Positions 1-64,000 of a stretch of DNA of 64,000 nucleotides are shown in pieces; within the stretch, counting starts at the first letter, position 1, and every line of letters starts with the position of its first letter. This stretch comes from Tridacna crocea (taxonomy: Eukaryota; Mollusca; Bivalvia; Cardiida; Cardiidae). The translations under genes and the position numbers were made by a program. The stretch is from positions 61,028,001 through 61,092,000 of the forward strand of contig OX031057.1 in NCBI GenBank assembly GCA_943736015.1. The letters run 5' to 3'. Under the pieces are notes generated by a model. It was not told the origin of the DNA. It saw nothing but the letters and a program-made list of their open reading frames with translations, and ran no database searches.

Positions 1-572
1 CAAAGTAATGCCAAAGACAAGCAAGAAATGTTATAAAAATGAAAACCTAAAGAGGAATAACTCAAAATTCATGCTAGGTAGAGTTATGGTTCTTGCGCAT
101 TGCACTCCATAATTTTTCAACAATCATGCAAACCAAATTTGAAGATGTTCAGACTAAAAATGGCAAAGTTATTTTCCGTACAAACAGAAAATGCTGTAAT
201 AATAACAATCAAAGGGAAATAACTCAAAGACAGCATGAGGTAGAGTTATGGTTCATTTGCACTGCACTCATTATTATTGCAACAAACACAACTGCTAAGT
301 TTCAAGTTAATCTGACAGGAGATGATAAAGTTATGCTCCAGACAAGCAGAAAATGTAAAAATAAAGGGAAATAACTCAAAGAAAGCATGAGGTAGAGTTA
401 TGGTTCTTTTGCACTGCACTCCATATTATTGCAACAAGCACAAATGCCAAGTTTTGAGTCAATTGGACTGGAGATGACAAAGTTATGCTCCGGACAAAGA
501 ACTGGGCGCTGCCTGCCTGCCTGTACGCCATGGGTGATCTCATAATATATCCTGTCTCCGACGGGCGTATAA
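1..572 (+). repeat. Tandem-repeat element tail, about 152-162 bp monomers
   Basis: The phrase gtagagttatggtt recurs at about 78, 240 and 392, each time in similar surroundings (ataactcaaag, gcactgcactc, gacaaagttatgctcc), so there are about three monomers of 152-162 bp. The array ends in a unique tail with ctgcctgcctgcctg and gacgggcgtataaaa. The left end is outside the window. The layout resembles the other Helentron/pearl-like elements here, but the family is not identified. Confidence 0.6.
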
Positions 573-689
573 AAATCTAATCAATTGAGCTATATGTAAA
601 CCCAGAAAAGTCTACCATTTTTTATACACTAGCTAAACCAACTTTTGTCTTATCAAGATAACCTTTTGACCATGTATTGCCTTAATCAT

Positions 690-923
690 TTAACTCTTTA
701 CCATACAACCACGACTTTTAATGGCCCTGATATAGAAAGCTTTTGAAAACATTGTGAGAAAATGCTGGTAAACCAGCATTTTCTCTGTTTCCCACAATGT
801 TTTCTAACTATAAATTGACAAAATACTACCATTGAACTGATAAATATTTGACTTGTTGCTATAAATTCCTTCAATATGGACAAGTCTCGAATGTTGTTGT
901 GTTAAGGTGAGGTAAAGAATTAA
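690..923 (+). mobile_element. TTAA MITE, near-complete
   Basis: TTAA at both ends, termini ctctttaccatacaac and gtgaggtaaagaa, and a central hairpin with aaaatgctggtaaaccagcattttc. This copy keeps the hairpin but has a diverged right arm. Confidence 0.75.
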
Positions 924-1234
924 CTGCTTATCAGATGACAAAATAATAGACTTTTCAAAATTTGAAGCACCTGCGGCTGCAGATGACAAATTCAAAATGA
1001 ATTTGATAATCGGTTGAATTTATCTTTGAAACGGTTGAATACAGAGATGGACAAGGACAAAAGACTGATTACATTCTTTTTCTCCTTTTCCCACAAGGTT
1101 TTATCAGAAGACTTCCTCAGGGTCATTAAAATTTAGAACCGAAATAAAAAGATGTTAACAAGGAGATGACTTGTCCAATGGCAGACAACTACATATGACA
1201 AGGTATACTTCATACTTTATTTTACCATATATGG
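924..1234. other. Degraded MITE pieces, no gene seen
   Basis: Scattered matches to the TTAA MITE occur (gcagatgacaaattc near 980 and ccttttcccacaaggtttt near 1086) but no complete termini. No coding signal is seen. Confidence 0.4.
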
Positions 1235-1440
1235 TGTTACGAGAGACCACTCCTTCCTGCATGGCATACTCCCGATTTAAATACAATACCTGGCTACTGC
1301 GTCAGGGAGATATCTCTTTGGCTCAGTGGTTAGGGTATTGGCTTTGCGTCCGGGAGTTCGGAGTTCGAATCCCGCTCCGATCCTTATTTCTGCCATGCAT
1401 TTATTCATTTGTTTCTTTGTTACGGACTTCGTTCGTAAGA
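1235..1440 (+). repeat. 5' LTR of the tRNA-promoter TRIM
   Basis: Starts tgttacgagag and ends cgttcgtaaga, so the ends are short imperfect inverted repeats (TGTTACG against TCTTACG). It contains the tRNA-like region at about 1312-1384. Confidence 0.78.
1319..1372 (+). promoter_or_regulatory. tRNA-like Pol III promoter (A and B boxes) in 5' LTR
   Basis: tggctcagtgg (1319-1329) fits the A-box consensus and gttcgaatcc (1363-1372) the B-box consensus, with normal tRNA spacing. Acceptor and T stems do not pair if folded as tRNA, so this is a tRNA-derived promoter rather than a working tRNA. The same boxes recur in the 3' LTR at about 1641-1694. Confidence 0.65.
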
Positions 1441-1457
1441 TGGGGGCTCGTCAGGGA
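1441..1457 (+). other. Primer-binding site of the TRIM
   Basis: tgggggctcgtcaggga directly follows the 5' LTR and matches the complement of a tRNA-Pro 3' end apart from about one base. Confidence 0.65.
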
Positions 1458-1545
1458 TTGGCCATTGAGCCATTAGTCCCATTTGTTGTCCAAAATCGGA
1501 CTTCCTGCCTAATAAGGCTTTGAGTCATCAATAAATGATGACTTT

Positions 1546-1556
1546 AAGAGGGGGTG
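1546..1556 (+). other. Polypurine tract of the TRIM
   Basis: aagagggggtg abuts the tgttac start of the 3' LTR, where the plus-strand primer of an LTR retroelement is expected. Confidence 0.6.
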
Positions 1557-1762
1557 TGTTACGAGAGACCACTCCTTCCTGCATGGCATACTCCCGATTT
1601 AAATACAATACCTGGCTACTGCGTCAGGGAGATATCTCTTTGGCTCAGTGGTTAGGGTATTGGCTTTGCGTCCGGGAGTTCGGAGTTCGAATCCCGCTCC
1701 GATCCTTATTTCTGCCATGCATTTATTCATTTGTTTCTTTGTTACGGACTTCGTTCGTAAGA
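1557..1762 (+). repeat. 3' LTR of the tRNA-promoter TRIM
   Basis: No difference from the 5' LTR was found by eye over 206 bp. The flank then continues with the duplicated target atgg. Confidence 0.78.
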
Positions 1763-1770
1763 ATGGCAAT

Positions 1771-1933
1771 TTAACTCTTTCTTCTTTCTTGAAAGTATCT
1801 GCACATGACAAATTTACTGTTGCTTACATAGTGGAACTTGTCTTCAAAAAGGTAGAAAACATTGTGGGAAAGGGAAAAATACTAGTTACCTGCATTCTCT
1901 CCTTTCCTTACGATATTTGCAAAAGCCGCCTTC
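1771..1933 (-). mobile_element. TTAA MITE, truncated
   Basis: Starts ttaactctttc, keeps gcacatgacaaat and a weakened hairpin (gtgggaaagggaaaa against ctcctttccttac), then stops where the next MITE begins. Confidence 0.55.
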
Positions 1934-2162
1934 CTAACCCATTACCACACAATCCCAACTTTTGACAATCCTGAAAAAGAAGCCTTTAGAAAACACTGTG
2001 GAAAAAGGAGAAAATGCTGATAACCAGCATTTTCTCCTTTTCCCACAATGTTTTCTACTCTTCACAAAACAAATTTCAAATTTTCCGTCATTTTTATTTT
2101 GTCGTCTGCAAATGCTTTCAATTTGGATCAGTCTAGAATTTTTATGTGTGGTAAAGAGTTAA
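1934..2162 (+). mobile_element. TTAA MITE, near-complete
   Basis: The left target reads CTAA (one change) and the right TTAA. Termini are cccattaccacacaa and atgtgtggtaaagag. The central hairpin (aaaatgctgataaccagcattttc) is nearly perfect. Confidence 0.78.
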
Positions 2163-2408
2163 GGGCTGTAAAAAAACTTGATATAGTCCGGTGATGTGTT
2201 AAACATTTTCCATGAAATCCCGAGCTTTAGCAACCCCCAGAAATAAGACTTTTTGAAAACATTGTGCGAAAAGGAGGAAATGCTCGTTACCAGCATTTTC
2301 CCCCTTTCCCACTTTGATTTCAGGCATTCTGCGGCAAACTGCATCATTTGAGTAAGCTTCCATTTGTCGTCTGTGAAAGATTTTAATAGTCTAAAAATTT
2401 TTTGTCTG
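2163..2408. repeat. Diverged MITE-like hairpin segment
   Basis: A degraded MITE core is visible at about 2245-2320 (aaaacattgtgcgaaaaggaggaaatgctcg). Its outer parts are unlike the main family. No gene is seen. Confidence 0.4.
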
Positions 2409-2585
2409 TTAACTCTTTACCAAACGACAACATTTTAGACTGCTCAGAATGAAAGCATTTTCAGACGGCAAAATATACACAACTCAGCAGGGTAGAAAAC
2501 ATTGTGGGAAAAAGAGACAAATGCTGGTTACCAGTATTTTCTCCTTTTCCCATAATGTTTTTATTTAAAAGGCTTCTATTTCGGA
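2409..2585 (-). mobile_element. TTAA MITE, right end missing
   Basis: Left end ttaactctttaccaaacgac and the hairpin are kept. The copy breaks off after aaaaggcttctatt. Confidence 0.6.
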
Positions 2586-3323
2586 GTTCTACAACACCAA
2601 ATGCTTTTTATTAATTTCAAAATTAATGTATGTAGATCTATCAGGATATATAGGAATGTAGTTTTATCGTTTATATGATTAAGTTTTATCTTATATACTT
2701 CGAACAAAAAACATTGGGATTAATTCTTAACTATTGAGGCGAGATCACCATTATACTATTAGAAAATATACAACAATGTAGTCAGCTGTGTTTGCTTTTA
2801 GACATGGTGAAAATGTTATGTAGATAGAAAAAGGGGTATAACTGTGTCAAAAGTAGTTTGAGGGTTATCTGCCATACTGCATTGGGTTCTGCTTTTGTAA
2901 GTTAAGAGCTAATTAATACAAGTTTAAATGTGAACAGTCATAGGAACGGGGACCATCTGGGAATCCTGTACATGAATTTGATCAAAACAGATCAAAGATA
3001 GTGCAAGTCATTTTAAGCTGATAGTTCAAAAATGATTGTACAGCAATGTAAAATGACCACTTTTCATACAGAAAATATAATAAAGGTGATAAATCTCGAC
3101 CCTGTTCAACCTACGCAATCCACGCTGTATGACCAGAGTGGACACTTTTCGTTGTTCCAAGATGGTCCCTTTTGTGTGACGGGTGACAAATCTCTACAGT
3201 ACTGACAAAGATATAAAATGTCAATTTTTTTGAATGATGATTATGACAATGCAGACAAACACAGGGCTTCAAGGAAACTTGATGGGATTTTTTTACCCAT
3301 GACAAGCAATCTAGAAATTTATA
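2586..3323. other. No recognised feature
   Basis: AT-rich sequence without a convincing reading frame, repeat terminus or splice-bounded exon. Confidence 0.4.
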
Positions 3324-3546
3324 TTAACCCTTTCCCAAACAATCCCTGGTTTTTACGGGTCAGAAATAGAAGCCTTTGAAAGCATTGTGGGCAAAGGAGA
3401 AAATGCTGGTAACCAGCATTTTCTCCTTTTCCCACAATGTTTTCTACCCTATCATATAAAAAAATAATCTTTTTAGCAACTGTTGTCATCTGCAAAATGC
3501 TTTCAATTTGGTCTGGTCCAAAATTTGCCGTTTGGGAAAGGGTTAA
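3324..3546 (+). mobile_element. TTAA MITE, near-complete
   Basis: Termini ccctttcccaaacaat and cgtttgggaaaggg are perfect mirror partners. The hairpin arms around aaaatgctggtaaccagcattttc are intact. The right TTAA is shared with the next copy. Confidence 0.8.
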
Positions 3547-3725
3547 CCCTTACCCCAAACAATCGCTGGGGAGAAAAATTTTTGAGAATATCTTGGGATC
3601 AAGAGAAAATGTGGGTAACCAGCATTGTCTCAATTTTCCACAATATTTTCTTCCCTCTCAAAAGCAAATTTCAAAGTCTGACCTATATTAACCCTTTACC
3701 AAACAATCCATGGTTTTTACACAAA
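3543..3725 (+). mobile_element. TTAA MITE, diverged, followed by a third MITE start
   Basis: It shares the TTAA at 3543. The hairpin is decayed (gggatcaagagaaaatgtgggtaaccagcattg). At 3689 a further left end (ttaaccctttaccaaac) starts and is cut off near 3725. Confidence 0.5.
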
Positions 3726-4339
3726 ATGACCAGGCTGCCATATTTTATATACTGGTGGTCGTGCTGAATGCTCGCTTCTCTGATGGAGCCAAAGAGCTTT
3801 TGAAGAACTCGGATTTGGAATCGACCACCTATACCGATAACTGGTATTGCCAGGGCAACTGTTGGTTGACACCAAGTAACAACACCTTCCATGGACAGCA
3901 TTGTGTTTCAAACAGGTAGAATCTTTTTAAATAGTTGTCATACAGAGATGTTAAGATTTTACATGACAAGCACCGTGCGTGTACATACTGGCTCGGAATA
4001 TAGCATTACCTCCCGCTAGATGGCATTCTACAAATACACATCTATCTAATTTGGACATTCTGGGTACAGAACCTGACTACTTTTCTACGTGACAACTGTT
4101 ACTTTGAATTTCAAACTAAAATAAACGTTTACTCAATAAAAACGCTACCTGGAGCGATTCCTCCAGCTATGATCAGCAGTTTAGAGAAATCTGAGCTAAA
4201 AAAAGCCTGATTTCTCCCCAAGCGTTTTGATGAAAGCCATTTTTCCATTGCTACTTTGTAGCCCATATTACTGCAATTCCCCAAAAAATGAGGAGAGTGA
4301 CAAGTCATAACAGGTCCAATCTTCGATGAATATGACATG
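3726..4339. other. Unassigned; one richer segment near 3750-3920
   Basis: At about 3750-3916 the composition is less AT-rich and an open frame (to the stop near 3917) encodes a peptide with several Cys and two N-glycosylation-like sites, ending near a possible donor (acag|gtagaa). No family is recognised and no acceptor is obvious. The rest shows nothing. Confidence 0.25.
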
Positions 4340-4510
4340 TGCAGACAACGATATAGAAGCCTATTGGAAAAACTGTGGGAAAAGGAGAAAGTACTGGTAA
4401 CCAGAATTTTCTCCTTTTCCCACAATGTTTTCTACCGTAAGACAGAAAAATCTCAGAATTTGAACCAAATTTGATCTGTTGTCTGCAAGTTCTTCCAATG
4501 CAGATAGGGC
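4340..4510 (+). mobile_element. TTAA MITE fragment
   Basis: Central hairpin (ggagaaagtactggtaaccag) plus part of the right half (tctgttgtctgcaagttcttcc). Both termini are missing. Confidence 0.55.
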
Positions 4511-4580
4511 CCAACAAAAAAAATATATCTGTTTAGGCTTTCAGTCTGAGATGCCTTAGGCAGGGATGAATTATTTAACT

Positions 4581-4793
4581 TTAACTCCTTAAAAAATGAC
4601 AATATTTCAAAAGCATTTGCAGACGACAAAATAAAAGCGACTGAAAATGTAAAATTTGTTTTGTGAAGGATAGAAAACATTGTGGAAAAAGGAGAAAATG
4701 CTGGTTACCAGCATTTTCTCCTTTTCCCACAATGTTTTCTAAAGGCTTCTTCCTCAGGGTCATCGAAAGTAGGGATTGTGTGGTAATGGGTTA
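4581..4793 (-). mobile_element. TTAA MITE, near-complete
   Basis: TTAA at both ends, right terminus attgtgtggtaatggg and a perfect-looking hairpin core (aaaatgctggttaccagc). Confidence 0.75.
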
Positions 4794-5070
4794 ATTTGTC
4801 GTGTTGTAAAGAGTTAATGCATATCTGTGATCCACCGCACCAAGTCATAACATTATTACGAATCCACAACATCTGTTTTGTATAAAAAATGGCTGAATCC
4901 TGGGGTAGAAAGGTCCTTGGACAATTTTCATCAAAAGCAGAAATTTTTCACCCTGGTTAGCCTGTGCCAACTGCGCATAATTATGGACCTGGGTCGAAAC
5001 TTTTTGGAAGATGCATCAGACCTCCTATTCACAGACTTTGGCTCATTTGATTTCTTGTGCTGTGTCTTCA
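4794..5070. other. No recognised feature
   Basis: No exon, terminus or repeat was identified between two MITE copies. Confidence 0.35.
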
Positions 5071-5904
5071 TTAACCCTTCACTAAACAATCCCTGTTTTT
5101 TTACAACCCCGAGGAAGAAGCCTTCTGAAAACATAGTGGGAAAAGGTGAAAATGCTGGTAACCAGCATTTTCTCCTTTTTCAACAATGTTTTCCGCTATT
5201 CTAAAGTCAAGTTTCAATTTTAGGGTCACATTTATTTTGTCAACTGCAAGTGCTTTCAATTTCTAAAAGTCTAAAATTTTGCCATTTGATAAGGTTTATT
5301 CCCAGTTCACCCAATCCCATTTCGCCCATTCGCATTTCGCCAGAATTTTTTCCGTTTCGCCCATTCTTTTTTTCGCCCTTTCCAACTTCACCCTTTTCCT
5401 ATTTCGCCAAATATCTGTCCTGCCCTTTTCCCTTTTGCCCAAATTCATTTTCGCCCACTTTTCATTTCGCCAAGAAGCCATCTCGCCCAACTTTCCCATT
5501 TCACCAAAAGACCAAAGGGCCCTTTTCCCACAAGGCCCCTTCCCATTTAGCCCAAATGCCATTTTTCTGGTAAAGGAACAGGGTGTAAGCTACAACACGT
5601 CAGGGCCAAAATGGTGATGGGCGAGCTGATAACTGGGCAAAATGGAATTGGGCGAAGTGGTGAAGGGGCAAAAATGATAAAAGGGCGAGATGGCATTTGG
5701 CGAATCAGCAAAGGGTGAATTGGCGAAAGGGCAAAACGGTAATTGGGCAAAAAGATGATTGGGCAAGGTGGCAATGGGGCAAAATGAAAAAGGGCAAAAT
5801 GGGTAGAGGACAAGACGGCAAAGGGCGAAATGGGAAGAAAAGTTTGGCGGAATGGGCAAAATGGAATTGGGCGAACTGGGAAGACACCTTTGATAAAGAG
5901 TTAA
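5071..5904 (+). mobile_element. TTAA MITE split by a foldback element
   Basis: Left end ttaacccttcactaaac and right end tttgataaagagttaa belong to one MITE. The 596-bp foldback at 5293-5888 sits inside its right terminal repeat. Confidence 0.7.
5293..5888. mobile_element. Foldback transposon built of ttcgccc-type repeats
   Basis: Terminal inverted repeats run ggtttattcccagttc on the left, against ggtgtcttcccagttc read from the right. The interior is a run of short, drifting repeats around ttcgcccatt (left half) that returns as aatgggcgaa (right half), so the whole element can fold on itself. The 8-bp sequence tttgataa is duplicated on both sides (5285-5292 and 5889-5896). Long open frames here are by-products of the low-complexity repeats. 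Confidence 0.7.
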
Positions 5905-6090
5905 GGATGAGTCTAATGGGTTCTTTTGGTTAAGGATAAACATGCATCAGATACATACCAAATCCAATATAACTGAAATCCTTCAGTTATAGAACTTTGC
6001 AAGTGAGTTTCTCTACCTACCACATTCACAAAAACTTACCCTAAACCGTCTAAGTACCTGTGGAGAACAAAGGGAAATCATAAAAATTTC

Positions 6091-6293
6091 TTAACTTTTA
6101 CCAAACGAAAAAATTATAGACTGGTCCAAAATGAAAGCACCAGCAGACACTAGAAAAATATGACTGAAAAATTGAAATCTGGTTAGATAAGGGTAGAAAA
6201 CATTGTGGTTACCAGCATTTTCTCCTTTTCCACAATGTTTTTGAAAGGCTGCTTTCTCAGGGTCGTTAAAAGTCGGGATTGTTAAAGAGTTAA
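6091..6293 (-). mobile_element. TTAA MITE, near-complete with shortened hairpin
   Basis: TTAA at both ends. The left hairpin arm has lost most of its length (attgtggttaccagcattttc), the right arm is intact. Confidence 0.65.
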
Positions 6294-6554
6294 AGATACA
6301 TCCTTATTGCTAGAGACAAAAAAATGCTGTTAAAACTTTAAAAGGATGTAAAATGGCTCAGCTGTATAAAAGTTTTCACTATTTATAAAAACTAATGGAA
6401 AACTTTTGAACCCAAGGGTGGGGCCAGTATTGACCCAAGGGCTATAAATTGGGCCCTTTTGGTAGAGGCTCACCAGATAAAGCTACATTCAAAATTTGGT
6501 TGCTCTACATATGGCACATATGGCTAGGTACTAGAAAATCTGACCAGGGGTTTA

Positions 6555-6760
6555 AGAGATAGAGAATTTTCAAGAATTTCATCATGTCCGTATGGTGCAA
6601 GTAGCCCCCATTCACAAGAGCCATGTTTCTTGACGGATCAAAATTATATGAATAATTTTTGAAAAGGGTCACCCAAGGAACATTGCTGTGAAATCATTTT
6701 AAAATCTGACCAGAAAATTCTTCTTCTCTGAAACCCCTGGTCATCTGCTTCCTGGGAACT
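6555..6760. repeat. Fragment of the 166-bp-monomer (Helentron-like) family
   Basis: It contains gtgcaagtagcccccattcac, cttgacggatcaaaat and gaaacccctggtcat, parts of the 166-bp monomer in mixed orientation, consistent with rearrangement. Confidence 0.5.
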
Positions 6761-6811
6761 TCAACAGTAATCACGCCGAATGTGTGGGCCAAAGAAAAAT
6801 CCCAAAGTTGA

Positions 6812-6890
6812 CACCCGCTCCCGTGAATTGAACTCAGGACCTCTAGGTTATGAGGCCGACGCTCTACCTCATGACCACTGACACAGAGAT
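6812..6890 (-). pseudogene. tRNA-Met(CAT)-like sequence, degenerate
   Basis: Read on the reverse strand there is a D-arm-like ggtagagcgtcgg, an anticodon-loop-like ctcataa with CAT, and a T-arm-like gagttcaattc. The anticodon stem and acceptor do not pair well, so it is a tRNA pseudogene or the head of a tRNA-derived SINE, not a functional tRNA. Confidence 0.4.
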
Positions 6891-7777
6891 CTTATGGTCA
6901 TACATATTTTGACCAAGTTTGGTGCCGATTGGTTGATTTTGTTGAAGCTAGAGTGTAAACAAAGAAATGTGAACCAAAGGACGAACAACAGACAGTGAGT
7001 GATTACAATAGCTCACTCTGAACACTTTGTGCCAAAGTGAGCTAAAAACGTTAAGTGACGAATTTTTCATTACAAATCTTTCCCATCCATGCAGTTTAGA
7101 TAAATTTCTCTTGGGTACGATTTCTCCAAGTGACGAGTTCTCATGCAGCCCTAGCAAACCCTGCACAATTTTTCCTTAGAAATTTCTTCTTCCCAATCGG
7201 ATTACCCTGCGCAAACAAGAAGAAAGTTGCTACCCCTGGTGGCTTGTAACGCAGGATACTAAAAGCAAATCGATTTAGTGAATTAGTGCGAAAGCAGGGT
7301 TTATTGTTATTTCTACACGTGCAATTGTTTACCTCATATTTCTTGCTTTCCCCTTGGATCAGCGATGAAACGATTGTCCGAACCATGCTCAAGCATGAAA
7401 TTTTACTTTGCAAATTTGTTCTTCAAAACTTTAATTCAATTTTCAATCCGTATGTTATCACTCGTTTATTATTGCGAGTGCACGTTCACATGGGTAGTTG
7501 TTTACATGTGTAGGCCAGGAAGCCGAGTGGAAGTAGTCATGTGACTTGTTGGTATTTATACACAAATATTTTAAAAGCTAGCATAACCGTCTAGCCGTAT
7601 TTCTCCCAATATGTAAAATCATTCCTGATTTTATTTGATAGGTGAAACCTAATGGTGATTTAATTTTCACTGAAATAAACAAACAATGAAATAATATTGG
7701 TTTGATGTATACAATGAAAATTGTATTCACATATGAAACTCTGCTCATTCCCCTAAACCCGCAGCCTAAACACTTAC
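6891..7777. other. No recognised feature
   Basis: Mostly low-repeat sequence. Open frames on both strands up to about 90 codons match nothing I know. Confidence 0.3.
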
Positions 7778-7799
7778 CTTTCGACATTTCCGGTTTCAT
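7778..7799 (-). CDS. Possible first coding exon of an unknown - strand gene
   Basis: On the reverse strand, atgaaaccggaaatgtcgaa precedes a textbook donor (ag|gtaagtg), with aaa just before the ATG. An ETS-like motif (accggaaat) overlaps it. It would encode only seven residues and no later exon was recognised, so this is tentative. If real, it would be transcribed away from the SFXN gene from a shared promoter. Confidence 0.2.
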
Positions 7800-8207
7800 T
7801 TTCAGATGAATGTATTAACCTCACTTTATGCAAAGTCAGTAACTGGCATTTGTTCATGCTTGTTTACCGTCACCATTATCGAATTGTGTCAAGCGGTTAC
7901 AAATTTATAGATTGAAACAATAACAGTACATGAGAGCTAAGTCTGTCTTTAGATCTTGATTATAGATCCCGTCACTGTTTTCTAGTTTCAGTTTGTTACA
8001 ACACCGTTGTCAACAGCCTAACAGGTCCAACATATACAGTAGGTATGGTAAAAGTATCCTTACCTTTTTTGATTTTTTCGATTTGTTTCGTAGTCCGATT
8101 GTAAGTCTGCTATTCTTTCTTTGCTAGGGCTGTTTCAGATCACTCATATTTTATATAGAAAGAAGATAACCAATTAGTACACTACACACATGATGATGCA
8201 ATAGTTG
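7800..8207. promoter_or_regulatory. Possible 5' region of the SFXN gene
   Basis: This is the last low-repeat stretch upstream of the first coding SFXN exon, which itself begins with an acceptor and so needs an upstream non-coding exon. A possible donor (acagtag|gtatgg) occurs near 8041. Evidence is positional only. Confidence 0.2.
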
Positions 8208-8600
8208 TGTCACGGAGAGAGGTTAGATATATAAGCATTTGAAACCTGCCTAGCTTTTACAGCGATGCAATTTGGTGTATTTCTCTCCGTGATAGTTAAG
8301 CAACGTGCATTAGGTTAGTGCCTGGATGGGTGACCAGGTCGTTGCACGTTACATTTGGTGGCAGCGGTGGGATGATGACAACTGACGGACTGGAGTTGCT
8401 TTGCCCATGTATATTGCCCTGGTGTTTCTGTATATACATGCTCGTATAATTATAGGTCTCGGGGTGGAGACTTCTCGAAGGGGGGATTAATGTCACGGAA
8501 AGAGGTTAGATATATAAGCACTTGAAACCTGCCTTGCTGTTGAGCTAGCTTTTACAGTGATGTGGTTTGGTGTATTTCTCTCAATGACAGTTAAGCAACG
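8208..8600 (+). mobile_element. TRIM with 5S-like LTR, truncated copy
   Basis: The 5' LTR (8208-8353, TG..CA) is followed at once by tttggtggcagcggtggga (PBS position) and ends in the purine tract cgaaggggggattaa before the second LTR at 8491. The 3' LTR stops at about 8600, inside the 5S-like part, and runs into a MITE fragment. Its 5' LTR lacks about 12 bp present in the copy at 21821. Confidence 0.7.
8294..8335 (+). promoter_or_regulatory. 5S-rRNA-like internal promoter in the LTR
   Basis: agttaagca at 8294 and ggttagtgcctggatggg at 8313 match 5S rRNA box A and box C. Their spacing (19 nt between starts) is one less than in 5S rRNA. Box C matches at 20 of 23 positions by eye. Confidence 0.65.
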
Positions 8601-8617
8601 TTTGAAGTTTGTGTAGA

Positions 8618-8740
8618 GAAGAGTAGTAAAAACATTATGAAAAATGAAGAAAATGCTAGTTACCAGTATTTTTGCCTTTTCTCACAATGTTTTCACAAAG
8701 CTTCTTTCACAGGTCATAAGAACTAGGCAGGGCTGAGAAA
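8618..8740 (-). mobile_element. TTAA MITE fragment
   Basis: Only the hairpin core and part of one side remain (gaagaaaatgctagttaccag, aaagcttctttcacaggtc). Confidence 0.5.
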
Positions 8741-8966
8741 TAGTGTTGTTATGAGGTCGGACTCCAAAGGACCTGTCAGAATAGAAGGTGGACCTGTTCA
8801 GTCTTCAAAGTAAATAGTCTGATGCCCCAAAATAAATACAGAATGACTTAGAATTAGAATTATCATTTTAATGGTTATTTAGGTTGCTTGTTCAGGACAA
8901 TCTTTGTGTTAAAATGACCTACTTAAAAAGATTTCTGTTCACCCTCATGCTATCATGTAAACTTGC

Positions 8967-9195
8967 TTAACTCATTACTAAACTACAATATTTTAGGTTT
9001 GTCCAAATCGAAAGCATTTGCAGTTGACAAGATAAAAGTGACTGAAAATTTGGAATTTGTTTCATGAAGGATAGAAAACATTGTGAGAAAAGGAGAAAAT
9101 GCTGATTAAAAGCATTTTCTCCTTTTCCTATAATGTTGTCTAAAGGCTTCTTCCTCAGGGTCGTCAAAAGTAAGGATTGTGTGGTAATGGCTTAA
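8967..9195 (-). mobile_element. TTAA MITE, near-complete
   Basis: TTAA at both ends, terminus attgtgtggtaatggc, hairpin core aaaatgctgattaaaagc with a few mismatches. Confidence 0.75.
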
Positions 9196-9473
9196 GTGAT
9201 CATAATTATGTCAACAGTTTTCCCTGGTTCCTGATTTTTCTAAAATCAATAAATAGGTTGCTTGGCAAAGAGTTTAAAATTTTTAAGATGGTTTTTTAAA
9301 CTTGGGATAATCAACATTTATGAATCAAGGTTTAATTAATTTATTTTTGTAAAAAACATGAAAAAAGGAGAAATTTCTCAAAAAGTACTTTTTCTCCTAT
9401 TGCTGCATAGTTTTCAACCGAGTGCAAGACAAAAAGGTTGTGTGCATTTTTCTGTTCTATTCTTACAGACAAG

Positions 9474-9631
9474 ATGGCAGTCTCAAATAGACTAGATCTA
9501 GATAGCCCATTATGGGATCAAAGCACATTCATGGGCAGGTTGAAGTACTTTGCTGCAGTTACAGATCCAAGACTTAGTTTTTACACCAGTAGAAAGCTTT
9601 TGGAAGCTAAACAACTTCTTCACCAGTACAG
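9474..9631 (+). CDS. SFXN exon 1 (coding), residues 1-53
   Basis: The acceptor (ttacag) ends at 9468, five bases before ATG, so transcription starts in an unseen upstream exon. The start context acaagATGG is favourable. The exon carries WDQSTF and TDPR and ends in phase 2 before gttagtg. Confidence 0.92.
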
Positions 9632-12600
9632 GTTAGTGAGTGTCAATATCTGTCATCGTCAGTTGTTTGTCTCATACATAGCAAGGAAGGGTCAATTTAC
9701 AGAATCAGGCTGATTTGACCATTTAGTTAATTGAATAAGGCCTGGGTCCGTATTCACCAACCATCTTTTAAAGCATTCTTTGCTTTGTTCTTCAAGATTT
9801 TCTAATTGTGAAAGTAACAGAACTTCTGATTGGCTAAACCATAATTATGGTTTAGCCAATCAGAAGTTCTTCGCTGTTGATTATGTCAGTCAGATAGTTT
9901 TATGCAACCCAGAAATATTTAAAGTTGAAGTTAAAACACCTTTAACCAATAGAACCGTTTTGATTTGACCTCAGAAATATTCAGCCCCAAGACATCAGCA
10001 AAGAAGTCTTGTCTCAAAAACACTCTGCCCTAGTTTTAAAAACTCTTTACCAAACGACAAAATTTTGGACTAGTCCAAACTGAAAGCATATGCAGATGAT
10101 TAAATAAATGTGAATAAAAAGTTGAAATTTGATTTGAAAATGGTAGAAAACATAATGGAAAAAGGAGAAAATGCTGGTTACCAGCATTTTTTTCCTTTTC
10201 GCACAATGTTTTCAAAAGGGTCGTTAAAAATTGAAATGTAATTTGGGAAGGGAAGAAAACATTGTGGGAAAAGGAGAAATTACTAGCATTTTGTCCATTT
10301 CACACAATGTTTTCAAAGGCTTTCAGGGTCGATAAAAGTCAGGATTGCATGGGAAAGGGTTAAATGCAGCTCTATAATAGGATTTGTTCTAAAAAGTACG
10401 GAAGCAATTTGGGAAAAGGAGAAAATGGTGGTTACCAGCATCCTCTCCATTTCCCACATATTTTCAAATTTCCAATTTTCCAGAGTTGTTTCCACTTGAG
10501 ATTGTGCGATAAAGGGTCATGAGTAACTACCGGAATACAGATTAAAACAATCATGGCAAATTGAGAAATTACTCTCAAAGAGCAGTTTCTCCTTTAGCTG
10601 CAATATTTTCTTTTTTTAGCTCACCTGAGCACAACGTGCTCAAGGGGAGCTTTTAGGATCACCCGGTGTCCGTCGTCCGTCGTCCGTCGTGCGTCGTCCG
10701 TCGTGCGTCGTCCGTCGTCAACAATTCTTTAAACATCAACTCCTCCTAAACCGCTGGGCGGATTTGGACCAAACTTGGCAGGAATGTTCCTTGGGAGGTC
10801 CTCTTTAAAAATTGTGCACAGAATTTGATTCCATCAAAAACTCTGGTTGCCATGGCAACCAAATGGAATTTTTTAGCAAATTCTTTAAAAATCTTCTCCT
10901 CTGAAACCGCTGGTCGGATTTTGAAATAATTTCACAGATATGTTCCTTGGGTGACCCTTTTCAAAAATTGTTCGTGAAATTTTGATCCGTCAAAAATTGT
11001 GGCTCTGGTGAATGGGGGCTACTTGCACTATACAGAAATGAAGGAATTCTTAAAAAATCTTCTCCTCTGAAACCGCTGGTTGGATTTTGAAATAATTTCA
11101 CAGATATGTTCCTTGGGTGACCCTTTTCAAAAATTGTTCGTGAAATTTTGATCCGTCAAAAAATGTGGCTCTGGTGAACGGGGGCTACTTGCACTAAATA
11201 GAAATGAAGGAATTCTTAAAAAATCTTCTTCTCCGAAACCCCTGGTCAGATTTTGAAATAATTTCACAGAGATGTTCCTTGGATGACCGTTTTCAAAAAG
11301 TGTTTGCGAAATTTTGATCTGTCAAGAAACATGGCTCTGGTGAATGGGGGCTTCTTGCACTATTGGGAAATGAGGAAATTCTTAAAATTTTTTCTTCTCT
11401 GAAACCACTGGTCAGATTTTGAAATAATTTCTCTGGGATATTCCTTGGGTGACCCTTTTCAAAAAGTGTTCACAAAATTTTAATCCGTCAAGAAACATGG
11501 CTCTGGTGAATGGGGGCTACTTGCACTATAGGGAAGTAAAGAAATTTTTAAAAATTCTTCTTCTCTGAAACGGCTGGACAGATTTTAAAATGATTTCACA
11601 GTGATGATCCTTGGGTGACCCTTTTCAAAACCTGTTCACAAAATTTTGATCCATGAAGAAACATGGCTCTGGTGAATGGGGGCTACTTGCACTATATGGA
11701 AATGAAGAAATTCTTGAAAATTCTTTTTCTCTGAAACCCCTAGTCAGATTTTAAAATAATTTGACAGAGATGTTCCTTGGGTGATCCTTGCTCTTGTGAA
11801 TGGGAGCTACTTGCACTATATGGACATGATGATATTCTTGAAAATTCTCTTTCTCTGAAAGCCCTGGTCAGATTTTAAAAGAAATTTTCCGAAATGTTCC
11901 TTGGGTGACCCTTTTCAAAACTTGTTTGTAAATTTTGATCCATCAAGAAACATGGCTCTCGTGGATGGGGGATACTTGCTCTTAAACAGAAATGAAGAAT
12001 TCTTAAAAATTCTTCTTTTTGAAACTGATGGTCAGATTTGGAAATGAATTTTACAGGTGACCTTTTGAAAATTGCTTAGCAAAATTATAAATTTGGTTCC
12101 AATGTTTCAATACCTCAAAAAAAAAAAATGTAGGCTATGGTCATCTCAAAACTCAGGTGAGCGATCCAGGGCCATCTTGGCCCTCTTGTTTCTGTTTCTC
12201 TTTCGTAAATTGTCAGAACTCTGCAACATGAAGGTACTTGTTTCTACACACAATTTTTGTCTTGAATGTCAACAGTTTTCAAAAGATTGTCTCTTGCAAG
12301 ACTTAGCATCATATGCAAGATATTTCTTAACCCTTTACCAAACAATACTGAGTTCTATCAGCTCTGGACAAAAAAATGACTTCTGAAAACATTGAGGGAA
12401 AAGGAGAAAATGCTGGTTGAGCCAAATTTGAATTTTAATCTGCAAGTACTTACAATTTAGAAAAGTCTACATTTTGATGGCATTATAATGGATTAAAACT
12501 GTATTTTTATACCCCTGGAAAACGAAAGTTTTCGGGGGTATACTGAAATCAGCCTGTCTGTCTGTGTGTCCATCCGTATGCCCATCCGTGTACAAAATAC

Positions 12601-15600
12601 AAGTAATTTTGTGTCCGGAACTCCTCCTATGGTTTTCCTTTTCCTTCAATTGTATTGAAACTTCAGTTGTATTGAAACTTTGCACATAATTATATTGATC
12701 ATATATTGAAGATTTGCAAGATGCAATTTTCAAGTGCCAACTCTTCCTGGTAGAGGAATTATCTTCCCTTGAACTTTACACTTTTTTCTGTCAAAGCTCT
12801 GAAGGGGGTATTAAACTTGTCACATTCAGTGACAGCTCTAGTTTGTATTTACAGAGAGGGCAATGAGCCAAAGGGAACTAACCAAGATCAAGTTAGGTTC
12901 GCACAGAGGTTATATCTGTCGGCATTTCATCCAGACACGGGAGAGTTACAGAATGTGATTGGTCGAATGTCTTTTTATGTTCCTGGTGGTATGATACTTA
13001 TTGGTGCAATGATAACCTTCTATAAGTAAGTTTGGTTGTTGTTTTATCTTTAGCAAAGCTGGGGAAGCAGTCAGTAGCATATAGGGTCACTGGTTCGAAT
13101 CTTTGTCTCAATAAATTTCTTTCAGAGGGTTGGTGAAAGTCATTGCAACATTATTCATTTGTTTCTCACTGCTTACAGTTATGTTTGATAATGGTTTTGT
13201 GGGAAAGCAGCCAGTGGCTTTGTAAGAATGGTGTTCAAAGTACAGGTAAATAACTCTGGGAGAGCATGGATAGCTGCTACAATAATGACTGAAATAATTT
13301 TGAAAACAGCGTTTAACACTGTACAATCTATCAAATAGTCCTTAATTTTTATTTGTAAAATTTGCAAAACCAGGGATTGTTTGGTAAAGGGTTAAACTAA
13401 ACAGATGTTGTTGACCCATAATTATGTGATGACTAGCTTAGTATAATATGTCACATAAAGGTATTAACCCATTACCAAACAATCTCTGCTTTTTTCGACC
13501 CTGAGAAAGAATCCTATAGAAAACATTGTGGGAAAAGGAGAAAATGCTGGTAACCAGCATTTTCTCCCTTTCCCACAATGTTTTTTACCATGCTGGAAGC
13601 AAATTTCAATTTTTGAGTTATGTTTATTTTGTCGTCTGCAAATGCTTTCAATTTGGACCAGTCTAAATTTTTTTCCATTTGGTAGAGAATTAAAACCTCT
13701 TTTGATGGAGCATGCAAAATAGTGGACAGTGTTAATTTCATATCAAACTTCATGTTACATACTGTGTATCAAGAGCGCTATTTTACCCTCAGTGCAGTTG
13801 AGAGTAATCAAGACAAGACTACCCTAAATTTGCAGTCTGATCTTGATCTACAATAAGACACAGGTAGATTTTCCATTGAAAAGAAACAGGGTAAAATTCC
13901 AACATGTGGCTTTTTACTAAAGGTCGGAAATTTTCATTTTTTTTTAGCAGTTTTAGGCTTATTATGAAAACGGAGTAGTTCTATAAGATGGTGAAAGAAT
14001 GTTTTGTCTGTTTAAAGTTTTCTGCACATTCTGTACATTGCCCACCTGCATGATATGAGGTTATTTAACATGCTTGGGTACAATACTGAATTCTACTGAA
14101 TGAGTACACTGCAGAACCAGTCTATATTTTGGACGAGGCGACAGCGGAGTCCAAAATATAGACTGGTTCTGCAGTTTAAAATCCATTACTCAGTGTTGTA
14201 CCCAAGCAAGTAAAAATAACCTCTTTATTTCACACTTTCATATTGGTAAACAACAGGTATAGGACCAATTCAATTTGAATAGTAACAATAGAAAAAAATC
14301 AAAACATATCAAAAGAGGGTCTTGAAGCTGCTATTTTTAAAAATGGACTGATCTAATATCGATATTTGGGACTCTAGCTTTGTTTTGAAAAATCCATATT
14401 GGACTCATACCTTGTTCTGAAAAATCTATATTGGACTCTTGTCTAGTACTGAAAAGTCCATATTGGACTCTGCAGTGTGTAATATGGGCTAAGATAGTCT
14501 GTACTCACATGGTTGTATTTCATTGGGACGATTTCATTGGATGTTGAATTGTAGATGGGAAATAATGGTTTTTATGGATGGTACCTCTGTGCATTGTAGA
14601 TAATATTGTTTATAGGAGCACCTCAGCTGTAATTTTCTGGCAATGGACAAATCAGTCTTTCAATGCTCTTGTAAACTACACCAATAGAAATGCGGAATCA
14701 GATCTCACACCAAGGTAAGTCAGACTGTTTAGTCCTTTTTTTTAACTCATTTACCATAAAGTTCTCTGTAACAGAAGCTTCTGGAAAACATTGTGGGAAA
14801 AGAAGAAAATGCTGGAGACCAGCATTTTCTCCTTTTTCCACAATGTTTAAAATCCAATCAATGACAAGTTCAATCATTTTCGCCATATGTAAATTACTAT
14901 CTGCATATGCTTTGAATTAAGACAAGTCTGTATTTATGTCAGGTGGTAAAGAGTTAATGGTATGGTAAAATGTGTTAACAGAAATATTGAGTCAGATCCT
15001 ACATTAAAGCACTGGTAAAAGGAACTGATATGGTAAGAGGAACTGGTAAGAGGCAATCTCATATTTCTGCAACCCTGGAACAGGCTTTTGAAAACATTTA
15101 TGGGCAAATGAGCCGAAGCTTACGACTCACAACTCGGTGATTTATGGACCATAAAAAGATGGGTTTCAGAGAAATTGTTTTCAGTCCTTTCAAAGAATTA
15201 ATTGCATAGGTTGACTAGCACTGAATTTGTTGTCTGCAAATGCAATATTATTATACCCCCACAGCGTAGTGGAGGGGGGTATACTGGAATCCCCATGGCT
15301 GTCTGTCCATCTGTCAGTCCGTCCGACACAAATTTGTCCAGAACAATACTCCTACATTTTTTCACATACTGAACTCAAATTTACGCACTGTGTTCCAATA
15401 TTTATGAAGTTGTGCATGTGCCATTTTCATGGCCCTACTGCGATTTGTTATGGAATTATCTCCCCTTGAACCTTTTTCAACTCTTACTTTTGTACTAAAT
15501 CATTCTGCATTCTGTGACAAAGACCTGTGTTTGTGACAAGCAGCTGGTGTGGACTACAATCATATTTAGTGATAGCTCTAGTTAAATCTGAGGTCATTAA

Positions 15601-18600
15601 TGAAGAATCACATTTTTTCATCCCATTCCCATACACATTCTCTATTTTTGCCACAATCTCAATTTTTAGAAAACAAGACACGTCAGTGCATCATTGAGTT
15701 TTTTTTCTGTTGATCATTACTTCAGACAAAGTTTTATCTCAGCCATTGGCTGCCTTCCATTGTAAACAATCTAGAAACATGTTAAGTTGTGAGAAAGAAA
15801 TGAACCATGTTGCAATGACTTTCATAGATAGGTCGTTGCATAGGAGTTTGGCTGATCATCCATTCAAACTTGAGATCCTCCTGGATTAACCCATTACCAC
15901 ACAATCCCTACTTTTGACGTCCCTCAGAATGAAGCATTTAGAAAAGATTGTGGGAAAAGGAGAAAATGCTGTTAACCAGCATTTTCTCCTTTTCCCACAA
16001 TGTTTTCTACCCCTCACAAAACAAATTTCAAATTTTCAGTCATTTTCATTTTGTCGTCTGCAAATGCTTTCAATTTGGACCAGTCTAAAATTTTGCAGTT
16101 TGGTAATGGGTTAACAGTCCAGTAAGTGAGCCAATGGGCCTGGTTTAACCCTTTACCAAACAATCTCTGCTTTTTATGACCCTGAGATAGAAGCCTTTTG
16201 AAACTGTTGTGGGAAAAGGAGAAAATGCTGGTAACCAGCATATTCTCCTTTTCCCACAACGTTTTCTACTCTGCGGGAAACAATTTTCAATTTTTGAGTT
16301 ACGTTTATTTTGTTGTCTGCAAGTGCTTTCAATTTGGACCAGTCTAAAATTTTGTCATTTGGTGAAGAGTTAAGTCCATACTCAACTCATCTGAGTTTCT
16401 AGGTTTAAGTCTGTTAATTTGCTGAGTTGAGTCTGAAATGTTGAGTGTGTTTCACGAACGCGTTCTCAGCTGAGAAACTGAGTCTGTTAGCAGATTTGAG
16501 CATAATAACAGAGTTAAGTTGTTTCTTGAAACCTGGCCCTTAGGGCAGCACAACTGCTGTTATGATTGAAAATCAAGAATACACTGACTACTGTGGACAT
16601 GTTGTTGTTGTTGTTGTTGTCACAGGAATTGGTGTTGTTGTTGTTGGTTATTAATAATAATATAATATTCAATACTATTAAGCCTCAAGAGTTTACTCCT
16701 GTTCATTAGTCATTCTTCAGCTGCTGTTTTACCCTTATCCTGCCAACTTCAGTCGATGATTACAGAAATAAACTCTGCTAAGTTATAAAGGCTAATGCTG
16801 GGTTTCTATGACCAAAACTACTGAAAAGCTGCAGAGAGTGTAGAGCAAGATCAGACTGCACACATGTACAGGCTGATCTAGCTTTTCACCATCTGCAAAA
16901 TACATATTTCGTCTAAATGGCAGGTAAAGGACAGAGATTTTTTATCTCCTTTTTACAGAAAATTAGCCGTTGCTTATGTATCAGCCACAGGGAGTGCTTT
17001 AGTCACAGCTTTGGGTCTGAAGTCTTTTCTTGCCACGGTGAGTATTGTCAAATATCATTAGTCCTTTACCAAATACATGTAATTCAATCTGTTTATCACC
17101 CAAAGAATGAAGGCTTTAGAAAACATTGTTGGAAAAGGAGAATATGCTGGTAAACTACAATATTTTCTATCCTGTCAATTTTTTTTTTCTATTCTTCAAA
17201 TGCTTTTTCCTCCTTACAATGTGCAATTACAAAGCTCCAGATAGAGGGAGTGATTTTGATTTCAATATTGAGAATATTAATTATCCTCCACTAAACCCCT
17301 TTATTGTGGGTACTCATTAGATTCGTCTACATGCAAGTTAGCCACACTCAGTCTGTAGTCTGCAAATGCTTTTTGATATTGACGATTATAAAATTATGTC
17401 ATCTGATAAAGAGTAAGGCCGTTATCTCGTTTATCTTTTTTTAAATCCATGCACTTGATATCTTTAGAGGACAATGTTACAAACAACTATTCCTTTCCCA
17501 AGATAAATTTCCATGTTATTGAAAATGGTATTTTTCCTTCCTTCAAAATTCTTGTTCTTCTGGACAGTAATTTTGGTTGTTTGTACTTAGCTTGCATATT
17601 ATATTTACTGGGGCATGTAACTTATTGCTTTGTCTTATCTGGGGCTCAGATCAGCATAGGCAAAAGTGAGCAGGATTTTTTTTCATTGATAAACACATTA
17701 ACCCATTACTACATTTTGTAAATCCCTACTTTTGTTAACCCTGATGAAGAACCCTTTAGAAAATATTGTGGGAAAAGGAGAAAATGCTGGTAACCAGCAT
17801 TTTCTCCTTTCCCACAATATTTTCTACCCTTCACAAAACAAATTTCAAATTTTCAGTCACTTTTATTTTGTCGTCTGCAAATGCTTTGATTTGGACAAGA
17901 CCAAAATTTTGTTGTTTGGTAATGCATTAACCCATTACCACACAATCCCTACTTTTAGCACCCCTGAGAAAGAAGCCTTTTGAAAACACTTTGGGAAAAG
18001 GAGAAAATGCTCCTTTTCCCACAGTGTTTTCTACCTTTCCCAGAACAAATTTCTATTTTTCAGTCACTTTCATTTTGTTGTCTGCAAATGCTTTCAATTT
18101 GGACCAGTCTAAGATTTTCTCGTGAGGTAAAGAGTTAAGAAATGGTGACAGGTCCCGCCAACTTTTTGCCCTTTTCTGACTTTTCTACAATTTAAAAGGC
18201 AAGTGGTATTATTTAGACCTCATTTGATGTGTGAATTCTTTAAAATTGACATGTCTAAAATGTTTTGCAAGGTACAAGAAATTTCAACCTACAGCTCTGC
18301 CACAGAAAATATTCAGTTGATACTGTAAAACTAAGTCCCTTTATTATACCTCCGCAAAAGGGGTATACCGTACTGGAATTCAGCCTGTCTGTCTGTGTGT
18401 CCGTCCATCCATGTACAAAATACATGTACATGTACTAGTAATTTTGTGTCGTGAACTCCTCCTACAGTTTTCCTTCAATTTTATTGACACTTTGCACTTA
18501 TACTAATCATATATTGAATTTTCCAAAATGCAATTTTCAAGTGTCCACTCTCTCTGGTTGAGGAATTATCTCCCCTTGAACTTAACACTTTTTACTGTCA

Positions 18601-21600
18601 AAGCGATGGCGGGGGTATTAAGTCACATTCAGTGACAGCTCTAGTTTCAGATATTGTAATTCTTTTTTTATTTTTTGTTGAACAATTGTCATCATCTCCA
18701 TCATCATGACATCATCATTATAGTAATTACACAAAACCATGTTATTTTTTTCCAAAGAGGGCCTCCCCGCTGATGCAGAGATTTGTTCCATTTGCAGCTG
18801 TTGCTGCAGCAAACATGGTCAACATCCCACTGATGAGGCAGAGGTCAGTGTTGGCTTCCCTTCTCTTTAACAGTCAATAAATGATTAGACTTGCCCCCCC
18901 CCAAAAAAATCAAATTCGGTATGGCTAAAATGCTGAGATTCATATTTGAGAGGCTTGAAAACATCGGGGGAAGAGAGAAAATGATGGTTACCAGGATTTT
19001 CTCCCTCTCGCACTTTGTTTTCAAAAATTTATGTCCTCTTCCTCAAAGATGCAGGATTGTATGCTGAAAGTTTAATTGCTGCAGTTTGCATAATTACATA
19101 TATGGCTAGTAACATGTGAAAAAAGGCATTTGCATAAAATTTGCATAAAATGTTGTCTCGGATCAGTGCAGGCAGTCAGCACAGGCTAATCTGAAATAAC
19201 AACTTCCATTTTTGAGTAATTTTCTGTTCTGCAAAAAGTCTACTACATGTATATCGCAAAATCTAACAAAGTCGTAAAGTTCTGTTTTAGATTAGCTTGC
19301 TCGGACACCACAGGCTAATCCGAGACGACACTTTATGCAAATGCCCAACTGCCCCTTTTAGCCTGTTGTAAGCCATTATAGTAGTATACTGACGCAGAAA
19401 GACTGCAGTGATCGGGAAAGAATTTATTTCAATGAGACAATGTCTCCTGTTTTTGAAAACCAATGAGACATTTTCAAAAGTAATGAGACATTTTCATTTT
19501 CAGATGAGACATTATGAAGATTTCAAGTAAAAGACTATTCTGTTTTATTGTTTTAACACATGAATAATCAATACTGTTCATTTTTTCCATATATTTTAAT
19601 TTCCAATGAGTTAAAAAAAAAAAAAGCAGTCAGACATATTTCAAGCATTTGCAGACGACGAATTCAACCCCCCTCCCCCACCCGTCTGCTATAGATCTAT
19701 ATTTTTATTTCATAAAACAACATTTTTTCACTCATGAACCCGGAAATTTAGCTTCCAAGTATTGTTTTATTCCGAGATTTGTGTAAATTCACTGTATAAA
19801 TTCATTACTAAAGATGAGACGATAGTTTGAAGTCCCACTGATCGGACGATGCCACGCTGCTCATTGTAGTGTCATGGGTTTTCACGCTTTTTTGGCGATC
19901 TATTTTTTCGTGACAATTAATTTTTGGAAAAGTATTGCTACATGATTTGGCATCAGTTAGTCAGTTTAAATAGCAAGTAACTTAGAAATCTGTCACTTTA
20001 CAATAGGTAAGAGGAAAAACACCTTTGTTATTCTGTCATAAATGACTCGCCAGCTTCATTATCATCCTTCTGCTATAGATCTATATTTTCATTTCATAAA
20101 ACAATATTTTTTTCCACTCATGAACGGAAATTTAGCTTTCAATTATTGTTTTATTCAGAGATTTGTGTAAATTCACTGTATAAATTCATTATTATTGATG
20201 AGAAGGTAGTTTGAGGTCGCCCTGATCGGACGATGCCACGCTGCTCATTGTAGTGTCATGGGTTTTCACGCTTTTTTGGCGATCTATTTTTTCATGACAA
20301 TTAATTTTTGTAAAAGTATTGCTACATGATTCGACATCAGTTAGTCAGTTTACAAAGCAAGTAACTTAGAAATATGTCACTTTGCAATAGGTAAGAGGAA
20401 AAACACCTTTGTTATTCTGTCATAAATGACTCGCCAGCTTCATTATCATCCTTCTGCTATAGATCTATATTTCTATTTCATAAAACAACATTTTTTTCCA
20501 CTCATGAACGGAAATTTAGCTTTCAATTATTGTTTTATTCAGAGATTTGTGTAAATTCACTGTATAAATTCATTACTATTGATGAGAAGGTAGTTTGAGG
20601 TCCCCCCTGATCGGACGATGCCACGCTGCTCATTGTAGTGTCATGCGTTTTCACGCTTTTTTGGCGATCTATTTTTTCGTGACAATTAAATTTTGGAGAA
20701 GTATTGCTACATGATATGACATCATTTAGTCAGATTAAATAGCAAATAAAATTAAAAATCTGTCACTTTACACTAGATAAGAGGAATAAGACCTTTGTTA
20801 CTCTATCATAAATGACTCGACAGCCTAATTATCATCCGCGTGTCCTTCGCATTTTATACTGATCGTGTTTAGCCAAATTTTCTGCCGAATGCGCGCAAGC
20901 TAGGTTATATGAAGCTCTAGACGATAATTTCGTGCGTCATATTGACATTTTGGCAGATACTTTCCATTGTCAGAGACAGGTCATTTCAAATTTCCAAGTC
21001 TCAAAACCCGGGCCCAAATGGGAAGCGTGCCGAGTTGTCAAGTTTTGTCAAATAATCCATTGACAAACATTTCTTCCCCATTTTTGCGGCCAATTTTGAT
21101 GTTTGTTATCCACGGTTAAGTCGAAGACTGTGATTAATAATAGTCACAAAACCAAGAATTCAAGTTTAGGCACCAAGCGAGTTCAAGAACCGATTACAAT
21201 CGATTCCGGGATTTCTCAATCGATTATCGAAATCGGAAGCCAAAACCAAATGTCTTTCGATTATAGTCGATCATCTGCCCACCACTAAGTGATAGATACA
21301 AGGTCTTCCTGCAATGAGCAGTTTAATTTATGGCTCTGTCCCGATGATTCATTCACAATATCTCGGATATAAAGTCGCATTTTATCGATGTATTATCGAG
21401 TAACATTCCCGAATACCGATGTTAAAATTAGATTCTAACGCATACAATTAATAATAATATTCACAAAATACGAGAATATTTTACTTCACTTTTCTTTTGC
21501 TTTAGTTTTAGAAGATTTTCAAAAAATATAGGCGCAACTTCCGTATTTCTATGAGACAGTTGGGCGCATTTCTAGGATTTTGAATGAGACATTTTTGGTT

Positions 21601-24600
21601 TTTATGCGCCAATGGCGCATGGCGCAGGGGTTTCCCGATCACTGAAGACTGGATTAAAAATGTCGGATGTTTGCTGTTATTGGATATAAATAACCAAAGA
21701 TATTTCTTAATCAGGAAAGTAAAGGAAATACCTGATACAAAATTTGATTAGTTAACATGAAATTTATATCTAGTTATACATGTATACTCAACAAAGAAAG
21801 TTAAGGAATGCCTAAAAAATTGTCACGGAGAGAGGTTAGATATATAAGCACTTAAAACCAGCCTTGCTGTAGAGCTAGCTTTTACAGCAATGCGGTTTGG
21901 TGTGTTTCTCTCCGTGACAGTTAAGCAACGTGCATTAGGTTAGTACCTGGATGGTTGACCAGGGCGTTGCACGTTACATTTGGTGGCAGAGGCGGTGGGA
22001 TAATGACAACTGCCGGACTGGAGTTGCCTTACCCATGTTCTTTCCCTTGGTTTATTTGTATATACATGCTTGTATATCAGCCTCTGGGTCGAGACTTGTC
22101 GAAGGGGGGAGTAATGTCACGGAGAGAGGTTAGATATATAAGCACTTGAAACCTGCCTTGCTGTTGAGCTAGCTTTTACAGCGATGCGGTTTGGTGTATT
22201 TCTCTCAATGACAGTTAAACAACGTGCATTAGGTTAGTACCTGGATGAGTGACCAGGTCATTGCACGTTACAAAATAATGGAACAAAAGATTACCAAAAC
22301 ATACAATAATATTATTCAATTTTATTTATTTTATTAGATACATTTCATCACTTGAAAAAAGAATGATTTTGTTAGCTTAAACTTATACTAATATCCCTGT
22401 TTCGGCACTAAGCCAAGTAACCCAGGAGTCAAAGTCCTTTTTAGCTCACCTGAGCACAACGTCTGTCAAAAACTCTGGTTGCCATGGCAGCGAAATGGAA
22501 ATTTTTAACAAATTCTTTAAAAATCTTCTCCTCTGAAACTGCTGGTCGGATTTTGAAATAATTTCACAGATATGTTTCTTGGGTGACCCTTTGCAAAAAG
22601 TGTTCGTGAAATTTTGATCTGTCAAAAATTGTGGCTCTGGTGAATGGGGGCTACTTGCACTATACAGAAATCAAGGAATTCTTTGAAAATCTTCTCCTCT
22701 GAAACCGCAGGTCAGATTTTGAAATAATTTCACAGATATGTTCCTTGGGTGACCCTTTTCAAAAGTTGTTCGTGAAATTTTGATCCGTCAAAAAATGTGG
22801 CTCTGGTGAATGGGGGCTACTTGCACTATACAGAAATGAAGGAATTCTTAAAAATCCTTCTTCTCTGAAACCCCTGGTCAGATTTTGAAATAATTTCACA
22901 GATATGTTCTATGGATGACCCTCTTCAAAAATTGTCCGTGAAATTTTGATCCGTCAAAAAATGTGGCTCTGGTGAATGGGGGGTACTTGCACTATACAGA
23001 AATCAAGGAATTCTTTGAAAATCTTCTCCTCTGAAACCGTTGGTCGGATTTTGAAATAATTTCACAGATATGTTCCTTGGGTGACCCTTTTCAAAAATTG
23101 TTCGTGAAATTTTGATCCGTCAAAAAATGTGGCTCTGGTGAATGGGGGCTACTTGCACTATACAGAAATCAAGGAATTCTTTGAAAATCTTCTCCTCTGA
23201 AACCGCTGGTCGGATTTTGAAATAATTTCACAGATATGTTCCTTGGGTGATCCTTTTCACAAAGTGTTCGTGAAATTTTGATCCGTCAAAAAATGTGGCT
23301 CTGGTGAATGGGGGCTACTTGCACTTTACAGAAATGAAGGAATTCTTAAAAAATCTTCTTCTCTGAAACCGCTGGTCAGATTTTGAAATAATTTCACAGA
23401 TATGTTCTATGGATGACCCTCTTCAAAAATTGTCCGTGAAATTTTGATCTGTCAAAAATTGTGGCTCTGGTGAATGGGGGCTACTTGCACTATACAGAAA
23501 TCAAGGAATTCTTTGAAAATCTTCTCTGAAACCGCTGGTCGGATTTTGAAATAATTTCACAGAATTGTTCCTTGGGTGACCCTTTTCAAAACTTGTTCGT
23601 GAAATTTGATCCATCAAAAAATGTGGCTCTGGTGAATGGGGGCTACTTGCACTATACAGAAATGGAGGAATTCTTAAAAATTCTTCTCTGAAACTGCTGG
23701 TCAGATTTTGAAATAATTTCACAGAATTGTTCCTTGGGTGACCCTTTTCAAAAATTGTTCGTGAAATTTTGATCTGTCAAGAAACATGGCTCTGGTGAAT
23801 GGGGGCTACTTGCACTATAGGGAAATGAGGAAATTCTTAAAAATTTTTATTCTCTGAAACCGCTGGTCAGATTTTGAAATAATTTCTCAGGGATGTTCCT
23901 TGGGTGACCCTTTTCAAAAATTGTTCACAGAATTTTGATCCGTCAAGAAACATGGCTCAGATGAATGGGGGCTACTTGCACTATAGGGAAATGAAGAAAT
24001 TCTTAAAAGTTCTTCTTCTCTGAAACGGCTGGACAGATTTTGAAATGATTTCACAGAGATGATCCTTGGGTGACCCTTTTCAAAAACTGTTCCCAAAATT
24101 TGATCCATCAAGAAACATGGCTCTGGTGAATAGGGGCTACTTGCACTATAGGGAAATAAAGAAATTCTTGAAAATTCTTTTTCTCTGAAACCCCTAGTCA
24201 GATTTTAAAATAATTTGACAGAGATGTTCCTTGGGTGATCCTTGCTCTTTTGAATGGGAGCTACTTGCACTATATGGACATGATGAAATTCTTGAAAATT
24301 CTCTTTCTCTGAAACCCCTGGTCAGATTTTAAAAGAAATTTTCCGAAATGTTCCTTGGGTGACCCTTTTCAAAACTTGTTCGTAAATTTTGATCCATCAA
24401 GAAACATGGCTTTCGTGGATGGGGGATACTTGCTCTTATACAGAAATGAAGAATTCTTTAAAATTCTTCTTTTTGAAACTGATGGTCAGATTTCGAAATG
24501 AATTTTACAGGTGACCTTTTGAAAATTGCTTAGCAAAATTATAAATTTGGTTCCAATGTTTCAATACCTCAAAAAAAAAAATAGGCAATGGTCATCTCAA

Positions 24601-27600
24601 AAATTCAGGTGAGCGATCCAGGGCCATCTTGGCCCTCTTGTTTTGGAAAATAAGTGTATTTGGACTATTCCTGTTTTTATGCAAAACATAGACATGAATA
24701 CTGCTGTAGGCTTTAACAGCTTGTACTTCAATTCCTTTGAATGTAGCTTAAAATTTACGTAAGAGCCTCCTCATGTTGGCTTCAAATGCCATGTTTGGAA
24801 GATGAGAATGTTCGAAATAACCCTTTTCCAAATGACAAAAATATAAACTTGTCTAAATTGAAAGCAGTTGCAGACAACAAAATAAATGCTTTTTTCCACA
24901 ATGTTTTCATCAAGATTGCTAAGAAACTAGTTTGGTTGGTGAAGGTATTATTTGTAATGTTACATTGAACACTGTGTCTCTGCAGTGAACTTATAGATGG
25001 TGTCACAGTTTACGATGCTAACAATAACAAGGTCACAGAATCCAGATATGCTGCTGTCAAAGGGATCAGTCAGGTGACTGCAAGCAGGATACTCATGGCA
25101 TTTCCGGGGATGAGTATGTATAAAATTATTTTTGCTTTTACTTATGACAAGCTGCAACAAATTTATAGCAGACAAATGTCTTTGGTAAGTAAGGATAATC
25201 AAAAGCGCAAATAGTAGCCACGAGTGAGCAGTGCACTTCTTAACCCTTTACCACACAATGATTACTTTTAACGACCCTGAAAAGGAAGCCTTTTGAAAAC
25301 ATTGAGGGAAAAGGGGAAAATGCTGGTAACCAGCATTTTCTCCTTTTCCCACAAAGTTTTTTACTCTGTCAAAGAAAAATTTTACCATTTGACCCACATT
25401 GAAATTGTCATCTGCAATTGCTTTCAATTCAAACAGGGCTAAAATTTTGTTGTGCGGTAAAAGGTTAATATGCATTTAAATCTAAATCATACCATTTAAC
25501 CCTTTACTACACAATGCTGACTTTTAATGCCTCTGGGAAATAAAATGCTGGTCATAATTGAAAATATTAATTGTTCTTCTCTAAACCCTATGTTATGGGT
25601 ACTCGTTAGAATCGTCTCATCGAGAAACATTGATTCTAACCAGGGATCAGAGCTAACCAGGGATCAGAGCTGCAGATAGGGGGAGTGATTTTAATTTCAT
25701 AATTGAAAATATTAGCTGTTCTTCTCTAAACCCTATGCTATGGGTACTCATTAGAATCGTCTCGTCAAGACAATTCTAATGAGTACCCACAACATAGGGT
25801 TTGGAAGAGAAATAGCAGATTTAGAACACCATCACTCCCTTTTATCTGGGGCTCTGCAGGATTGTGTGATGAAAGGTTAAGCATTACAGCTCAAACCTGT
25901 ATGCTTTTCCTGAGATTTTTTTATGTTTGAGTATCTTTCATCCCTTATCAAACCACTTACCTAGGGTGTTGAGTGTTAGTACATTGAAAGCCAACAGATA
26001 TTTTCCATGTAGAAATAGATCTAAAATGATTGCAATTCTAAGCCTATACTAGAAGACAAAACCTTTAGACCTTTCCAAATTGAAAGAATATGCTGACCCA
26101 ATGTTAAATGTGACAAGAAACTGTGGAGGCTGTCTTTGATGGAGTAAAAATCATTGTGGTTACCAGCATTTTTTCTTTTGTCTACAATTTCTAAGCAAAG
26201 AGTACATTGTAGATCAAAAGATCTGCTTGCAAGTTTTGTGGAGTTTGATCATAATCTACTCTTGCCGCAAATGCAGCCAGTGTTGTGAAAGGCACAAAGG
26301 GTAAAGTCAGTTTTTGTGTCAATTCTTTGAGAAAGCTGTCAGTTGCAGGGATCATTTAGTAATTATGAGAATGGCTTTTAAGAACATTGTGGCAAAAGGA
26401 GAAAATGCTGGTAACCTGTATGTTCTGCTTTTCCAACAATGTTTTCTATTGTTACCTGAACAAATTTTTAAGTTTTAAGTTTTAATATATTTGTCGTAGC
26501 AATTTGCCATTTGGAAATGATTTCGGACTTTTCTATTGTAGTCTTTCTACCAATGTTGATGGAGAGATTAGAGAAAAAACAGTGGATGATTAAGTATAGA
26601 TTTCTAAATGCACCAATGCAGATTTTCTTATCAGGAATAACGTAAGTGAACTTTACTGACACATCCAGTAGTTAAGTTCCAAGCTAGATCTACAACAACA
26701 CTGTAGTTTCAAGAGAAAACTGCAGCCAGTCTTCATTTCCTAACTCTTTACCACATGACAAAATGTTGCATTTGTCCAAGTTGAAAGCATTCGTAGGATT
26801 CTAGGCAACAAATTAAAAGTTTTCCATCTTATGATTTCATTTTTGAAAATACATATACAGAAAACATTGTGGGAAAAGGAGGAAATGCCAGTTACCAGCA
26901 TTTTCTCCTCTCCCCATAATATTTGCTATAGTCTTCTTCTTAAACCATTAAAAATGGCATTGAGGCAGTACAATATGAATCAGCTTGAAGTTTTACTGAT
27001 GCTACTAAATATTGCAACTTATTTCATGCTTTCCGGTAGGATATCGAGAAATAGCAGTGAAAATATTTTTTGATCTTACACTGGTACCACCAGTGAAAAT
27101 ACAGATTTTCATGTTCTTGTTGCCATGGTAAATTGCGCGTGCCTAACAACTAGATGGGAAATATGACGTCATATAGCTTACATTTCTCGCGCTTGACGTA
27201 ACGTTGCTATGCGGGAGGGGTACGCCACGGGGAATAAGGGAAAAGAACTGTACTGAATTTTGATAAAGCTCCACCCAGAAAGGGTAAAAAGCATGAAATA
27301 AATAGAATATTTGTATTTTTCGGTGAAAGATTGAAATTTATTTCATCTCGTGAACACCGTCGGTGAAAATATTGCCACTTGTGAAAATATTACCGATGGT
27401 TTCCACTCGATGAAATAAATTTCGATCTTGTACCGAAAAGTACCAATATCCTCTATATCTAGAAACTTCTCAAGTTGGAAATACTAGCAGCAAGAAGATA
27501 TAAACAATGACCCATTTTGCTCCGCAACCTTCCAAACCTTATCCCTGGTTGTGATCAAACCGATCCGGGATGATATAACCTAAGGAGTATCAAGTGTGTA

Positions 27601-30600
27601 AATGCCAAGAACCAATCCTACAGTTCTTTTTTTTTAACCATGTACAATTTCTGAATGGAATGCTTTGTCTCTAAGTACAGGAGATGCTCCATCTTTATCG
27701 CAATTTAAATCAATATTAAATAGCATGTTACAAAAATCATCACCTTTGCTTAACTTTGGGACACTCTATCGCTTCTAGTGCAACTTGGAATGAAATTTCT
27801 TATTAGTTGAATGAGGATTTATAGTTTAGTTTAAACATATTTATTTTACATCAATTAAGAAACAAGTTCTAACAACTTATGCTAATCTCTCTCGATTCTG
27901 CTTTGTGGGAACTACACAAGTACTAGTGCTGAATGTGTTGGCCATTGAAAAACCACAAAGTTTACATCCGCATAAGGATTTATACTGATATAATATTTTT
28001 GCACATTTCTAACTGACCATCTTGAAATTATTGGTTGATATTTTTGTTAGTTTTTAAAAAAGGGAGGTAAAAATCTCCCTTTGTAATGAGAATAGAGTGG
28101 CCCTAGATTTATAAATGATAATTCTAACAAGGTAAAAATGGAAAAAGTGCATGGTCGAAGTAGTACAATAATACTCATTTTCAATTATAGTAACTTTTTT
28201 AGGATAATAATTATTATAGTGGAAGTAGCTGTTTTCCATTAGAATGGTACTACTTTAAAGCTATTTTTGATTCCGCTTCTTCAGATTACTAGTCATGGTT
28301 CCAGTGGGTTGTGCAATTTTTAATCAGAAATGGTATGTGCTGTGTTTCATATTTAGCCCTTTAACCCATTACCACACAATCCCTACTTTTAACACCCCTG
28401 AGAAAGAAGCCTTTTGAAAATACTGCAGGAAAAGGAGAAAATGCTGGTAACCAGCATTTTCTCCTTTTCCCACAGTGTTTTCTACCCTTCCCAGAACAAA
28501 TTTCAAATTTTCAGTCACCTTTAATTTGTCGTCTGCAAATGCTTGTAATTTGAAACAGTCTAAAATTTTGTTATGTGGTAAAGAGTTTAGTCTTTGCCAA
28601 ATGACAAATTTTAGGCTGGTCCAGTTTGAAAAACAGCATGGCAGAAGACAATTTAAAATTAATGAGGTTATTCATTAACATAATGGAAATTGTCTGTGAA
28701 AGGGAAGAAAACACTGTGAGAAAAGGAGAAAATGCTGGTTACCAGTTTTTTCTCTTTTTCTGACTATGTTTTTTTTACAGGGTTGTTTATAGCGGGATTG
28801 TGTAGTGGAGAGTTAAGAAACAATCCTGTTTTAACTCGTTACCAATTTCGGTAGTGTGTCTTTTAAGACAATATCTTAGGCTTGTCCAAATCGAAAGCAT
28901 TTGCAGACAACAAAATAAAAGTCACTGAAAATTGAAAATTGATCTGTAAAGAGTAGAAAACATTGTGGGAAAAGGAGAAAATGCTGGTTACCACATTTTC
29001 TCCTTTTGCCATAATGTTTTCAAAAGCCTTCTTTTCCAGAGTAGTAAAAACAAAAGTTTGTTTGGTAAAGGATTCAATAAGCCATACTCTTTCAAAATGG
29101 AACGTCAATGAAAAGCATTGACCCAGGTCAGCCTGCACAAGCCAACCTTGGCCAAAAATTTTCGCTATTGGTCAATTTTCTGTATGTCCAGGGGCCGGTC
29201 CTTGTATGTCCAGGAGCCAGTCCCTCTATGTCCAGGGGCCAGTCCCTATATCGAGGGCTGAACGCAACATAGGCCTAACTACATTTTTCGAAATTTTACA
29301 GGAGACACAAAAAACAGTGTCATATTTTAAAATTGAATATTATTGTAACTGTTTTGATAGATATTGTATTAAAATATCATGATTTAAATCACTGTTACAA
29401 TTGTTTGTAAAAAAAGTTTATTTGAAAAGAGATTTTACCATTTTTTTGAGTTAGACCTGTTTGTCAGTAATAAACCTTCATTTTTTAGGAAAAAAATTTA
29501 TGCAACGGAGGTCTAACTTCAGTTAGGCCTGTGTTGCATTAAACTATTATCTTTTAGGCAGTTAATGTTTATTGCAAAATAGGTCTATCTTTTTTTGTTT
29601 CCTTTTTAAAATAATAATAATAATTGATAAAATCACTTGATTTTCTCTCTCCCTCCCTCTCTCTCCAAATTTGAAGGGAAAAAAAGTTTGATTAAGTCAG
29701 TAGTATAATAAAAGAATTTGAATTCTCCAAACCTGAGAAAAACATTAAAAAATGTCATAAAAGTGTATACAATATTGCTAGGTAAAAGTAGCTGCTGATG
29801 TTGAAAATAGAAGATTCATTGCAGAATCTGTAAATGTTGAGGGGTTGCAGGGCCAGGGATAGTATACGGGGCATTAAAATACACTACCTTGCTATGTAAG
29901 CTAGCTTGTATAGCCATGTGGAAGAGTGTTTAAGCAAGAAGAGGTCCTGGGTTCAAATTCCAATTGATCCATTTAACTCATTACCAAACGACAAAATTTT
30001 AGGATTGTCCAAATCAAAAGCATTTGCTGACGACAAAATAAAGGTGACTGAAAAATGGAAATTTGTCTTGTGAAGGGTAGAAAACATTGTGGGAAAAGGA
30101 GAAAATTGCCAAGTGTATTATGATGAAATGTATCATTTGGCATCTTTCTTTAAGTCATTATTGTTTTAAGGTATGATTTGTATATACTCATAGTTCATTC
30201 ACTGAATCTATATATTGTTGCAAATGTTTCTATTTTACATTTGATTTTGAATTTGGTGTAAAACTGGTTGTAAGAGTCAACATGGGTGTAGTTTGCTAAA
30301 AGACCATTAAAATTTTGCTTTAGGTAAATCAATGAAGAGTGGGATTATGCTCTAAGTGGACGATGAAGATAGTCCTGTTAGGTTTTGCTTTGACATGCTC
30401 ACTACATTTTGCTCCAAACTATTTACTTGAAACATCAACTGATTTCATTTACAGCCATATCCTTGCCAGGTCAATTCTTACAAGCAATAGTAGACGTGTT
30501 TGTGTATCTGAATCTGAAGTTAGTTGCTCATCTGTTGCCAGTTCTCTAATAAGTAATACAATTAATGCTTTAAATGAGTTAGCAACATTCCACTGATCTA

Positions 30601-33600
30601 TCTAGTCAAAAGAGGTCAGCAAGAGCAGGAACATGCTGATGAGCAAAACAAGTCTAATCATGCTTTCAATGATCTTGGTTCTGAATATGATTATCATAAT
30701 GCTGATTTGGTTGATGATGTTAGTGATTTTCAGAATAGTGATGAAAATAAAAACCTTAAGATGTTTATGTTCATGCTGAGAATTGTGATGATCAGGGCCA
30801 TGGTGATGATAATCATATCCTTGATGGTAACAATAACCAGCTATGTGCAGTTAGCCATACTCAGGATGAAAATTGCAATAGTGATAATGAGGTAAAGCCA
30901 GGAAGAAGAAGAAAAAGAACCAGGGACCCTTCAGCATAGCAAAGAAATGTAATGTAAACAAACAAAGGCGAAATGAGGGCAAGAGCTATGTTTCAAGAAC
31001 CGGTAATGTTCGAACATACAGGGTATTGAAAAAAGAATGGGGGAGTCTGAATTACCTCTGGCAAAAGGCCTGCCGTATAGCACTTTGCATACTCATGTAG
31101 TATTTTCTTAAAAAATTAGTGAAGCCCCTTTGGTAAAATCTTTGGCATTAATTTTTATTCCAATTACATGGAAGCATTATATATTACCTCTCCCGAGATC
31201 CTGCTAGTTTAAATTAGTTTCAAAGCTACCGGTATTTTCATGACATCTATCAAAGTCCTTCAGTATCAGTAAGTTTAATATTGTAAGTCACAAGGTATTG
31301 TTTTATATTGTTCTATACAGAAAAAATCTGACATCCCAAACATGATTGATTAATTGATTAACTGGTGTTTGACAGTTTTCAACACTATTTCAGTCATATC
31401 ACAGCAACTGCTCACATATGCATGTATTTCCTGAGTTTCACTAGGCCCTGATCATCACAGTTATCAGCATGAACATCAACATCAATGATGTTATTATTTT
31501 TATCACTATTCTGAAAATCACTCACATTCTCAAACAAATTAGCATTATGAAAATCATATTCAGAACCCAGATCATTGAAAGCATGATTAGACTTGTTTTG
31601 CTCATCAGCTTGTTCCTGCTCTTGCTGACCCTTTTTGACTAGATCAGTGGAATGTTATCCTCATCATCAATTTCACTTATCTCATCTCCTGATTTATATG
31701 TATCAAAACAATTGACATCAATTGAATCTATCAATGTTGCTGACTCACTTAAAGCATTAATTGTATTACTTTTTGAAGAACTGGCAAAAGATTGGCAACT
31801 AACTTCAGATTCAGATACACAACCATGTATACCATTAATGTAAAGATTCTTGTGCAAGGAACAACCTGCAAGTAATCTCTCCTTCACTGACAGATGAAAA
31901 GCCTGCATAGTCAGAATCTAAATCACTACCTTCATCTAACAATGACATGGTAATTTTTACAATTTCAAATTCTGAACCTAAATTGCCATTAAACAAAGAA
32001 GATGCCAAATTCTTAACGAAAAAACACAAATCTGCAATTGAACAGTAAGTAGTCATAGTTGCATGTCCATCAGCAGTAACATTGCCTGTAACAGATCTTG
32101 AGTGTGGGTCAAAAAAACTAAAACTAATAATAAAAATAATGCTGCCTATTTCAATGATAGCACTAGTGTATGCTGGTTCTGCATTTCCTATAGTAATAAG
32201 AAAACATTCATGATTAACAGCCTCATGGCACAGTGTAAGTAATGCATCTTCAATGGCATAAAATGGCTCCTCTGTCAGTTCTCTATTCAATGTTCCACAA
32301 AAAGGAATGCTTTTAATCACAATCATAGAATGTACAACTTCAGGAATATCTTCCAGAGATATGTATGCATTGCCAGTTTTCAAGATAATTTCCTTGTAAA
32401 GCTTGTCTCCAGAATCAAGAATGTTGTCAATAGTATGTTGAACCCAATCTGCAGGGAAATTAAGATGACACTGCCAAATTGACATGAGTTAGTTAGCCAC
32501 TCACTGCCGCCCACTGCCTTTATATGAACTATGTCCTCGATGCTTAGAGGCCTGTAGCATATTCATGCTGGCCTCTGAAAATGATAAGAAATGGGATCTA
32601 GGCCATGACCATTTCTTGCCAAATATTTTGATGATGAAACAATTATTGTTGTAACTGAAGGTGACTTAAGCCCATAGAAGAACTTTCCATTTAGGGTACA
32701 TCTTTTCATGTCAGAAGTTTAGAAATATGTTTCTTATTGATGTAGCTTCTGCTAATGGTTAATATTTTGTACTGAAACTATGTAAATCCTTTCACAATAA
32801 ACAAATTGACCATAGAGTTAGCAAACCTCTATAGTGGTGGTGATCAACTGAATATCTTTCAGTAAAATTGCATCAAGGGTTTACATGTTGCAGAGAAGTG
32901 ACTTGAGGTAAGACAGACAGACAGACAGATTGACAGTCAGTCATCATTAAATTTGGAGTGTCATCTCTTTACCAAACATTCCAAACCTTTTACGACCATG
33001 AGACAGAAGCCTTCAGAAAACATTGCAGGAAAAGGAGAAAATGCTGGTTATCTCCTTTTCAATGCTTTTTACCACATGAAATGTAAATTTCATACTTTTA
33101 ATAAAAGTGATTTTGTCGTCTGCAAAATTAATGCTTTTAAATTGGACTTATCTAAAATTTTGTTGTTTGGTAAAGCGTTATGAGGTACAAATTTGTTATT
33201 AATTACAGAATCGGATAAAAATACAAATTTTCCTGTTTTTGTTTAATTACAAAAAGAACCAGCATAGAGGATATGAAATATAGTTTGTTCTACAGACTCT
33301 GACAATATTATTTCTTAAAATTAATCTGATGTTTGTAGCATATATCTGTTTTCTTTTCAGATTTACAGTATCAATTTTACCTTACCTTACAATTCTTCAC
33401 CACCTTTTGAAAGAAGTTTCTCTGCACAAACCACAAAAGTCTTTCAATTGTTAACAGGTGTAGAACTTTATAAAAAATGATGTCATAATCTGACATCATC
33501 AACATTTATAACGAGCAACAGCACGTTACGGGCAAAGCCTGTAACGATCACAGCTGGTTTTGTGGTAATACCGTTCTAGATTTTTAAAACTAAAATTCCG

Positions 33601-36600
33601 AATTCGTTCTGGGCTTAGTCAAAATCTGAATAGGGATGACTAAAAATTGAGTGTCATCTGGTTAATCGCACAGTGTCACACGTATCACAATCTTTCGCAC
33701 ATGTACCTGATTGGTAAAAAATTACTTTAATTATCCACAGCTCGGATGATTACTTAAAAATCATTATCAGTTTCATGAGTAAAGATTATCTAGTTTCTTA
33801 CTTTATGGTTATTAAGCTTCTATTTGTGTATAATCATATCCTATGATCTATGCTTGTAAATAGTGATGTCATTAACCATACTATTCTTACGTCATGCACA
33901 GGCCATTTTTTTGCGGAAAATATTGTGACAAAGGAAAGATTTTAGGTGAAAAAAGAAAGATTCTTATATTCTGACTTTAGCAATCTACACACTGGTTTTA
34001 ATGAAACTCCAGGTAAAACTGTGCACTAACGAAGAAATGAAAGAAAGTTTCTTGTTTTGTTTGTTTTCTCCTTTTATGTGTATAAGCACTGCATGGCGTC
34101 AAGTGCACCCACCAAGCACTCCTGAAGTACCTTTTACCAGTACTCTGGTAGATATTCTTCCCAATCTGCTGGCTGATTCCTCGTAAAAACCAAAGTCTCT
34201 CTTATATTGATCTAAATCTACATGCAGGAAATGTTCCAGTAAAATGGTCTTTAAAAGTATGTGAACCAATAATCATTCCAAATTATTTTTCTGGACATAA
34301 ATCAACGAAATTGTCAAGTAACTGTCTGGGTCCTGGACAGTTTGCCCTTTTTCACATGTATAAATCTAAGAAAAAAATGCTTATTACTTTTGACGACGCT
34401 CAAAATTAGTTTGGGCAAAGCTGAAATTCAAACTCAAACCCCCATGATTTCAAGATCTAGAATCCAGCTTGTCATCCGAAATAATATAAACGATATTTAG
34501 TCCACAAAATTAATCATTCATGTCACTGATATTGAGGCTTTGCCTTTTTCATATTATCAAATAGCTTCAATATTATAAACAATGTTGATTATTTCTTCAT
34601 TGATAAAAATGCAACATAGATCTAACTCAAGTTAGGACTATGTAGTTTTACAAAGTACTGAGTTGACTTACTGCAACGTAGATCTATCTCCAGATAGGCC
34701 TATGTTGCAGTCAGTAAATATCTAAACTGAGATAGGCCAAAATGCCAACTGACCCTTTTGGCCCCTTTAACCAACTCTTTGGACCCTAATTTTTTTTATA
34801 GCATATGTATTTATTAGTTTTAAATTAGAAAATGCAAAAAAGTCATTTTTGGAAAAATATCAAGTTAGGCCTGTGTTGCGTTCAGCCCTCGATATGTCCA
34901 GGGGCCAGTCCCTCTATGCCCAGGGGCCAGTCCGTCTATGCCCAGGGGCCAGTCCCTCTATGTCCAGGGGCCAATCCCTCTACGTCCAGGGGCCAGTCCC
35001 TCTATATCCAGGGGCCAGTCCCTCTATGCTAGGGGCCAGTCTCTCTACGTCCAGGGGCCAGTCCCTCTACACCCAGGGGCCAGTCCCTCTACGTCCAGGG
35101 GCCAGTCCCTCTATGCCCAGGGACCAGTCCCTCTATGTCCAGGGGCCAGTCTACCACATGAATACCGGTAAGTGGATTGTTAGAAAAAAAGAGTGACTAT
35201 ACTGGATTCATTATTATGAGATGGCTTGCTTGGAATTATGTTTCATGGAGATGTAGTAACCCTTTACCACAAAATGACGATTTTTGACAACCCTGAAGTA
35301 GAAGACCTTTGAAAACATAGTGGGAAAAGGAGAAAATGCTAGTAACCAGCATTTTCTCCTTTTCCCTCAATGTTTTATAGCTTTCGAAAATCAAATTTAA
35401 ATTGTTGAGTCACATTTATTTTATTGTCTGCATATGCTTTGAATTTGGACTCGTCCAAAATTTCGTCATGTGGTAAAGAGTTAAGCCCCTTTTTTTTGCC
35501 AGAGCACAACTCATTTTCAAGCCCCCACCATTAAAATGGGGGGAATATAGTGCTACACTGGTATGTGAATCGTGTTACACTGGTATGTGAATGATGAACA
35601 ACAATGCTGAGTATAAACAATCCTGTTGAATAAGACATGAAAACAAAGACAAAATGCTCAAAATAACCATTTGTTCCTTTATCAAGGAGGTTTCACTACA
35701 AAAAATAAAGACTATATCGATTGAACCTCATTTTATTAGCTCACCTGAGCACAACGTGCTCAAGGGGAGCTTTAAGGATCACCCAGTGACTATAGTCTGT
35801 TGTGCTTCAGTGTGTTGTGCATCAGTGTGTCATACGTTGTCAGCAATTCTTTAAACATCAGCTCCTCCTAAACTGCAGGGCCAATTTGGACCCAACTTGT
35901 CTACTAGAATGTTCCTTGGGAGATCCTCTTTAAAATTTATTCACAGAATTTGATTCCAATAAAAAACTGGTTGCCATGGCAACCAAATGGAATTCTCTAG
36001 GAAATTCTTTGAAAATCTTCACCTCTGAAACCTCTGGTCAGATTTTGTAATAATTTCACATGTTCTTTGGGTGACCTTTTCCAAAACTGTTTGTGAAACT
36101 ATGATCTGCCAAGAAATGTGGCTCTGGTGAATGGGGGCTTCTCTGAAACAACTGGTCAGATTTTGAAATAATTTCACAGAAATGTTCCTTTGGTGACCCT
36201 TTTCAAAAACTGTGCGAAAAATTTTGATCCGTCAAGAGACATGGCTCTTGTGAATGGGGGCTACTTGCACTTTATGGCGATGAAGAAATTCTTAAAAATT
36301 CTTCTTCTTTGACATGCCTGATCAGATTTTGAATCATTTTATGGAAATGTTTCTTTGGTGACCCTTTTCAAAAACTGTCTGCAAAACGATGATTTGTCAA
36401 GAAACATGGCTCTGGTGAATGGGGCCTACTTGCACTATACGGGCATAAAGAAATTCTTAAAAGTTCTTCTCTGAAACGGCTGATCAGATTTTGGAAAAAT
36501 TTGCTATGGTCTTGTCTCAAAAATTCAGGTGAGCAATCCAGGGCCATCTTTGCCCTATTGTTTGTTATCTGTACATGCTGTCAAGATGGACATGTATAAA

Positions 36601-37479
36601 ATTTTGTCATCTGGCAAAGAGTTTTGATTGCATATACATGTAGGTACACATGGGACCTTTTCAAACCATTTTCTCTTTGAGTGCGAGGTAATCAGTAAAA
36701 GATATAATGTATTTTAGTATTTGTTGCATCAGTCCTTTCCCGCAATGGTTCCTGTGCACAGAAAGAGCATATTAATTTTTTTGTAACCTTTACTTGTTTT
36801 GCTTTAGTATCTTTTACCGCAAAATAAAATTTTAGGTATGTCCATATTGAAAGCATTTTGCAGTTGACAAATTAAAGGTGGCTCATAGGTCAAAAACATG
36901 TCTTGGATAGGGTAGAGAACATTGTGGGAAAGGGACAAAATGCTGGTTATCAGCATTTTGCCTTTTCCCACTATGTTTTTAAGGGCCTTTTCTTCAGGGT
37001 CTTCAACCCATTACCACAGAATCCCTACCCTTGACAACCTTGAGAAAGAAGCCTCTAGAAAGCATTGTGGAAAAAGGAGAAAGTGCTGGTAACCAGCATT
37101 TTCTCCTTTTCCCACCATGTTTTCTACCCTTCACAAAACAAATTTCAAATTTTCAGTCACTTTTATTTTGTTGTCTGCAAGTGCTTTCGATTTGGACAAA
37201 CCTAAAATTTTGTCGTTTGGTAATGAGTTAAAACTTGGGATTGTGCGGTAAGCAGAACTAAAAAAAGATCATCACAATCAAAGTACAATATACCAGGGAA
37301 AACTGACAGTGTTTTATGTGATCAAAGTATTGTGGGTATCTAACAGAAAGTTGTTGTTCACTTTCAGCTCCCTTCCAGTTGAACGATTAACAAGCATAGA
37401 TGGAAAAGATCTGAAACAGTTAGAAATGCAGCTTGGTCAACCATTACCAGAAACAGTTTATTTTAATAAAGGACTCTGA
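9474..37479 (+). CDS. Sideroflexin gene, SFXN2-like (nine coding exons)
   Basis: Joining 9474-9631, 12855-13025, 14616-14714, 16959-17037, 18758-18843, 24986-25113, 26542-26641, 28285-28332 and 37368-37479 gives 981 nt with no internal stop: 326 residues, close to the family's usual 320-330. Family signatures appear in order: WDQSTF (14-19), TDPR (30-33), HPDTG (78-82), NVIGRMSF (86-93), [14 protein letters not shown] (122-135), PFAAVAAAN (180-188), IPLMR (192-196), ERLEKK in exon 7 and a terminal VYFNKGL (320-326). The wording is closer to vertebrate SFXN2 than to SFXN1/3. Sideroflexins are multi-pass mitochondrial inner-membrane carriers without a cleaved presequence. SFXN1/3 import serine, and SFXN2 is linked to mitochondrial iron and heme balance. 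The exact substrate here is inferred. Introns total about 27 kb and consist mainly of transposable elements. Confidence 0.95.
9739..10022. repeat. Foldback-like repeat with a 52-bp perfect palindrome
   Basis: The centre (9819-9870) is a perfect palindrome with arms agaacttctgattggctaaa. Related diverged sequences lie near 52480-52640 and 53206-53395 (attcaccaa, gattgtgtaaac, gccaatcagga), so it is a dispersed family. Confidence 0.55.
10035..10363 (-). mobile_element. TTAA MITE with duplicated centre
   Basis: One left end (ctctttaccaaacgac) and one right end (gcatgggaaagggttaa) enclose two successive hairpin cores (near 10145-10215 and 10255-10315): either two nested copies or an internal duplication. 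Confidence 0.55.
10380..10520 (-). mobile_element. TTAA MITE fragment
   Basis: Hairpin remnant (gggaaaaggagaaaatggtggttaccagc) and a right terminus without TTAA. Confidence 0.5.
10616..12191 (+). mobile_element. Helentron/pearl-like element, 166-bp monomer type
   Basis: Starts with the hairpin agctcacctgagcac..gtgctcaaggggagct, then a ccgtcgt run (about 10670-10725) and a unique head (aacatcaactcctcctaaacc). About eight diverging copies of the 166-bp monomer follow (ctctgaaaccgctggtcgg, gtgacccttttcaaaaa, atgggggctacttgcac). It ends ctcaggtgagcg, the hairpin agggccatcttggccct and cttgttt. There is no coding capacity. It sits in SFXN intron 1. The assignment to Helentron-derived elements rests on structure only. 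Confidence 0.65.
12329..12480 (+). mobile_element. TTAA MITE, half hairpin deleted
   Basis: Left end ttaaccctttaccaaacaat is intact. The hairpin stops after its left arm (aaaatgctggtt) and joins the diverged right side. Confidence 0.55.
12507..12843 (+). repeat. tatacccc-family repeat, copy 1
   Basis: Begins with the self-complementary acccctggaaaac..gttttcgggggt and tactgaaatcagcctgtctg, and ends cagtgacagctctagtt. The end lies 11 bases before the SFXN exon 2 acceptor, so the branch-point region of intron 1 is element-derived. Confidence 0.65.
12855..13025 (+). CDS. SFXN exon 2, residues 53-110
   Basis: Acceptor tatttacag, donor gtaagt. Encodes HPDTGE and the first membrane-proximal stretch. 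A tatacccc-family repeat ends 11 bases before the exon. Confidence 0.94.
13365..13395. mobile_element. TTAA MITE terminal fragment
   Basis: accagggattgtttggta followed by aagggttaa is a lone MITE end. Confidence 0.45.
13464..13693 (+). mobile_element. TTAA MITE, near-complete
   Basis: TTAA at both ends, hairpin core aaaatgctggtaaccagc intact, right half with gtcgtctgcaaatgctttc. Confidence 0.8.
14050..14230. repeat. Inverted-repeat (foldback) element
   Basis: The 27-bp arms at 14108-14134 and 14149-14175 (actgcagaaccagtctata..) are perfect and separated by 14 nt. Outer arms (gaggttattt, cttgggtacaa) also pair with 14195-14225. It lies in SFXN intron 2. Confidence 0.6.
14355..14480 (+). repeat. 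Short tandem repeats, about 43 bp
   Basis: The phrase tccatattggactc (with variants) recurs about four times, interleaved with gttctgaaaaatc. It may be the tail of the preceding foldback, whose arms contain the related ttttggac. Confidence 0.5.
14616..14714 (+). CDS. SFXN exon 3, residues 110-143
   Basis: Acceptor gtttatag, donor gtaagt. Encodes FWQW and the highly conserved [14 protein letters not shown]. Confidence 0.94.
14742..14957 (+). mobile_element. TTAA MITE, near-complete
   Basis: Starts 28 bases after the exon 3 donor. TTAA at both ends, hairpin core aaaatgctggagaccagc with a few mismatches in the outer arms. Confidence 0.72.
15250..15582 (+). repeat. tatacccc-family repeat, copy 2
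   Basis: Head ttatacccccacagcg..ggaggggggtata pairs with itself; body ggctgtctgtccatctgtc; tail agtgatagctctagtt. Confidence 0.65.
15583..15885. other. No recognised feature
   Basis: Intron 3 sequence without a recognised element or exon. Confidence 0.35.
15886..16114 (+). mobile_element. TTAA MITE, near-complete
   Basis: TTAA ends, terminus cccattaccacacaatccc, hairpin core aaaatgctgttaaccagc. One of the best preserved copies. Confidence 0.8.
16145..16373 (+). mobile_element. TTAA MITE, near-complete
   Basis: TTAA ends, hairpin core aaaatgctggtaaccagc, right terminus catttggtgaagag. It lies 30 bp from the previous copy, in the same orientation. Confidence 0.8.
16374..16950. other. Intron 3 remainder with a small inverted pair
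   Basis: Between 16380 and 16520 the words gagtttctaggtttaag / cttgaaacctgg and ctcagctgag suggest a decayed foldback. No exon is seen before exon 4. Confidence 0.3.
16601..16647 (+). repeat. (GTT)n microsatellite
   Basis: About seven gtt units, a short break, then about five more. Confidence 0.8.
16959..17037 (+). CDS. SFXN exon 4, residues 143-169
   Basis: Acceptor ttttacag, donor gtgagt. Encodes a hydrophobic Ala/Val/Leu helix typical of the family; ends in phase 0. Confidence 0.9.
17060..17250 (+). mobile_element. TTAA MITE, degraded
   Basis: tcctttaccaaatac and a partial hairpin (gttggaaaaggagaatatgctgg) right after the exon 4 donor. Confidence 0.45.
17240..17335. repeat. Half copy of the 25.7-kb foldback
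   Basis: agagggagtgatttt, ctaaacccc and gggtactcattag match the left arm of the foldback at 25671-25865. Confidence 0.5.
17698..17930 (+). mobile_element. TTAA MITE, near-complete
   Basis: TTAA ends, hairpin core aaaatgctggtaaccagc. The right TTAA is shared with the next copy, giving a head-to-tail pair. Confidence 0.78.
17927..18138 (+). mobile_element. TTAA MITE, hairpin shortened
   Basis: Complete termini, but the hairpin tip is lost (ggagaaaatgctccttttccc). Confidence 0.72.
18353..18651 (+). repeat. tatacccc-family repeat, copy 3
   Basis: Head ttatacctccgcaaaaggggtata, body cagcctgtctgtctgtgtg, tail cagtgacagctctagtt. It ends about 100 bp before exon 5. Confidence 0.65.
18758..18843 (+). 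CDS. SFXN exon 5, residues 170-198
   Basis: Acceptor ttccaaag, donor gtcagt. Encodes PFAAVAAAN and IPLMR. An alternative acceptor two bases later would break the frame. Confidence 0.92.
18905..19075. mobile_element. TTAA MITE, strongly degraded
   Basis: Hairpin-like gagagaaaatgatggttaccagg and flanking gaggcttgaaaac only. Confidence 0.4.
19114..19380. repeat. gtcgtctcgg foldback, diverged copy
   Basis: Left aatgttgtctcggatcag and right ctaatccgagacgacacttt pair, with further inverted words inside. Same family as 60862-61112. Confidence 0.5.
19406..21644. mobile_element. Non-autonomous hAT-like transposon with internal tandem repeats
   Basis: Ends cagtgatcgggaaa and tttcccgatcactg are perfect 14-bp inverted repeats of the CAGTG type common in hAT elements. 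The flanking aagactg is duplicated (19399-19405 and 21645-21651), one base short of the usual 8 bp. The words aatgagacattttc near the left end and aatgagacatttttgg near the right are subterminal repeats. No transposase frame is visible. The centre holds three 384-bp repeats. It lies in SFXN intron 5. Confidence 0.7.
19687..20837 (+). repeat. Three 384-bp tandem repeats inside the hAT-like element
   Basis: tgctatagatctatattt starts units at exactly 19687, 20071 and 20455. The three units are clearly alike, the third the most diverged near its end. Confidence 0.85.
21821..21978 (+). repeat. 5' LTR of the 5S-like TRIM
   Basis: tgtcacgg..cacgttaca. The 3' part contains aacgtgca and tgcacgtt, which can pair around the 5S box C segment. 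Confidence 0.8.
21919..21960 (+). promoter_or_regulatory. 5S-rRNA-like box A and box C in the LTR
   Basis: agttaagca (21919) corresponds to 5S box A (agctaagca); ggttagtacctggatgg (21938 on) corresponds to box C. The segment matches about 20 of 23 box C bases with near-native spacing. These are the TFIIIA/TFIIIC-binding parts of a type 1 Pol III promoter. Confidence 0.72.
22115..22272 (+). repeat. 3' LTR of the 5S-like TRIM
   Basis: Same length as the 5' LTR. It retains box C (ggttagtacctggatgag) and a slightly altered box A (agttaaaca). Confidence 0.8.
22440..24643 (+). mobile_element. Helentron/pearl-like element, 166-bp monomers, head deleted
   Basis: The 5' hairpin is cut short: agctcacctgagcacaacg runs straight into tctgtcaaaaactctgg. 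About a dozen monomers follow with a measured period of 166 bp (aaggaattc at 23005, 23171 and on). It ends tcaggtgagcg, agggccatcttggccct, cttgtttt. The last third matches 10616-12191 and 45309-47014 almost base for base. Confidence 0.68.
24820..24920 (-). mobile_element. TTAA MITE fragment
   Basis: aatgacaaaaatataaac, gtctaaattgaaagcag and ttttttccacaatgttttc, without hairpin or termini. Confidence 0.45.
24986..25113 (+). CDS. SFXN exon 6, residues 198-241
   Basis: Acceptor tctctgcag, donor gtatgt. Encodes the matrix loop and the conserved [14 protein letters not shown]; ends in phase 1. Confidence 0.93.
25240..25468 (+). mobile_element. TTAA MITE, near-complete
   Basis: TTAA ends, mirrored termini ccctttaccacacaat and ttgtgcggtaaaagg, hairpin core aaaatgctggtaaccagc. 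Confidence 0.8.
25496..25880 (+). mobile_element. TTAA MITE whose core is replaced by a foldback
   Basis: MITE ends (ttaaccctttactacacaatg and gattgtgtgatgaaaggttaa) enclose a foldback (below) and a half copy of it at about 25544-25640 (aaaatattaattgttcttctc, gggtactcgttagaatcg). Confidence 0.6.
25671..25865. repeat. Foldback hairpin, arms about 90 bp
   Basis: ctaaaccctatgctatgggtactcattagaatcg pairs with the inverted copy that follows (ttctaatgagtacccac.. catagggttt), and agggggagtgatttt with atcactcccttt. Confidence 0.65.
26370..26510 (+). mobile_element. TTAA MITE, degraded
   Basis: ggcttttaagaacattgtgg and gagaaaatgctggtaacctg, ending about 30 bp before SFXN exon 7. Confidence 0.5.
26542..26641 (+). 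CDS. SFXN exon 7, residues 241-274
   Basis: Acceptor ctattgtag, donor gtaagt. Encodes [10 protein letters not shown] and APMQIFLSG. Confidence 0.93.
26740..26960 (-). mobile_element. TTAA MITE, diverged
   Basis: Left end ctaactctttaccacatgac; hairpin ggaggaaatgccagttaccagc with several mismatches. Confidence 0.55.
27037..27455. repeat. ggatatcg-family inverted-repeat element, copy 1
   Basis: Begins taggatatcgagaaatagca and ends gtaccaatatcctcta. Words such as cagtgaaaatatttt, gatcttacactgg and atttatttcatc recur inverted. TA stands at both edges. A second copy is at 52753-53195. Confidence 0.55.
27456..28284. other. Intron 7 remainder, no recognised feature
   Basis: AT-rich, apart from the splice sites nothing was identified. 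Confidence 0.35.
28285..28332 (+). CDS. SFXN exon 8, residues 274-290
   Basis: A 48-nt exon, acceptor cttcttcag, donor gtatgt. Encodes the last membrane helix ([12 protein letters not shown]), with the Pro-Val-x-Cys pattern of SFXN2. Confidence 0.9.
28361..28590 (+). mobile_element. TTAA MITE, near-complete
   Basis: Left TTAA, right target changed to TTAG, hairpin core intact. It begins 29 bases after exon 8. Confidence 0.76.
28586..28816 (-). mobile_element. TTAA MITE, diverged
   Basis: Overlaps the previous copy's target. Outer sequences ctttgccaaatgacaaa and attgtgtagtggagagttaa; hairpin partly decayed. Confidence 0.6.
28831..29075 (-). mobile_element. TTAA MITE, near-complete
   Basis: ttaactcgttacc at left, hairpin core aaaatgctggttacc, right end gtttgtttggtaaaggatt. 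A short insertion (ggtagtgtgtc) sits in the left arm. Confidence 0.62.
29182..29251 (+). repeat. 22-bp minisatellite, left part
   Basis: About three units of tatgtccaggggccagtccc(tc). It is the left piece of an array interrupted by the 5.6-kb transposon. Confidence 0.8.
29889..29971 (+). pseudogene. tRNA-like sequence, degenerate
   Basis: tatagccatgtggaagagtg resembles an A-box region and gggttcaaattcc a B box, at short spacing. The stems do not form a full cloverleaf. It directly adjoins a MITE. Confidence 0.3.
29973..30106 (-). mobile_element. TTAA MITE, left half only
   Basis: ttaactcattaccaaacgac to gggaaaaggagaaaa, ending exactly at the middle of the hairpin, which suggests breakage or template switching at the fold. 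Confidence 0.65.
30480..30800 (+). repeat. Inverted duplication inside the 5.6-kb element, arm 1
   Basis: Pairs with about 31445-31850. Both arms encode the same Ser/Asn-rich segment ([21 protein letters not shown]). Confidence 0.6.
31445..31850 (-). repeat. Inverted duplication inside the 5.6-kb element, arm 2
   Basis: Reverse-strand partner of the previous arm (for example agcatgattagacttgtttt against aaaacaagtctaatcatgct). Confidence 0.6.
31835..32485 (-). CDS. Transposon-borne C76-like cysteine-protease fragment
   Basis: A 216-codon frame. Residues 14-60 (a W....ID.IL..GD.LY pattern, then the LEDIP region) and 122-160 (FFDPHSR followed by Gly- and Thr-rich sequence and [10 protein letters not shown]) resemble the papain-like, C76-type deubiquitinase domain that occurs in large animal transposon proteins; the D-x-H of DPHSR (126 and 128) would be catalytic. 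The expected nucleophilic Cys segment before residue 1 is not in this frame: a stop lies two codons upstream of the first Met. It is probably a 5'-truncated exon or a decayed gene. The identification comes from remembered family patterns and is moderate at best. An acidic Ser/Asp-rich tail follows residue 185. Confidence 0.4.
   Translation of the reverse strand: MSIWQCHLNFPADWVQHTIDNILDSGDKLYKEIILKTGNAYISLEDIPEVVHSMIVIKSIPFCGTLNRELTEEPFYAIEDALLTLCHEAVNHECFLITIGNAEPAYTSAIIEIGSIIFIISFSFFDPHSRSVTGNVTADGHATMTTYCSIADLCFFVKNLASSLFNGNLGSEFEIVKITMSLLDEGSDLDSDYAGFSSVSEGEITCRLFLAQESLH
32966..33180 (+). mobile_element. TTAA MITE, hairpin shortened
   Basis: tctttaccaaacattcc and gttgtttggtaaagcg termini without exact TTAA. 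The hairpin right arm is mostly lost. It is nested in the 5.6-kb transposon. Confidence 0.6.
33181..34600. other. Interior of the 5.6-kb transposon, no gene recognised
   Basis: AT-rich sequence. Short open frames (about 60 codons near 34001) match nothing known. Confidence 0.35.
34892..35151 (+). repeat. 22-bp minisatellite, right part
   Basis: About twelve units of (c)tatgtccaggggccagtcc with variants (tgcccagg, acgtccagg). It continues the array broken at 29251. The array's open frames are repeat artefacts. Confidence 0.85.
35256..35484 (+). mobile_element. TTAA MITE, near-complete
   Basis: Left target GTAA, right TTAA, termini ccctttaccacaaaatgac and gtcatgtggtaaagag, hairpin aaaatgctagtaaccagc. 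Confidence 0.74.
35736..36563 (+). mobile_element. Helentron/pearl-like element, short copy
   Basis: 5' hairpin (agctcacctgagcacaacg..) and head intact, about four shortened monomers, end aggtgagcaatcc, gggccatctttgccct. The terminal hairpin has one mismatch. Confidence 0.62.
36808..37002 (-). mobile_element. TTAA MITE, partial
   Basis: atcttttaccgcaaaataa, hairpin gacaaaatgctggttatcagc, ends at the start of the next MITE. Confidence 0.55.
37003..37231 (+). mobile_element. TTAA MITE, near-complete
   Basis: Left TCAA, right TTAA, hairpin ggagaaagtgctggtaaccagc. It ends 137 bp before the last SFXN exon. Confidence 0.76.
37368..37479 (+). CDS. SFXN exon 9, residues 290-326 and stop
   Basis: Acceptor ttcactttcag. 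Encodes the C-terminal tail ending VYFNKGL, then TGA. A MITE begins seven bases after the stop codon. Confidence 0.94.
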
Positions 37480-37485
37480 TGATTT

Positions 37486-37690
37486 TTAACCCTTTACCAA
37501 ACAATCCCCAATTTAAACAACCCTGAGGAAGAAACTTTTTGAAAATATTGTTGGGAAAAGGAGAAAGTGCTGTTAACCACCATGTTTTCTATTCCATCGT
37601 AGACAAACTCTGCCATTTAGGCCACCTCTAATTTGTCGTCTGCAAAATCAATACTTTCCATTTTGACCAGTCTTAAATAGGAGACACGGA
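37486..37690 (+). mobile_element. TTAA MITE in the SFXN 3' UTR
   Basis: The left TTAA starts seven bases after the SFXN stop codon. The right hairpin arm is partly deleted and the right terminus is lost (agtcttaaatagg). Confidence 0.65.
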
Positions 37691-37720
37691 CCTTTTTCCA
37701 AAAAATGTGTATTTTCAACC

Positions 37721-37946
37721 TTAACCCATTACCACACAGTCCCTACTTTTGACAACCTTGAGAAAGAGGCCTTTAGAAAATATTGTGGAAAAAGGAGAAA
37801 ATGCTGGTAACCAGCATTTTCTCCTTTTCCAACAATGTATTCTACTTTCACAAAACAAATTTCAAATTTTTAGTCACTTATTTTTTCGTCTGCAAATGCT
37901 TTCAATTTGGACAAGCCTAAAATTTTGTTGTTTTATAAATAGTTAA
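37721..37946 (+). mobile_element. TTAA MITE, near-complete
   Basis: TTAA ends, hairpin core aaaatgctggtaaccagc; right terminus changed (gttttataaatag). Confidence 0.74.
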
Positions 37947-37960
37947 TCCATTTGATAGTT

Positions 37961-40165
37961 TTTAGCTCACCTGAGCACGAAGTGCTCATGGTGAGCTATT
38001 GTGATCGTGCTGTGTCCGGCGTCCGTCGTCCGTCGTCCGTCGTGCGGCGTGCGTCGTGCGTCGTCCGTCGTCAACTTTTTACCTTGTGTACGCTCTAGAG
38101 GCCACAGTTTTAGTCGGATACTCATGAAAATTGGTCAGGATGTTTGTCTCGATGAAATCTCGGACGAGTTCGAAAATGGGTCATGTGGGGTCAAAAACTA
38201 GGTCACTAGGTCAAATCTTAGAAAAACCTTGTGTACGCTCTAGAGGCCACATTTTGAGTCGGATACTCATGAAAGTTGGTCAGGATGTTTGTCTGGATGA
38301 TATCTCGGACGAGTTTGTAAATGGGTCACGTGGGGTCAAAAACTAGGTCACTAGGTCAAATCTTAGAAAAACCTTGTGTACGCTCTAGAGGCCACATTTT
38401 GAGTCGGATACTCATGAAAGTTGGTCAGGATGTTTGTCTGGATGATATCTCGGACGAGTTCGAAAATGGGTCACGTGGGGTCAAAAACTAGGTCACCAGG
38501 TCAAATCTTAGAAAAACCTTGTGTACGCTCTAGAGGCCACATTTTGAGTCGGATACTCATGAAAGTTGGTCAGGATGTTTGTCTGGATGATATCTCGGAC
38601 GAGTTCGAAAATGGGTCACGTGGGGTCAAAAACTAGGTCACCAGGTCAAATCTTAGAAAAACCTTGTGTACGCTCTAGAGGCCACATTTTCAGTCGGATA
38701 CTCATGAAAGTTGGTCAGGATGTTTGTCTGGATGATATCTCGGACGAGTTCGAAAATGGGTCACGTGGGGTCAAAAACTAGGTCACCAGGTCAAATCTTA
38801 GAAAAACCTTTTGTACGCTCTAGAGGCCACATTTTCAGTCGGATACTCATGAAAGTTGGTCAGGATGTTTGTCTGGATGATATCTCGGACGAGTTCGAAA
38901 ATGGGTCACGTGGGATCAAAAACTAGGTCACCAGGTCAAATCTTAGAAAAACCTTTTGTACGCTCTAGAGGCAACATTTTCAGTCGGATACTCATGAAAG
39001 TTGGTCAGGATGTTTGTCTGGATGATATCTCGGACGAGTTCGAAAATGGGTCATTGGGGGTCAAAAACTAGGTCACCAGGTCAAATCTTAGAAAAACCTT
39101 TTGTACGCTCTAGAGGCCACATTTTCAGTCGGATACTCATGAAAGTTGGTCAGGATGTTTGTCTGGATGATATCTCGGACGAGTTTGAAAATGGGTCACG
39201 TGGGGTCAAAAACTAGGTCACTAGGTCAAATCTTAGAAAAACCTTTTGTACGCTCTAGAGGCCACATTTTCAGTTGGATACTCATGAAAGTTGGTCAGGA
39301 TATTTGTCTGGATGATATCTCGGACAAGATCGAAAATGGGTCGTGGGGTCAAAAACTAGGTCACTAGGTCAAATGTTAGAAAAACCTTTTGTAGGCTCTA
39401 AAGGCCACATTTTCAGTCCGAAACTCTTGTAAGTTGGTCAGAATGTTTGTCTTGATGATATCTCAGACAGGTTTGAAAATGGGTCATTGGGGGTTAAAAA
39501 CTAGGTCACCAGGTCAAATCTTAGAAAAACCTTGTATATGCTCTGGATGCCACATTTTCAGTCCAACACTCTTGAAAATTAGTCAGAATGTTTGCCTTTA
39601 TAATATCTTGGATGAGTTTGAAAATGGGTCATGTTGGGTCAAAAACTGGGTCAATAGGTCAAATGTTATAAACACCTTTTGTATGCTCTGGAGGACACAT
39701 TTTCAGTCTGATACTCCTAAAACTTGTTCATTATATTTGTCCTGGTGATACCTTGAATGAGATTGAAAATGGGTCATGTGGAGTCAAAAACTAGGTCAAT
39801 GGGTCAAATATTAGAAAAACCTTGTGTACACTCTAGAGGCTACATTTTCTGCCTGATATTCTTCAGACTTGGTCAGAATGTTTGTTTTGGTGATGTCTCA
39901 AAAGAGTTTGATAATGGGTAATTGTCGGGTCCAAAACTAGGTCACTTGATGAAATCTTAGAAAAACCTTTTGTACACTGTAGAGGCCACATTTTCAGTCC
40001 AGTACTCATGAAACTTGGCCAGAATGTTTGTCTTATTGATATCTCAAAAGTGTTTGATGATGGGTAATGTCTGATAAAAAACTAGGTCACTGGGAAACTA
40101 GATGGTGCATGTTTGGTCAATAAACTCAGGTGAGCGATTTCAGGGCCATCATGGCCCTCTTGTTT
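37961..40165 (+). mobile_element. Helentron/pearl-like element, 145-bp monomer type
   Basis: A perfect stem at 37965-37996 (gctcacctgagcac / gtgctcatggtgagc), then a ccgtcgtccgtcgtgcg run, about fourteen 145-bp monomers, then aaactcaggtgagcg, the hairpin agggccatcatggccct (40142-40158) and cttgttt. The ends of type 145 and type 166 elements are nearly the same although the bodies are unrelated. Confidence 0.7.
38095..40110 (+). repeat. 145-bp tandem array
   Basis: The period is exactly 145 bp between 38131 and 39290 (ggtcaggatgtttgtct..). Units up to about 39360 are almost identical; the later ones diverge progressively. 145 is not a multiple of three, so the frame shifts at each unit and the array is not coding. 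Confidence 0.88.
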
Positions 40166-40169
40166 AACA

Positions 40170-40305
40170 AGCCTTTGATAGAAGGCATGAACTTCATAGG
40201 AAAAGAAGAAAATACTGTCAATCTTTCAGCTACTTTCCATTTGTTGACTGCAAATGTTTTGAATGTAGACTAGTCCAAAATTTTGTCACTTGGTGAAGAA
40301 CTTAA
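40170..40305 (+). mobile_element. TTAA MITE fragment
   Basis: Hairpin left arm (aggaaaagaagaaaatact), right half with gttgactgcaaatg and ttggtgaagaac. Confidence 0.45.
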
Positions 40306-40485
40306 GAAAGTACATACATACCTGTAGTTGTTAATGGCATGTCAAGTTATACAGTATTATTATATTTTCTGTCTTTATTATAATTATAATATTTTATCTA
40401 ATACGTGAAAAAAATTACAGTGAATGGTTGTAAATTCTGACATGATAGAAAAAGAAATTTACAATTGGAAGAGTCAAACACTTGT

Positions 40486-41098
40486 CATACCCCCACAACA
40501 AAGTGGAGTGGGGTATACTGGAATCACCATGGAGGTCAGTCGGGCTGGGCTGTCTGTCCATATACACCAATTTATCCGGAAAAATACTCCAAGAGTTTTC
40601 AGATACTGAACTCAAATTTACACACATTGTTCCTGTATAAATGCATATAAATGCATATGAAGTTGTGAATGTGCTATTTACATGACCCTGCTGCGATTTG
40701 TTGTGGAATTATGTCCTGATGACCTTTTTTATCCCCCGCTGCAGGTGGAGGTGGAGGGATATAGTTTTAGTGTTGTCTGATCTTCCGTCCTTCAGCCTGT
40801 CCATGTGTCTGTCCTGATGATTATCTCCAACACCATTGGACAGAATTTCGTGAAAATTCATACATGTGCACATTAACCCGTTCTGCAGTGATACTTTTTT
40901 TTTGTTTTGATGCAAAATGGCCGACTAGGAGCGATTTTTGTTTAAGTTACGCAGTTTGTTTTTGGCAGGGGATATCATCTCAAAGGAATTGCTTGTTAAC
41001 TTTTACTTTTGTACTAAACCATTGTGCATTCCATGACAAAGACCTGTTTTGTAACAAGGAGCTGTGGGAGTATGATCACGTTTAGTGATAGCTCTAGC
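40486..41098 (+). repeat. tatacccc-family repeat, copy 4 with insertion
   Basis: Head catacccccacaacaaagtgg..ggggtata; body interrupted at about 40734-40960 by a second repeat start (atcccccgctgcaggtgg, gtccatgtgtctgtcc); tail agtgatagctctagc. Confidence 0.55.
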
Positions 41099-41162
41099 TC
41101 AAACTGGAAACCCTTTACCAAACAACCAAGAACTTTAACTGCCCTGAAGAAGTAAATTTTTC

Positions 41163-41496
41163 TTAACTCTTTACCACACGAGAAAAATTTAGACTGGTCC
41201 AAATTGAAAGCATTTGCAGACGACAAAATAAAGGTGACTGAAAAATTGAAATTTGTTCTGGGAAGGGTAGAAAACACTGTAGGAAAAGGAGAAAATGCTG
41301 GTTACCAGCATTTTCTCCTTTTCCCACAGTGTTTTCAAAAGGCTTCTTTCTCGGGGGCTTCAAAAGCATTTTCTCCTTTTCCTACAATGTTTTTTCACCT
41401 TTTGAAAAACAGGTTGTTACTAGTAATATTTAATTTCTTTGCAAATGCTTTTATTTTGGATAACCATAAAAATTTGCTGTCTGGTGAAGAAATTAA
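41163..41496 (-). mobile_element. TTAA MITE, composite of two copies
   Basis: One reverse-type copy (ttaactctttaccacacgag, hairpin core aaaatgctggttaccagc) runs at ggcttcaaaagc into the second half of a forward-type copy (attttctccttttcc.. ggtgaagaaattaa). Confidence 0.65.
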
Positions 41497-41716
41497 AGGT
41501 TAAAGCAGTTTTATGATGTAAGAGCTGCATTACAGTATTGATGCATTTATTTATGTATTAATGACTTAACGTTCCAGGGGCTAGAGTATAATTACTTGAC
41601 TGAAAGCTTCTTTTGGTCTACCAGGGAACTCTGAAATTTTCATTTTCGATCATCAAGCACTGTTACTAAAATTAACCCACTGGTAGATTGCCACTATAAT
41701 AATGATGTACTACATA

Positions 41717-41945
41717 TTAACCCTTTACTCCATAGATACTCGTTTTAACGCATTGCTTGTAGGAGCCTTTGGAAAACATTGTGGCAAAAGGTGAAATTGC
41801 TTGTGACGAGCAATTTCACCTTTTGCCACAATGTTTTCTATGCTATCAAAAGGTGTCATATACACGTAAGAAACAGCTTCATCATTGCTGTTATTTAGGG
41901 TCAGTTAGAGATACCACAGGAATGCCTTATGGGGTAAAGGGTTAA
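41717..41945 (-). mobile_element. TTAA MITE, sister subfamily with altered hairpin
   Basis: TTAA ends. Termini ctttactccatagatactcg and ccttatggggtaaaggg. The hairpin arms read gtggcaaaaggtgaaattgc and their exact complement, unlike the main family but at the same place and length. Orientation is opposite to the copy at 51970. Confidence 0.78.
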
Positions 41946-42035
41946 AATACACAGTAAAAGAGGATATAATATACCAATGTGCTATTTTTAGTTACAGTGT
42001 CCAATGATAAAGCAATAAAAATTTTGGTCATCCAT

Positions 42036-42522
42036 GAGCGTATTCCTTTCGCCGCCGGTTCTGGCACAATGTTCTGTGTTCTGGAATGCTGTTCTGGGAC
42101 ATGCGAAAAGAATATTTCAGAACACAATACACTTATCTGGAAGTATGTTCTATATGGAGCATGTTCGGAACATTATTCTAAACCATATCAAAATGAAAGT
42201 ACGTTGGCATGACTGCTGATGCCAGAGATACTGACATGGCTGTGTTAGTTAGGGAAATTATTAGCTGCAGAGAGGGAGTTGAGACAAGTCTGCTATGCCC
42301 CTTTTTATGGTATTCATGTTGTAAAAAAGAACAATTGCAAATTTTTCAAATTTTGCCATGACGAATTGTCTGTCTTTCAGCCATCTTGTATCACCTAGCA
42401 ACCAATCAGCAGGTGCACTACACCTCGATTGGATTAGAACAGTCAGAACATGTTCAAGGCACAGTGTTCCGAAATACTCCATTAACCTAGAACATGTTCG
42501 GAGTAATGAAAGGAATACGCCC
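42036..42522. repeat. Inverted-repeat element rich in gaacatgttc palindromes
   Basis: gcgtattcctttc (42038) and gaaaggaatacgc (42508) are perfect 13-bp inverted ends. Inside, agcatgttcggaac and gaacatgttcgga recur. Confidence 0.45.
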
Positions 42523-42717
42523 TATGATAGACCAATCAGTAGCCTGTGGTATAGTCATTACTCTTTTTCTGTAGTAAGCCCTTTTTTGCATATGGTAGTC
42601 TTCCAGGAAAGCTCTTAAAATGTGATTTTTTTGTGGATCTTTATATGTAATAAAATGATCAGGGATATTTTGTAATGTGTTCAGTACATGTATATCTACA
42701 ACTCTCCCATGGCTTTT

Positions 42718-42968
42718 TCATATACCCCTCCTCTTACACCTACAAAGAAGAGGGGAAGGGGGGGGGGGGAAATACCATTTTCAGTGTCTGTCTATCAGTT
42801 TGTCTGTTTATTCATCCTCGTTTTTGTTTCTTTGCTCGAACTTAAAAGCTATCTCACATAAGACCCAGAAACTGTAAAAATGTTGCTCATGACCCCAGGT
42901 ACCAACCTATTGTTTTGGGGTCAAAGGTCAAGGTCATCACAGGTGAACTTTGTTTGAAAATTTATAAA
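42718..42968. repeat. Simple-repeat-rich fragment of an unassigned repeat
   Basis: atacccctcctc, an eleven-g run near 42757, then ctgtctatcag and ggtcaaaggtcaaggtc, reminiscent of the tatacccc and 145-bp families, but not resolved. Confidence 0.35.
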
Positions 42969-43229
42969 TTAAATGAGACTTACCAGTAAGGTAATGTTTG
43001 ATTTCAATTCTGCTGAGACCAATCCACTGAGAATTACAGGAGTAACACTTGACCAACCACTTGACCAGAGCCTCAGGTATTTAGAGAGAATTGTATTTTG
43101 GAACTTTGCAATGCAAATGGATGAAGCTAAAATAGGGTTGGGTACAGGGCAGGCCTATGATTCTCAATGGATTAGTAAGTCCCCACACAATTGAAATCAA
43201 ACATCACCTTCCAGGCAGGTCTCGTTTAA
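42969..43229. mobile_element. TTAA-flanked inverted-repeat element, 35-bp TIRs
   Basis: gagac..aaggtaatgtttgatttcaatt (from 42975) pairs with the inverted copy ending at 43223 with about five mismatches. TTAA stands at 42969-42972 and 43226-43229, the latter shared with the next MITE. The centre is unrelated to the main MITE family. Confidence 0.6.
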
Positions 43230-43446
43230 CTCTTTACCAAACAACAACATTTTGGACTGGTTGAAATTGAAAGCGTTTGCATACGACACCATAAATGTGA
43301 ATCAAATATTGAAATCTTATTTGGAAAGGGTATAAAACATTGTGGGTAAAGGGGACAATGCTGGTTACCAGCATTTTCTCAAATTGTTTTCAAAGGCTGT
43401 CTTTCTCAGATTCGTTAAAAGTCGGGATTGTGTGGTAAAGAGTTAA
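43226..43446 (-). mobile_element. TTAA MITE, right hairpin arm shortened
   Basis: TTAA ends, terminus attgtgtggtaaagag; the arm reads tggttaccagcattttctc and then breaks. Confidence 0.7.
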
Positions 43447-43498
43447 TTTATCAATTCTACTAGATCCAATCCACTATCCGAGAATCACAGGAGTACTT

Positions 43499-43556
43499 AA
43501 CCCTTTACCCCATAAGGTATTTCTGTGGTAACTCTAATGGACCCTAAAAAACAGCA
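43499..43556 (+). mobile_element. Sister-subfamily MITE, left end only
   Basis: ttaaccctttaccccataag, ctctaatggaccctaaa match the left end of the copy at 51970. Confidence 0.6.
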
Positions 43557-43805
43557 AGGAATGAATGAATGAATAGCGTTTTAAGGCCCATTGACAACTT
43601 ATGTCATATTGGGCGCACTCAGTAAACAATAATGCGAGGTGAAAATAACATACATGTGCAACAACATAAGACAAACATGATAAATGAGGAATGGATGAAA
43701 CACAAAATGATGCCCCTTTTGTCGCCTTTTACGACATGCATGCTGTCACTTTTGTTCCGCCAGATGAAATGGCAGATGTGACGATCGTGGGACTGCATAT
43801 ACATG
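43557..43805. repeat. Unassigned dispersed repeat
   Basis: aatgaatgaatgaat at the left, cccttttgtcgccttttacgacatgc near 43715; looks like part of a known type of molluscan interspersed repeat, from memory only. Confidence 0.35.
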
Positions 43806-43857
43806 TTTATTAGATTTGCAAGTTTTTTCTGTCATTTTTTCATTCAATTTCATTACA

Positions 43858-44086
43858 TTAACCCATTACCACACAATCCCTACTTTTGACGCCCCTGAGA
43901 AAGAAGCCTTTTGAAAAAACTATGGGAAAAGGAGAAAATGCTGGTAACCAGCATTTTCTCCTTTTCCCACAGTGTTTTCTACCCTTCCTAGAACAAAATT
44001 GTATTTTTTAGTCACCTTTACTTTGTAGTCTGCAAATGCTTTCAATTTGGACCAGTCTAAAATTTTGGCGTGTGGTAATGAGTTAA
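43858..44086 (+). mobile_element. TTAA MITE, near-complete
   Basis: TTAA ends, termini cccattaccacacaatccc and gcgtgtggtaatgag, hairpin core aaaatgctggtaaccagc. Confidence 0.8.
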
Positions 44087-44145
44087 ACACTTTTATACAG
44101 ATATGAAATCACAAGTACCATTTGTCATTGCCGTCATGTTAGTTT

Positions 44146-44374
44146 TTAACCCTTTACCAAACAACAAAATTTTAGAGTGGTCCAAATTGAAAGCACTTAC
44201 AGATAACAAAATAAGCATAATTCAAAAATTGAAATTTGTTTACAGCAGGGTAGAAAACATTGTGGGAAAAGGAGAAAATGCTGGTTACCAGCATTTTCTG
44301 CTTTTCCCACGATGTTTTCAAAAGGCTTCTATCTCAAGGTCGTAAAAACCAGGGATTGTTTGGGAAAGGGTTAA
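44146..44374 (-). mobile_element. TTAA MITE, near-complete
   Basis: TTAA ends, ccctttaccaaacaac and gattgtttgggaaaggg, hairpin core intact with one change (ttctgctttt). Confidence 0.8.
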
Positions 44375-44647
44375 GGACGTTTTCATTGTGACAGCCTGTT
44401 TTGCTCTTTCCACAATTGTAAATCACTTTATCACTTATTCCAGTATTTGTCACCTTGATTCATGTTACATGCACTTTAGCAACATGTCAGTGCTGCCTAG
44501 CTATTGGATTGTATAGGACGACTTCAAATGGCGCTGAAGGACGTAATTTGAAAAAAAAATTAACATCGATAGAAAGGTTGAAATACAGAGACCAATGAGA
44601 ATGTTTTTACTAATGCAGGAAGATGATAATTATCTTTAAAAAATGTC

Positions 44648-44881
44648 TTAACTCTTTACCAAACAACAACATTTTAGACTGGTTCAAACTAACAGCATTA
44701 ATTTTGCAGATGCCTAAATAAAAGTGACTGAAAATTTGAAATTTGTACCAAAGAGGGGAGAAAACATTGCGGGAAAAGGAGAAAATGCTGGTTACCCGCA
44801 GTTTCTCCTTTTCCCACAATGTTTTCTAAAGGCTTCTTTCTCAGGGTTGTCAAAAGTAGGGATTGTAAGGTAATGGGTTAA
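44648..44881 (-). mobile_element. TTAA MITE, near-complete
   Basis: TTAA ends, hairpin with a few mismatches at the tip (aaaatgctggttacccgc). Confidence 0.76.
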
Positions 44882-45308
44882 ATGTGCCTACATAGCATTT
44901 TATTTTAGTTTTTACTTTCCAAGATTATATAGCAGAACAAACATTATTTTCGAGAAAATTAATAAATTGATGTGAATTTCTTTTTGTAATTGACATTTCT
45001 TTGAAGGATTATTTGGGTGAAAAAGCCACAAAACGGATAGAAAGAACATTCTATACAGCAAATATGAACTTGATTTGGTAAGAAATTGAATTAAAAAGTA
45101 TATAGAGTTCAGTCAAATAAAAGATAAGGAAAAAATTACATGTACTGGATAAAATCCAATCAGTAGTCTAAAATATAATCCAAGAGTACCTATTTCTCTA
45201 CGTCTTAGTAAAGAAAGCCAAGATTGTCATGATGGAAATTTTATGTCAATATAAAAGCGTATTTACAAATTCTTTATTCTTCATTTTTTTTTTTTCTAGC
45301 AATTCTTT

Positions 45309-47014
45309 ATTAGCTCACCTGAGCACAACGTGCTCAAAGGGAGCTTTTAGGGTCACTGGGTGTCCGTCGTGCGTTGTCAACAATTCTTTAAACATCAACT
45401 CCTCCTAAACCACTGGGCCAATTTGGACCAAACTTGGCAGGAATGTTCCTTGGGAGGTCCTCTTTAAAAATTGTTCACAGAATTTAATTCCGTCAAAAAC
45501 TCTGGTTGCCATGGCAACCAAATGGAATTTTTTAGCAAATTCTTTAAAAAATCTTCTCCTCTGAAAGCGCTGGTCGGATTTTGAAATAATTTCACAGATA
45601 TGTTCCTTGGGTGACCCTTTTCAAAAATTGTTCGTGAAATTTTGATCCGTCAAAAATTGTGGCTCTGGCGATGGGGGCTACTTGCACTATACAGAAATCA
45701 AGGAATTCTTTAAAAATCTTCTTCTCTGAAACCGCTGGTCGGATTTTGAAATCATTTCACAGAAATGTTCCTTGGGTGACCCTTTTCAAAAAGTGTTCAT
45801 GAAATTTTGATCCGTCAAAAAATGTGGCTCTGGTGAATGGGGGCTACTTGCACTAAACAGAAATCAAGGAATTCTTTTAAAATCTTCTTCTCTGAAACCA
45901 CTGGTCGGATTTTGAAATAATTTCACAGATATGTTCCTTGGGTGACCCTTTTCAAAAATTGTTCGTGAAATTTTGATTCGTCAAAAAATGTGGCTCTGGT
46001 GAATGGGGGCTACTTGCACTATACAGAAATGAAGGAATTCTTAAAAAATCTTCTTCTCTGAAACCACTTATCAGATTTTGAAATAATTTCACAGAGTTGT
46101 TCCTTTAGTGACCCTTTTCAAAAATTGTTCGTGAAATTTTGATTGGTCAAGAAACATGGCTCTGGTGAATGGGGGTTACTTGCACTATAGGGAAATGAGG
46201 AAATTCTTAAAAATTTTTCTTCTCTGAAACCGATGGTCAGATTTTGAAATAATTTCTCAGGGATGTTCCTTGGGTGACCCTTTTCAAAAAGTTTTCGCGA
46301 AATTTTGATTGGTCAAGAAACATGGCTCTGATGAATTGGGGCTACTTGCACTATAGGGAAATGAAGAAATTCTTAAAAATTCTTTTTCTCTGAAACGGCT
46401 GGACAGATTTTGAAATGATTTCACAGAGATGATCCTTGGGTGACCCTTTTCAAAAATTGTTCACAAAATTTTGATCCGTCAAGAAACATGGCTCTGGTGA
46501 ATGGGGGCTACTTGCACTATATGGAAATGAAGAAATTCTTGAAAATTCTTCTTCTCTGAAACCCCTTGTCAGATTTTAAAATAATTTGACAGGGATGTTC
46601 CTTGGGTGATCCTTGCTCTTGTGAATGGGAGAAACTTGCACTATATGGACATGATGAAATTCTTGAAAATTCTCTTTCTCTGAAACCCCTGGTCAGATTT
46701 TAAAAAAAAATTTCGGAAATGTTCCTTGGGTGACCCTTATGAAAACTTGTTTGTAAATTTTGATCCATCAAGAAACATGACTCTCATGGATGGGGGATAC
46801 TTGCTCTTATACAGAAATGAAGAATTCTTAAAAATTCTTCTTTTTGAAACTGATGGTCAGATTTCGAAATGAATTTTACAGGTGACCTTTTGAAAATTGC
46901 TTAGCAAAATTATAAATTTGGTTCCAATGTTTCAATACCTCAAAAAAAAAATAGGCTATGGTCATCTCAAAAATTCAGGGGAGCGATCCAGGGCCATCTT
47001 GGCCCTCTTGTTTT
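45309..47014 (+). mobile_element. Helentron/pearl-like element, 166-bp monomer type
   Basis: Complete head (agctcacctgagcacaacg..gggagct, aacatcaactcctcc), about nine monomers, tail identical in plan to 10616-12191, end gagcgatccagggccatcttgg, ccctcttgttt. Confidence 0.66.
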
Positions 47015-48120
47015 TTTTTGCTGTGTCAATGGTTTTACCTGGTGTAACTCTTATGTCTTGTAATCGTGGATCTAAGGATTAAAGATGGATATCAATTTTA
47101 ATGCAATCTATCAGATATTTAAAATCCTTTCTACTATATGTTTATATATACATGCACTTACAACGCCTAATGATGCAGATTGTCTAGGTTTGATAACCTG
47201 TACTCTGAATGGAAAAAATGCTGACCACTGACTGGCTTTTTGGTTTTTGATTGATAGCTCTGTTGTTTGGTTAAATGAATTTCTTATTCATCGGATTTCC
47301 GGCTCACCCACCTGCTGGTCTTGCGAAGAACTGGGGACCACTACAGGAAAACCCAAAACTTTTTCGAATATGATGCAAATGTTTGTGTTGGCATTGGCCA
47401 CTCCAGTGGTCTAAGACCGCTTAGCTTGAAGAGTATTACACTCCAGTGGTCTAAGACCACTAAGCTTGAAGAGTATTACATCTAGGTCTGTCCAAAACAC
47501 TGTTGGTTGGCATTATTATCAACTCGTTCAGTGAGTCAGTTTCATCCTGAATAGTTCCTATTTTCACGATTTTCCTCAAAAGCCACCATGCCGACTTTTC
47601 AGCCTATTTTACACAAAGGCTGAACAAAGGACTTTTTATATTTTCTTAAGAATGGTTGGTGAGTACCGTACGAACCCCAGTGGTTCTCTGGTTGTGCTGT
47701 TTCAGTTAAGGATGCTAGTAGGAGGTATTTATCCACTCTGCGACAAGTCTACTTTGCCCAAGAGTAGTTACAGTACATAGGAGAGCAGGCAGTGGTCTTG
47801 TAACATTGCTCCATGGTAAAGGTAGGTAGATCAACATCAGATTGCACAGAAAAAGCAGTCTCATCCTAATAACGTATATAGTTTTAGCTAGTTGTAGAGA
47901 TATACTGAATAATCTTGAAAACACATATTTGTCATATTCTCTAATGACTGCAAAAGCTCATTCGGTAATGTGCAGCATTTGAAATCTTCAATTCCCTTGC
48001 TAAGCAATTTCTTTCCAATTTTTTTATGATAATAAATATAATAGAGGATTCTAGTTCTTTTTGGTGAAATGTTAAAATTTATTTCAATTAGTGGACATAA
48101 CCTAAGAATTTACATCTAAT
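47015..48120. other. Intergenic; 44-bp direct duplication near 47400
   Basis: ctccagtggtctaagacc.. cttgaagagtattaca occurs twice in tandem (about 47400-47485). No gene is seen. Confidence 0.45.
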
Positions 48121-48440
48121 GTCAAGCAAATAGCATAATTTCTATGAAATGGGATACCAGTATATACAGGGGACTACCATGTTTTTTTCTGCATTGTCCA
48201 ACAGTTACTGTATTTGCCTATGCAACCACAGTAGGTCAAGATTAGGCTGCATACAACTGCGCATTCTAGTCTTTGACCTACAATGTCTGCCTTAGTGTAT
48301 CATAAGAGACAAAAGCCACCTTGAAAACAATAAGTAGGGTCTCATTTCTAGGCTGAAAATGTATGTGTGGTCTATTCAGCTTTCTAAAAGTTATGAAATA
48401 ACATTTCCAACAAAGAGTATCAGTTCTTTAACATGGTGTC
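48121..48440 (+). repeat. Dispersed duplication, copy A
   Basis: About 300 bp (aagcaaatagcataatttc, gaccacagtaggtcaag-type words, atcagttctttaac) match 51698-51969. After the MITE at 48441-48661, caatggcatcaagcctcc continues the match. Confidence 0.7.
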
Positions 48441-48661
48441 TTAACCTTTTCCCAAACAACAAACTTTTGGACTAGACCAAATTGAAAGCATCTGCAGATG
48501 ACTCTTGCTGGAAAGATGATTTCTGTCTATGATAGGGTAGAAAACATTGTGGGAAAAGGAGAAAATGCTGGTTACCAGCATTTTCTCCTTTTCCCACAAT
48601 GTTATCAAAAGGCTACTATTCCAGACCCATGACAACCAGGGATTATTTGGGAAAAGGTTAA
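48441..48661 (-). mobile_element. TTAA MITE, near-complete
   Basis: TTAA ends, mirrored termini cctttt­cccaaacaac-type and tttgggaaaagg, perfect hairpin core. Copy B of the surrounding duplication lacks this insertion. Confidence 0.8.
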
Positions 48662-49465
48662 GGAACAATGGCATCAAGCCTCCTTTTCACAGAGCATGTC
48701 TTAAACATAAAAATCAATACATCTAGTATTCATATATCATTATTTGTAATTTTATCTCACCTGCATGAAATTCTCAAGATGAGCTTTTGTGTTTGTCACC
48801 CAATGTGCATCATCAACTTTTACCTATGGCCACATTGTCAGTCAGATACTCATGAAACTTGGTTAGAATGCATTGTCTGAATAATATCTCAGCCGAGTTT
48901 GAAAATAAGTCAGGTCAGGTCATAAACTAGGTCACTGGGACAATTCTTAGATAAATCTTCTGTACGCCTTAGAGGCCACAATTTAAGTCCAGTACTCTTA
49001 AAACTTGGTCAGAATGTTTGTCTTGATAATATCTTGAACAAGTTTGAAAATGGGTCATGTCAGATCAAAAACTAGGTGACTCGGTCAAATTTCAGAAAAA
49101 TGTTGTGTATGCTCTAGAAGTCACATTTTTATTCTGTTCAAAAAGTTTGTCTTGATATCTTTGGAGGAGTTTGAAAATGGGTAAGTGGGGTCAAAAACTA
49201 GGTCACTAGGTTAAATTTTAGAAAAACTTTGTGATATCCAGTAGAGGCCATATTTTCAGTGCAATACTCTTGAAAGTTGGTCTGAATGTTTTCCCTGATA
49301 ATGTCTTGAATGAGTTTGAAAATAGGTCATGTCAGGTAAAAAACTAGGTCACTAGGTCAAATCTTAGAAAAGTTTTGTGTACCCTCTTATGGCCACATTT
49401 GTTATAATTTTGAAAATGGGTCACATCAGGTAAAAACTAGGTCATCAGGTCAAACCTTTAAAATA

Positions 49466-50696
49466 CAGGTGTCCGGAAAGTAAGGTACATGTAACACTTT
49501 TGTACAATTATATTTTGGCTTAACCCATTACCACTCAATCCCTACTTTTGACGCCCCTGAGAAAGAAGCCTTTTGAAAACACTGTGGGAAAAGGAGAAAA
49601 TGCTGGTAACCAGCATTTTCTCCTTTACCCACAGTGTTTTCTACCCTTTTCAGAACAAATTTCTATTTTTCAGTCACCTTTATCTTGTTGTCTGCAAATG
49701 CTTTCAATTTGGACCAGTCCAAAATTTTCTTGTGTGGTAATGAGTTAAAATACAAAATAAAGAGAAGAAAAATATATATTCATGTAAAAAAAGTCAAAGT
49801 TCTTTGGCGTGATAATCTAATTGAATTTTCATAAATTTTTGCGCTTTTAATTCAAAAGTCCTTTTTCGGTCATTGGCGTCATTTTACAATAAATGAAATT
49901 TTCAATGAGACAACAGATTATGCTCTTTCCCTGCCGATCATGCCTGATGAAATTGTCAATCACTTGAGCGCACATTTCAATATCAATTTTCTTTATTTCA
50001 CTGTAAGTGGCCTTAAACAATATGGTTTTGATGTCTTGGTTGGGGTTGTTGACCTTTGACCTTTAAAACCAACAGAAAGAAGTTGCACATGTTGAACTCG
50101 GGATAAAGTCACCCACATTGCAAAGCTCTTGGTCCATGCAGGAAAATGCTATGCAACACACATCTAAATCATAGACTTTTTATATAATATGTTACGTGAT
50201 ACAGAGTAATGTCTAAACAATATCAGGATGTAAGTCATTACTAAATATTGTGGCCTGAACACAGTCCTAACCTCTACCTGCATGACTTCCTCCTTTGCAG
50301 TGTCTTTGAGCCAAAGGTCTACGATCTTAACCTAAATAGCACAGACATGTCATTTAAAAAATCCGTCTAGTGAAATCAGTATGATTGATATTTGGATGCA
50401 TTTTAAAGTGAGTGAAAATTTACTTGTACATGTATGTGTTTGGAAATGAAAGAGCATAAAAGGCCATCCAATTGAAAACATCAACAATTACCAAAATGAT
50501 AAAAATGACAATACTTCTGATTTTAAATCTGTATAAAAATGCATGTTGTTATGAAAAAAAAATGAAGTTACCGCACATATTTTATATACATATATGTTTA
50601 TTCTATCTTTTTATGATGAATATCTTAATTTTCAAAGTCATATTAAATAATGTACAAAAGTATTACCTTATTTTCCGGACACCCTGCAGCTTGCGT
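49466..50696. mobile_element. Mariner-like element, no transposase seen
   Basis: caggtgtccggaaagtaagg at the left and the inverted ccttattttccggacaccctg at the right extend to about 40-bp inverted repeats (acttttgtaca also pairs). TA precedes the left end; the right flank lacks TA. The length (1.23 kb) is typical of Tc1/mariner, but no DDE/D frame can be seen and a MITE lies inside. Confidence 0.55.
49520..49748 (+). mobile_element. TTAA MITE inside the mariner-like element
   Basis: TTAA ends, cccattaccactcaatccc and cttgtgtggtaatgag, hairpin core intact. Confidence 0.8.
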
Positions 50697-50953
50697 AGCT
50701 CTAAATTCATTATTTTCTGTCCATTACTTCCAAACATTTTTGTCAGAATGGTTTTCTAGATGATCAATAAGATGAAATAGGGAAAGTGTCACACTGGGTA
50801 ACAATCTAAGTTGTCATGTCAAATCTTTGAAAAATCTCATGCAAACTCTAGAGGCCACATTTTCAATCCAATACATGTACATGTATTTATGAAAGGTGGT
50901 AAGAATCTTTGGTTTTACAATATCTACAATTGGAAAATAAGCTATGTTGGGCT

Positions 50954-51146
50954 TTAACTCATTACCAAAAGACAAAATATTAGGTCGAAAGCATTTGCAG
51001 ATGACAAAATAAGTGACTAAAAATTTGAAATTTGTTTTGTGAAGGGCAGAAAACAGTGTTGGAAAAGGAGAATATGCTGGTTACCAACATTTTCTCCTTT
51101 TCCCACAATGTTTTCTAGGTCATCAAATGAAGGAATAATGGGTTAA
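50954..51146 (-). mobile_element. TTAA MITE, near-complete
   Basis: TTAA ends; internal deletions next to both termini; hairpin ggagaatatgctggttacca. Confidence 0.68.
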
Positions 51147-51363
51147 CACTTTACCACACAACCCCAACCGACCCTGAGAAAAAAAGCTTATGAAAACTTT
51201 GCAGGAAAAGGAGAAAATGCTGGTAACAAGCATTTTCTCCTTTTCCAACAATGTTTTCTAACCTTCCCAAATCAAATCTCAATGTTTGATTCACATTTAG
51301 TTTGTCGTCTGCAAATGCTTTCAATTGGGACTACTTTTACATTTTGTCGTTTGGTAAAGCGTC
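51143..51363 (+). mobile_element. TTAA MITE, right target lost
   Basis: Shares the TTAA at 51143; hairpin core aaaatgctggtaacaagc; right end gtcgtttggtaaagcgtcac. Confidence 0.68.
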
Positions 51364-51535
51364 ACTGTGAAATTCTAGAAAAAGTTAAGTGTATGAGCTG
51401 GGGGCCAAATTTTCAGCAAAATAATAATGAGGGCCTGGTAGAATGTTAGTTATAATATCTTGAAAGATTAACGATGGTCATGTTTGGTAGAAAAGGCTGA
51501 GGTGAGCGACTTCAGGGCCATCATTGCCCTCTTGT

Positions 51536-51690
51536 TATCCCTTTACCGAACATTCCCAACTTTAAACATCTGTGAGAAAGGCAGCTTTCAAAATGCTGCA
51601 GAAAAAGCAGAAAATGTTGAATCAGCATTTTTTACCTTTGCTACAAAATTCTCTACCTCTCCCACAAAATTTTCTACCTCTTCAAAAACA
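51536..51690 (+). mobile_element. TTAA MITE, degraded
   Basis: ccctttaccgaacattccc at left; the hairpin is reduced to gcagaaaatgttgaatcagc. Confidence 0.45.
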
Positions 51691-51697
51691 TATTTAC

Positions 51698-51969
51698 ATC
51701 CAATGTGAAGCAAATGGCATAATTTCTATGAAATGGCATACAAGTATATACAAGAGCCTACCCTGGCTTTTTCTGCATTGCCCAACATTTACTATAATTG
51801 CCTATGAACCACAGTAGGTCAAGATCAGACTGCATAGAATTGCACATTCTAGTCTTTGACCTACAACACCTGCCTTAGTGTATCATAAGAAACAAATGAC
51901 ATCTTGAAAACAATTTCTAGCTAGGGTCTCACTCATGAAATAGCATCTACAACAAAAAGTATCAGTTCT
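51698..51969 (+). repeat. Dispersed duplication, copy B
   Basis: Paralogue of 48121-48440 with scattered differences. It continues after the MITE as acatgtcttacagaac, ggcatcaagcctccttttc. Confidence 0.7.
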
Positions 51970-52198
51970 TTAACCCTTTACCCCATAAGGCATTTTTATG
52001 GTATCTCTAAATGACCCTAAATAACAGCAATGATGAAGCCCTTTCTTATGTGTATATGACACCTTTTGATAGTGTAGAAAACATTGTGGCAAAAGGTTAA
52101 ATTGCTTGTCACAAGCAATTTCACCTTTTGCCACAATGTTTTCCAAAGTCTCCTTCAAGCAATGCGCAGAAATGAGTATCTATGGAGTAAAGGGTTAA
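51970..52198 (+). mobile_element. TTAA MITE, sister subfamily with altered hairpin
   Basis: TTAA ends, 229 bp, termini ccctttaccccataagg and tctatggagtaaaggg, arms gtggcaaaaggttaaattgc / gcaatttcaccttttgccac. Paralogous copy A shows the empty site. Confidence 0.8.
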
Positions 52199-52752
52199 CA
52201 TGTCTTACAGAACATGGCATCAAGCCTCCTTTTCAGTTTTTTGAATCATATTTTTTTGTCGTCTGAAGATGTTTTCAATTAGGAAAAAATTCAAAATTTT
52301 ATCACTTGGAAGGTAAGAACCTCCACCTTGCACACAAAGTTGTATCAGTCCTGGTGTAAGAAAGCCAGGAAACATCACTGTGAAATGACCTAAGCTATTA
52401 AAACAGCATTAAACTCCAATACAAACATACAAAACAATACTCACAGACACACACTCTTCTGGTGATAAATCCTGAACATTACCAACTTCTTACACTTGAG
52501 ATTTTCTAAATTTTGAAAGTAACACAGTCTGACTTGCTATTTTAACAAATGGTTTAGTCACTCAAAAGTTGTGTTGCCTTCAAATTTTGATAGTTCTGGA
52601 AAACAAGACTTGTCTACAGAATGCTTGTTGAATACGGATCCAAGTTCCCACATTGATGCGAGGAGCATTCAAACATAAAAAGCTCAATATGTGATTTACA
52701 TTTTGGGTACCAAAGGTACATGTAAGAAAGATCCTTATTTCATTCTTTCTGG
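52199..52752. other. Intergenic; diverged foldback family member
   Basis: At 52480-52640 words gattttctaaattttgaaag and aatacggatccaag match the foldback at 9739. Otherwise nothing was identified. Confidence 0.35.
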
Positions 52753-53195
52753 TAGGATATCGAGAAATAGCAGTGAAAATATTTTTCGATCTTACACTGG
52801 TACCACCAGTGAAAATACCGATTTTCACGCTCTTGTTGCCTAGATAAATTGCGCGTGCGTCACAACCACATGGAAAATATGAAGTCATATATCTTGTATT
52901 TCTCGCGCTTGACATAATGTTATAATGCGTTGCTATGCGGGAGGGGTACGCTACAGGGAATAACAGAAAAGAACTTTATTGGATTTTGATAAAGCTCCTC
53001 CCAGAAAGTGTTGTAAGCATGAAATAAATAGAATATTTGGGGTTTTTTTCGGTGAAAGATCTAAATTTATTTCATCTTGTGAACAACATCGGTAATATTT
53101 TCACCTGTGGCTGTGCCACTCATGAAAATATTACCAATGGTGTCCACTCGATGAAATAAATTTCGATCTTTCACTGAAAAAAACAATATCCTGTA
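52753..53195. repeat. ggatatcg-family inverted-repeat element, copy 2
   Basis: taggatatcgagaaatagca to acaatatcctgta, same structure as 27037-27455 including the internal aattgcgcgtgcg and gcgggaggggtacgc. TA at both edges. Confidence 0.55.
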
Positions 53196-53424
53196 TAAAT
53201 CAGCTGGGCTAGAATTCACCAACTGCTCTATATAGAATTCCTAATTTAATTCTGAGGAACTTTCCAAATTTGGCAGTAATGTAATTTCTGATTGTGTAAA
53301 CTATATGGGTTTGCCAATCAGGAATTCTGTTACTTTCTTCACTTAGAAACAGGTGGAGTGAAATAAATATTGTTTGTTGAATAAAGACCCTAATTCAAAT
53401 TACAAGAACAGAGAATAAAAGATT

Positions 53425-54294
53425 TTACATGTACAAAAATTTTGTGAAGGTAGAGCTGACCTGGGGATATGGAAAAGTTTCAGCCAGCGCCATGCTTTTG
53501 CTCAACTCCTCAATCCTTCCCTTCACATTTTGATTGACTGCTGTAGTCAGGCTCAACAAATCAAATTGATCTTTTTCTGGTCTTCTCCTGTTTTCTTCCA
53601 TTACCTGTATAAAGGCTTCAACAAGAAATGAAGCTTCTGTTTCAGGCCTGCCTAGAGTTTTCCTTGGAATCGAGGACTGCATGATCAGACGATCTGCATC
53701 GATTGGGATCTTTTTAAGTTCAAAACTGATTGGTCTAGCTTTCAGTTTCTGTTGTGGGTAAACTAGTATGTAATCATCTGCTTGAATGAAGAATACTTTA
53801 GGCTTACCCCTGAATTGCTCAATCTCTCTAACCTTTTCCCAAATCTGATGGATGGGTATGAATCCATCAAAGAAATGCAAGCATTCTTGTTCCACTGAAA
53901 TGTCACTTTCTGCTACAGTTCCTTTATTTACAAAAGTGAAAAACATGAAGAAAAAGCAGTCATAATCTCTAGCAAGTGTATTGTCTTCCTCGATTGTTTT
54001 CAAGTGCTCCCAGAAATCTTTTTTTTTCAAGTTTTTCTTGTAAACTGTGTCTGCCTCATCCTGTGTGTGGTGTACAATGAATCCATGTTTCATCCTAAAA
54101 ACATCGATATCCTCGTTTCTTCCTGACTCAGGGTCCTGCACTAACTGCTTGTTATACTTTGGTATAGAAATTTCCTTATCCCAGTAGAAATGGGTTGAAT
54201 AAACAAAAAATTTCGTTTTTTTCTTTTTTGGATCTTTCCATCGGTAGTTCAGACTCTTGAATTCTTCTGATGTAAAGTAGTTTTCACCGGCCAT
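53425..54294 (-). CDS. Pseudocaspase (caspase fold, catalytic residues replaced)
   Basis: A 289-residue frame starting at an ATG in a good context (ggaaaATGG). The p20-like part spans about 25-185 and the p10-like part about 190-289. The anchor segments are unmistakable: DCFFFMFF (112-119), GKPKVFFIQ (163-171), IPIDAD (196-201), FDLLSLTTAVNQNVKG (244-259) and a terminal S..TKFLYM. Against active caspases, the catalytic His of the SHG motif aligns with Phe121 and the catalytic Cys of QACRG with Asp173. Arg216 keeps the S1-pocket arginine, while the neighbouring Trp is lost and the GSWF motif is changed to EASF. No death-fold prodomain is encoded in this exon. The frame stays open upstream to an acceptor-like ttgttgcag at 54322-54330, so an upstream exon may exist. 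A regulatory, FLIP-like role is inference. The frame is intact, with no frameshift or stop. Confidence 0.85.
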   Translation of the reverse strand: MAGENYFTSEEFKSLNYRWKDPKKKKTKFFVYSTHFYWDKEISIPKYNKQLVQDPESGRNEDIDVFRMKHGFIVHHTQDEADTVYKKNLKKKDFWEHLKTIEEDNTLARDYDCFFFMFFTFVNKGTVAESDISVEQECLHFFDGFIPIHQIWEKVREIEQFRGKPKVFFIQADDYILVYPQQKLKARPISFELKKIPIDADRLIMQSSIPRKTLGRPETEASFLVEAFIQVMEENRRRPEKDQFDLLSLTTAVNQNVKGRIEELSKSMALAETFPYPQVSSTFTKFLYM

Positions 54295-54321
54295 TTTCCA
54301 ACCTTTTAATCTCCAGATAGC

Positions 54322-54330
54322 CTGCAACAA
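54322..54330 (-). other. Possible splice acceptor upstream of the pseudocaspase start
   Basis: Reverse-strand ttgttgcag. An exon starting at 54321 would add nine in-frame codons before the ATG at 54294; they may be 5' UTR or coding. Confidence 0.4.
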
Positions 54331-54389
54331 ATACAAAGCTTTACCTATAGAACAATTGTTAAAAAGATAGTATATATTGTACATAAACA

Positions 54390-54552
54390 GAGTTTATTTC
54401 ATCAACTTGTGGTTAATATGGGGAAATATTTGCAGAAAAAGGGAAAGGTATGCGAAAATAACAAGTGCCGTAAGGCACAAGTTATTTTCACAGACCTTTT
54501 CCTTTTCAGGCAAATATTTCCCCATATTAAACACAAGCTCATGAAATGAATA
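54390..54552. repeat. Foldback hairpin, copy 1
   Basis: atttcatcaacttgtggtt..atggggaaatatttgc pairs with gcaaatatttccccat..cacaagctcatgaaat; gaaaataacaagtgc also pairs with gcacaagttattttc. Confidence 0.7.
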
Positions 54553-54730
54553 ATATATTATATTTCCTTGGATTATTTTGTCAATGAATGCTACTTTTAA
54601 AAGTGATCTCAAGTTAATAAACTAGATTTTCGGCAGGAGGAAAATATTCACTGTGACAGGGAAATAATTCCCCCCATCATTTCCTTACCCATAGCATTTC
54701 TAAAAATAGACACATGAAATATAAGATATA

Positions 54731-54893
54731 GAGTTTATTTCATAAGCTTGTGGTTAATATGGGGAAATATTTGCCGAAAAAGGGAAAGGTATGCGAAAAT
54801 AACAAGTGCTGTAAAGCATGAGTTATTTTCACGGACCTTTCCCTTTGGAGGCAAATATTTCCCAATATTTAACCATAAGCTGATGAAATAAAT
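54731..54893. repeat. Foldback hairpin, copy 2
   Basis: A second copy 341 bp away. The sequence between the hairpins (actagattttcggc, ttcactgtgacagggaaa) is repeated as well, so the unit of duplication is about 341 bp. Confidence 0.7.
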
Positions 54894-55124
54894 CAATATT
54901 ATATTTCCCCTGATTATTTTGTCAAAGAAAGCCACATTTAAAACTAGTGATCTCAAGTCAATTAACCAGATATTCGGCAAGAGGAAATTATTCACTGTGA
55001 CAGGGAAATAAATCCCCCAAGCTTAAATGACGTCATTTCTTTACCCATAACATTTCTGAAAATAGACACATGAAAATTTAATATATGTTTTTTTTCCTCT
55101 ACTGATCCTACTGATTACTTACTT

Positions 55125-55358
55125 CAACAGATGACAAAATATTAGACCTATCCATATTGAAAGCCTTTGCAGACTACAAATTATCTGAAATTCAGACTAC
55201 AAATTATCTGAAATTCAAAGTATGAAATTTGTCTATCATGTGGCAAAAAAATAAAAAAAGAAATGGATAATATGCTTGTTTTCTTCCACAACCTTTTCAA
55301 AAGATTCTTTCATCAAGGTTGTAAAAAGTTGTGCTTGTATGGTTATGGTTTAGCCTTT
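55125..55358 (-). mobile_element. TTAA MITE, strongly degraded
   Basis: cagatgacaaaatattagacc, ttgaaagcctttgcagac; hairpin lost. Confidence 0.4.
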
Positions 55359-55585
55359 TAGCTCTTTACCCAATGACAAAAATTTAGACCAGTCCAAATT
55401 GAAAGCAATTGCAAACAACAGAAATTTAATGTGACTCAAAAATTGAAACTTGTTCTGGGAGGGTAAAAAACCTTGTGGGAGGTCAAATTTGCTGGTCACC
55501 AGCATTTTCTCCTTTTCCCATGATATTTTCAAAAGCCTTCTTTTTCAGGTTTGTGAAAACCAGGGATTGTTTAAGAAACGGTTAT
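55359..55585 (-). mobile_element. TTAA MITE, diverged
   Basis: agctctttacccaatgac, hairpin left arm altered (gggaggtcaaatttgctgg), right arm normal; no exact TTAA. Confidence 0.55.
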
Positions 55586-55695
55586 CAATAATATGTCCTT
55601 ACAACTTTAAGGAGTAAAGTTTTTAAAAACCTATGTGGAAATTGCTAGTATAGATCTACAGTATTTTCTCCATTTTCAACAATTTGTCATTCCAT

Positions 55696-55922
55696 TTAAC
55701 CCTTTACCAGATGACAAAACTTTAGACTGGTCAAAACTGACGGCATTTGCAGACAACACTTTCATTGTAGCACAAATGGTGCAATTTCTCTTTGATACGG
55801 TAGAAGATATTGTAAGAAAAGAAGAAAATGCTAGTTACCGGCATTTTCTCCTTTTCCCACAATGTTTTCTGAAGGCTTCTTTTCCAGGGTAGTCAAGTCA
55901 GCATTGTGTGGTAAAGGGCTAA
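55696..55922 (-). mobile_element. TTAA MITE, near-complete
   Basis: Left TTAA, right CTAA, hairpin aagaaaatgctagttaccggc, terminus cattgtgtggtaaaggg. Confidence 0.74.
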
Positions 55923-56288
55923 GAGGCAAATTCTATGATATGAGGCACATTTATACTGTCCCCTGTGAGTGTTTTCAGAATATGCCAAGTACAAACTGCA
56001 GTTGACAGTAAAGAAAAACAAGGTGACACAAGTAGCAATTTTTATACAATCATCAGGAATCATGGCTTCTTTCCAACAAGGTTGCAAAAACAATAATATT
56101 ACTTCAAGTACATGTATTTGAACATTTGAAAATTGTGGTTGAAACAAAAACATCACCAGACAATCTAATGTTTTAGCTGTTGTCTGCATATTTTTTAAAG
56201 ATTCAACCTGTCTCCTAAGATGCATCACTGGCCCCATATACTAGGTAAAAGTCAGGTTTATACCGAAGCCATTAACCAAGCCTGTAGG
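55923..56288. other. No recognised feature
   Basis: An open reverse frame of about 110 codons overlaps the MITE end and shows no domain. Confidence 0.35.
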
Positions 56289-57786
56289 AGCTGTTTTATG
56301 CTCCCAGAAGGAGAAGCATATCTATATAGTCCTTCAGTCGTCCATCTGTCAACCTTCCGTCCGTCCTTTCAAAGCCATTTCTCTACAACCCCTGGACCAA
56401 ATTGGATGAAACTTAATATATCAATTCTCATATAATGTGACAATGTAGTTTTCACGGTTTTCCAATTTGATGCTGTGTCATGGGAAGAGGGGGTTTCTTG
56501 TTTTTACTAATATCTCTTTCAATTTTTGTCCAAATTTCATGAAACTTCACATTTACACTGTTTATTAAAAGTTTCACCATGTGCCCTTGTTTTTCTATTT
56601 ATACAAAACCATTTTACGGGAAAAAGGTGCTTAATATCTTATAAGTTATTGCCCTTGTTATTAACTTCTAACTTTGTTTTTGTTTTTGTCTAGGGCATAC
56701 CTTAGAAGTTAGAAAGTAGACAAGGTAGTAACTTCAAACTTCACACACAGATAGATCACATAAGGGAGAAGTGTAGCATACAAGAAGCATAACTCTTTGC
56801 CATTTATTTTTGGGGTTATTGCCATTTTTAAATTTCAACTTGAAATTTTTGTCCGAAGTAAAAAAAGCTAGTAACTTTAAACTTCATTTACAAAAGGCCA
56901 CATTAAGGAGAAGTGCAGTGTACAAAAACCATAATTTCTATTCCCACTTTTTTAAGTGTCATTGCCCTTTGTAAATTTTAACATGGAGTTTTGTCGGGGG
57001 CATAACTTCAAAAGTATAGAAGCTAGTAACTTCAAACTTCAAACACAAATAGATCACATAATGGAGAAGTATAGTTTCCAAAAACCATAACTCTTATTTC
57101 AACTATTTTGGGATTATTGCCCTTTATAAATTTAACTTTAATTTTTTGATGTATATAGATCACATTAACGAGAAGCTATTTTTAGAGTAATTGCCCATTG
57201 TAAATTTTAACTTACAATTTTTGTTTATGACATAACTTCCAAAGTATACAATCCATTGACTTCAAACTTCATAATAATTTATACAGACGGACCACATCAA
57301 CGAGAAGTGCAATGCACAACAAACATAACTCTATTCCTGCAAGTTTTAGAGTTATTTTACTTTGAAAATTTTAAAGTTTGTTTTTGGTCTGGAGCATAAC
57401 AGTTACTTATAAAATGACACCTGTTCTATGACAAAGTGCTTTGTGGCGTATGCGGCACTTTTGTGACTGGTCTAATTTTATTCTTTCCTATTTATTCTAA
57501 GCTGTGTTATAGAAAAAGAGGGCCTACAGACAAATTCAAAGAAGAAGTTTATAAAATTAATTTTTGATCTGATTTTGACAATTTTGCGACTACTACAACA
57601 ATTATGTTTGATTTATACAGATTGTTCACACTGACAAGAAGTTTTACTCCACTGTTCCAGGAGTTATGCCCCCTAAAATTTGGACATTGGCAAATGTAGT
57701 TTGGCAGACAGGACTAGACACAAGTAGCCTATTTCACCCCCACCCTCCTCTCCCCTGACATGTTTGGGGAGCATGATTGACGGCTC
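56289..57786 (+). mobile_element. Tandem-repeat element of the Helentron/pearl-like kind, third type
   Basis: Head ttttatgctcccagaaggagaagcat can fold on itself. A gtccttcag..ccgtccgtcc run follows, then about five or six diverged monomers of roughly 140-160 bp (gtaacttcaaacttca, agatcacat..gagaagt, ccataactct, attgcccttt). It ends ggggagcatgattgacggc and tcttgtatt. Confidence 0.5.
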
Positions 57787-59926
57787 TTGTATTGAGTACT
57801 GAGTAGACATTTCATTTATTTTGAAATTCAAAGTACCGATTGTCTCTTAGTCAGATTCTGTAACAAGAATGCCCAAATTAGATAGACTATTTGTAGAATA
57901 CCATCTAGCGGGAAAAATGATGCTTTACCTACCCTTGCCCAAACGTTTTCACAATGCTGTAAAAGGAGAAAATGCTGGTAACCAGCAATCTCTCTATTTA
58001 CAAAAGTGTTCAACCATATGAATTTGACATTCAAAATATATCATTAAATATGAAAAAAATTGATCAACTCCCCTATATTTTTCTACATGTAGGGGAGTAT
58101 ATTCTAATTATTATATTTGGATATTTTGATTACAGAATATTAAATTCCTGTGGTTCAACCAGGCACAACTTTTACCCTAGTTTTGAAATTATTTCTGCCT
58201 GCAACTAACCCTTCAAACAACAGTTATGTTATGATAATGACAGGATATCTTTAGAGTAATTTCCATCTTTTTAAATGATATGATTACAGTGCATTTTAAG
58301 ATCTCTACATAGCATCCAACTGAATAAACAAAGCTGTTCATAAAATAAAAGTAAATTTAATTTATTTTTAACGTATAAAAAAATGGGGATTATTACGACT
58401 TTCACGATATGTAAAGGTGCAGTTCGCAAAAATTCCAGTCTGTGATAGGAGAAAGAATTTTGAAACTTGAACAGATCCTACCAGGCCGCATTTTCTGTTT
58501 GTTTACATCGATGATCGCTGATGATTAGCTGACTTTTTGTTCAAAATGTCCACAATGACGTGTAAGTAACATAAACACCACATGGTCATTCAAAGTGTCA
58601 AAACAAACCCTTCATTCACTTGATCCATTTGTCCCAATTCTAGGCTTCAAAAACGTAAGCTTGTCGACATGGTAAAGAGGAACGACATAGACTGATAATC
58701 GCTCATTCATTTATCATCAATACAGGAAGAGTTTACAAAATCTAAATAAGAAAACAGGATCAGAATGAGCAATCTTACTCTTCGATAGCATAATATTGGA
58801 AGTGTAAACAGTAGTCCTGTCTACGACATCATAACACTAATGAGATGCAATGTTATCACATGATGTCCACGAAGACCTAGTTTGAATATACATGAATTAT
58901 AACAAAGGTTGTCTTGATCAATGGCAACTTTGAAATCGATGGGCTTCTCCATGCATTTTTGCATGCGTATTATCATGGCAACCAATGCAGTAACTGATAT
59001 ATTCAGGTTTTCTCTGATATATATGTGTGTCGTGATGGGTAATCTGTTATATTTCAGATCTGTTCTTTGGCTTTACTGTGGCTTTAAAGGTAGCCCTTCA
59101 GATTTTGAGATGAAAATTTTACAAAAATATGAAAAAGTCATCCTTATACTCCTAAAGTCTTTCAATTCTAATTCATAAAACCCAAGCAGTTGAAAACCAT
59201 CCGACAACAAGAGAAATTTGAGATTTACTATGGTCCAGATCCACACAGACGGAAAACACAATCTAATTTTTACATGAGCAACTTGTTCATTTACATACCG
59301 AAAATACGCAGAGGAAGCTTCAAACATGGCATCGGAAGAAGACATTATGGTAAATAATGACATGATTGTTATGAAATTTAACTGTCATTGGTCACATGCC
59401 AGTCACTTGACATTCCCACAATGCTTTTTTTGGTTTTTTGGTGCGAAATCTAAATATATCCAATGAGGCTACTTAGCCATTTAAGGGTACACTATCCAAT
59501 AAATTTTTTTGTAATCTTATGAATCTTAATTATTGATGTCAGATTTGTATTGTTTTTTTCATATAAATTTTTATGATATATATATTTTTTAATTTGGTGA
59601 AATGTGAAAAGCCTAAATACCCAACTTTAATACTTGCTTTGTTAACTTGTATAATAAGAATAAACTGACCTTTAGGCAAACGATAATAAAAGAGTGAATA
59701 TTCATATAATCGGGTATAATCTGACACGGGTGGACAGTATGGAAATTCTATTAACGGTAAATGTCGGGTTAAACCCTTACTGTGCCATAGTCAAAATAAG
59801 AAGCTTTTGCAGATGGCATATAATTATCAAGATTAGACTGCAGAGAAAAGGCATCTTACAGATCTATGTCAGCCACCACTTACGGCAAATAGTAAAACCG
59901 ACAAAATAATGTTTATTTCGGGTATA
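57787..59926. other. Low-repeat stretch; MITE scrap at 57945-58010; possible exon starts
   Basis: Apart from the MITE scrap (taaaaggagaaaatgctggtaaccagc), this is mostly single-copy-looking. At 59326-59349 a + strand atggcatcggaagaagacat precedes gtaaat, and the opposite strand of the same spot (atgtcttcttccgatgcc.. before gtatgt) is equally exon-like, so neither is called. Confidence 0.3.
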
Positions 59927-60150
59927 TTAACTCATTACAAAACGACAAAATTTTATGTTTGCCCAAATCAAAAGCATTGCAGACGCCAAAATAAAAGTGA
60001 CTGAAAATTTGAAATTTGATTTGTGAAGGGTAGAAAACATTGTGGGAAAAGGAGAAAATGCTGGTTACCAGCATTTTCTCCTTTCCCCACAATGTTTTCT
60101 AAAGGCGTCTTTATTAAGGGTGTCAAAAGTAGGGATTGTGTGGTAATGGG
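59927..60150 (-). mobile_element. TTAA MITE, near-complete
   Basis: Left TTAA, right GCTA, hairpin core aaaatgctggttaccagc, terminus attgtgtggtaatggg. Confidence 0.76.
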
Positions 60151-60369
60151 CTATGTATGTTCTTTGAAGACATGATAAACATGATAAATCTATTAGTCGC
60201 CTAAAGAGTTGAAAAAACATGCACATAGTTCGTGCAGATGACATTAGCTTGAAGATAAGTGTGGAAATAGTTCATGAGTGTAATACAAATATATATGGTA
60301 ATAGATATCATTTATTTTATGTCAGTACTTGATAAATAGCACCTATTCAGGCTATTGTTACTAAAATTT

Positions 60370-60490
60370 GGATGTCAGAAGATTCTGATCGGAGAAGATT
60401 CAGCCCAAGGCCGGCCAACAATTTTTGAAAAGATTTAGCCCTTAAGTTGAGAAGATTCGGTCCTCAGGTTGGGAAAATGTGGCCAACGAC
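60370..60490. repeat. agaagattcgg repeat fragment
   Basis: gaagattctgatcggagaag, agaagattcggtcc; related inverted words occur at about 62330-62465 (gccgaatcttcttctc, gagtccgaatcttc). Confidence 0.4.
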
Positions 60491-60615
60491 TGTTTTTCAG
60501 CCTTTCCTATTAGGCTACCACCCTCGCATAATTATACCAAACAATGTCAAAGATCAAACATGAACTAAAACACCAAATGCGTACATGAAATACACAACAC
60601 CTTTTTTCTTTTACT

Positions 60616-60832
60616 TTAGCTCTTTACCAAACAGCAGAATTTTAAACTGGTCCAAACTGAAGCATTTGCAGGCAATAATATATTTAAACAGTGAAAAAAA
60701 AATGAAATTTGTTTTAGGAAGGGAAAAAAACATTGTCGGAAAAGGAGAAAATGCTGGTTACCAGCATTTTCTCCTTTTCCCACAATGTTTTCAGAAGCCT
60801 TCTTCTTCTGGGATTGTTTGGTAAAGGGTTAA
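60616..60832 (-). mobile_element. TTAA MITE, near-complete
   Basis: Left TTAG, right TTAA, hairpin core intact, terminus gattgtttggtaaaggg. Confidence 0.74.
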
Positions 60833-60861
60833 TCAGAAATTGTTTCATAAATGGTGTGCAA

Positions 60862-61112
60862 CACGCAGAAAGGGACAGTCGAACATCTGCGTAAAGTGTC
60901 GTCTCGGATCAGCCTGCGCAGTCCGCGCAAGCTAATCCGAGACGGCACTTTACGACTTCATTAGATTTTGTGCTATAGTAGACATGTGCAAAACAGAAAA
61001 TTGCGTTGAAACGGAAAGTGTCGTCTCAGATCAGCCTGCGCGGACTGCTCGGACTGATCCGAGACGACACTTTACGCAGATGTCCGAATGTCCCTTTTCG
61101 CGTATTGCAGGC
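60862..61112. mobile_element. gtcgtctcgg MITE with about 46-bp inverted ends
   Basis: aaagggacagtcgaacatc..gtaaagtgtcgtctcgg pairs with the inverted copy near 61040-61100 with about three changes. The centre holds further inverted copies (60891-60955 and 61015-61077), so several alternative hairpins are possible. Confidence 0.6.
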
Positions 61113-61219
61113 CAAATAGTAATTAGATTTAAATAAGCCACCAATAATCCCACTCTAAAGAAAGGAAAATAAATCTTATCTCTATACAGTTTGCAATAGA
61201 TATAATAATATGACTAAAG

Positions 61220-62095
61220 CACAGGAATTTGACATTCTATAACCCAAATGAATGATAAGATATGAAGAAAAAAAATCTCCCCTATATAATTTAAACACAA
61301 GGAATGCAAGGTCTTGATTGCCAGCGCCAGCACAAGACAGCCTTTCCAACCCAAAATCACCCACAAAACAAACATTGATCATAATTTGCTTTAGCCTAGC
61401 GATAGACAACACAACAATATACATGTACCTGCGACATTGGGCGATTCCTCAGTAGACACCTTTTAACCGGAGATAACCATCATGTTTTTATATTTTTTTG
61501 ACAATTTCAATTTGTCTGGGAGGCCATTCACTGACATCACAGGAAGAGCCAGGAAGCGTATTTTCGTATTACTTACTACTAGTTTTTTTGTTGTTGTTGT
61601 TTTTAAGATATATTTATGGACATCACATGATACTCAATATTTTTCTAGAAGTAACTAACAAAAGTATTTTTTTAAAGAAAAGATATTTGACTTTTATGAA
61701 TAGGGAAATCCCCCATCAAACGAGGTAATTCTATAAACTTAAGCAGTATTGGACTGTTCACGGGAGTCAAGTGAGGTCAGCGAATGGCCTCCCAGACAAA
61801 TTGAAATTGTCAAAGAAAATCGTGAAACATGACGGTTATCTCTGGTTAAAAGGTGTCTACTGAGGAATTGCCGAATGTCGCAGGTACATTGTTGTGTTGT
61901 CTATCGAAAGGCAAATTTAAAGAAAACTGTGATCAATGTTTGTTTCGTGGGTGATTTTGGGTCGGAAAGGCTGTCTTGTGCTGGCGCCAGCAATCGAGAT
62001 GTTGCATTCCATGTGTTTATATTATATAGGGGAGATTTTTTTTTCATATTTTATCATTTACATGTATTTTGGTTATATAATGTCAAATTCCTGTG
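61220..62095. repeat. Large inverted repeat, arms about 320 bp
   Basis: Arms 61220-61538 and 61776-62095 are near-identical in inverted orientation (aggccattcactgac against gtcagcgaatggcct; cgatagacaacacaacaa against ttgttgtgttgtctatcg). The spacer is about 237 bp and AT-rich. Confidence 0.75.
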
Positions 62096-62859
62096 GACTA
62101 AAGCAAACAACATTTAAATGAATGTACAATGTATACAATAACCTTAAGAAAAAATTAATAAAAAAAAAAAATCATATGTTTTTAATGACCAAGTATGTAT
62201 AAGGCTTTCAAAGTATGAAAAGGGAGCTTTGGTCATTAATTTCCTTGAGGGAAGTGAATCTGCAACTGTTATGCAAAATAAAGTGAAAAGAACAATATCA
62301 ACACATTAATTGAACATAATCAAAAATTGGCGCCGAATCTTCTTCTCAATTGGGCCAGGCCAACCTTTTCCGGTGTGGGCCGAATCTGCTTTCGTCGGAA
62401 TCTTGTGAACTTTTACAGTTTTTGTTTTATGCTGAATCTTCTCGAGTCCGAATCTTCTTCCACTAGCATGGACCAACACGGGAGGTAACTCTAATTGTGT
62501 TATCGTTCTTGCGCCAAAAAAATGGTGCAAAATTATTGCCCTTTTAGGGGGGTTGAATTACGCCAATTTTTGGTATTTTTTGCTTAATTTTTCCAGAAAA
62601 AAGACTTGTGGGACTATAGCCAGGACATTTATGAACACGTGCACCCGACTCTCAGACTTGAACGATCTTTCTTTGACTTGGAAAAAAAACATTGAAAAAT
62701 GAAAATTCGTTTTTTGCAAGGAAAGAGAAGGTGCACGCATGTAAAACCTACTATTTCTTGTTTATTCATCATTTTTCTGATAAAATCAGTCATGAATACA
62801 TCTTAAAATGGTTGTGAAATGTGTTTTTACAGCTAATTTCTGAGATAGGTCAAGCTGAT

Positions 62860-62900
62860 CGAGAAACCGGAAGTGACTTTTTCAAAATGGCCGCCCCCAT
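62860..62900 (+). promoter_or_regulatory. Possible housekeeping-type core promoter
   Basis: An ETS-type site (accggaagtg, about 62867-62876) is followed by a YY1-like caaaatggccgcc. This pair is typical of promoters of broadly expressed genes. Nothing else confirms it. Confidence 0.35.
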
Positions 62901-62941
62901 TTTTCCTCATTCGAAAATCGTTCGCGTTCCTATTTTCTGTT
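62887..62941 (+). CDS. Possible first exon, gene beyond the window
   Basis: The ATG inside the YY1-like site opens a 55-nt frame beginning MAAPIFPHSK and ending before gtaaat, a possible donor. No downstream exon is recognised before the window ends. Confidence 0.2.
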
Positions 62942-63139
62942 GTAAATCACAATTTAGTCATTGAAATCTGTCATTCTGAGAACAGAATCCATTTAAAGTC
63001 AATAATAAGTCGCATATGGCATGTTTTCAGTGTTTATTTACTGTTAGATTGCTTATGGCTTGTTCGTCCCAAAACCATTTCGTCCCTTGGCTTGATCATC
63101 CCATGGTTTTTTGCTCGGGCTTGTTTTCTAATCATCCAC

Positions 63140-63222
63140 AAATAACTTTGAATTTTCAATCACATTTATGTTGCTCTATTCAGTGATAACAATTTGGACT
63201 TGTCCAAATTTGTAAAGAGTTA
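63140..63222 (+). mobile_element. TTAA MITE right-end fragment
   Basis: aatttggacttgtccaaattt and tgtaaagagttaa only. Confidence 0.5.
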
Positions 63223-63372
63223 AAATGCTTGCAGTTCTATTGTCATTTTCTTCGGAAAACTGTTTTTCCAACACATTTTTAGTGAAATTTGCGAATTTGA
63301 ACACTAGATAAAGCCTGAGAATGGATTGTTTTCTTCAAGAAAAAGTGGAATACTGTAGACATTATTCATATT

Positions 63373-63589
63373 TTAACTCTTTACCACACATTCCCAACTT
63401 TAACAGAAGAAACCTGTTCAAAACATTGAGGGAAAAGTAGAAATGCTGGTAACCAACATTTTCTCCTTTTACCACAATATTTTTTACCCTTTCCAAACAG
63501 ATTTCAACATTTTGGTCGCATTTATTTTGTTGTCTGGTTATGTTTCCAATTTTACCAGTCTAGGATTTTGTTGTTTGGTAAAGAGTTAA
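63373..63589 (+). mobile_element. TTAA MITE, near-complete
   Basis: TTAA ends, ctctttaccacacattccc and gttgtttggtaaagag, hairpin gtagaaatgctggtaaccaac with mismatches. Confidence 0.74.
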
Positions 63590-64000
63590 ATGAGCTAAAT
63601 TAAGGCCTGAAATTTCATTTCTCTCATATTCGAGTTATGATTTGTAAAGTAGAATTTGTGGAAGTCCCCTTTTTCACAATACTGAATACTGTGATTGGTG
63701 CATGGCGAGCAAACTTTGAAATACTAATAATAAAAAAGATTGCCATGTGAAGTATTAATCATCTTAGTGCAAGTCCCATCCAATTTAGTGAAAAAATGAA
63801 TTTTGCCACCTTACCCACTCCCGTGTAGTGATGTGCTTAGGTAAGCAATAAAAAAATACATGTACATTTCCTCTAATTTCAAAAACTGTGACAAGAGCCA
63901 CCAAAGAAGAAAAAGAAGAGAGATGGGAAGGAAATAGATTATTAATAGTTTAAACTGTTAACAGTTTAATGTTGATATTATGATTTCCATCAACTCTATG
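63590..64000. other. No recognised feature
   Basis: AT-rich end of the window. A short palindrome-like ttaatagtttaaactgttaacag near 63945 is the only structure noted. Confidence 0.4.

Follow-up and report, generated by a model that had tools for sequence, protein, structure and literature searches.

Can the long terminal repeats (LTRs) of an animal element carry a working 5S rRNA promoter and, if so, how would such an element be transcribed and mobilized? This question is raised by a 452-bp repeat in a 64,000-nucleotide stretch of the Tridacna crocea genome, referred to here as the window (C2:61028001-61092000). A preliminary description had proposed a miniature LTR retrotransposon (TRIM) with 5S promoter elements in its LTRs. 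This reading is now supported by target-site duplications, alignment to 5S, a primer-binding site (PBS) and a polypurine tract, and the existence of a 5S-promoter TRIM, here called 5S TRIM, is confirmed. The explanation that we favor, with a probability of about 0.7, is a non-autonomous LTR family whose LTR has captured a 5S promoter, which is transcribed by RNA polymerase III (Pol III) and for which a Gypsy element serves as helper in trans.

Anatomy of the element and its family in the genome

The window copy has no genes and consists of two direct LTRs, which are 92.4% identical and start 294 bp apart, around a short internal region. Re-examination returned exactly the element coordinates, the equal 158-bp TG..CA repeats and the AAAT duplication that had been given for it, and likewise located the proposed PBS-like start, which is similar to the sequence complementary to a tRNA-Leu 3' end, and the polypurine tract. 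The features of both window copies are as follows.

8208..8601 (+): second 5S TRIM copy, 87% identical, PBS TGGTGGCAGCGGTGGGAT, with only the first 111 bp of its 3' LTR, up to box A
21817..21820 (+): left target-site duplication AAAT
21821..22272 (+): 5S TRIM, window copy
21821..21978 (+): 5' LTR, 158 bp, TG..CA
21821..21919 (+): LTR bases 1-99, imperfect palindrome by RNA fold, arms TGTCACGGAGAGA / TCTCTCCGTGACA
21841..21847 (+): TATATAA inside the 5' LTR, at -29 to -23 of the putative +1, by sequence
21870 (+): putative +1 of transcription, placed by the 5S distance upstream of box A
21880..21883 (+): TTTT in the 5' LTR, +11 to +14
21920..21931 (+): 5S box A region GTTAAGCAACGT, 12/12 against native 5S from +51, by 5S alignment
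21938..21944 (+): 5S intermediate element (IE) GGTTAGT, by 5S alignment
21949..21960 (+): 5S box C region, GGATGGTTGACC in this LTR, 11/12, by 5S alignment
21979..22114 (+): internal region, 136 bp
21981..22001 (+): PBS, tRNA-Leu-type, which contains 3 additional bases in the window copy
22102..22111 (+): polypurine tract AAGGGGGGAG
22115..22272 (+): 3' LTR, 158 bp
22174..22177 (+): TTTT in the 3' LTR, putative Pol III stop, with a predicted terminal repeat (R) about 14 nt long
22214..22254 (+): promoter core resembling 5S in the 3' LTR, 11/12 at box A and 11/12 at box C, by 5S alignment
22273..22276 (+): right target-site duplication AAAT

The window also holds two other open frames, namely a 322-aa ORF with a caspase domain (53425-54393, -; Peptidase_C14, E 4.2e-15) and, in the ORF list, a frame encoding a short repeated peptide of the SLYAQGPV type (34771-35196, +). 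Elsewhere in the assembly, the mitochondrial contig C31 (29,009 bp) contains large tandem arrays with units of 235 bp (4.4 copies) and 97 bp (51.6 copies) (L079:4001-10000). The cytochrome b encoded on this contig shares 88% identity with its counterpart in Hippopus hippopus and 73-76% with those of three other Cardiidae, which places the host with this family.

Searching the 1.05-Gb genome for further copies, as the preliminary description had suggested, revealed a dispersed family. Forty of 787 first-look candidates were scored, so that copy counts are lower bounds: besides the window copy there are at least 44 near-full matches of 88-94% identity, some of which overlap in arrays (48 scored rows), and 45 of the 48 rows, the window copy counted, cover nearly the whole element at 88-100% identity. 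Target-site duplications were checked at 41 loci, 39 elsewhere in the genome and two in the window, and two of the 41, each with one element end missing, were left out of the count. Among the remaining 39 two-ended loci, the 4-bp duplication is exact at 28, agrees at three of four bases at seven and at no more than two bases at four; a 5-bp duplication was found at none of them. Two of the four poorly matched loci (L036 and L032) have a left flank that resembles the internal end, as expected for broken arrays, and arrays of three or four LTRs occur at L012, L016 and L025. Five of 13 further LTR sites have no adjoining internal region and represent solo LTRs, three of them with exact 4-bp duplications and one (L144) with three of four bases; the fifth (L151) shows a 6-bp flank match at odds with the 4-bp rule. 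A family in which most copies lack duplications or the pair of PBS and polypurine tract would have spoken against an LTR element, and PBS and polypurine tract are present in most of the 45 internal regions.

Elements with two LTRs measure 447-465 bp (n=35), well below the 1000-bp limit for TRIMs. Divergence between the two LTRs of these elements ranges from 0 to 9.5% (median 3.8%), which indicates that movement of the family was spread over a long time; one copy has identical LTRs, and a divergence of 7.6% puts the window copy with the older members. As a separate observation, six of the seven one-base duplication mismatches among the 39 loci (L010, L014, L018, L021, L022 and L025), and likewise the solo LTR L144, carry an A on the left side beside TG, which is the base that precedes the 3' LTR within the element. 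This suggests that integration sometimes leaves in place a flap base from the unprocessed end. Beyond the clam, an LTR 25-mer had no match in a viral contig collection, and box C followed by the PBS had none in collections of viral contigs and genome contigs.

The 5S-derived core and putative transcription of the LTR

The native 5S genes of T. crocea lie in arrays on C1 and C3; of 19,100 loose candidates, 47 were taken through scoring, and all 47 passed the Rfam cut-off. LTR bases 100-140 align with +51 to +92 of native 5S, and some 43 bases of 5S are kept. The claim that each LTR holds a 5S-like segment was borne out by local alignment, in which the 5' and 3' LTRs of the window copy score 46 and 39, compared with top scores of 26 and 28 over 5000 dinucleotide shuffles per LTR and of 23 among the 158-nt stretches scanned elsewhere in the window, both family copies excluded. 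Across the family, 84 LTRs score 29 to 54 against native 5S; GTTAAGCAACGT is exact in only 51 of them, GGTTAGT in 73 and GGATGGGTGACC in 72. Boxes A and C of the 5' LTR, which the preliminary description had placed at near-native spacing, do align with the clam's own 5S at 12 and 11 of 12 positions, and the spacer from box A to the IE, although unrelated to native 5S, is only one base shorter. No clear 5S similarity was found in the LTR beyond bases 100-140, and one gapped alignment that extends upstream in the 5' LTR is given no weight.

That this likeness arose by chance is a practically negligible prospect. In its favor, the full-length Rfam 5S model returned no report on the locus even at E up to 10; this silence is explained by the retention of only about +50 to +92 of the gene. 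With none of 5000 shuffles scoring above 26 when the LTR itself scores 46, and with a range of 29-54 over 84 LTRs, chance is ruled out. Such dispersed, promoter-bearing 5S-like sequences are a warning for the annotation of bivalve 5S genes.

Counting back from box A would place +1 at LTR base 50, and the TATATAA upstream is spaced similarly to TATAAATA in one class of native 5S genes, where it lies at -31 to -24; other classes have other AT-rich upstream stretches. LTR bases 60-63 (+11 to +14) hold a T4 run in 34 of 35 5' LTRs and in 33 of the 35 3' LTRs, and 29 of the 35 elements have exactly one such run per LTR and none elsewhere. This scarcity of further T4 runs is no greater than in shuffles (P 0.27 to 0.62), and T4 depletion was therefore dropped as a signature of Pol III. 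The polyadenylation signals AATAAA and ATTAAA are absent from all 35 elements. The anatomy is consistent with transcription by Pol III, or by Pol II and Pol III jointly, as the preliminary description had proposed. A point against Pol III is that the T4 at +11 of the 5' LTR should end some transcripts early.

Upstream of the 5S core, LTR bases 1-99 are predicted to form a hairpin. In the 5' LTR of the window copy this segment folds at -46.9 kcal/mol (z -7.75), and the fold recurs in the 3' LTR (z -4.50) and in the second window copy (z -4.14); the remaining 59 nt of each LTR are unremarkable (z -1.83 and -2.21). In 34 of 35 copies, the predicted fold has 10 or more of the 13 arm bases paired. 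In the comparison of copies, 93.1% of cells pair in the hairpin as against 39-56% in six slid controls, a figure that is high because the structure was derived from the family itself. Covariation is absent to thin, with two double changes in the hairpin and four in one of the six slid controls, and it was dropped as proof of the structure, since the copies have diverged too little. For the putative RNA from 21870 to 22177, pairing between the 5' and 3' ends is predicted (z -4.57).

The hairpin and the TATA box each invite another reading. Strongly paired 13-bp inverted arms within a 99-bp palindrome might mark a foldback or MITE-like DNA element, the whole being a hairpin DNA repeat and no retrotransposon. 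This is very improbable, given that the duplications flank the pair of 158-bp repeats and that PBS, polypurine tract and TG..CA ends are all in place. A more serious contender, though still an unlikely one, accepts the LTR element and has it transcribed by Pol II from TATATAA, with the 5S piece as an inert leftover from the capture of a SINE3 or 5S fragment. The position of the TATA box would also put a Pol II start near LTR base 50, the 5S part is not specially conserved among copies (0.967 versus 0.961 for the rest of the LTR), and Cassandra-like TRIMs without a 5S promoter are described as having Pol II TATA boxes in the accessible text of one report (PMC10853983). Against this, box A, IE and box C are near-identical to native 5S while the spacer between box A and IE is unrelated to it, neither AATAAA nor ATTAAA occurs in the 35 elements, and a similar TATA stands at nearly the same place in one native 5S class. 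Pol III transcription from the captured 5S promoter thus remains the preferred reading.

According to this preferred model, TFIIIA and TFIIIC would bind box A, IE and box C, and TFIIIB would sit on the TATA box near -29. Pol III would then start near LTR base 50, read past the weak T4 at +11 and through the internal region, and stop at the corresponding T4 of the 3' LTR, yielding an RNA of about 308 nt with a repeat (R) of about 14 nt at both ends. Because the palindrome of LTR bases 1-99 has the putative start near its apex, the two ends of this RNA would be expected to pair. A Ty3/Gypsy element primed by tRNA-Leu may provide Gag, reverse transcriptase and integrase in trans.

Priming by tRNA-Leu and candidate helper elements

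The replication signals of the family point to tRNA-Leu as the primer. Of 45 internal regions in the family, 37 measure 133 bp, 3 bp less than that of the window copy; the internal region starts most commonly with TTTGGTGGCAGAGGTGGGAT or TTTGGTGGCAGCGGTGGGAT, the latter type in 13 of the 45. Genome-wide, the 20-nt PBS forms were found 151 times (reversed control, 0), in part within other element families. A tRNA 3'-end pattern that spans both PBS variants is found at seven genome places, five complementary to the C form and two to the A form, and ARAGORN identifies all seven as tRNA-Leu (AAG or TAG); the clam's own tRNA-Leu genes (AAG/TAG) thus match the family PBS exactly at their 3' ends. 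At the other end, 41 of 45 internal regions have a run of at least 8 purines within their last 18 bases. A further PBS variant, TGGTGTCAGAAGTGGGAT, is present at L146 (C3:17545845-17546402) and in two of the 45 internal regions. We take it to match tRNA-Leu CAA, and a primer switch within the family is possible.

The preliminary description had called for an autonomous partner that shares the PBS. From 100 of the 151 exact PBS sites, 40 stretches were examined, picked around sites other than already-known 5S TRIM copies. Twenty-two match the 5S TRIM LTR, one (L092) matches its internal region only, and 17 match neither; a longer stretch around the internal-region-only site (L129) also has no LTR. 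Twelve of the 17 non-matching stretches (L101, L102, L107, L109, L110, L113, L117, L120, L121, L126-L128) share one flank and constitute a second tRNA-Leu-primed family. The one copy of it followed further (L130:1-2714) shows a 396-bp repeat, 100% identical, and an ORF that resembles gag (Retrotrans_gag, E 1.7e-4, which falls short of the Pfam cut-off). Two additional stretches, L131 and L132, hold between them gag-like, protease, reverse transcriptase, RNase H and integrase domains, so that the clam does have coding genes of tRNA-Leu-primed retroelements; the 6 kb examined for each of the two showed no terminal repeats. At the PBS flanks, none of the Leu-primed coding elements examined resembles 5S TRIM.

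Relation to Cassandra, Ajax and other TRIMs

The preliminary description had also called the element an animal counterpart of plant Cassandra and knew of no described molluscan equivalent. An animal counterpart as such is not new: in 2024 Kojima named Ajax from the nemerteans Notospermus geniculatus and Lineus longissimus, an animal TRIM that combines part of a 5S promoter with a tRNA-Leu primer site, and the class TRIMp3, that is TRIMs with a Pol III promoter (PMC10886601; here and below, statements on this paper follow its accessible parts). Among the papers found from 2023 onwards, only this one uses the term TRIMp3. For molluscs, a survey of titles and abstracts in a largely open-access literature found no 5S-bearing TRIM. 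The clam element has the properties of a TRIM, with a length below 1000 bp, two LTRs, a tRNA PBS, a polypurine tract and a duplication of constant length, and it carries the small-RNA-gene promoter in the LTR that distinguishes TRIMp3. 5S TRIM is therefore a new family of a known class, and what is new here is the mollusc host, the duplications of 4 bp instead of 5 bp and the hairpin layout.

Ajax is the closest parallel, and 5S TRIM might be Ajax in the strict sense, homologous to the nemertean family by descent or by horizontal transfer. The two are of comparable size (421 and 434 bp versus 447-465 bp), the LTRs of both hold only the promoter part of 5S with the identical set of three motifs, box A, IE and box C, and both have a tRNA-Leu primer site. 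However, Ajax makes 5-bp duplications and 5S TRIM 4-bp ones; the host belongs to another phylum, and the accessible text mentions no palindromic LTR for Ajax (PMC10886601). Homology in this strict sense is improbable. A 5S core, a tRNA-Leu primer and a length of about 450 bp, found in a mollusc with a different integration signature, rather favor a repeated origin of TRIMp3 elements.

Other families share single traits with 5S TRIM. Plant Cassandra likewise bears a 5S promoter in TRIM LTRs (PMC7215508, PMC10853983, both in their accessible parts) and forms tandem LTR-internal arrays and self-complementary LTR folds (PMC7215508), and the sequence between its boxes is variable (PMC10853983). Its R of 18 bp, set by Pol III start and stop (PMC10886601), parallels the R of about 14 nt predicted here. 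In contrast to 5S TRIM, which keeps some 43 bases of 5S, Cassandra is a plant element of 565-860 bp (PMC10886601). Helenus is also a TRIM whose LTR holds a promoter of Pol III type, and in animals it has 4-bp duplications as in 5S TRIM and was tied to Gypsy by Kojima; its promoter, however, is derived from tRNA rather than 5S, and its molluscan members are reported from Pteriomorphia (PMC10886601), whereas the host of 5S TRIM belongs to Cardiidae. The bivalve biv-TRIM shares tandem arrays and solo repeats with 5S TRIM and differs in its repeats of 202-218 bp, its internal region of 77-80 bp and, in the accessible text, the lack of an unambiguous PBS (PMC6934838). The text of that paper does not contain the term 5S rRNA, and the biv-TRIM internal motif TGATCCCAAAGGAC has no match in either window copy at up to three mismatches.

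These comparisons allow a fuller and more tentative scenario, which we regard as possible though doubtful in its entirety: a third independent capture of 5S by a TRIM, after those in plants and nemerteans, served by a Gypsy helper that makes 4-bp duplications, with a palindromic LTR that has start and stop near its apex and a self-closing Pol III RNA of about 308 nt. If true, end-to-end closure of this RNA would allow efficient first-strand transfer even with so short an R.

Among the published cases found, the clam family makes molluscs the second animal phylum with LTR elements that carry a 5S promoter. With at least one 5S TRIM copy that has identical LTRs, in a chromosome-scale genome, the use of Pol III by animal LTRs becomes directly testable.
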